Source of the DNA: a virus
DNA length: 31,556 bases
Virus record (IMG/VR): IMGVR_UViG_3300025896_000121
Coordinates: 1 to 31,556 of that record
Strand: one strand, 5' to 3'
Shown: positions 1 to 31,556 of the stretch, one piece after another
How the letters are laid out: each line of letters opens with the position of its first letter
How positions within the stretch are numbered: position 1 is the stretch's first letter
The notes under the pieces: generated by a model
What the model saw: only the letters and a program-made list of their open reading frames with translations
Databases searched by the model: none
What the model was told of the DNA's origin: nothing
Made by a program: the position numbers and the translations under genes

Positions 1-55
1 GTTAATAGCTTTGACTGTCAATAACTTAAAACCCCCTACCCTCATACTCAAGCAC
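1..55. other. candidate cos/packaging junction (low-coordinate half)
   Basis: This non-coding stretch lies after the stop of the HNH gene. It holds the only C-rich tract of the neighbourhood (positions 30-42, a run of five C then three C) and an 11-bp palindrome, TTGACTGTCAA, at 11-21. If the window closes into a circle, this stretch and 31502-31556 form a gap of about 110 bp between the HNH gene and the small terminase gene. That is the usual place of cos in HNH-TerS-TerL phages. No overhang can be identified from sequence alone, so the packaging role is inferred. Confidence 0.35.
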
Positions 56-364
56 TTATACATATTGCTTACTTTCTTTACTTGTTTTAGTATTATGACA
101 GCTTTCACATAAACTCTGCAGGTTATCAATGGCCCACTTATCGCCACCTAAACGAACTGAATGGATATGATCTACAACTTTAGCCAGTGTTACTCTGCCA
201 TTACTACTACACTCAACACACAATGGATTGGCTGTGATAACTTGTTTACGTAACGTACGCCACCTATTTGAATGATAAAAGGTATCATTGTTACCTGACC
301 ATTGTCCAGTAATGTTCTTAGCTATGTTGTATAGTGCTGGCTTAGCACTTGGCTTAGTTGGCAT
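56..364 (-). CDS. HNH endonuclease (terminase-associated type)
   Basis: This 102-aa protein has the HNH fold signature. A zinc-binding C49-x2-C52 pair is followed by D65-H66 (the 'VVDHI' segment), N81 in 'NLQSLC', and a second C86-x2-C89-H90 group. Phage HNH proteins of this size are nicking or cleaving enzymes that assist the terminase in cos cleavage in HK97-like phages. The gene is last on this strand. On a circular map it directly precedes the small and large terminase genes, the usual HNH-TerS-TerL order. It starts one base inside the stop of the upstream gene. The family call is secure; the packaging role comes from position and family knowledge. Confidence 0.88.
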   Translation of the reverse strand: MPTKPSAKPALYNIAKNITGQWSGNNDTFYHSNRWRTLRKQVITANPLCVECSSNGRVTLAKVVDHIHSVRLGGDKWAIDNLQSLCESCHNTKTSKESKQYV

Positions 365-582
365 TATCCTAAGTATATAGACTTGTTACCTATTATATTA
401 CTTCTATCCACTACAACTACACCACCATCCATTATAAGTTCATTGAAGTAAGCCCTACTAAATTGTAGCTGACTATTCAATGCTCTTTGGTTATAACAGT
501 TAGCTTTCACATAGTTAGCGTTATATTCTACTATATGATAATAGTATTTAGTCTTTGTATCTTGTATTGATGTACCTATCAT
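364..582 (-). CDS. hypothetical protein, 72 aa
   Basis: No family is recognised. The product is soluble, rich in Tyr and Asn, and has no membrane segment or zinc motif. The gene sits between the DnaA-like gene and the HNH gene and overlaps the HNH start by one base. Tight packing and the intact frame support it as real. The function is unknown. Confidence 0.6.
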   Translation of the reverse strand: MIGTSIQDTKTKYYYHIVEYNANYVKANCYNQRALNSQLQFSRAYFNELIMDGGVVVVDRSNIIGNKSIYLG

Positions 583-616
583 AGTTACAAATGTTACGCT
601 ATTTATTATATGGTAA

Positions 617-1042
617 TTAACATCGTATCAACATAATGTTATTAACTAACCTTTGATACTTATCAATAACACTCTTATCGTAGCTTAATAGGTTATCAAT
701 AGTCTTTATTGCACTAATGACTGTAGTGTGATCCTTACCCATTCTATTCTTACTATTATAGTTCAATCCAATATCTTTTAGCCCTAGTGTTGTATGTTGT
801 TTAATTAGCTTCATACTCATTTGTCTTGCTTCACATTGTATCCGCATACGTGTTGAAGCAATCAATGTATCAACTGTTATGTTGTATTCATCAGCACAAA
901 GCTTAATTATAAACTCAGCTACTTCAGCATCAGTATTAACTTCTTTATTCTTGCAATATAACCTAACTGATTGGTTAGTACATTCTCTTATTTCCTGCTC
1001 AGCTTTAAATAAAATGCTGGCTATTATTTCTTGTTTTGTCAT
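617..1042 (-). CDS. DnaA domain IV-like DNA-binding protein
   Basis: This 141-aa protein carries the duplex-DNA-binding domain of the initiator DnaA without its AAA+ ATPase. Residues about 70-112 contain the helix-turn-helix and the signature region: 'ARQMSMKLI', then 'LKDIGLNYN', then 'GKDHTTVISAI'. In DnaA the corresponding signature is GRDHTTV, whose residues contact the DnaA box. The N-terminal 50 residues are helical and unassigned. I chose the ATG at 1042 because the only start further upstream is a GTG lying inside the preceding gene. A free-standing domain IV could bind DnaA boxes at the phage origin or compete with host DnaA; both roles are inference. Confidence 0.85.
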   Translation of the reverse strand: MTKQEIIASILFKAEQEIRECTNQSVRLYCKNKEVNTDAEVAEFIIKLCADEYNITVDTLIASTRMRIQCEARQMSMKLIKQHTTLGLKDIGLNYNSKNRMGKDHTTVISAIKTIDNLLSYDKSVIDKYQRLVNNIMLIRC

Positions 1043-1046
1043 ATTT

Positions 1047-1235
1047 TTATTTATTAAATTGTTGTTGCATCCATTTAGCACCTCTAAAATAAGCGTCTAT
1101 TTCAGTTTCGCATCCACTACCATACCATTCTTCCATTGCTAAAGTAGCTTGGTCAAATATGTCTTTGTCTATTAGCTTTTGTACTCTTTCTTTGTTTCCC
1201 TCTAAAAATTTATTTAGTTCTATATCTATATTCAT
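1047..1235 (-). CDS. hypothetical protein, 62 aa
   Basis: This small acidic, mainly helical protein ('MNIDIEL' to 'MQQQFNK') matches no family I know. It lies in a run of short genes between the nuclease/helicase genes and the DnaA-like gene, with a 4-base gap to the latter. An A/T-rich leader without Shine-Dalgarno precedes the ATG, as for its neighbours. Confidence 0.6.
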   Translation of the reverse strand: MNIDIELNKFLEGNKERVQKLIDKDIFDQATLAMEEWYGSGCETEIDAYFRGAKWMQQQFNK

Positions 1236-1239
1236 ATTT

Positions 1240-1461
1240 TTATTTTTTAAAAGTTCTATTATAATAATGTAGTGAGTTAAGGTGAGTATCGCTTTTTATT
1301 AAAAATTTTTCAAGCATATCATCTTGACCATCTATATATGCGGACCTAATTTGTTCACGTTCTTTTATTTTAGCATCTTCAAATAAATCTAAAAATGAAG
1401 GACCTAATATCCCAAAACACTTTGATGTAATTTTATTTTGTAATTCTTCTATTGCTGTCAT
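1240..1461 (-). CDS. hypothetical protein, 73 aa
   Basis: No family is recognised. The protein is helical, with a charged middle ('FEDAKIKEREQI') and a Tyr/His-rich C-terminus. Its start overlaps the end of the upstream HTH gene by 4 bases (ATGA type), which implies translational coupling. Confidence 0.6.
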   Translation of the reverse strand: MTAIEELQNKITSKCFGILGPSFLDLFEDAKIKEREQIRSAYIDGQDDMLEKFLIKSDTHLNSLHYYNRTFKK

Positions 1462-1646
1462 ACTATTTTATATTTTTTATATTTATCCTTAATTAATTTA
1501 TATCCTAACTCTTCATACATTTTTAAATACCTGTAAACTGACCTTTCACCTATTTGTAAATATCTTGCCATTGATTTTACTGGCCTTGATTTTACTTTTA
1601 AAAACTCAATCAGTTTAATTACTCTCATTATTTTATGCTGATTCAT
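1458..1646 (-). CDS. small helix-turn-helix DNA-binding protein
   Basis: This 62-aa protein is little more than one winged-HTH domain. Helices 'IMRVIKLIEFLK' and 'SMARYLQIGERSVYRYLKMYEELGY' resemble the HTH_11/DeoR-type fold, in which the second helix of the pair ('ERSVYRYLKM') reads DNA. It is basic at the C-terminus. It overlaps both flanking genes. It probably regulates phage early transcription, but no operator can be assigned. Confidence 0.65.
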   Translation of the reverse strand: MNQHKIMRVIKLIEFLKVKSRPVKSMARYLQIGERSVYRYLKMYEELGYKLIKDKYKKYKIV

Positions 1647-1863
1647 TTTTAAATGTTTCGTTATAGTATTCTTCTTTATCTTTTACCGACAATTCACTTT
1701 GTCCCTCTTCAAAAGCATTCATTATTTGTTGTTTTTCAATTTCTAAATACTTGTGAAAGTGATAAACAAACTCCCTGCCTTGTTGTGAAAACGTATTAAA
1801 TAAATGTGGGTGCATTTCTTCTAAATCTGAAAATGCTTGTTGTAATGCTGTTTTATTTTCCAT
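1633..1863 (-). CDS. hypothetical protein, 76 aa
   Basis: An acidic, helical protein of unknown family with 'DLEEMHPHLFNTF' near the N-terminus. It starts at a TAATG junction with the lipoprotein gene upstream and overlaps the HTH gene downstream by 14 bases. The function is unknown. Confidence 0.6.
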   Translation of the reverse strand: MENKTALQQAFSDLEEMHPHLFNTFSQQGREFVYHFHKYLEIEKQQIMNAFEEGQSELSVKDKEEYYNETFKNESA

Positions 1864-1988
1864 TATCGTTTTGTTGAATCTAATTTAATTGCTTGGTTAA
1901 TTTCTATTGGTTTGCTTTCATCTTTCTCACAGGTATCTGACCAACTACAGCAACCTGATAACATTAGTATTATTATAAATAGTTTCAT
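1863..1988 (-). CDS. small predicted lipoprotein, 41 aa
   Basis: A short gene fills the gap between two neighbours with tight overlaps on both sides: ATGA with the upstream stop and TAATG with the downstream start. The product begins with Lys, has a short hydrophobic stretch ('LFIIILML'), and then a lipobox ending in Cys13 ('LSGC'). About 28 polar residues follow ('CSWSDTCEKDESKP'). Lipoprotein signal peptides of this kind send the mature chain to the periplasm or outer membrane. In phages, tiny lipoproteins can act in superinfection exclusion or lysis; neither is shown here. Confidence 0.68.
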   Translation of the reverse strand: MKLFIIILMLSGCCSWSDTCEKDESKPIEINQAIKLDSTKR

Positions 1989-2266
1989 AACTTTTTAAAT
2001 TCTAATTCTATTTTATCTAACATTTCAAAAACTAATTCTTCTATTTTACTAACATCAATATTAGCTTTTTTTAGTGATTTATCAGTTTTACTTATAAAAT
2101 CTTTATTTGCCTTACTTAACCTTTGCATTACTGCTACTTCACTTGGTATCATTAATTTTTTAAGTCCTTCAATACCATCTAAATATTCCTGTTGGTGTTT
2201 AGCAATGATATAGGCCATAACACCCATTTCGCTTAAACTTTGCTGTAACTGTTCTTTTACGTTCAT
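1985..2266 (-). CDS. hypothetical protein, 93 aa, helical
   Basis: A highly helical protein with Lys/Glu-rich repeats toward the C-terminus ('ANKDFISKTDKSLKKANIDVSKIEELVFEM' region, positions about 54-85). No family is recognised. It overlaps the VRR-NUC gene and the lipoprotein gene by 4 bases each, inside the replication cluster. Confidence 0.6.
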   Translation of the reverse strand: MNVKEQLQQSLSEMGVMAYIIAKHQQEYLDGIEGLKKLMIPSEVAVMQRLSKANKDFISKTDKSLKKANIDVSKIEELVFEMLDKIELEFKKL

Positions 2267-2517
2267 TGTATTAATCCTTTTTCTTTATGAAGGCAAAATG
2301 CTTTTTTACCTAATTTATTTAATTGATTTATTCTAAATTTCTGCAATGGCTTTAATGTATCACTACCTTCTTTACATTCTATCCAAGTATCAACTTCACC
2401 TAACTTCATACATAGTAAGTCAGGATAACCATTATCGGATAACTTAATAATGTTTAGCACAGTCCATCCATTTCTTTCATAATGCTTAATTACTTGTGAT
2501 TGGAATTTACTTGCCAT
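2263..2517 (-). CDS. VRR-NUC-type PD-(D/E)XK nuclease
   Basis: This 84-aa single-domain nuclease shows the core of the PD-(D/E)XK fold. 'GYPDLLCMK' (P32-D33) is followed by 'WIECKEG' (E47-x-K49) and then by the 'LKPLQKFRINQL' helix typical of the VRR-NUC family. Such enzymes cut branched DNA, including junctions and flaps. It overlaps the SNF2-like helicase gene by 11 bases. Phages often pair these two genes, which suggests they process replication or recombination intermediates together. Confidence 0.85.
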   Translation of the reverse strand: MASKFQSQVIKHYERNGWTVLNIIKLSDNGYPDLLCMKLGEVDTWIECKEGSDTLKPLQKFRINQLNKLGKKAFCLHKEKGLIQ

Positions 2518-3730
2518 AATATTTATTAAATGTACTTAATGTAAAATTCTTTTTAGCCATAACTTGTTTGTAAATATGATGTTCAATGCCACCTTTGGCA
2601 AATATCCAAAAGACTTCATTGCTTAACCGATCCATTGTAGTTAGCCTATCCCTGCTTTGCCAATAACTAACTGCACTAAAATCAATGTTGTAATAAACAA
2701 TATACTTAGCAGCACTTAAGTTTATTCCTTCTCTACCACTAACTATTTGCAAAGCTATTGATTTATCAGTAGTATTAAACTCATTCAAATCAGTTGTCAC
2801 GGTTTCACCTAAAACATCTTGGATTACGTTTAATTCTTCTTTAAATTTATAAAATATTGCTATTTTTTGGTTTGCAAAATGATTACTAATAAATAAAGCC
2901 TTTGAATTATCTAATACCATACTCTTACCACTTTCAAACTTTACTGTTCCTGAATACATTTGATGTAATTTACTCATCATTTTAGCTCCAGTATCAGCAA
3001 TAATAACTTCAGTTTTACCTTCAATTATATTATCATTTTTAAGTTTAGCAATCAAATCATAAGTGCTTTGTTTCATTTCAACAGTCAATATTTTCTCAAT
3101 TACTTCAGATGTAAATCCAGCTTGTTTTTGAGTATAAGTAATAATATATGGCTGTATTGCTTTTTGAATCAAATCTTGTTTAGCATTACTATAATCTTTT
3201 ACTATTGCATAACCTAAATACTTTTGACCAATATTAACATAATGTAAGGCCCATTCGTAAAAGTTTTTATATTGCTTAAATGGTGAATTATTACTAATCC
3301 AAAACTGATGAAATACCTGGCTGTATGATTCAGGATTCATTGTGCCACTTAATGCAATGATTGGCAAATGTCCAAAAGTTTTCTTAAAGTAAACTGTTCC
3401 TTTGGATGGCTTTGGAAACGCTCCATATTTATGGTGTTCATCCGATATAATCAAATCAAAATTACCTGTAACCTTATGTAAACTTTCAGCATTTATTACA
3501 GTCAAATTAAACTTAAATCCAAAATCATTATAATCATTTTCAATAGATTTAATTGCTTTCTTTTTAGTTACAAATAAAACATTTTTTGCACCATATATGT
3601 GAGCTGTGTTTAATGCAATTGCTGTTTTACCTACTCTTACCTCAAGTGCCAAATAAACAAAGCCTAAACGCTTTAAAATATCATTTGCATCTTTACTTAT
3701 TTGTTCCTGGTAATCTCTTAATGTTTTCAT
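2507..3730 (-). CDS. SNF2-like DEAD/DEAH-box helicase
   Basis: A 407-aa superfamily 2 ATPase. Motif I is 'EVRVGKT' (residues 30-36), motif II is 'DEHH' (97-100) and motif III is 'SGT' (128-130). The second RecA-like domain ends with 'SGREGINLSAA' and 'YWQSRDR', the motif V/VI pattern of small SNF2-type phage helicases. It probably remodels or translocates on DNA during phage replication or recombination, together with the VRR-NUC nuclease downstream. It starts 4 bases inside the end of the primase-helicase gene, so the two are coupled. Length and motifs look intact. Confidence 0.88.
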   Translation of the reverse strand: MKTLRDYQEQISKDANDILKRLGFVYLALEVRVGKTAIALNTAHIYGAKNVLFVTKKKAIKSIENDYNDFGFKFNLTVINAESLHKVTGNFDLIISDEHHKYGAFPKPSKGTVYFKKTFGHLPIIALSGTMNPESYSQVFHQFWISNNSPFKQYKNFYEWALHYVNIGQKYLGYAIVKDYSNAKQDLIQKAIQPYIITYTQKQAGFTSEVIEKILTVEMKQSTYDLIAKLKNDNIIEGKTEVIIADTGAKMMSKLHQMYSGTVKFESGKSMVLDNSKALFISNHFANQKIAIFYKFKEELNVIQDVLGETVTTDLNEFNTTDKSIALQIVSGREGINLSAAKYIVYYNIDFSAVSYWQSRDRLTTMDRLSNEVFWIFAKGGIEHHIYKQVMAKKNFTLSTFNKYYGK

Positions 3731-6093
3731 ATGTCTATTTTTATTGGATTTTCGTATGATCCTGTTGGTAATGTAAATTCAATCCAATATACATTATTAG
3801 TTTTTCCTTCTATAACTTTATAATTATGGTAATCAGCATATATTTTAAGCCATTTAGTTAATGTGTTTTTTCTTAACCATTTAGAGAAATCTGAATAATC
3901 ACGAACCAACAAATTATATATTTCATCTTTTGGCAATCTTGTGTTCAATGGCAATGTTTCTAAATTAGCCCAATCAATAAATTCTTTCTTGGTTTCATTG
4001 ATTAATTTTTTAAGTTCTAAGTTTACAAAACTGTTTTTAACTAATCCATACTTTAAATAAAATTGGCAGCATTGAATCATATAATTATCAAATCTTGCCC
4101 ATTCCAATTCGCTCCAATCATCAAAAAACATATGATCCCATTCATCTAATGGAGTATATTTACTATTAAAATATCCACTTAACTCAACTTCAAATTTCCT
4201 GCGCTCAAATGATCCACCAACTCCACCAATTGTATAGTTAGTTGTAATTAATATTTTAGGGCTTTTATTTATTGGTAATTTAATTGCATCCTGGCCTTTA
4301 TATTCTAAAGTTAATCCTTCAGTAATTAAGCTAAATAATGATTCAAAACTAAAGTTCTTTTTTACATCATCAAATACGAGTAATTGCGTATCAGTTCCAA
4401 CTGTTTGATAAGGAAATGATTTAGTAAATTCAAATGTTTTTCCATCAATACTTGCAACTTTTTTCATTTTACCAAGTGCATTACAAAACAAACCTTTACC
4501 ACTTCCACCATTTGGATTATCGCTTATAATTTCATCATTAAATATTACAGCTTTATTGTTAGCACTGGTCTTATAGCTGTGCAATAAATAACCAATTACT
4601 GATTTCATTGTGTTGTATCTTGTTACATCTTGACCTGATATAAGCCAAATAAACTTTCTAAATTCGCTCTCGTGGTGATCAGTTTCAACATAATCACGTG
4701 CTATAACTTGTTTTTTCCACACGTAATCTTTAATGTTTAAATAATCAATTTGCTCAATATTATCTTTTGTTATTCTTAATACTTTATTTTGAAAATATAT
4801 AAAACAACTATCAATAGTATCTTCTTTTAAGTTAATATTGGCACTTTCCAAACAACTTAAATATTCAGATGTAAAATTTTTAGTTGTGCTTACCATCATA
4901 TCATATGGAGCAAATCCTATATCAGTTCTTTTAAGTAAATATGTTAAAACATAATCCTTTATTCTTTTTTCATTAGTTTCTTCAATTAATCCTTGATGTT
5001 TTCTTATAAAAGTATAAGTATTGGTATCAGTAGGAAAATATTTAAAAAAATTGTTATCTTCTAACCAAAATTTATATTTATGTGGACTTACAACACATTT
5101 TCCTTTTTCATCATATTCCCAAAAGTTATCATTTATATTATTTTGCTTAATTTTTACAATACATTTTTCAACTTCTTCAGGTGTAAAATTTGGATAAAGC
5201 TTTATAATATCATTAGTTTTTGCACCCGAAATAACTTGTTTTTCAATCTTTTGTTTTGCTGTTCTATCATCAAATTGTTTAGTATTAAACTCTGATGTAT
5301 GCTTATATGCTGAATCTATTAATTGCTGTACTTCTTTATCCTTATCAATACCGACCATTGATTTTAAAACGTGTTCGCATTCGCTTTTTGGTATTCCAAA
5401 AGTATTAAATGCTTTAGCTAAAATATGCAGGTTATTATTAATATTACCTTTTACTAATCCATATTTTTTATTCCACCATTTTAGTAATTTTTCAATAATT
5501 ATTCTTTCAGATTTAATTGGAATACTTACTTCATTAGTTTCAATTTCATTATATTCAGGTAATTCTATAAACTCCCAAACTAATGAATCATTATTTTGAA
5601 ACAAATCAGGATCATAAGACTCAAAACAAAATCTATCAATATTTGAACCTGATACATCCCAATTTGGACTATTAAAGTGCTTTTGTAGCGCATTAAAGTA
5701 TTGTTTGTGTTCACCTTCAGTTGGAATCTTTACCAATACCTTTACACCTTTTCCGCTTGGGCTTATCCAGGCAGCAAATATATAAGCATCTTCTTTTAAA
5801 CTTTCTTTGAAATCAATTGCTTTTTGCTCGGTTTCAAATTCATCAAAATCCAATATTATTAATCCCGATTTTTTATCTAATCCTTTTATTGATCGTTTTA
5901 TAAAAGTTCCATTGAAACAAACACCACTTAATAATGCTTTTAATGGCTTTTGTTCATCTTTTGATGCTGTTGCTCTTATTTGTAAATTTAACTCTTTAGA
6001 AGTTCCATTTTTTATCCTATCCAATGCAACTTGCACTGGCTTATTAAAAGGATTTGATGTATCCTTAACTGTTTTATATATTGAAACTATCAT
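3727..6093 (-). CDS. primase-helicase (BT4734/VirE-N-like primase plus SF3 helicase)
   Basis: A 788-aa replication protein with two modules. Residues about 50-170 resemble the BT4734-like/VirE N-terminal primase domain of Bacteroidota, with the metal-binding 'DFDEF' (82-86), 'SPSGKG' (111-116) and 'NIDRFCFESYDPDL'. Residues about 500-640 form a superfamily 3 helicase: Walker A 'NGGSGKG' (528-534), Walker B 'LLVFDD' (571-576) and motif C 'KILITTN' (613-619). The protein should synthesise primers and unwind DNA at the origin. The gene follows a non-coding region with palindromes and a structured leader, and its terminator-like hairpin lies only about 12 bases before the ATG. Termination control of this gene is therefore plausible. 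Confidence 0.9.
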   Translation of the reverse strand: MIVSIYKTVKDTSNPFNKPVQVALDRIKNGTSKELNLQIRATASKDEQKPLKALLSGVCFNGTFIKRSIKGLDKKSGLIILDFDEFETEQKAIDFKESLKEDAYIFAAWISPSGKGVKVLVKIPTEGEHKQYFNALQKHFNSPNWDVSGSNIDRFCFESYDPDLFQNNDSLVWEFIELPEYNEIETNEVSIPIKSERIIIEKLLKWWNKKYGLVKGNINNNLHILAKAFNTFGIPKSECEHVLKSMVGIDKDKEVQQLIDSAYKHTSEFNTKQFDDRTAKQKIEKQVISGAKTNDIIKLYPNFTPEEVEKCIVKIKQNNINDNFWEYDEKGKCVVSPHKYKFWLEDNNFFKYFPTDTNTYTFIRKHQGLIEETNEKRIKDYVLTYLLKRTDIGFAPYDMMVSTTKNFTSEYLSCLESANINLKEDTIDSCFIYFQNKVLRITKDNIEQIDYLNIKDYVWKKQVIARDYVETDHHESEFRKFIWLISGQDVTRYNTMKSVIGYLLHSYKTSANNKAVIFNDEIISDNPNGGSGKGLFCNALGKMKKVASIDGKTFEFTKSFPYQTVGTDTQLLVFDDVKKNFSFESLFSLITEGLTLEYKGQDAIKLPINKSPKILITTNYTIGGVGGSFERRKFEVELSGYFNSKYTPLDEWDHMFFDDWSELEWARFDNYMIQCCQFYLKYGLVKNSFVNLELKKLINETKKEFIDWANLETLPLNTRLPKDEIYNLLVRDYSDFSKWLRKNTLTKWLKIYADYHNYKVIEGKTNNVYWIEFTLPTGSYENPIKIDI

Positions 6094-6103
6094 ACTGTAT
6101 TAA

Positions 6104-6142
6104 ACGAAAAAGCCCCAATTAGGTAGAAGCTAAAAGGGGCTT
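6104..6142 (-). terminator. terminator-like hairpin just upstream of the primase gene
   Basis: On the minus strand AAGCCCC pairs with GGGGCTT (6136-6142 with 6110-6116). An inner TTAG/CTAA stem closes a 7-nt loop, and a T-run (6109-6105) follows. This is the form of a rho-independent terminator, yet it ends about 12 bases before the primase ATG. It could stop transcripts from the cassette array or act as an attenuator for the primase gene. Confidence 0.7.
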
Positions 6143-6145
6143 AAT

Positions 6146-6181
6146 CTATATTTTAACTGCAAAAGATAAAATGCGATTCAT
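6146..6181 (-). CDS. possible 11-codon leader ORF
   Basis: An ATG at 6181 opens an 11-residue frame (MNRILSFAVKI) that stops 4 bases before the terminator-like hairpin. It begins just after the first leader hairpin. Position between two structured elements resembles an attenuator leader peptide. So short a frame can occur by chance, and no ribosome-binding signal supports it. Confidence 0.25.
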   Translation of the reverse strand: MNRILSFAVKI

Positions 6182-6182
6182 A

Positions 6183-6206
6183 TTAGTTGGCTTCTACTAC
6201 AACTAA
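6183..6206 (-). promoter_or_regulatory. leader hairpin with loop complementary to the terminator loop
   Basis: On the plus strand TTAGTTG (6183-6189) pairs with CAACTAA (6200-6206) around a 10-nt loop. The loop contains GCTTCTAC (plus sense, 6190-6197), which is fully complementary to GTAGAAGC at 6123-6130 in the loop and inner stem of the terminator-like hairpin. A kissing-loop or competing fold is possible. The hairpin starts about where a transcript from the box at 6212-6219 should begin. Confidence 0.5.
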
Positions 6207-6211
6207 CTTTT

Positions 6212-6219
6212 CAAAAGTA
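6212..6219 (-). promoter_or_regulatory. Bacteroidota-type promoter -7 box for the primase operon
   Basis: The minus strand reads TACTTTTG, a perfect match to the Bacteroidota -7 consensus TAnnTTTG. No convincing TTTG -33 box is seen upstream. A start about 6 bases downstream would give a leader of about 110 nt, beginning with the 6183-6206 hairpin and ending at the primase ATG. Confidence 0.5.
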
Positions 6220-6291
6220 TTTAATTATTTTATATTGTTACTATTTATTTTTAAACTTTACTTATTTAGATTAATTACAAATAATAAACCT

Positions 6292-6312
6292 TATTTAGAA
6301 TGATTCTAAATA
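6292..6312. promoter_or_regulatory. 21-bp perfect palindrome (operator- or origin-like)
   Basis: TATTTAGAAT and ATTCTAAATA flank a central G as perfect 10-bp arms. It lies about 75 bp upstream of the candidate -7 box. Such a site could bind a dimeric regulator, for example one of the small HTH proteins, or be part of the origin. Confidence 0.5.
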
Positions 6313-6316
6313 GTTT

Positions 6317-6374
6317 GGTACATTCCGTATAAACTTAAAGTACATTTATACTACTTTTATACTTAGAATGTACC
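6317..6374. repeat. 9-bp inverted repeat GGTACATTC/GAATGTACC
   Basis: GGTACATTC at 6317-6325 is repeated inverted at 6366-6374. The spacer is rich in GTATAAA/TTTATAC motifs. Together with the next repeat this forms an iteron-like cluster. Confidence 0.45.
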
Positions 6375-6401
6375 TGTGATTTTCAGCACTTTAAACCTAT
6401 T

Positions 6402-6508
6402 AGGTATAAAAGGTACATTTTATTTTCCAAATTTTTAAAAAAGCATTTTACAATTATAATTATTGTACTATTGCTAAACTGAGGAAATATTTTATACCTT
6501 TTATACCT
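6402..6508. repeat. inverted copies of AGGTATAAAAGGTA
   Basis: The 14-bp sequence AGGTATAAAAGGTA occurs at 6402-6415 on the plus strand and at 6508-6495 on the minus strand, each copy itself being two GGTA units. This is an iteron- or operator-like arrangement beside the primase-helicase gene. Confidence 0.5.
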
Positions 6509-6559
6509 ATTTTTACTTAATTAATTTCAAAACAATTTAAATTGGTATAATATTTACCA

Positions 6560-6664
6560 TTAAACTCCCTTGATTGCGCATTCAACACAGCGCACCTGAA
6601 TAGTATTGTATTGTTTAAATTCTTGTTTACAGTCTTTGCAAAGTTTTGGTTTTATTTCTTTCAT
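6560..6664 (-). CDS. NinG-like zinc finger, 34-aa remnant
   Basis: The 34-residue product has two Cys pairs, C9-x2-C12 and C26-x2-C29, in the form 'LCKDCKQEF...RCVECAIKG'. This resembles the N-terminal zinc finger of the phage recombination protein NinG/Rap, where a similar 'CAI' follows the last Cys. Full NinG proteins are about 200 aa; here the frame ends right after the finger and no continuation is seen. It lies immediately downstream of the last cassette site. It may be a remnant or a mini-protein; function is uncertain. Confidence 0.5.
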   Translation of the reverse strand: MKEIKPKLCKDCKQEFKQYNTIQVRCVECAIKGV

Positions 6665-6673
6665 AGTTTTAAT

Positions 6674-6739
6674 TTATAACAAAGTATTAGCGCAATACAA
6701 ATGCTTCGCTTTGAACTTCGCCAATACGACTGTTAGCGG
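6674..6739 (-). repeat. attC-like site A (after the methyltransferase gene)
   Basis: A 66-bp site. On the minus strand the arms are CTAACAGTCGTATTGGCG and the near-complementary CGCTAATACTTTGTTAT, closed by a further TTCAAA/TTTG segment. R'' is GCCGCTAAC and R' is GTTATAA. The methyltransferase stop codon is 5 bases upstream. The R' matches no cassette and should be the end of the original insertion site. Confidence 0.8.
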
Positions 6740-6744
6740 CAACC

Positions 6745-7458
6745 CTAAAGACACCGCAGTTGACTAATTTCATCGTAAAATCTTTTGTCCGACTTGACAC
6801 ACATTTTTTCATCTACCTCAAAACCCACAAAATCAAAATCGTTTCTATAACAAGCTATTCGACTGCTTCCGCTTCCTGTATGCGTATCAAGTATTTTTTT
6901 TACACCTGTTCCAAATTCTTTTAAAATCCATTCATAAAGCATTACTGGTTTTTGCGTGGGGTGTATAATTATCTTGTCTTTTAACAAAAATCCGTGATGC
7001 TGTATTTTTACAATTTTTGAAACAGTATTAAAAGAGGTCCAAGCCATTTCAAAATCAGAGTGCTTAAACGAATACTTGTCTTTGTTCCATACAATCCAAC
7101 AACGGCTCTCTGGCAAGTCTTTTGTAAAGTAATTACCACCCCACATTATTATATTTTTTGATACCCTAAATAATTCAATAAAGTATTCATAATTTGGTCT
7201 TACATCCCACTCTTGCATCTCTCTCATTAACGTATTCATACGACACCCATCAGTATATCCGCTTATGCTTTTTTTATTATCAATGTTATAAGGTGGGTCG
7301 CAAATTGCAAGGTCAAAGTATTTGTCAGGATAGTGTTTCATTCCTGCAATACAATCCATATTATAAAGTTCTGACGAAGGGCAGCCGCTAACAGCACCCT
7401 TGCAAAAGCGGGGGTTCAGTGCTTCATTTGACACTTCTGTGGTAATATTATCATTCAT
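6745..7458 (-). CDS. cassette-borne DNA adenine methyltransferase (beta class)
   Basis: The amino-methyltransferase motif IV 'DPPY' (54-57) precedes the AdoMet-binding motif I 'DTHTGSGS' (191-198), so this is a beta-class enzyme, probably an adenine-N6 methyltransferase. 'HPTQKP' (166-171) is also conserved. It is clearly related to the second methyltransferase at 28871-29491 (shared 'YPDxYFDLAI', 'ELFRVSKN', 'WGGNY', 'FEMAWTS', 'HPTQKP'). No restriction gene is near. The start is uncertain. The ATG at 7458 lies in the loop of attC-like site B, so residues 1-25 would be encoded by the site. The ATG at 7359 ('MDCIAG') lies just inside the cassette, but starting there drops 'ELYN', which aligns with the start of the paralogue. 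Confidence 0.85.
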   Translation of the reverse strand: MNDNITTEVSNEALNPRFCKGAVSGCPSSELYNMDCIAGMKHYPDKYFDLAICDPPYNIDNKKSISGYTDGCRMNTLMREMQEWDVRPNYEYFIELFRVSKNIIMWGGNYFTKDLPESRCWIVWNKDKYSFKHSDFEMAWTSFNTVSKIVKIQHHGFLLKDKIIIHPTQKPVMLYEWILKEFGTGVKKILDTHTGSGSSRIACYRNDFDFVGFEVDEKMCVKSDKRFYDEISQLRCL

Positions 7459-7519
7459 CTTTCTAATTAAATTTAGTGGTTAAATGCCCCGCCTTCGCAA
7501 GGCTACAACTCGTTAGCGG
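7385..7519 (-). repeat. attC-like site B (after cassette 2)
   Basis: A 135-bp site. CCTTGCgAAgGCGGGG on the 5' arm matches the complement of the 3' arm with two changes, and the 5' spacer has extra bases, as in attC. R'' is ACCGCTAAC and R' is GTTAGCGGC. The ninth base differs within the site but matches across each neighbouring cassette. The large loop contains the ATG at 7458. Confidence 0.82.
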
Positions 7520-7524
7520 TCAGG

Positions 7525-7728
7525 CTAAGAAACGACCTCGTAAGTATCAACTTCGACATCTTTAATTTCTACACCTTTACCAATGACAGGGAGTGTTGTA
7601 AATCGGTAATGAACCAAATCTTCAATCATTCCTTCTTCGTTGTCGTAATCTTTTACATAAGAACTCTCTGTATCTACTTCTAATTCATAGATAAATGTTG
7701 CTTGTACTTTTACTGTTTTTTTTGACAT
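7525..7728 (-). CDS. cassette gene 2, hypothetical acidic protein, 67 aa
   Basis: The ATG at 7728 (MSKKTVKVQA) is preferred, because the longer frame begins with TTG inside the stem of site C. The product is acidic and probably beta-rich ('KVQATFIYELEVDT', 'GKGVEIKDVEVDTYEVVS'), with no family I recognise. The stop is 5 bases before the R'' box of site B, the usual compact layout of an integron cassette. Small unknown proteins are common cassette cargo. Confidence 0.72.
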   Translation of the reverse strand: MSKKTVKVQATFIYELEVDTESSYVKDYDNEEGMIEDLVHYRFTTLPVIGKGVEIKDVEVDTYEVVS

Positions 7729-7774
7729 TGTTTTATTATTTAAAATTTTATACCCTTGTGAAATCAAGCCCGAA

Positions 7775-7908
7775 CCGCTAACAAGGGCTTGTAGCAATAG
7801 GGGCAGAAGTGCTTTAATTCAGCTGTGTACTTCTAATCAGCTTTAGTGGTATATTGAACAGTAGTGCATCTAATCCCCTACTCCTACAAGCCCCGATACG
7901 TTATGTGC
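7775..7908 (-). repeat. attC-like site C (after cassette 3)
   Basis: A 134-bp site. GGCTTGTAGgAgTAGGGG on one arm matches the complement of the other with two changes. R'' is GCACATAAC and R' is GTTAGCGGT. The R'' is complementary to the R' of site D, not to its own R'. Confidence 0.82.
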
Positions 7909-7915
7909 AAGGCTA

Positions 7916-8089
7916 CTATTCCGCTTCGATATGATTATATATTAATTTCATTACCCAAGCATTTTCAAACTCATACACTCCGCAAGTCAAACAAGCATCT
8001 TCTTCGGTATCATAATAGTTTATTTTACCTTCTTCATTTTTCATAAAGTCCATATTTCTAAGGTCTATTATTACATATTGGTCTTTCAT
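7916..8089 (-). CDS. cassette gene 3, hypothetical acidic protein, 57 aa
   Basis: A 57-residue acidic protein (start 'MKDQYVIIDLRNMDFM', end 'IYNHIEAE') with one C-x2-C pair ('ACLTCGVYE', Cys33 and Cys36). No family is recognised. It lies between sites D and C in cassette orientation and stops (TAG TAG) 8 bases before the R'' box of site C. The second half may be a small metal-binding unit. Function is unknown. Confidence 0.68.
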   Translation of the reverse strand: MKDQYVIIDLRNMDFMKNEEGKINYYDTEEDACLTCGVYEFENAWVMKLIYNHIEAE

Positions 8090-8128
8090 TTCGTTTTCAA
8101 ATTAAATTCAGTGCTGATAATCCGCCCA

Positions 8129-8226
8129 GCACATAACAGTGGTTTGGCAAAATACCGCCACAAGCCTTTGTACTAAATTTCAACATTCTGCAAGGCGGTA
8201 CTTCGCCAAACCACCAAACGTTAAAA
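8129..8226 (-). repeat. attC-like site D (first site of the array)
   Basis: A 98-bp site. On the plus strand GTGGTTTGGC...TACCGCC pairs with GGCGGTA...GCCAAACCAC, with extra unpaired bases on one arm. R'' is TTTTAAC and R' is GTTATGTGC. R'' nearly complements the R' of site A (one mismatch in seven), which suggests that D and A together formed the original empty site. Confidence 0.82.
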
Positions 8227-8249
8227 GGGGTGGCAGTTAATACCACCCC
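8223..8249 (-). terminator. rho-independent terminator after the DUF3127 gene
   Basis: On the minus strand GGGGTGG and CCACCCC form a stem with a 9-nt loop, followed by TTTT. The T-run doubles as the R'' box of site D. The array thus lies directly behind a terminator, which would limit read-through from the phage operon into the cassettes. Confidence 0.78.
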
Positions 8250-8256
8250 CTTAATT

Positions 8257-8544
8257 TTACCAAGGTAAATCGCTAAATGCTTTACTTAAACTAATTGCAT
8301 TGATATTATGATAATATTTGCCATTAAATTCTCTGCTATCTATACTAAATGTTACTTCTACCTCACCACCTACTTTGTGGTTTAATAATTCATCTTGTTT
8401 CATTAATGTAAAACAAATTAATTTGGGGTATTTCGGATCAAGTGTTTCAATTACTAATTCACTTTTATTCCATTCTTTACCTGCTTTTGTTAAGCCTGAT
8501 ACTACTTCACCGATTTGGGTGATTTTTCCTTTTACTTTGTACAT
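8257..8544 (-). CDS. DUF3127 OB-fold protein (SSB-like)
   Basis: This 95-aa protein matches DUF3127, an OB-fold family common in Bacteroidota and their phages. It shows 'GKITQIGEVVSGLTKAGKEW', a central 'YPKLICFTLMKQDEL' strand and a C-terminal acidic/aromatic tip ('FSDLPW') like that of single-stranded DNA-binding proteins. It probably binds ssDNA during replication or recombination. It is the last gene before the terminator and the cassette array, with the HTH gene 2 bases upstream. Confidence 0.85.
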   Translation of the reverse strand: MYKVKGKITQIGEVVSGLTKAGKEWNKSELVIETLDPKYPKLICFTLMKQDELLNHKVGGEVEVTFSIDSREFNGKYYHNINAISLSKAFSDLPW

Positions 8545-8546
8545 AT

Positions 8547-8822
8547 TTATTCGATTATTATTTGTTTTTTATGTTTATCAAAAAAGTTTTCAAGATCAAT
8601 TTTTTTTACCCAAATTTTAGCGCCTACTTGAATAAATGGAATTACCCCATTATCTCTATAAGTTTGCCAAGTTTTTAAACTTATTCCTAATATATCAGGA
8701 ATTTTCTTTGATTCGATAAATGATTCTTTTATATCATTTTCTGCTGTTTTGTTAATTAATAATGCTTTTATTTCTAAAAGTGTATTCATTAATTTTTTAT
8801 TGTCGATTACTGTTATTTCCAT
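8547..8822 (-). CDS. excisionase-like HTH DNA-binding protein
   Basis: A 91-aa protein. Residues about 38-85 form an HTH_17/MerR-like domain ('IPDILGISLKTWQTYRDNGVI' region, then 'WVKKIDLENFFDKH'). The N-terminal half is a helical extension. This domain occurs in excisionases and in many Bacteroidota mobile-element proteins. No integrase is present, so a role as transcription regulator is as likely as one in excision. Confidence 0.75.
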   Translation of the reverse strand: MEITVIDNKKLMNTLLEIKALLINKTAENDIKESFIESKKIPDILGISLKTWQTYRDNGVIPFIQVGAKIWVKKIDLENFFDKHKKQIIIE

Positions 8823-8833
8823 TATTTATTTAT

Positions 8834-9277
8834 TTAATTTAAATATTTTGGGTAAAAATATACCCCGATTAATTTTGATACAAATGTTTCTTCTCCTGAA
8901 TTGTCTGAAGCATCTAAATTTGGAAATGTATCAAACTCCAGGCAAACATCTAAGTTTTTGCTACCATAATAAAAATAGCCTTCATCCCTAGTTATTGGTA
9001 AATAAGTTAATTCGCATTTTGCTATAAATTCATTAAAATCTAAAATAAAATGTCTACCAATTAAAGAATTTAATATATTTTCAGTATATTTTACAAATGG
9101 TGGACAAAATGAATTGTCTACTGGCATTTTTATGGAAGTAATAAGCTCCAATAATTTGTCATCTAATTTTATCCATTTAATAAATTTACCTAAATTATAT
9201 AGGCCTACTTTTGTAATTCTAATGTTATTCCCATATTGATCAGGAACTAATTGAGCTGATTTTATTCTAATTTCCAT
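8834..9277 (-). CDS. hypothetical protein, 147 aa
   Basis: No family is recognised. The protein looks mixed alpha/beta and soluble. It lies between the exonuclease gene, whose stop its start overlaps by one base, and the HTH gene, so a role in the recombination module is possible but not shown. Confidence 0.6.
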   Translation of the reverse strand: MEIRIKSAQLVPDQYGNNIRITKVGLYNLGKFIKWIKLDDKLLELITSIKMPVDNSFCPPFVKYTENILNSLIGRHFILDFNEFIAKCELTYLPITRDEGYFYYGSKNLDVCLEFDTFPNLDASDNSGEETFVSKLIGVYFYPKYLN

Positions 9278-9996
9278 TATTCGTATATTGATTTTAAAAA
9301 TTTTCTTGCTTCGTTTATTCTTGTTTTAATAAATTCATATTTTGCAGAATCCCTACTAAATTGTTTAGCGTGCAATCTTTCACTTGCAGGAATTTCTATA
9401 AAACTTTTTATAGCTTTATCAGTTTTTACATCGCCACCCAATCCTTGAGTTTCAATAAGTCTATCAAATGCAGATTGAGTATAAACCATATTGGCTATAA
9501 TTTGCACTTCTTCCCATTCCTCAATGTCACCTGCATAGTTTATTTCCTTAAATATGTTTAGATCAGGTGCATCCTCTAAAACATAAACTAATTGAAATGT
9601 TGGCCTATCGTACAACTCCATATAGCACTGTCCTTGCCAGTCATATAATTTATTGTCACTCGTTTTACTTTCGTGGAATGTAAATAAATCCCAACTGTTT
9701 TTGATGTCTATAATACTTTCACCTGTATCAATATCACATTCACCTGTTATAAAATCATTGTAAACACGTGTATCATTCTTTACATAATCTGTGTTAAATA
9801 TGCTATTATAGCTTTTAATACCAGCATCTTCACAAGCAATACCTTTTTCAAGATACTTATTTGTAATTTCTTTGTATCTTCCATAACGTTTCTGCAAATA
9901 CGTTTTAATTGCAAGCTTCTCACCTGTTGCGCCAAGCCCTGTTTTACCACATAGGCCACCTACTGCGCTGCTTCTAAATATTAAGTTATCTATCAT
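9277..9996 (-). CDS. YqaJ/lambda-exonuclease-type nuclease
   Basis: A 239-aa PD-(D/E)XK nuclease. 'KGIACEDAGI' supplies an early acidic residue (E56). 'GECDID' (D88) and 'SIIDIKN' (D97-x-K99) form the catalytic core, and 'DWQGQCYMELY' follows as the conserved Q-x3-Y helix of YqaJ-like enzymes. Such nucleases resect double-stranded ends to give ssDNA for strand annealing. A partner annealing protein is not recognised, although the OB-fold-like protein directly upstream (9998-10342) is a candidate helper. Confidence 0.82.
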   Translation of the reverse strand: MIDNLIFRSSAVGGLCGKTGLGATGEKLAIKTYLQKRYGRYKEITNKYLEKGIACEDAGIKSYNSIFNTDYVKNDTRVYNDFITGECDIDTGESIIDIKNSWDLFTFHESKTSDNKLYDWQGQCYMELYDRPTFQLVYVLEDAPDLNIFKEINYAGDIEEWEEVQIIANMVYTQSAFDRLIETQGLGGDVKTDKAIKSFIEIPASERLHAKQFSRDSAKYEFIKTRINEARKFLKSIYE

Positions 9997-9997
9997 A

Positions 9998-10342
9998 TTA
10001 TCGTATAAATTTTACTCTTACTGCATCAACCATAGAACCAAATGCAGCTACTTTAGTTACATACAAAATTAATTCCTTACCAACCCATTGCTCTATGTAT
10101 GGTGATCCTGCTACTTTGGTTATTACTTTCATATTCTCTTTATTTAATATCATTGGCTTTTTAGCTCCTTTAAAATGTGCTAATATGCAATTTTTTGTTT
10201 CAAGCTTTTTGCCATTAAATAATTCAATATTTACATTTTCTATTTTTTCAATAGTTACTTTCAGTTCTTGACCTGGTTGAAAGTCATAACTTCCAATATA
10301 TTTTGGATCAGTCATTTTTTTCCAATGTGTTAAATTTTCCAT
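9998..10342 (-). CDS. hypothetical OB-fold-like protein, 114 aa
   Basis: The sequence is strand-rich ('ELKVTIEKIENVNI', 'NCILAHFKG', 'LILYVTKVAAFG', 'DAVRVKFIR') with basic patches, reminiscent of small OB-fold nucleic-acid-binding proteins next to phage exonuclease genes. I cannot name the family. The stop is 1 base before the exonuclease start, so the two are co-translated. A role as ssDNA-binding or recombination partner is inference. Confidence 0.62.
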   Translation of the reverse strand: MENLTHWKKMTDPKYIGSYDFQPGQELKVTIEKIENVNIELFNGKKLETKNCILAHFKGAKKPMILNKENMKVITKVAGSPYIEQWVGKELILYVTKVAAFGSMVDAVRVKFIR

Positions 10343-10440
10343 TCTTTAATTTGTTTTTTAGTTTCTAATAATTGTTTCTTATAAATCTTTACTTTGTCCT
10401 GCAATATAGCCAACTTATTTTCTTCTTGTTCTAAAGTCAT
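10330..10440 (-). CDS. short coiled-coil protein, 36 aa
   Basis: A 36-residue Lys/Glu-rich helix ('EQEENKLAILQDKVKIYKKQ') with heptad-like spacing. Its ATG overlaps the upstream stop by 4 bases (ATGA), and its 3' end overlaps the next gene by 13 bases. Both couplings support a real gene. Function is unknown. Confidence 0.55.
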   Translation of the reverse strand: MTLEQEENKLAILQDKVKIYKKQLLETKKQIKEWKI

Positions 10441-10676
10441 TCTTTGTACCCTCCATCGTTATTGTATAGTTCAGTTATTGTTTCGTTTAATGGTAATCCT
10501 AAAGCATTCTTTATAGCTATTACATAAGGTAATTTACATAGTGTTGGTGATTCACTTATTATTTGCTTTAATACTGTTTGAAATTGTACTCCCATTTTAT
10601 CAGCTATGTAGCCAATTGATTCTTGGCTTTCCAGTAGTGATAATACTACTTCTTTTTTTAATCGTTCTTTTTGCAT
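10437..10676 (-). CDS. HTH-containing hypothetical protein, 79 aa
   Basis: The segment 'ESIGYIADKMGVQFQTVLKQI' (residues 18-38) has the spacing of a helix-turn-helix. The rest is helical and acidic at the end. It overlaps the next upstream gene by 19 bases. A DNA-binding role is likely, with the target unknown. Confidence 0.6.
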   Translation of the reverse strand: MQKERLKKEVVLSLLESQESIGYIADKMGVQFQTVLKQIISESPTLCKLPYVIAIKNALGLPLNETITELYNNDGGYKE

Positions 10677-10882
10677 AATTTTAAAATATATGTTTGTTTT
10701 GTTTTTTGATTTGTGTACACTCCACTTCTTTTAATTGCTCCACTTATTGAGCCACCTGTTGTCTTTAATAACCTACCTGCTTTACTTACACTTACCTTTG
10801 ATGCTATAAGTTCTTTAGTCGCGCTAAAAATATCTATTAAAGTAGGTGCAAAGTTTAATTCGTATCTTTCCAATGGTGTCAT
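10658..10882 (-). CDS. HTH-like hypothetical protein, 74 aa
   Basis: A small basic protein. 'SVSKAGRLLKTTGGSISGAIKRSG' (residues 31-54) resembles a DNA-reading helix-turn-helix, and it ends with 'QTYILKLCKK'. The start overlaps the end of the preceding gene by 4 bases. Probably DNA-binding; family not named. Confidence 0.58.
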   Translation of the reverse strand: MTPLERYELNFAPTLIDIFSATKELIASKVSVSKAGRLLKTTGGSISGAIKRSGVYTNQKTKQTYILKLCKKND

Positions 10883-11139
10883 AATGATGCTTTCTCGCTG
10901 ATTAAAGTAAATACTTCATTGAACTTGGCATCAAACTCTTCAGCACTTGATTCTAATGGTGCTAAACTTAATGCACTACTGGTTGTACTCGTTGCGATTG
11001 ATTCTCCATTTGAATAAGTACAAATTAAAACTGCTTCTTTGTCGCTTACTATCTTAAAATAATGGCAACTGTTTTTACGGTACGCAGGTAATTCTAACTC
11101 GTGCGTTTCTTCGATTGTTTTTTTGATTGTAATTTTCAT
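10879..11139 (-). CDS. hypothetical protein, 86 aa
   Basis: It begins with a strand-forming 'MKITIKKTIEETHELELPAY', followed by 'CHYFKIVSDKEAVLICTYSN' and a Ser/Thr-rich linker before a C-terminal helix. No family is recognised. It overlaps the downstream gene by 4 bases. Confidence 0.6.
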   Translation of the reverse strand: MKITIKKTIEETHELELPAYRKNSCHYFKIVSDKEAVLICTYSNGESIATSTTSSALSLAPLESSAEEFDAKFNEVFTLISEKASL

Positions 11140-11149
11140 TGTTTAATTT

Positions 11150-11245
11150 TTAGTCGTGTGTGATTAATAAGATAACGTATGTCATATAAAACATAGCTGC
11201 TAACATAAGTACAAATAGTACCTTTTCTAAAATTTGATTTTTCAT
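11150..11245 (-). CDS. one-pass membrane mini-protein, 31 aa
   Basis: The 31 residues form a short charged start (MKNQILEK) and one membrane helix ('VLFVLMLAAMFYMTYVILLI'), then 'THD'. Its ATG overlaps the upstream stop (TAATG). Early phage mini-proteins of this type often act on host membrane complexes, but nothing here shows a target. Confidence 0.5.
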   Translation of the reverse strand: MKNQILEKVLFVLMLAAMFYMTYVILLITHD

Positions 11246-11475
11246 TATTTTGTATTAAAAATTATTCCTTGTGAATTATAATAGTCTTTTACTTCTCTAA
11301 TTGCATCGTTAAAATAGGTTACTGCAAAGCTATTTTCAAGCATATTCTTACCACCTATGTTGTTACCTGAATCAGTTAATACGCAGTAGCCTATATCTTT
11401 TTTATAAAGTATTAGTTCTACCATAAACTCATTTGTAATTGAGTTGTAAAATGTTAATGATGTGATTTTTTCCAT
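11245..11475 (-). CDS. hypothetical protein, 76 aa
   Basis: Mixed alpha/beta protein with 'SLTFYNSITNEFMVELILYK' near the start and a helical 'FNDAIREVKDYYNSQG' near the end. No family is recognised. It is separated by 2 bases from the first gene of the early operon. Confidence 0.58.
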   Translation of the reverse strand: MEKITSLTFYNSITNEFMVELILYKKDIGYCVLTDSGNNIGGKNMLENSFAVTYFNDAIREVKDYYNSQGIIFNTK

Positions 11476-11477
11476 TT

Positions 11478-11690
11478 TTATCCGTTTTTACAAAGTTTTT
11501 TTAATTCAACTAAATTTTTCATTTTATAATCAAATGGATTATTTCGAGTAGCATCAATTAATGGCATATTATTAGTTGTTGTTGTCCATGTTCTTTTAGT
11601 AACAGGACTTTGATAAGTTACTTTATAATGTCCATATCCTGAAAAGTTAAAAGTAAAATTTCCTAATCTTAATTTGTTTGAAGTATTCAT
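11478..11690 (-). CDS. first gene of the early operon, hypothetical, 70 aa
   Basis: The ATG at 11690 (MNTSNKLRLG) is chosen because the only longer start is a TTG that falls inside the promoter box at 11724-11731. The product is small, basic and strand-rich ('LGNFTFNFSGYGHYKVTY'), then 'RTWTTTTNN'. Family unknown. As the first gene after the early promoter it may be a host-takeover protein; that is inference. Confidence 0.6.
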   Translation of the reverse strand: MNTSNKLRLGNFTFNFSGYGHYKVTYQSPVTKRTWTTTTNNMPLIDATRNNPFDYKMKNLVELKKLCKNG

Positions 11691-11723
11691 AATTTTTATT
11701 TTTGTTATTGCTTTATTGCCCAA

Positions 11724-11731
11724 CAAAGATA
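11724..11731 (-). promoter_or_regulatory. Bacteroidota-type promoter -7 box of the early operon
   Basis: The minus strand reads TATCTTTG, a perfect TAnnTTTG match, 33 bases before the ATG at 11690. A TTTTG lies 13 bases upstream, closer than the usual spacing, so the -33 element is doubtful. It follows the terminator at 11816-11845, so it should open a new transcription unit. Confidence 0.6.
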
Positions 11732-11815
11732 AATATATTTATTACAAAACATAATAATTTTTTTAATAATTTTATAAGTGTTTGATAATTAGCGTATTTA
11801 TTTTTTTAAAGGGCA

Positions 11816-11845
11816 TAAAAAAACCCAAATAACTAAATATTTGGG
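11816..11845 (-). terminator. rho-independent terminator of the late operon
   Basis: On the minus strand CCCAAATA and TATTTGGG form a perfect 8-bp stem with a 6-nt loop, followed by a run of seven T. It lies 78 bases after the metallophosphoesterase stop and divides the late from the early gene block. Confidence 0.85.
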
Positions 11846-11922
11846 CTAAAAAGAGGAAGTAATAATGCTCAACGGCTAACTATCTTTTTTTGCGTTCTAT
11901 CATAATTGGAAGTTATTTTTTT

Positions 11923-12633
11923 CTATAACTCCATTAGTTCATTTATTGCTGTTGTGCCATTTATTACCACTCCGCAACCAATCGCAGGCTTTTTACCGTA
12001 CTTTGCGTATGAGAATGCTTGGTTTTTATGGTCTATTCCCGCTCCGATTTGCATTCCGAAAATTTTGAAGTTAGCACCTACAAGCCATTCAGTATATGCC
12101 TGTGTGTGTAAATGCCCTTGAACTGTACTCATCATATCACTTTTGCATTTAATCTTTGCTGTGCCACCCTCACCATGTAGGTATTGAACTCCATCAATAA
12201 TATGTCTATCTACAAAATTCCATGTCGGAACTTCGAGAACATCTTTGTAATCACGAATCCATTTACTTGATATGCCACCAGTTTGTGCTTTGCGCATTAT
12301 AAGTCTATCGTGGTTACCTATTATAACTGTTGCATTAGGGAAGTAATCATGCCATTTCTTAAGTTTGCTAATTGCAAACTCTAATTCATCGCCACCACCA
12401 ATTGAATCAGGAATAGTTTCGTGATAAGATGCAAAATGATTGTCAACTATATCGCCTATAAATACAATATCCGTACACTTATATTTATTATAAATGTCTT
12501 TGCAGAAATTAAAATATCCATCCAAACAAAAAGGCTCGTGCAAATCTCCAATGACTAACACTCGTTTCTGATTATTTTCAATTCTTGTTTTCTTGATATT
12601 ATCGTACTCTTCTTGTGTTATTCTTGGTCTCAT
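11923..12633 (-). CDS. calcineurin-like metallophosphoesterase
   Basis: A 236-aa protein with the full metal-binding set of the family: 'GDLHEP' (D30, H32), 'GDIVDN' (D61), 'GNHDR' (N107, H108) and 'GHLH' (H174, H176). These residues bind two metal ions for hydrolysis of phosphoesters. The substrate is unknown; phage members may cut nucleotides, nucleic acid ends or protein phosphates. It is the last gene of the late block, 7 bases after the preceding gene and followed by a terminator. Confidence 0.9.
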   Translation of the reverse strand: MRPRITQEEYDNIKKTRIENNQKRVLVIGDLHEPFCLDGYFNFCKDIYNKYKCTDIVFIGDIVDNHFASYHETIPDSIGGGDELEFAISKLKKWHDYFPNATVIIGNHDRLIMRKAQTGGISSKWIRDYKDVLEVPTWNFVDRHIIDGVQYLHGEGGTAKIKCKSDMMSTVQGHLHTQAYTEWLVGANFKIFGMQIGAGIDHKNQAFSYAKYGKKPAIGCGVVINGTTAINELMEL

Positions 12634-12639
12634 TTTTAC

Positions 12640-12822
12640 TTATTTTATTCCAAATAAATCTTTTAAATAATCAACTGTTACATCAGGTGGTGTAATATCT
12701 TTGACCTCGATAAAATGTAGCCTATCATTGATTTGTTTTTTTGCATCTTCAATATTCCTTGCACGTACAATTGTGTACATTTTACGACCATTGAATTCGT
12801 ATGCAATCTTGTAGTCTTTCAT
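12640..12822 (-). CDS. hypothetical protein, 60 aa
   Basis: A short protein with a strand-helix-strand look: 'YKIAYEFNGRKMYTIVRARN' then 'IEDAKKQINDRLHFIEVKDI'. No family is named. It starts 4 bases inside the preceding gene. Confidence 0.6.
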   Translation of the reverse strand: MKDYKIAYEFNGRKMYTIVRARNIEDAKKQINDRLHFIEVKDITPPDVTVDYLKDLFGIK

Positions 12823-12992
12823 AATGTTTCAGCTAATTCTTTTATGTGATTATCTATTGTGATATTGTTCCAAGTTAAACCGATTAGAATGGCTTTAAAT
12901 GCGTTAAATAATTCATCTAAACCACAATCTTCACTTAACTCTATTGAATGCTTAGAATGGCTGTTTTCTGCACTTAAAATAATTTTATTCAT
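12819..12992 (-). CDS. hypothetical protein, 57 aa
   Basis: A small acidic protein ('MNKIILSAENSHSKHSIEL', then 'DELFNAFKAILIGLTW'). It overlaps both neighbours, 8 bases with the candidate spanin gene and 4 bases (ATGA) with the gene downstream. Small proteins of this appearance are common in phages of Bacteroidota; the function is unknown. Confidence 0.62.
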   Translation of the reverse strand: MNKIILSAENSHSKHSIELSEDCGLDELFNAFKAILIGLTWNNITIDNHIKELAETL

Positions 12993-13431
12993 TGTTCATT
13001 TTTTTATGAAAGTAAGCTATACCAAAATAAAATAAAATAAGTAATGGAAGGATATACCAATAATCAGCACCCAGTTGTTTATACCAAACTAATTTAGGGC
13101 AGTCTACTGGTACTTCAATCAATACTTTTTTTTCGTAGTATATTGTATCACCTTTGCACTTGCCTTCTATGTAAATTTTTCCAAATTTCTTTATATAAAC
13201 TATTTCAAGTTTATCTTTTGTGATATAAACCGAATCAATATTATCATTGAATACAGTATCAACTTGAACGCTATCAATTAAAATAGTATCGTGGATTGTT
13301 ACTATTACACTGGCTGTATCTTTTGAGCAAAACTTTTCAATTGCTCTATGCTTGGTGTAGCAACTTGATAGTAATAAGATAAGTATTGATAAAGTAATGA
13401 TTGTTATTGATTTATATAAATTTGTTTTCAT
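12985..13431 (-). CDS. candidate unimolecular spanin (lipoprotein with C-terminal TM)
   Basis: A 148-aa protein. A basic, hydrophobic signal ends in a lipobox with Cys24 ('LLLSSC'), so the N-terminus should be anchored in the outer membrane. Residues 35-110 are strand-rich ('TVFNDNIDSVYITKDKLEIV'). A single C-terminal membrane helix ('YWYILPLLILFYFGIAYF', 124-141) is followed by a basic tail. A lipoylated N-terminus with an inner-membrane C-terminus is the topology of one-piece spanins such as T1 gp11, which fuse the two membranes at the end of lysis. It lies in the lysis region. Topology is visible; spanin function is inferred. Confidence 0.6.
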   Translation of the reverse strand: MKTNLYKSITIITLSILILLLSSCYTKHRAIEKFCSKDTASVIVTIHDTILIDSVQVDTVFNDNIDSVYITKDKLEIVYIKKFGKIYIEGKCKGDTIYYEKKVLIEVPVDCPKLVWYKQLGADYWYILPLLILFYFGIAYFHKKMNNE

Positions 13432-13457
13432 TTTTATTTCTTAGTTATTTTTTTTGA

Positions 13458-13757
13458 TTATTTGTAAACAATGTTAAAAAGTAATCCTCTACCCACTAAT
13501 ATAGCCACCACAAACAATATTGATTGAGTTGCAACAAATACTACCCCAACAAGGCATAACGTTTGTAAAACAATTCCTAAATGCCAAGCATCATAAAACA
13601 TTGGAAAATATTTATGAAACCAATTGCGCTTATTTTGCTCAGCATATTCTCGACTAAAAAACTTTCCATAAATAGCAAATGAATCATGATGGATAATTGA
13701 ATCATTTGCAGCCCGGAATGCTGATTGTAGTAAAAGTAAAATTGCGTAATAAATCAT
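13458..13757 (-). CDS. integral membrane protein, 99 aa
   Basis: The N-terminal segment 'MIYYAILLLLQSAF' is hydrophobic, a polar middle contains many aromatic and His residues ('FHKYFPMFYDAWHLG'), and two membrane helices follow ('VLQTLCLVGVVFVAT', 'ILFVVAILVGRGLLF'). It lies between lysis genes, so a lysis or membrane function is possible. No family is named. Confidence 0.62.
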   Translation of the reverse strand: MIYYAILLLLQSAFRAANDSIIHHDSFAIYGKFFSREYAEQNKRNWFHKYFPMFYDAWHLGIVLQTLCLVGVVFVATQSILFVVAILVGRGLLFNIVYK

Positions 13758-13864
13758 TATCTTTTATTTTTTAGTTTATGTAAAACTTTTCTTTTTAAAG
13801 TCCAATATTTTTTATATTTTTTTATTTCTAAAATAAATATTTGCTTAGATAATTCAACATTCAT
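13757..13864 (-). CDS. small basic protein, 35 aa
   Basis: A Lys-rich helical peptide ('EIKKYKKYWTLKRKVLHKLK'). The ATG lies within ATGA at the stop of the preceding small gene, and its stop overlaps the next start (TAATG). Overlaps on both sides argue for a translated frame. Function is unknown. Confidence 0.5.
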   Translation of the reverse strand: MNVELSKQIFILEIKKYKKYWTLKRKVLHKLKNKR

Positions 13865-13974
13865 TTGCGTTTCTTTTTTAAATCTTGATCCTTTTTTAAA
13901 TCAATCTCTTTTTGCTTATGTTTTTCAATAATTATTGCAACTAACTGCGCGCGTTCTTTGTCTACTGAATCCAC
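13861..13974 (-). CDS. small charged helical protein, 37 aa (GTG start)
   Basis: It begins with GTG at a TAGTG junction with the DUF5675 stop and ends at an ATGA junction. The product is helical and charged ('DKERAQLVAIIIEKHKQKEI', then 'KKDQDLKKKRK'). It sits in the lysis module; its role is unknown. Confidence 0.48.
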   Translation of the reverse strand: MDSVDKERAQLVAIIIEKHKQKEIDLKKDQDLKKKRK

Positions 13975-14366
13975 TATGAAATAGTAATAAATATTTTTTC
14001 TTTTTTAGATACCTTGTTTACAATTGACATAAATTTAGCATAAGCAGTTCTACTATTACCAATCATATTTACGCCTTTAGAAGTGCCTAAAAGTATGCAT
14101 CCTTCAGTATCTTTTGAATAATTTCCCCAATGAATACGAACGCCCGCAAAATTTGGAACATTTAAAAGTTGTGGCATTAATTGTTGAAAACGATTACTGA
14201 AATTTATTATAACTTCGTATCTGCCTTTTGGAATTGCGGTTACATTTTGTATTTTTACTTCACGCTCTTTATCTTCCAAAGTGAAGCAATGAAATACATC
14301 ATTTATAAATAGTTTTCCGATTGTTGAATCGTCTGTTTTTGTTTCTCTAATTAGTTTCAGTTCCAT
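13974..14366 (-). CDS. DUF5675 family protein, candidate endolysin
   Basis: A 130-aa protein. 'FHCFTLEDKERE' (25-36), 'AIPKGRYEV' (44-52), 'VPNFAGVRIHWGN' (70-82) and 'DTEGCILLG' (86-94) are the conserved blocks of DUF5675. The His79...Cys90 pair in 'IHWGN...GCI' resembles the His/Cys arrangement of L,D-transpeptidase-like folds, which suggests peptidoglycan as the target. It sits directly after two holin-like genes, and no other lysin is recognised in the window. Family call is good; enzymatic role is inference. Confidence 0.75.
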   Translation of the reverse strand: MELKLIRETKTDDSTIGKLFINDVFHCFTLEDKEREVKIQNVTAIPKGRYEVIINFSNRFQQLMPQLLNVPNFAGVRIHWGNYSKDTEGCILLGTSKGVNMIGNSRTAYAKFMSIVNKVSKKEKIFITIS

Positions 14367-14598
14367 TTATTTTTTCTCCATTCTTTAACTTAATTACTTG
14401 TTCAGCTGTTATTATACCTAGCAATAAAAATACACCGCACAAATCAACTATTAAGAAGCTCACAGCGGTTGCTAAATCTACAAATTTATAATGCAAATAA
14501 GCCACACAAAACATTAAAGCAAATGCGGTTAATTTTCGCGCGCTTGCTCCTTCTTTTGAGTTATCAAAACTAGCAAATATGTAATTTAATATTTTCAT
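14347..14598 (-). CDS. holin-like membrane protein, 83 aa
   Basis: Two membrane helices ('LTAFALMFCVAYLHYKFV' and 'AVSFLIVDLCGVFLLLGIIT') are joined by a short turn, with a charged C-terminus. The start and end overlap the neighbouring lysis genes by 4 and 20 bases. Size, topology and position before the DUF5675 gene suit a holin; no named holin family is recognised. Confidence 0.65.
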   Translation of the reverse strand: MKILNYIFASFDNSKEGASARKLTAFALMFCVAYLHYKFVDLATAVSFLIVDLCGVFLLLGIITAEQVIKLKNGEKINGTETN

Positions 14599-14765
14599 TT
14601 CCTACTCCAATTTTTTATAAGTTTTATTGTTGAAAGTACCGAAAATACAATAGCTGTAAATCCTGCAATAAATTGAATTAATGGCAATAAAGCTAAGGCA
14701 TAAGCAGTAATTACACCGCCCCATACAAATATGTTTTCAATAAAAAGAGTAATGTTTTTGTTCAT
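14595..14765 (-). CDS. small two-helix membrane protein, holin-like, 56 aa
   Basis: The 56 residues include two hydrophobic stretches ('IFVWGGVITAYALALLPLI' and 'IAGFTAIVFSVLSTIKLI') and a basic C-terminal tail (KNWSRK). Its stop overlaps the next holin-like gene (ATGA). Two adjacent small membrane genes of this kind may be a holin/antiholin pair; that is inference. Confidence 0.62.
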   Translation of the reverse strand: MNKNITLFIENIFVWGGVITAYALALLPLIQFIAGFTAIVFSVLSTIKLIKNWSRK

Positions 14766-14787
14766 GTTTTATAATTCAACTATTTAT

Positions 14788-16899
14788 TTAAGGTAAAATA
14801 ACTGCTCCATTTTGCCATGTAGCAGCTTGGGTTTGGTAAGTAATTGCACTTGGGATTAAATAGTTAGCAGCTAATCCAGTTTCAAAGCCTGATACTACTT
14901 CTGCGTGTTCAACTTTTGATACTGGCACTCCATTTGAATCAATTACAGTTGTAATATCAAAGTCAGTTACGGGAATACCATTTGTAATAGTATTTCCATT
15001 TCTATTTATAGCATCGTTTCTAGTGGTAACTTGAACTGTTGGAGTTACATAAGTGACTGTTCCGCTAAGTGTAATTAAATTATTAAAGGTTAATAACGAA
15101 TTGTCTTGACCTAGTGCATTATCATCGCAGTTAAATATTCTGATACCTACAAAATTAACTGCAACATTATTTGCAAAAGTTACACCATACGCACCCCTTA
15201 CCCATATTACATTACTTGAACTTCCGGTACAACGGAATATGTTATAACAAATATTAGGTGTAGTAACTGTATAGTGTGCGCCATAAGCCTTAACAACTAT
15301 TCCATGTCCGTTACTATGCGTAATATCATTATACCTTACATCGTAATTAATACCCGAATGGCAGAATAATGAGTGTCCAGTACCTGCCCCAACAAATTCA
15401 TTTACAATTTTGTTGCCATACACTTTACAGCCATTTATTCCATTGGTATCGCTTTCACCATAAGTTCCAATTTCTACAATTGTACTATTTATAGCAGTAC
15501 CTATGAAAGTATTGTACATTAATTCAACTCCAGTAATATTCCCACCCGAATTTGAGAATAATGTAATTACTGAATGTACAGTAGTTTTATCAGTATATGA
15601 CGAATGAACATAATTATATTTAACAATAGCATTATTACAAGCTAATAAGACCATTTGACCATCAAGTACGGTATTTAATTGACAATCTAATGATGATGGT
15701 TTTGTGCTTGTTGTAATATTCGCATTAATCCTATTACTTGTAATAATTGTTGCACCACTTGGGCTTAATGCAAATGCATAATTTGAAGCATTATCCAATA
15801 CAGTTACATTAACCGATTCTGTAATAGTTGTAGCTGCTGTAAATTTATTGTGTTGGTAAACCACATTAGTAGTAGGATAACTTACCGTATAAGTAATAAA
15901 TGATCCAATACAAGAATCTACTTGTAATAAAGTATGAAGCCTATAATTCCAAACTAAACCCCTTCTTTTTACTGCATTGATTACACAGTATTTAAACTTA
16001 ATATATGGTAATGTACTGCCTCTATCTGCTGCAAATGTATCGCTTGCCGAATTATCACTTGTCTTGGTAATTTTACACCTCACAAATTCCATCCCTACTT
16101 GAATACTGAAATTTGTAGTACATCCATTAAAGTCACCCAATACAAATCCTTCAATTTTAGTTTGAGGGAAAAACACAAAGCTTGCATTTGCAGTTGGTTT
16201 TGAAGTTGCTAATCCTATTCCTAAAATATTTATAGGCGAAGTACTGTCAATTAATTTTTGTGAAGAAATATCGTAATTACCTGACTTAACATAAACAATA
16301 TCTGATACTGTATTGTTTAACTCTACCAATGTTTTATAAGGAGCTGCCTTAGTTCCCAATGATGTTCCAGTAAAATTAGCATCCACCCATTTTACGTTTG
16401 TAGTTACTTCCGTTGGAACTCCAAAATAATTTTGACAAATAGTTAAGTCTGTACCTGATTTAACATTGGCATACATACACATATTTATTACACATGGTTC
16501 AGTTGTTTCAACTCCCGACCCATTTATAACTTGTGCTATATGCTTAGTAAATATTTTATGTGCATAGTCAATATCTTGAAATAATGAAACAACTGATATT
16601 TGATTTGGATTTCCTCCAGAATCATATAAAAAGTTATTTATGTCCGCTGCTATTAATATTGCATCTGCCGCAGGTGCTGAAATTGTAGCAGCACTTTTAT
16701 AAGGAAATGCGTTTGTTCTTGATGAATCAAAATCATAATTGGTAATTAAAAAATTACGACCATTTGCAGTAGTATCCTTAAAATATTTACTGGCACCAAT
16801 GGTTATAATTGTTCCGTCCAATCCAAATAACAAATCTGATTTAAATGGAAAATCATTATTCCTTATTGCATCTATACTTATTTTTATTCCTATACTCAT
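14788..16899 (-). CDS. beta-helix tail fibre/spike protein
   Basis: A 703-aa protein. The first 160 residues look like a tail-attachment region. From about 170, 'WVDANFTGTSLGTKAAPYKT' opens a right-handed parallel beta-helix with many short N-, V- and I-rich coils, typical of pectate-lyase-fold phage spikes. No catalytic residues can be assigned. It should be the receptor-binding or polysaccharide-degrading appendage. Position after the distal tail genes and before the lysis genes fits. Confidence 0.78.
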   Translation of the reverse strand: MSIGIKISIDAIRNNDFPFKSDLLFGLDGTIITIGASKYFKDTTANGRNFLITNYDFDSSRTNAFPYKSAATISAPAADAILIAADINNFLYDSGGNPNQISVVSLFQDIDYAHKIFTKHIAQVINGSGVETTEPCVINMCMYANVKSGTDLTICQNYFGVPTEVTTNVKWVDANFTGTSLGTKAAPYKTLVELNNTVSDIVYVKSGNYDISSQKLIDSTSPINILGIGLATSKPTANASFVFFPQTKIEGFVLGDFNGCTTNFSIQVGMEFVRCKITKTSDNSASDTFAADRGSTLPYIKFKYCVINAVKRRGLVWNYRLHTLLQVDSCIGSFITYTVSYPTTNVVYQHNKFTAATTITESVNVTVLDNASNYAFALSPSGATIITSNRINANITTSTKPSSLDCQLNTVLDGQMVLLACNNAIVKYNYVHSSYTDKTTVHSVITLFSNSGGNITGVELMYNTFIGTAINSTIVEIGTYGESDTNGINGCKVYGNKIVNEFVGAGTGHSLFCHSGINYDVRYNDITHSNGHGIVVKAYGAHYTVTTPNICYNIFRCTGSSSNVIWVRGAYGVTFANNVAVNFVGIRIFNCDDNALGQDNSLLTFNNLITLSGTVTYVTPTVQVTTRNDAINRNGNTITNGIPVTDFDITTVIDSNGVPVSKVEHAEVVSGFETGLAANYLIPSAITYQTQAATWQNGAVILP

Positions 16900-16940
16900 T
16901 GCGTTTTCAAATTTATTTATTCAAAAATTTATTTATGTAA

Positions 16941-17384
16941 CTAGCTATCAATCTTTATAAAATGCGAACCATTATCTCTATGCATTTTAAACATAATCAA
17001 GCTATTTGTGCCAATTTCCTCGCTTGGCGTAAATGAATCAAATACTATTGAAGTTGATCCTGCAGCAGTGTTACCATTTGCAACCAAATCAAAGCTTGTA
17101 CCTGTTGCTATATTTATCAATACAAATTTATCGTTATTATCTAAATTGTAATAAGTAGCGGAGCAGGTTAATGTACTTATTGCAGCTCCACTCGCTATTG
17201 GTGCATCTATTTTAGCAATTAATGGCAAATAAGGTAAAAATAAACCTATAAAATCATTTGTGTATCTATTATTATTAGCAGCTATACCATTAGCATTCAT
17301 AATAGCATTATTAGTATATTTATTCTGATTTATTAAAGCTGCAACTTGCTGTTCTAATTTTGATATTCTTTGTGAATCATTCAT
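16941..17384 (-). CDS. small tail-tip/baseplate protein with N-terminal coiled coil
   Basis: The first about 20 residues ('QRISKLEQQVAALINQ') form a coiled coil of the trimerising type. The remainder is Asn/Thr-rich and beta-like ('AISTLTCSATYYNL'), as in tail-fibre parts. The gene lies between the large distal tail gene and the beta-helix spike, so a linker or short-fibre role is likely. No family is named. Confidence 0.6.
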   Translation of the reverse strand: MNDSQRISKLEQQVAALINQNKYTNNAIMNANGIAANNNRYTNDFIGLFLPYLPLIAKIDAPIASGAAISTLTCSATYYNLDNNDKFVLINIATGTSFDLVANGNTAAGSTSIVFDSFTPSEEIGTNSLIMFKMHRDNGSHFIKIDS

Positions 17385-17387
17385 ATT

Positions 17388-19346
17388 TTATCCTATTAAA
17401 ACTGTATCTTGCCAATCACCTGTACTTTGATTTGAAACTGTTGTTATACTTGTTTCATCGTATTGCAATTCCCACCATTCGCCATTCCATTGATTAGAAC
17501 CTGCATTATAAGTTGCTTGTTTCAAATGCCATTGTTTAGAATCATAAGTTAATAATTGGTGTGGGTAATAATTACCTTTTATAGTAGCAGTAATTATTTC
17601 TTTTACTGCTCTATTTTGTGCAAGTGCATTTAAAACCGCTAATTCTAATAAATAAAATGTAGATCCAATTGCAATCCCACTAATCCAATCACGTGTAGCA
17701 GGATTTGAACCATAGTTAACAGTCATCAATCCTTTTGCGCCCCCTCTTTGGTTATCGTATAAGTAAACTTTTTCTAATTGTTTTTCAGTTGGATCAAATG
17801 GCTTTGGACTTATAGTTGCACGATAGACAGTATTATCGCCTTCCATTCCTTTTTCTAAAAATAAACAAGAAAATGTACCTTTAAAATAAGCTGGCCCTTG
17901 ACCAAATGAAGTTCCATTTGGTAAGTATCCGCTAAAATATGGATAAACATATACAAATAATTCATCAAAAGTAAATGCAGGTAAAACCGCAGTTATTAAA
18001 CTTCCTGCTAAAATACCATCAAAATTCTTTATTACAGGATAATTTAATTGAACTGCTGATGCTGTTGTAGTCCAAACATAACTACCGCCTGAATTAGCTA
18101 AATAATAATATGTTCCTGTTCCTTTAACTTTTATTCTAATTCTTACATAAACATCAGTACTAACAAAATTATTAGCTGGTATTCTTACTTTACCATATGA
18201 ACTTGATGCTATATAAGTTCCATCCACAAACCCAACAGCGCCATTAAAATAAGTAAATGCTTGTGTGTCAAAAACGACTTGCAATTTATTTGATTGACCG
18301 CCTAAAACATCAATTGCAGTAACTGTTGCTTCCATTTGTGTAGAAGCATCAACATCACGTTTATTTTCAGGAACTAATAAATTGTTTAAACGTGGCTTTT
18401 CAATAAATACAGTATAATATGGTCTAATACCAGTATAGCTTCCACCTTCCAATATCTTTAATGGCCCTGAATTATTATCTACTGCTACTCTTGGGCTTAC
18501 TATAACTGTTGTGTTGTTATTGTTATCAATTCCACGCTGCCAAAACTTACTAGTTGAATTAGCATAATTTGCCATTTGAATAGCCCAAAATCTACCATTA
18601 CTTTGGATTAACCTACATCCAAATATTATACATATAGTTTTTAAAACTTCAATATAATTTATTGTGTTTTGAGTTTGATCTTCGTTTAATTCAGTAAAGT
18701 TTGAATCTTTGGTTAGTATTGAATAAAGAATATCAGTATTAGGCCTATCAAGTAATGGTATAGTTGTTTCGTACCAATTTATATTATGCAAAAAATAATA
18801 AAGAATATCCCCTGAAAAATCATCATAAATACCAAGCTTTGTTAATGCTGCATTCATCATTGATCGCAATGGATACTCTCCTACTGTTCCTGGTGTTAAT
18901 AAATCAAAAGGTAATTCATTTAAAAAGGCAAAATCATTAGCAGTAACTTTAAAACTCTTTCCACCTTCCAATGCATCATTATTCCAAGTGCTTTGATCCT
19001 GCACCACATTACCACGCCAATAATTAACATAAGATCCACTTACTTTCTCTTCTATTATAATATAATATGTTTGCGAATTTTGAGCAATCATATTTTTTAA
19101 AAATGTAAATAAAACACTATCGTTTCTCGCAGCGTTTTTAAATAGTTCAATATTTAAAGTTAATTCACTTCCAATAATTGGACTGTAATTTTCATCAGCT
19201 CCACTATCATAGCGCAATTCAAAGAAGTTAGAATCTAATACAAAATCAGATACAATTGAACCACTATAAGACTTATCAAATATTGATATTCTATATTCAA
19301 TTCCATCAATACTAAATCCGTTTGTTTGATATCTAATTGCTCCCAT
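17388..19346 (-). CDS. large distal tail/tip protein, 652 aa
   Basis: The first 150 residues ('GIEYRISIFDKSYSGSIV', 'NYWRGNVVQDQSTW', 'FKVTANDFAFLNELPF') resemble distal tail proteins of Bacteroidota siphophages, with a hub-like middle and a C-terminal part. It follows the tape measure gene with a 3-base overlap, the standard place for the distal tail hub. It should close the tail tube and carry the fibre. Confidence 0.75.
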   Translation of the reverse strand: MGAIRYQTNGFSIDGIEYRISIFDKSYSGSIVSDFVLDSNFFELRYDSGADENYSPIIGSELTLNIELFKNAARNDSVLFTFLKNMIAQNSQTYYIIIEEKVSGSYVNYWRGNVVQDQSTWNNDALEGGKSFKVTANDFAFLNELPFDLLTPGTVGEYPLRSMMNAALTKLGIYDDFSGDILYYFLHNINWYETTIPLLDRPNTDILYSILTKDSNFTELNEDQTQNTINYIEVLKTICIIFGCRLIQSNGRFWAIQMANYANSTSKFWQRGIDNNNNTTVIVSPRVAVDNNSGPLKILEGGSYTGIRPYYTVFIEKPRLNNLLVPENKRDVDASTQMEATVTAIDVLGGQSNKLQVVFDTQAFTYFNGAVGFVDGTYIASSSYGKVRIPANNFVSTDVYVRIRIKVKGTGTYYYLANSGGSYVWTTTASAVQLNYPVIKNFDGILAGSLITAVLPAFTFDELFVYVYPYFSGYLPNGTSFGQGPAYFKGTFSCLFLEKGMEGDNTVYRATISPKPFDPTEKQLEKVYLYDNQRGGAKGLMTVNYGSNPATRDWISGIAIGSTFYLLELAVLNALAQNRAVKEIITATIKGNYYPHQLLTYDSKQWHLKQATYNAGSNQWNGEWWELQYDETSITTVSNQSTGDWQDTVLIG

Positions 19347-21145
19347 TATCCAAATCTTAAATTACGATTGTTTTTACTTCCACTTTTACCATTAACAAAG
19401 TTTATATCATTTCCACGTATGTAACCTTCAATAACTAAATTACCGCTATTTTGACCGCCAATATAGTTTGAGTTTAAGTTTGGATTTGAGTTATTACCTC
19501 CACTATTACTAGTAGGAGCTGGTTGTGATTTTCTACCTGCTAATCCGCCTGCTGTTGCTCCAATTGCAATTAACGCTGTTCCTGCTGCTACATATGCAAA
19601 TCCTTGAGGAACACCTGCAAGCATTAATGGCACTCCCATTGTAATTAACATAGAACCAACTTGACTTGCCATTGATCCCAATGCTTTTACTATTGAAACA
19701 CCAATAGCATCCATCATATCAGTTTCTTCACCACTTAAACTTGCTGCCAATGAATCACCAATGGCTTGACCCATAGAAGCAAATGTATTTGCAATTCCTT
19801 GTTCTTTTATTTGCTTAAGATTAGCCCACATTTCTTGATTTATTTTCTGCATTTTTAAACTTGCAGTTTCCATCATTTGTTCTGCTAACAATAATTCAAG
19901 TTCAAAGTTCATATCAAAAACTTTAGCACCTTTATAAGCAATAGGTTGTAATTCAGGTTGTGGTAATCCACCAACAACTGACAAATCAACTTTATTTAAA
20001 TATTTCCTTTCAATTGGCTTTAATTTGCTTGCATCTTGAATTGTCTTTATTTCCTTTGATAATCCTAGTTGTATTCTACCTTGTTCAATTTCATCTTTTA
20101 ATAATTGTACTTTAGCTTCTAAGCCTTGTGTGTTTTTTTCTTGTATAATACCTAAATCAGCTTCAGTCTTTTTTTGACCACCAACCAAAGCAATTAAAGC
20201 ATTTTCTGTTCTAAGCCTTGTTGTTTTTAAAGCATTATCTTCTCGTATTTTGTCGTTATGGTCTTTGTATTGTTTTATTAAAGCAGTAAAAGCAATAACT
20301 TGTGCTTCTTTATTTCTTATTTGTACTTCATCAATAGTAACACCTTCTTTTAAAGCAGTTAATTCATCTCTTAAAGCTATTGTTTTTTGTACTAATTCTT
20401 GTTTTGAATTACGTATTGCATCGCCATAATCTTTTTCCCTTTGTGCATTAAGTGCTAATTGCTCTTCATTTTTTTGTAAATTAACCCTATATTCATTTAC
20501 CGCATAAGCAATAGCACCAATAATAAGAACCGCTCCACCTGTTGCAAGTAATAATCCTTCACTCATTGCTGCTATACCTGGTATAACTTTACCAACTATA
20601 ACTGCATTTAATGCTGTAAAGCTTGCACCCATTTCTTTTATAGATGCTAATCCTTGTGTTAATGCTAATGCGCTTTGAACTTTTAAAAGCATTTCTTGCG
20701 TGGCTTTGCTTTCAGTCCCAAGCAATCCCATTGCACCTGTAACAATACTTGCTGCACCTGCAGCACTTTGCATTGCACCTGCTACAACTGTAAATTTAGA
20801 ATCCGCACTAAATGCAGTAATTACAGTATTTATATCACCAATCTTATCTTTTAATTCACCTGCTCTGCTTGCACTGGCAATGGCTTGAGTACTCATTATA
20901 CCATACTTTTCAGCCATAGCTTGAGCATCTTGTGTAGCTAATCTTAACTGTTGGCGCATTGTTTGGACTTTGTCGCCTAGTTTTTCAGTTGCTCCGCTTG
21001 CTTTTGCACCACCATCTACAACTGATTGACCTACAACAGCCATTCCTTCCTTTGCAGTCTTAGCTGCATTGGCAATATCTTGATTTAATGGACCTAAATT
21101 TAATCCAACCCCTAAAGCTAATATGTTACTACTATTTTTTGCCAT
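19346..21145 (-). CDS. tail tape measure protein
   Basis: A 599-aa protein with a helical, Ala/Gln/Lys-rich N-terminal region, hydrophobic helices near residues 185-215 and 490-540 ('GSMLITMGVPLMLAGVPQGF'), and a Gly/Asn-rich C-terminus. Position directly after the frameshifted chaperone pair fixes the identity. By the usual ruler relation of about 0.15 nm per residue, the tail would be about 90 nm. Confidence 0.85.
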   Translation of the reverse strand: MAKNSSNILALGVGLNLGPLNQDIANAAKTAKEGMAVVGQSVVDGGAKASGATEKLGDKVQTMRQQLRLATQDAQAMAEKYGIMSTQAIASASRAGELKDKIGDINTVITAFSADSKFTVVAGAMQSAAGAASIVTGAMGLLGTESKATQEMLLKVQSALALTQGLASIKEMGASFTALNAVIVGKVIPGIAAMSEGLLLATGGAVLIIGAIAYAVNEYRVNLQKNEEQLALNAQREKDYGDAIRNSKQELVQKTIALRDELTALKEGVTIDEVQIRNKEAQVIAFTALIKQYKDHNDKIREDNALKTTRLRTENALIALVGGQKKTEADLGIIQEKNTQGLEAKVQLLKDEIEQGRIQLGLSKEIKTIQDASKLKPIERKYLNKVDLSVVGGLPQPELQPIAYKGAKVFDMNFELELLLAEQMMETASLKMQKINQEMWANLKQIKEQGIANTFASMGQAIGDSLAASLSGEETDMMDAIGVSIVKALGSMASQVGSMLITMGVPLMLAGVPQGFAYVAAGTALIAIGATAGGLAGRKSQPAPTSNSGGNNSNPNLNSNYIGGQNSGNLVIEGYIRGNDINFVNGKSGSKNNRNLRFG

Positions 21146-21849
21146 TTATATATTAGTTGGGAAATGCCCACTCGCATCTTTTAAATCTTCTTTTATATCA
21201 ATTTCTTTTACCTCAAATAACTGAAAATATTTTTCAATTTCAATTTTCTTTTGTGCTGTTTGAATTTCAGCAAAAGCATAAGCTAATCTTTTATTTAAAT
21301 TATTTGTTGTTTGCGTATTCCATAAGTCATTGTGTTTCCACCCAATGCAACTAAAAACAAAATAATCAATACTGGCTTCACTTAACTTCATTTCATCCCA
21401 ATCCAATATACCATAAGCAAATGACTTTACATCATCATAACTTAAATCACCACCAATTAAGCTAGTTAATTGGTGGTTATCTCGTTTGGGCTTACAATAG
21501 TTTGAAGCTTGATAATTTCATTTTGAAATTCAGCACCAAATTTGTATAATTCGTTTATTGATTCAATTTTATCATCTGCTTCACTTTCGCTTAATCCTTC
21601 GCTTAATTGAATACAGCAACTAACAAATTTCCAATATTTATTTTGATCGTAATCATTTAGTTCAACTATTTCATCAATAGCATATTCTTTTTGAGTAAGA
21701 ACAGCCTTTTGCATAGTTTCATCAAGCTCACTAAATACTACCTTCTTAATTTCAAAACAACTTGAAATGTAGCTTAATAATTCGCTTGCATTTTTCACGT
21801 TAAGCAACTCCATTAGCTGCTTAACGTGTTTCATTTTCAATGCGTTCAT
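21146..21849 (-). CDS. tail assembly chaperone, -1 frameshift product (GT-type), 234 aa
   Basis: The frame after the stop of the 21466-21849 gene has no good start of its own (only TTG at 21406) and is open upstream into that gene. A slippery heptamer C_CCA_AAC at 21490-21484 is in the correct frame, with a 6-base spacer and a perfect 12-bp hairpin (21477-21449). Slipping back one base joins the first 122 residues to 112 new ones (about RDNHQLTSLIGG then the 86-residue tail), 234 aa in total. This equals the GT fusion of lambda-like tail chaperones, which loads the tape measure protein during tail assembly. Confidence 0.85.
21449..21490 (-). promoter_or_regulatory. programmed -1 ribosomal frameshift signal
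   Basis: The minus strand reads CCCAAAC (21490-21484), then GAGATA, then ACCACCAATTAA (21477-21466), a CTAGC loop and TTAATTGGTGGT (21460-21449), a perfect 12-bp stem. The stop of the zero frame lies inside the stem. The heptamer is X XXY YYZ in the reading frame. Confidence 0.88.
21466..21849 (-). CDS. tail assembly chaperone, unshifted product (G-type), 127 aa
   Basis: The ATG at 21849 ('MNALKMKHVKQLMELLNV') is preferred over a TTG 54 bases upstream that overlaps the tail tube gene. The product is helical, ending '...SPNEITTN' at the stop inside the frameshift hairpin. Located between tail tube and tape measure, it corresponds to the G protein of lambda-like phages. Most ribosomes should make this form; the minority that slip make the 234-aa form. 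Confidence 0.8.
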   Translation of the reverse strand: MNALKMKHVKQLMELLNVKNASELLSYISSCFEIKKVVFSELDETMQKAVLTQKEYAIDEIVELNDYDQNKYWKFVSCCIQLSEGLSESEADDKIESINELYKFGAEFQNEIIKLQTIVSPNEITTN

Positions 21850-21851
21850 AA

Positions 21852-22262
21852 TTAAACTGTTCCGATTGTTACTGCCCCTGTAATTGCGAAAGTTAATGAA
21901 CAAGTTATCTTGTCATCATTTGCACTCTTTACAGCACAATCTGAAACATATAAATTTCCACTAAATTTAATATCGCCACTAGTTGCGCTTAATGAATAAG
22001 TGAAAGCTAATAAAGTTCCTGCATTCCAAGCATCAATAGCATCTTTAAAATACCAATCAGTTGGTGAACCTGGCTTTGTTTCAAATATTACTTCTGCGCT
22101 TGCAGTTCTTTCTTTTAAACCTGGCATTACCTCTTTATTACCTGCACTTGTTTTGCTTGTAATATCAATCATTGCCAATTTTAAACCAAAGTCCTCAGAT
22201 GTTACTTGGTTTATTAATTTTGTTGCAAGTGTAAATCTTGCATTATTTCCATTTGATGCCAT
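21852..22262 (-). CDS. second tail tube protein (short paralogue), 136 aa
   Basis: The ATG at 22262 (MASNGNNARF) is used; the longer frame begins with TTG inside the preceding gene. Residues 'KLAMIDITSKTSAGNKEVMPGLKE' (about 28-51) match the same block in the tail tube protein directly upstream, as does the C-terminal 'DCAVKSANDDKITCSLTF'. This is the TP901-1-type tail tube fold. A tandem duplication is likely: this copy may form the bare tube and the upstream copy a decorated subunit. Confidence 0.78.
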   Translation of the reverse strand: MASNGNNARFTLATKLINQVTSEDFGLKLAMIDITSKTSAGNKEVMPGLKERTASAEVIFETKPGSPTDWYFKDAIDAWNAGTLLAFTYSLSATSGDIKFSGNLYVSDCAVKSANDDKITCSLTFAITGAVTIGTV

Positions 22263-22279
22263 TTTATATTTATTTAATT

Positions 22280-23110
22280 TTATACGTTGCTTATTGTTTG
22301 TACTCCAGTTCCCATAAATGAGCAACTAAATGTTTCTGCTTCATCATTAGAACTTTTTATTGTTAAATCAGATATATAACCTTCATAACTTTGTTTAAAA
22401 TCCAATGCTAAAAAATCTGAATATAATAAAGTTACTTTTGTTTTTGCTTCTGCTATAGTTTGCAAGTCTAATAAAGTTACTTGGCTTCCTTTGTAACTAG
22501 TTGCAACTGTATTCTCTTCAACTTGTGGCCCAAATAAAGTAACTGCTGTAGCACTTACCTTGTTTACTGCAGCAAATATTCCACTTGTAGCAGCTAATGT
22601 ATAAACTGCTTCGTATCTTGTCCAAGTGCTTGATAAAGTAATGGTTGAACTTGTTGTGCTACCTACTGAATCACCAACTTGAATTGTTACTGTTCCTGAT
22701 CCTTTTAATGATATTGAAAATACTACTTTATCACCAATAGCTAATACACTAGGAGCTGTTGCAAATGTTTGTTTAATTTGCGTTCCTGTTCCAAAAGTAT
22801 AAGTTTGCGCTAATATTTGATTACTATCGTTTGCAACCTTAGTTCCACTTATTGCACCTGTTCCGCCTTTTGTCCAAATTGCATTATCAAACGCTTCAGG
22901 CCATTGTAACAAATTAGTTAATCCACTTGTACAAATTCCTTCCATTGAGCAACTACCTTCTTTTAGTCCAGGTTGAACTTCTTTGTTACCACTTGAATCT
23001 TTTGTAGTAATGTCTATCATTGCCATTTTACTAGCAAAATCATTGCTTTTTGTTAAGGCTATTCTTTGTCCATTAACATATAATCCTAAATAATTTCCTG
23101 ATACTGCCAT
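22280..23110 (-). CDS. major tail tube protein with inserted jelly-roll (CBM-like) domain
   Basis: A 276-aa protein. Residues 1-65 ('MAMIDITTKDSSGNKEVQPG') and 210-276 ('EGYISDLTIKSSNDEAETF') are the two halves of a TP901-1-type tail tube fold. Between them (about 66-208) lies a module starting 'NLLQWPEAFDNAIWTKGG' and ending 'TLFGPQVEENTVATSYK', typical of jelly-roll, carbohydrate-binding-like domains of phage structural proteins. Tail tubes often carry such domains as surface decoration that may bind cell-surface glycans. The function of the insert is inferred. Confidence 0.78.
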   Translation of the reverse strand: MAVSGNYLGLYVNGQRIALTKSNDFASKMAMIDITTKDSSGNKEVQPGLKEGSCSMEGICTSGLTNLLQWPEAFDNAIWTKGGTGAISGTKVANDSNQILAQTYTFGTGTQIKQTFATAPSVLAIGDKVVFSISLKGSGTVTIQVGDSVGSTTSSTITLSSTWTRYEAVYTLAATSGIFAAVNKVSATAVTLFGPQVEENTVATSYKGSQVTLLDLQTIAEAKTKVTLLYSDFLALDFKQSYEGYISDLTIKSSNDEAETFSCSFMGTGVQTISNV

Positions 23111-23114
23111 ATTT

Positions 23115-23522
23115 TTATAATTGTATTGTTATGTAATAATCTTGTTGCAACATATAAACCCCATCCACCGAACTATTATCATTAAAGATATCTCGTTCAT
23201 CCTCAAAAGTAATCCTTTGTACTGTGAATCCTGCAATAGTTCCACTAGCACCATCCATACTTGTTCTAACCGCATCAGCAATGGCTTGCACCGAACTTAA
23301 TGAAGTTGCAAGCATACTTAATTGAAAACGCATTTTATACCACCCAGTATTACCTTCTTTAGATTGTAAACTTGGTTTAGATATACTTTCGTAAATTATG
23401 TAAGGATAAGTATCAGTATCGGCAGCTCGCATTGGTCTAATTTTAGTACCTACTAAATTAGTAACACCAACTGTATTTACTAATTTATTATAAACTATAT
23501 TACCTGCGTTTGATGTACTCAT
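23115..23522 (-). CDS. tail terminator-like protein (DUF3168)
   Basis: A 135-aa protein that fits DUF3168: 'VTNLVGTKIRPMRAADTDTYPYIIYESI' near the start and 'MRFQLSMLATSLSSVQAIADAV' in the middle. Family members cap the tail tube at the head-proximal end. Its place between the gp10-like gene and the tail tube matches. Confidence 0.82.
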   Translation of the reverse strand: MSTSNAGNIVYNKLVNTVGVTNLVGTKIRPMRAADTDTYPYIIYESISKPSLQSKEGNTGWYKMRFQLSMLATSLSSVQAIADAVRTSMDGASGTIAGFTVQRITFEDERDIFNDNSSVDGVYMLQQDYYITIQL

Positions 23523-24046
23523 ATTCCTTGTTTATTCCCTTGTTCTGCTACTATTTTTTCAGTTCCTTTTTTCAAGCTTTCAATAATACTTGCACCCATC
23601 GAATCGTAAGTTGGTCTAATAAATGGTTTTGATACCATTGTGCCTAAATACTTACCAGCGTATGGTGCATATTCAGGCTTTCCTTTAAACTTTTGAGTTC
23701 CACCGCTTACTCTCGTAAAACCACCTGCTAACAATCCTTTTTTCATATAGCGTTCCTTAGTGCCATACTCAACTAAATGTGCGTGATTACCACCTTCAAA
23801 TGCTGAACTTTTATTGCTATATTGTGGGCCAACCCAAAAGAAATAATTACTTTTTTTAGATTTTATAACTCCAATACTTGCTTTTAAAATTCCCTTATCA
23901 ACTGCTACCTTTGCAGCCATTTCAACTTCTACTTTATTAGCTTCATTGTGTGCTAAATCAGCAAATTGTTTTTCTGAATTAGCAAATGTTTTATCTAATA
24001 ATTCTAAAACCTTTTTTTCAATATCATTAGATAATGTTACTTTCAT
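23519..24046 (-). CDS. HK97 gp10-like tail-component/connector protein
   Basis: A 175-aa protein with a helical N-terminal third ('AHNEANKVEVEMAAKVAVDK'), then 'GILKASIGVIKS' and 'HAHLVEYGTKERYMKKG', the conserved blocks of the HK97 gp10 family. 'FIRPTYDSM' near the end is also typical. It helps join head and tail. It overlaps the genes on each side. Confidence 0.85.
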   Translation of the reverse strand: MKVTLSNDIEKKVLELLDKTFANSEKQFADLAHNEANKVEVEMAAKVAVDKGILKASIGVIKSKKSNYFFWVGPQYSNKSSAFEGGNHAHLVEYGTKERYMKKGLLAGGFTRVSGGTQKFKGKPEYAPYAGKYLGTMVSKPFIRPTYDSMGASIIESLKKGTEKIVAEQGNKQGI

Positions 24047-24399
24047 TATCCAATCCTTTCTACACCACTTAACCTAGTAACTGTTCTACGTTGAAACTCA
24101 ACAGCATCAACTATACCTGTTATTTGATACATTTGGCCTTCAATTCGCATTAACCAACTATTTGTTACACTTAATGCATCAATATCAGCCCACCTACAAT
24201 CAACTGTAGTAGTTGTATTCGATTGGCGTTGCATATCATTAAAAGCTTCATTATTTGCCCTATTATTTACATAGCAAAAAATAGTAGCAGTAGCAGTTCC
24301 TGAATATGACTGAACAACCTCACCACTGTTTGAATCAGTAGTAATAATTGGAGCAAATAGCTCACAAGTCATATCAAATTTACCGCTAATAATATTCAC
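24046..24399 (-). CDS. head closure protein (SPP1 gp16-like), GTG start
   Basis: A 117-aa strand-rich protein: 'GKFDMTCELFAPIITTDSNSGEVVQSYSG', then 'IDALSVTNSWLMRIEGQMYQITGIV', the pattern of the SPP1 gp16/head-tail adaptor family. The start is a GTG at a TAGTG junction with the preceding stop. It should plug the connector after DNA packaging. Confidence 0.8.
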   Translation of the reverse strand: MNIISGKFDMTCELFAPIITTDSNSGEVVQSYSGTATATIFCYVNNRANNEAFNDMQRQSNTTTTVDCRWADIDALSVTNSWLMRIEGQMYQITGIVDAVEFQRRTVTRLSGVERIG

Positions 24400-24641
24400 T
24401 AGTAATTTACTATAATATTAGTTGCTGTTGTTGCTGTTGCATTTACTCTACGAACTGCTACAGGAAAGAATCCAACAGGAACAGATTTGTAAAGAACTGC
24501 AGTTGGTGTTCCTGCATAGTCATCAAAATGAATTACAGTTAAATCACCACTAACTCCAACGTATAATGTACCAGGTTTAGTTAAAAATGTTGTATCGCTT
24601 GGCGTAACTGTTGCGCCTTGTGTTGCTATTTGCTTAATCAT
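24399..24641 (-). CDS. small structural protein, 80 aa
   Basis: The segment 'GTLYVGVSGDLTVIHFDDY' followed by 'VPVGFFPVAVRRVNATATTA' is a recurring small beta protein in phage head-tail regions, family name not recalled. It starts 4 bases inside the connector gene. It may be a head decoration or connector component. Confidence 0.65.
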   Translation of the reverse strand: MIKQIATQGATVTPSDTTFLTKPGTLYVGVSGDLTVIHFDDYAGTPTAVLYKSVPVGFFPVAVRRVNATATTATNIIVNY

Positions 24642-25210
24642 ATCGATCTGTTATATTTATTATTTTCTATATCTAAAAGAGTATAAACTCCAAACGGAAT
24701 TTCACTTAATGTTTGTGATTGAGCTTGCTGCTTATTGTCGTACAAATGGCCAATAATTAATAGCATTGCACTTTTATAAGTTTGTGGAATTAATGCAGCA
24801 CTTGTATAACCGCAAACTACTCGAATTTTAAAAGCATTTAATGTATCTTTTATACTTGGAATAGTATCTAACTTTACTCTGCAAGGTGAATTTAATAAAT
24901 CAGTTACATATAATGTGCTACTAATTGTTTGCTCAATTCCATTTAAATCCAAATACTTTACACTTGTAACCGATTGAACTGGGGCTTTATTGATCATAAT
25001 TGTTTTATCAATGATAGTATCAAATACCACATCAATAGTTTGTGTCATTAATGGCCTCCAAGTATATCCTTCAACAAATTGGCGAGCTGCTGTAATTAAT
25101 GCAGTAATAAGCGCATCTTCAACTGAGTTATTTACTCTCAAATGAAGTTTAGCCTCTGCCAATGTTAATGGCTCGCTTGATGGTGCTGTTATTACTACGT
25201 ATGTTTCCAA
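24638..25210 (-). CDS. head-tail connector protein (HK97 gp6-like), TTG start
   Basis: A 190-aa protein with 'EPLTLAEAKLHLRVNNSVEDALITALITAA' near the start, the hallmark of gp6-like connectors, and a helical C-terminal half ('PQTYKSAMLLIIGHLYDN'). The start is TTG at TAATTG, right on the preceding stop; the next ATG would delete the conserved N-terminus. It forms the ring below the portal. Confidence 0.85.
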   Translation of the reverse strand: METYVVITAPSSEPLTLAEAKLHLRVNNSVEDALITALITAARQFVEGYTWRPLMTQTIDVVFDTIIDKTIMINKAPVQSVTSVKYLDLNGIEQTISSTLYVTDLLNSPCRVKLDTIPSIKDTLNAFKIRVVCGYTSAALIPQTYKSAMLLIIGHLYDNKQQAQSQTLSEIPFGVYTLLDIENNKYNRSI

Positions 25211-25384
25211 TTACTTTACTGCTTTTTTAATTGTTTTTACTTCAACTTTTACTGCTTGCTCAATTTTAACTGCAAAACCTAATTCAACTAATTCATTAGC
25301 TTGATTTTCGTTAATTGTTGCTAATTCTCCAATATGATAACCTAAACCAAATCCGATCGGACTTTTTATAAATTGTATTTCCAT
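25211..25384 (-). CDS. small hypothetical protein of the head region, 57 aa
   Basis: The ATG at 25384 (MEIQFIKSPIG) follows directly after a GC-rich hairpin. An ATG 39 bases further upstream would place the hairpin inside the gene, so I choose the shorter form. The product has 'HIGELATINENQANELVELGFAV', similar in layout to short proteins next to HK97-type capsid genes. Function is unknown. Confidence 0.6.
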   Translation of the reverse strand: MEIQFIKSPIGFGLGYHIGELATINENQANELVELGFAVKIEQAVKVEVKTIKKAVK

Positions 25385-25388
25385 TTTG

Positions 25389-25431
25389 AAGCGTGGGGCG
25401 GTATCGAGCCGCCCTACTTCCATTCACGCTT
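25389..25431 (-). promoter_or_regulatory. GC-rich two-step hairpin after the capsid gene
   Basis: AAGCGTG and CACGCTT form the outer stem and GGGCGG and CCGCCC the inner stem, with a 7-nt loop. No T-run follows, so it is not a rho-independent terminator. It may protect the 3' end of the capsid message after RNA cutting or lower expression of the next gene. Confidence 0.6.
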
Positions 25432-25440
25432 AATTACTGT

Positions 25441-26766
25441 TTAAACAGTTGTTGCGTCTAGTATAGCTGCGAATGCTGCTGGTTGTTTAACCGCAACACC
25501 TACGTATTGACTCATTACGATTCTAGTTTTACCACCGATTGCTTGTGAAGCAGGATCAATAACTAAATCTATTCCACCATATTGTCCAACTACCAAATTT
25601 TCAAAATCACCATAGATAATTGCAGAACAAGTACCTGAAGTTGAGCCTTTAGTTAATGTAGAAGGTACATTTGAAGTGCTATAAGTTTCTTTACCTGCGA
25701 TTTGCTCAGGCTGTCCCATAAAATAATTCATATAAGGCATAATCATTGCACCACTACCTGAATCAATTACAGTTTGTTTTAATTTAGCTACAACTTTAGG
25801 ATTTACTAAAAATTTGCCATTCATTCCTGCATTAGCTGTTTCAACAACTTGGATTAATTCAAGAATCTTAGCTAAAGTTGGCGCACCACCATTAGTTCCG
25901 ATTGCTACCGATCCAATTCCACTAGTTCCTAATAAACCTGTAGGCTGTCCACTTGAACCTGAACCATTGATAGCTGCTGCTTCAATTGCTACTGCAAAAG
26001 CTTTCATAAATGATTGAACTGTGTAGTTTTGGATTGAGAAATTATCTTGTAACAATAATTGCTTAGATAAATCAACATACGCTGTTAATCTTTTTGGAGT
26101 GATTGAACGGCTTGCTGTTGTAGGATCACCTGCAGCTGCATCAGCAACTTCAGTTGCCCAACCTGCAGTAACACCTGCACTAAATCCTGTTAAATCAGTG
26201 TTAGCTGCTAATCCTTCTAATTTAATTGCACCTAATTGAGGTAATACAGTTTTAGCATACAATGCATCAAAAAACCCAACTTTATCAGTTGCAATAAAGT
26301 TACCACCTGCAGTTGCAGTACCAGTGCTTAATGTTCTTTTTTCAACAGTCAAAAATTTGTTTGATAAATACAAACCATCGCCCATTGATCCTAAAGCTCT
26401 TTTTTCTTTAGCTGATTCTTGTAACATTTCTTTTTCAAGACCTGTAATTGCGTTCTCATCACCACGTGATAAACTTAATTCACGAACTAATTTACCAAAT
26501 GAAAAGTTAGCAATTTCTCTTTTTTCTTTGCTATCGCCTTCAGCAGTTTTTCTACCTTCAACATTGCTCTTAGCAAATTTTTCTCTTAATTCTGCATCTT
26601 TGATTTGTGCATCAAAAGCAGTTACATCAGTTTCGATTGAGCGCAAAGTAGTTAATTCTACTGCAGTCAATTCTCTTCCTTCTAATTCAGCTTTAGCAAC
26701 TAAATCAGAACCTTCGTTTCTTTTTAACGCCTGTAATTGGCGTAATTCAACACTTGAGTTTTTCAT
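25441..26766 (-). CDS. major capsid protein (HK97 fold)
   Basis: A 441-aa protein. The first about 110 residues are a charged helical scaffold (delta) domain ('ELRQLQALKRNEGSDLVAKA', then 'REKFAKSNVEGRKT'). The mature HK97-fold domain follows ('AIEAAAINGSGSSGQPTGLL', 'KFLVNPKVVAKLKQ', 'IIYGDFENLVVGQYGG'). The protease encoded next to it should remove the delta domain. Located in the standard protease-capsid order. Confidence 0.92.
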   Translation of the reverse strand: MKNSSVELRQLQALKRNEGSDLVAKAELEGRELTAVELTTLRSIETDVTAFDAQIKDAELREKFAKSNVEGRKTAEGDSKEKREIANFSFGKLVRELSLSRGDENAITGLEKEMLQESAKEKRALGSMGDGLYLSNKFLTVEKRTLSTGTATAGGNFIATDKVGFFDALYAKTVLPQLGAIKLEGLAANTDLTGFSAGVTAGWATEVADAAAGDPTTASRSITPKRLTAYVDLSKQLLLQDNFSIQNYTVQSFMKAFAVAIEAAAINGSGSSGQPTGLLGTSGIGSVAIGTNGGAPTLAKILELIQVVETANAGMNGKFLVNPKVVAKLKQTVIDSGSGAMIMPYMNYFMGQPEQIAGKETYSTSNVPSTLTKGSTSGTCSAIIYGDFENLVVGQYGGIDLVIDPASQAIGGKTRIVMSQYVGVAVKQPAAFAAILDATTV

Positions 26767-26780
26767 TATTGTTTGTTTTT

Positions 26781-27356
26781 TTAGTTTAAATTAAATTTAA
26801 ATTTTTGTGCTATATAATAGCTTTCATTTATTTGTTTTGTATCTTCTTTTTTTATTAATTCTTTGTTTCTTTTTTTGCAAGCTTCAACTTCAGTATCTTC
26901 ATACGCTGGATTAACTACTGGTCCTACATCATATAATTTATCAATTTTTAAAATTGTTCTAAGACAAGATCCATCAGCAAATTCCTCTACTTTTTGCTCA
27001 GATACAGTAAATGCAAATGAACAGCCACGAATATTACCTGCTTTTATATTTTCAAGTACATCATTTCCTACAGTTGTATTTAATGCTTCAAATTCAAAAT
27101 ATAAGCCTTTTTGATCAACTGATAATTTAAGTGTACCAATACCATCTTTAGTTCTAGCTAATAACAACTCACTTTCGTGGTTAAATAAAGCTACAACATC
27201 AGTAAAATCACAACCATCAAATGCACCACGTGCTATTGTTTCATTGTAACCTTCATACATTGGATATAAACTATCAAATGTGCTTGCATAACCTTTTATA
27301 GTTCTGCCCTCTTCGCTGACAATATCAGCAGCTCTTGTATTAAATCTTCTTTCCAT
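26781..27356 (-). CDS. prohead protease (HK97 family, S78)
   Basis: A 191-aa protein with 'TIKGYASTFDSLY' and 'IARGAFDG' near the start, catalytic His60 in 'ALFNHES' and Ser113 in 'RGCSFAF', then 'DVGPVVNPAYEDTEV'. It cleaves the delta domain from capsid subunits during head maturation. It overlaps the portal stop by one base and precedes the capsid gene. Confidence 0.9.
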   Translation of the reverse strand: MERRFNTRAADIVSEEGRTIKGYASTFDSLYPMYEGYNETIARGAFDGCDFTDVVALFNHESELLLARTKDGIGTLKLSVDQKGLYFEFEALNTTVGNDVLENIKAGNIRGCSFAFTVSEQKVEEFADGSCLRTILKIDKLYDVGPVVNPAYEDTEVEACKKRNKELIKKEDTKQINESYYIAQKFKFNLN

Positions 27357-28654
27357 TATTGTTGTGCGCCACCCATTCCAGGTTGACTATTGGTTAATTG
27401 GTTATTTTTATCTGCTTGTGCTGTCCAAAAAGGAATAGCAGTTTCACCTGGCATCATATTGCTTGGCATATAGCTACTATTTGCATAATCTTCATCAATT
27501 GTATTGATTGCATACATTTTACGTACTTCATTTGGAGTTATTGCACCACTCGTGAACATTGTTCTTACTTTGCGCTCCATTGCTGCTGAATCGCCACGTA
27601 AAAGCATATCAGTATCAATATAACCATCATAAATATCACGTTCATAAATTGCATAAAGTTTTTGATCAGCTTCTTGTTCAAATCTTACAATCCAGGGCAT
27701 TAAACAATCAGTTACATAGTTTATATTAACTTGTTCTAATGCTGAATTATTTGTATCTGATAAATCTTGTAATTTACTCAATGGCATTCTAAACCATCTA
27801 GCAATTTCACCTCTCATATAGTTTTCAGTTTCTACAAACTGTGATTTTTGAGGATCATTACCCATTGCTTCAAACTTTACACCACTTGGCATTGCAGCTA
27901 TTGAACCACCAGTGTAAGATGCCATAAACATTTCAGTATATTGTCGTAGTTTCTTTTCATCGTTAACTCCTTCAAAAGTAAGTATGCCACTCATTGAAGC
28001 ACCACCGCTAAAATATTTACTTGAATAATTTTGGATTGCTAAAGCGTGGCCTAATGTTTCTAATTGAAAAGCTAATACTGATTGGCCAACCATAGAATTA
28101 CCTGGCCCTTTTATATGAAATATATCTTCACTAGAATAAATGCCACTTAAACCTAATGGTGTATAATTAATTTGATAAAACATTGACTTTGTATCAATAT
28201 CAAATTCAGGAAATACAAAATTAGAATCTATGTAGTGCATTTCAGTAGCTAATCCTGCTTTATCACGAATAATTAATGCATAACCATTACCTCTAGCAAT
28301 AGCATCATTTATAATTGAATATTTTAAACCAATTGGAGTTGAATAGCTATTTGGCTTAACTTGTAGTATCTTAGCAACATTTAAGTTACTTACTCTACTT
28401 TTATTACCATTCTTTTCAGTTTTTACAACTATATAAGGAAGTTTACTAATATCTTCAGCAATATTTCTAATACAAGCATAGTAAACAGCTAACTGCTTTA
28501 CATTCTTTTCAGATACTTGTTCACCACTTTTAGCAAAGCCACTAAACCAATTCTGCAAAGGGAATCCGCTAAACTGGTTAGCAGGCATTAATGACTTTGG
28601 AGCTTTAGCCCTAAATGATATTGTCGGTAAAAAACGAGTTAATAAATTAGCCAT
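27356..28654 (-). CDS. portal protein (HK97 family)
   Basis: A 432-aa protein with the Phage_portal blocks 'VKQLAVYYACIRNIAEDISKLP' (48-70), 'IINDAIARGNGYALIIRD' (107-126), 'IARWFRMPLSKLQD' and 'NYVTDCLMPWIVRFEQEA'. It forms the DNA entry ring of the head. The C-terminus is Gly/Gln-rich ('SQPGMGGAQQ'). Confidence 0.9.
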   Translation of the reverse strand: MANLLTRFLPTISFRAKAPKSLMPANQFSGFPLQNWFSGFAKSGEQVSEKNVKQLAVYYACIRNIAEDISKLPYIVVKTEKNGNKSRVSNLNVAKILQVKPNSYSTPIGLKYSIINDAIARGNGYALIIRDKAGLATEMHYIDSNFVFPEFDIDTKSMFYQINYTPLGLSGIYSSEDIFHIKGPGNSMVGQSVLAFQLETLGHALAIQNYSSKYFSGGASMSGILTFEGVNDEKKLRQYTEMFMASYTGGSIAAMPSGVKFEAMGNDPQKSQFVETENYMRGEIARWFRMPLSKLQDLSDTNNSALEQVNINYVTDCLMPWIVRFEQEADQKLYAIYERDIYDGYIDTDMLLRGDSAAMERKVRTMFTSGAITPNEVRKMYAINTIDEDYANSSYMPSNMMPGETAIPFWTAQADKNNQLTNSQPGMGGAQQ

Positions 28655-28700
28655 TATTTTTACAAAGTAACATAAAGCTATTGTATCTAATTGTAACTAT

Positions 28701-28874
28701 CTAATATAGCCCAAAATAATAGTTCTTACTTCTTTTAAAGCTATTATAAGTTTTAAACCTATTTCTTTTAAACTTATCAAAATACTCTACTTCTAAAGCA
28801 ATATAAGCTTGTTCTCCATTTATGTGAAATGGTAATAAATTGTAATAGCGTTGAAAATACTCAGTGATTGTCAT
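28701..28874 (-). CDS. small hypothetical protein, 57 aa, Tyr/Phe-rich
   Basis: Its ATG overlaps the methyltransferase stop (ATGA). The product is rich in Tyr, Phe and basic residues ('MTITEYFQRYYNLLPFHING', 'EVEYFDKFKRNRF', 'RSKNYYFGLY'). No family is recognised. It fills the gap between the methyltransferase and the portal; 46 bases of non-coding DNA follow. Confidence 0.58.
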   Translation of the reverse strand: MTITEYFQRYYNLLPFHINGEQAYIALEVEYFDKFKRNRFKTYNSFKRSKNYYFGLY

Positions 28875-29491
28875 AATATTAATCTTTGTTGTAGCTTGTG
28901 GTTATTTATTCGTTCAATTGCTTTATCAAAATATTCTTTATCTAATTCGCAAGCTGTTAATTCAAATCCGTAATCGTGGCAGGCTATTGCTATTGAGCCA
29001 CTACCTAAATGAGTATCGAGTATTTTATCGCCTTGCTTTGCGTATTTGTCTAAAATCCATTTGTAAAGTGCTACTGGTTTTTGAGTGGGGTGTATTCTGT
29101 TTGTATTAGCGGCAGCATTAAAATCGTATTTTTTACAGCTGCTTTTTAATGAAGTCCAAGCCATTTCAAATTGTGCAAAGGTAACATCTTCACTAAATCC
29201 TTTATCCCATAATAACCAACAAGAAGATGGTGTTAAATAATCTGTCATATAATTACCACCCCAAATTATTTGATTTTTAGATACTCTAAATAATTCATTA
29301 AAATAATATTCATTTGGTATTTCACTATCATTACCTGCAAATTTATGGTAATCACTTTTTTTATCTCCCTTTCTTCTACCCATTGAAACATTTATATTTA
29401 TCCCATAAGGTGGGTCAACAATAGCTAAATCAAAATAGTTATCAGGATAACGTGCCATAAGCACCATATTATCTTCGTTAGTTATTTTCAT
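28871..29491 (-). CDS. DNA adenine methyltransferase (beta class), packaging-cluster copy
   Basis: A 206-aa enzyme. 'DPPYG' (motif IV, 26-30) precedes the AdoMet motif I 'DTHLGSGS' (159-166), with 'HPTQKP' at 134-139. It is a paralogue of the cassette-borne enzyme at 6745-7458. It lies between terminase and portal genes with 4-base overlaps, a known place for orphan methyltransferases in phages. It may protect phage DNA from host restriction or mark it. The recognition sequence cannot be read from the protein. Confidence 0.88.
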   Translation of the reverse strand: MKITNEDNMVLMARYPDNYFDLAIVDPPYGININVSMGRRKGDKKSDYHKFAGNDSEIPNEYYFNELFRVSKNQIIWGGNYMTDYLTPSSCWLLWDKGFSEDVTFAQFEMAWTSLKSSCKKYDFNAAANTNRIHPTQKPVALYKWILDKYAKQGDKILDTHLGSGSIAIACHDYGFELTACELDKEYFDKAIERINNHKLQQRLIL

Positions 29492-31131
29492 CGTACATTA
29501 ATAAAAAAATATTCTTGTTCTTTTGGATTCTCTTTCATATGTTGCATATAAGCAGCAATGGCCATTATATTTGATACAATACCATCAACTTTGTTTTCAG
29601 GTTTACTCTTATCCACTTTCATATTACCACTCGCATCGCGTAAAATCAATACGTTTCCTGCCATCCACCTTATTACTTCATTATTATTATGGCTTAATTC
29701 CTTACTTATTACTAATCTTTCAAGTTCAGCAGTAGGTGCAGCCATAGACATAAAGCCTTGCCTAAATGGATGTAAGCTAATTCCATCATCAGTTAATTCA
29801 GTAACTAATGTAGTTGCAAAAATAGCATCATAGTTTATAAACTGAATCTTGTATTTACTTGCAAGTTCATTAATATCATTCCTAATAATTTGGTGATCTA
29901 TTACATTGCCTTCAGTAAATTTAATCAATCCAATCTTATTCCAATTAACATAATTGTGATAATTTCTTTTGTGGCGTTCTTTAGCCACATCGTTAGGAAT
30001 CCAAAAGAAATACAATTGTTTAAAATCGGTTTCACCTGGTAATGGTGGAAAGTTTAAAACTAAACTGCTAAAATCTTGTGACTTACTCAAATCCATTCCA
30101 CCAAAACATTCTCTACCTTCCAAAATGGATTCATTAAATGTTTGACCACTTGTAATCCATTTTTCATCAGGAATCCAAGTTGTTGCAGTATCAGTCCAAA
30201 CATTTAAATATTTTGTTTTAAAGTTTATTTCCTTACTACCATCATTCTTTGCTGCAGTCAATTCGGCTTTTAAAAAATCAAGATTAACACTTACATTTAA
30301 ATTAGGATTAGCTTTTTGCCAAGCGTTTTGATCTTGCCAATCATCATTCTCATCAATGGTAAATATCATTGCAAATAAAGTATCATCCTTTAGTTTTTTG
30401 CTTAATACTTCAATGCAATATTTACGCTCTTTAAAGCAAGGCCCATCTTTTAAGAATCCTGCAGTAGTAATTGTAAATAGCAATGGATTCTTTGTTGCTC
30501 CCATACCCGACTTAACCACATTATAAACTTCATCAGTTTTGTGAGCGTGATATTCATCAACTACTGCAATATATGGCTTTAAACCATCCAATGTATTTGA
30601 ATCACTTGACAAAGCTTTCATAATACCAGTATCAAATCCTTTTTCAATATTAATCAATTCATACTGCATTACCCTAACTAACTCATTGAGCCAATCAGTT
30701 TGTTTAATCATTTGCTTTGCAGCCTTATAACAAATCGTGGCCTGATCACGTGTAGTTGCGCAGGTATAAATTTGGCCATCATCGTGAGTATCTGCAATTA
30801 ATCCATATAAAGCAATGGCTGCAGCTAGTGCAGTTTTACCATTCTTTCTTGGAACTTCTATGTAACTTGTTTTAAATCTTCTTATTCCATTAGTATAATA
30901 CCAACCAAATAGATTAGCTAATAAAAACTTCTGCCATAACTCTAATTTAAATGGCGATCCATCCACGTGATTCAAACTTTCAATAAATCCAATTGCAAAA
31001 TTAGCTTTCTCATAATCTAAATAAATATCAGTTCTTTTTATATCATAAAGAAACCTTTGCTGTGATTTGTATATTAATTCACATTGCTCAGTTTCACAAT
31101 ATCTTAAAAGCTCAGATTCTAATTTAGCCAT
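29488..31131 (-). CDS. terminase large subunit
   Basis: A 547-aa protein. Walker A is 'EVPRKNGKT' (92-100) and Walker B 'IAVVDEYHA' (188-196), with the nuclease Asp in 'GGMDLSKSQDFSS' (D347). This is the HK97-like Terminase_1 type: an ATP-driven packaging motor with a C-terminal nuclease. It overlaps the small terminase gene by 8 bases. Length is normal. Confidence 0.93.
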   Translation of the reverse strand: MAKLESELLRYCETEQCELIYKSQQRFLYDIKRTDIYLDYEKANFAIGFIESLNHVDGSPFKLELWQKFLLANLFGWYYTNGIRRFKTSYIEVPRKNGKTALAAAIALYGLIADTHDDGQIYTCATTRDQATICYKAAKQMIKQTDWLNELVRVMQYELINIEKGFDTGIMKALSSDSNTLDGLKPYIAVVDEYHAHKTDEVYNVVKSGMGATKNPLLFTITTAGFLKDGPCFKERKYCIEVLSKKLKDDTLFAMIFTIDENDDWQDQNAWQKANPNLNVSVNLDFLKAELTAAKNDGSKEINFKTKYLNVWTDTATTWIPDEKWITSGQTFNESILEGRECFGGMDLSKSQDFSSLVLNFPPLPGETDFKQLYFFWIPNDVAKERHKRNYHNYVNWNKIGLIKFTEGNVIDHQIIRNDINELASKYKIQFINYDAIFATTLVTELTDDGISLHPFRQGFMSMAAPTAELERLVISKELSHNNNEVIRWMAGNVLILRDASGNMKVDKSKPENKVDGIVSNIMAIAAYMQHMKENPKEQEYFFINVR

Positions 31132-31501
31132 TCTTTGCTAATTCTCTTATTGAATCAAGTTTGCTCATTTTCGCCTTAGTTGTAGATTTGATTCTACTCT
31201 TTGGAGTTAATCCAATTTGCATTGCTGCTTTCATCATTGCATTAAAACTACTTTGTTTCATTGCGTGCTTTGGATTAGGTATTTCAGTACCATTACCAGC
31301 AATTATAGTAGCTCCATTTTTTTGGATGTCTAATTCAAATTGCGTATAATTTCCATACTCAGCGCAATAAGTTACAAATGCAAATAATTCTTTTGCTTCA
31401 ACTTTTCCATTACCTAAAACTTCATCGTAAAGTTTTAAAAATTCCTCTTTTCCAAACTTATTGTTTATCAAAATGTTTGGCACTTCAATTTTGTTATTCA
31501 T
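31124..31501 (-). CDS. terminase small subunit
   Basis: A 125-aa protein. The segment 'GKEEFLKLYDEVLGNGKVEAKELFAF' and the helical C-terminus ('SSFNAMMKAAMQIGLTPKSR') match phage small terminase proteins of the P27 type in size and position. It recognises phage DNA and recruits the large subunit. First gene of the late block. Confidence 0.8.
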   Translation of the reverse strand: MNNKIEVPNILINNKFGKEEFLKLYDEVLGNGKVEAKELFAFVTYCAEYGNYTQFELDIQKNGATIIAGNGTEIPNPKHAMKQSSFNAMMKAAMQIGLTPKSRIKSTTKAKMSKLDSIRELAKNG

Positions 31502-31556
31502 AACTGTTTATTAATCAATGACACTCCCCAATTTATGTTAAATGTATATAAAGGTT
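31502..31556. other. leader of the terminase genes, high-coordinate end of the window
   Basis: 55 non-coding bases upstream of the small terminase gene. No good TAnnTTTG box is seen. If the window is circular this joins positions 1-55 and would hold the late promoter and the packaging site; neither can be pinned down. Confidence 0.35.

Follow-up and report, generated by a model that had tools for sequence, protein, structure and literature searches.

Integrons and CALINs are described in terms of IntI, attI and attC (IntegronFinder definitions, PMC9024848). Integrons are reported to be nearly absent from the Bacteroidetes, with one complete example in Salinibacter ruber (PMC9024848). Phage CALINs and integrons have already been described (Qi et al., 2023; PMC9892861): the portions of that paper available to us report integrase-less phage cassette arrays with methyltransferase cargo, the use of classical attC models (IntegronFinder, HattCI), and recombination by IntI1 of five of six phage attC sites tested. 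The original prediction for our locus treated a well-described CALIN in a phage genome as not known; on this point Qi et al. supersede it. The same portions contain no description of a Bacteroidia recombinase, of complete systems of the present type, or of movement between isolates. Baltic Flavobacterium phages of the Muminvirus and Lillamyvirus groups are cultured and have variable methyltransferase genes, a content that the authors linked to whether the phages plate on LMO6 or LMO9; their paper never uses the word "integron" (PMC7077304). Here we compare these systems with a cassette array in a phage genome, which very likely represents three cassettes of a distinct Bacteroidia/phage integron type with its own sites, an IntI-sister recombinase and an attI-like core.

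The window, by which we mean the whole 31,556-nt stretch of DNA analysed, corresponds to an IMG/VR record and encodes a terminase, portal, capsid, primase and exonuclease. Read along the minus strand from 8231 to 6669, the array alternates four stem sites, whose arms carry AAC...GTT, with three co-oriented genes (Table 1). With at least two attC-like sites and no integrase on the replicon, this array is a phage CALIN. The predicted absence of an integrase holds, as the window has no TIGR02249 (canonical IntI) match in a 31.5-kb record that may be incomplete. No attI-like core is recognised in the window, and an Rfam scan of it gave no match above gathering scores. A stem-site scan scores three sites at 49, 41 and 40 and the fourth, site D, at 28; shuffled windows yield 0.57 weak sites per window strand and a best score of 28, so that site D, taken alone, is unconvincing. 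Its left core matches the core of the methyltransferase cassette. Single-strand folding, proposed at the outset as a check, gives the minus-strand z values of Table 1, and at the three strong sites (A, B and C) folding favours the gene-carrying strand over its complement. All sites but one measure ~106-143 nt, which corrects the 66-135 bp first given. The motif GCGAAG occurs in three sites, as had been noticed, site B (7911-7771) being the exception. Each gene stops 4-6 bases ahead of the next core, and in 3/3 window cassettes the six bases next to AAC at the end, once reverse-complemented, are identical to the six next to GTT at the gene start (shuffles, ~3%). Stem scores, folds and matched cores thus bear out the four attC-like repeats with GTT/AAC cores that were said to bound three co-oriented genes.

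Table 1. Features of the cassette array and its surroundings in the window. R1 is the covariance model of these sites; its E-values are rough.
Feature	Position	Strand	Cores	Evidence
attC-like site A	8126..8231	-	TTTTAAC ... GTTATGTGC	R1 65.7 bits, E 3.5e-12; outside R1 training set; DNA fold z -4.2
Cassette gene 1, 57 aa, no assigned function	7916..8089	-	flanking, GTTATGTGC/GCACATAAC	ORF
attC-like site B	7771..7911	-	GCACATAAC ... GTTAGCGGT	R1 111 bits (member of R1 training set); DNA fold z -2.8
Cassette gene 2, 67 aa, no assigned function	7525..7728	-	flanking, GTTAGCGGT/ACCGCTAAC	
attC-like site C	7381..7523	-	ACCGCTAAC ... GTTAGCGGC	R1 114 bits (member of R1 training set); DNA fold z -4.4
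Cassette gene 3, N6/N4 DNA methyltransferase	6745..7458	-	flanking, GTTAGCGGC/GCCGCTAAC	PF01555 1e-9; phrog_67 5e-30
End-of-array site D, short, weak	6669..6743	-	GCCGCTAAC ... GTTATAAAT	R1 22.8 bits, E 0.005; DNA fold z -0.8
Replacement module	6585..8815			HTH gene, DUF3127 ssb-like gene, array, small zinc-ribbon-like ORF

Cassette gene 1 has no match in a Pfam search. The product of gene 2 has a homologue, 92% identical, in a phage contig (L084, 4797-5320), the single contig found when relatives were searched through this gene. Similarity begins precisely at GTTAGCGG, and the homologue is flanked by other sites on both sides; the pairing of gene and site can therefore change. The loop of site C contains the methyltransferase start codon, and the ORF runs from this loop in frame through GCT GTT AGC. 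We place the start at 7458, inside the loop, and translation may instead begin at an internal start at 7362. Methyltransferase homologues in other phages are also preceded by the same kind of site; the plasmid records searched hold one match to the methyltransferase. Outside the array, beside the terminase, the window has another DNA methyltransferase at 28871-29491 (-), which belongs to the same PHROG family.

We collected related sites, seeded with site C, from viral contigs, the cultured phage hemulen6-1 and Bacteroidia chromosomes. Site C has sequence relatives in these chromosomes: a 17-mer from it gives 22 genome matches, mostly chance, and a site is present in six of the seven Bacteroidota matches inspected. 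A simple stem scanner missed or misplaced cores and was replaced by a covariance model. In an alignment of 28 diverse sites, 97.5% of cells are paired and 16 of 23 pairs show compensatory changes, values reached by 0 of 500 shuffles. The family site is ~110-145 nt long, folds on one strand and is flanked by the cores GCnnnTAAC and GTTAnnnGC. Its stem arms are equal in length and free of bulges. Conserved mispairs stand at columns 29/125 and 33/122, G-T on the gene-carrying (model) strand of the window and C-A on the complement, where classical attC sites have bulged bases. In the loop columns (40-114) of alignment A1, a motif of ~22-25 nt (CACnAAAgTTnAATnGAAG) recurs.

Two models separate these sites from classical attC, with E-values that are rough in both cases. 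R1, trained on sites B and C among others, gives classical attC sites at most 31 bits; an earlier covariance model trained without site B recovered it at E 1.8e-7. R2, a classical attC model that we built from arrays of IntI-bearing Bacteroidota, recovers many classical attC sites outside its training and finds none in the window. The layout and matched cores expected of attC sites are thus present, but the sites are not classical: they lack R2 matches, have equal arms with mispairs in place of extrahelical bases, and carry the core GTTAnnnGC rather than GTTRRRY.

R1 sites occur in 209 of 295 Bacteroidia genomes and in 0 of 10 genomes outside the class. Five rescanned Bacteroidia genomes hold 22-27 sites each, many in co-oriented arrays. 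TIGR02249 integrases score above cutoff in 105 of 395 genomes across the phylum versus 1 of 395 in class Bacteroidia, and seven genomes bearing or matching look-alike sites have no canonical IntI. In six genomes, a tyrosine recombinase adjoins the arrays. In these array-end recombinases, the TIGR02249 match is split in two at the IntI insertion and scores 187-211 bits against a cutoff of 265; the IntI-specific insertion of ~40 residues that marks the integrase of a canonical integron is absent from them. Measured from GxRxxE to HxLRH, the spacing is 133 in IntI, ~92 in the array-end recombinases and 86 in the viral ones. In our tree, IntI forms one clade (100/100) and the array recombinase family is placed as its sister with moderate support (90/79 and 89/88). 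The recombinases resemble XerA, XerH and NF040815 proteins in fold and catalytic motifs, but the Xer proteins of the same genomes lie outside their clade. The predicted recombinase structure is about equally close to XerA (5hxy, Z 20.0) and IntI4 (2a3v, Z 18.7), so that structure comparison fails to separate IntI from Xer; among NCBIfam models, NF040815 scores highest on the five recombinases tested. Sites are present in 139 of the 147 genomes that have the recombinase and in 70 of the remaining 148 (295 genomes; odds ratio 19, p 8e-21). The 70 site-bearing genomes without a recombinase at cutoff could reflect incomplete assemblies, orphan arrays or another enzyme. The recombinase probably acts on these sites.

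Given these data, we consider it improbable that the window holds an ordinary CALIN, that is, classical attC cassettes recombined by the canonical IntI of a transient or earlier host. Such a CALIN would account for the attC-like layout and matched cores, and certain phage attC sites, one of the two from Polaribacter phage P12002L that Qi et al. tested among them, are indeed recombined by IntI1. However, a classical attC model from the same phylum that finds sites outside its training finds none here, IntI scores above cutoff in a single sampled genome of the class, and a different recombinase adjoins the arrays. R1 gives a single weak site in this Polaribacter phage, P12002L, at 37.5 bits (L111, 39114-39253, minus strand).

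Two further traits bear comparison with integrons. A candidate attI, an attI-like core, is seen at fixed spacing in the Bacteroidia and viral systems, and also in cultured phages. In chromosomes, TATAnnnnAGTTAnnnGC lies mostly ~70-125 nt past the recombinase stop (20/31; 2.2 expected), a downstream position unlike that in integrons; in front of viral recombinases stands TAACnnnTATAT, for the most part 45 or 60 nt from their start (41/60; 1.4 expected). Two contigs (G521 C21, or L240, and G449 C14, or L344) stop right at the attI-like AGTT or AGTTA, in the way that assemblies break at a variable joint. Several more end ~1-2 kb after the recombinase, as if the first cassettes vary in the sampled population. 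The second trait is a matched core at both ends of a cassette: the six core bases agree throughout in 75% of 63 chromosomal and 48% of 58 viral cassettes. Shuffling gives 3% (at most 14% in 2000 shuffles), and the paired cores within a single site agree in 1-2%. Gene polarity differs between replicons, with 78 of 79 phage genes on the model strand and 85 of 94 chromosomal genes on the opposite one; ~40% of phage cassette genes start within the site.

Many viral contigs carry a complete system of recombinase and array; the window and the cultured Flavobacterium phages have the array only. Recombinase-bearing viral contigs contain 208 R1 matches, of which 207 are on the recombinase strand; the one exception is the complement of a site already counted. 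A terminase is encoded as well on some of these contigs; others may be host fragments. Arrays of these sites are also found in two uncultured phage records of 634-642 kb (L001 and L002; LR756502 and LR745206).

The cultured phages record cassette movement. Hemulen6-1 has 15 R1 sites and no recombinase match in its complete genome. Thirteen cultured Flavobacterium phage isolates share TAACTACAATATTACATG, preceded by differing cassette ends, and their alignment diverges exactly at TAAC. A 439-bp unit lies inside the array in lillamy9-6 and at the attI-like end in lillamy9-7, where its vacated place is closed to ACATAACGTTAAAGC. Mumin6-1 and 6-3, and sniff9-1 and 9-2, differ by one unit per pair, with joints at TAACG. 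Single genes thus move with a site and are joined at the core in three isolate pairs, one of them a relocation to the attI-like end. Whereas the earlier study reported variable methyltransferase genes, we find that the variable regions are cassette arrays with exact unit gains, losses and this one relocation. Comparison of isolates shows that the mobile unit is a site together with the next gene along the model strand (minus in the window), that joints fall at TA/ACG, and that units enter at the attI-like end. This replaces the gene-then-site cassette first envisaged. We dropped the idea of a start codon lent to each gene by the cassette before it, as site and following gene travel together in these movements. 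The prediction that such cassettes are movable holds, but the proposed reshuffling by a canonical host IntI acting in trans is improbable: the likely partner is the IntI-sister recombinase.

The array is absent from relatives of the window phage whose primase is 95-97% identical, so that the suggested search of close relatives did reveal a place without cassettes. Between the ssb-like gene and the primase, these relatives have ~420 bp, versus 2164 here. The flanks of the replacement module are 92-94% identical to those in one relative, L005, and the interval 6585..8815 is not alignable. Homology restarts at 6585 and, for L005, at 8815; the ssb-like gene of the window is only 31-41% identical to that of the relatives, and the left edge of the module keeps a remnant of the C-terminus of their version, FNGKYYTNLNCFEIN. 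From these limits, the divergent gene and the remnant, we read the array as probably brought in with neighbouring genes by block exchange rather than inserted in place. In two of the relatives (L006, 4950-7340; L013, 2200-4600), a ParB-like and PAPS-reductase-like pair, judged by eye, lies just upstream of the ssb-like gene.

Block exchange of this kind, and the readiness with which phages recombine, could suggest that cassettes move by homologous recombination through annealing proteins, with the sites serving as homology arms or terminators. We regard this as very improbable for the cassettes themselves: their joints fall at a 5-7 base core and not in long homology, gene-flanking cores match despite differing sites, stems show compensatory changes, insertion has an attI-like point, and the sites are tightly associated with one recombinase family. 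Hardly any weight falls to transposase-spread REP/MITE-like repeats with intervening genes caught by chance, a reading already disfavoured, for which the abundance of sites in Bacteroidia chromosomes and their repeated loop motifs could be cited, but against which stand co-oriented arrays in which genes keep one polarity (chromosomes, 85:9; phages, 78:1), cores that match gene by gene and the movement of entire site-plus-gene units; the ordinary interspersed repeats, not bounding genes, against which the original prediction was to be checked are not what we find.

We return to an integron type of its own. Like integrons and CALINs, it has a recombinase gene, beside it a putative attI-like site with a GTT core, co-oriented arrays of genes and folded sites, and matched cassette cores. 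In this model, the host or another phage would supply the recombinase, which would act on the folded single strand, and arrays without a recombinase, as in the window and the cultured Flavobacterium phages, would be worked on in trans. Phages could in this way swap cassette genes such as DNA methyltransferases against host restriction; the window array itself would have entered its phage as a block with its neighbours. It is likely that the Bacteroidia and phages use their own major integron class, defined by an IntI-sister recombinase and mispaired-stem sites, with at least 20 sites in individual chromosomes, complete or orphan copies in many phages, and phage genes that run against the usual site polarity and often start from the site. 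Searches that demand the IntI insertion and classical attC sites would have missed such a class. We found no paper on Bacteroidia integrons of this kind, a weak absence in a search that left bioRxiv preprints and most subscription papers outside; as far as found, the type is undescribed.

In the sampled Bacteroidia genomes, the recombinase is present in about half and the sites in ~70%, and the system extends to many viral contigs. If our reading is true, a phylum dominant in gut, soil and water would hold a large hidden pool of cassettes, and phages would gain a way to exchange methyltransferases rapidly. It would become testable whether the insertion was needed for IntI to act on folded single-strand sites, and cultured phages with near-identical arrays make the system directly accessible to experiment.
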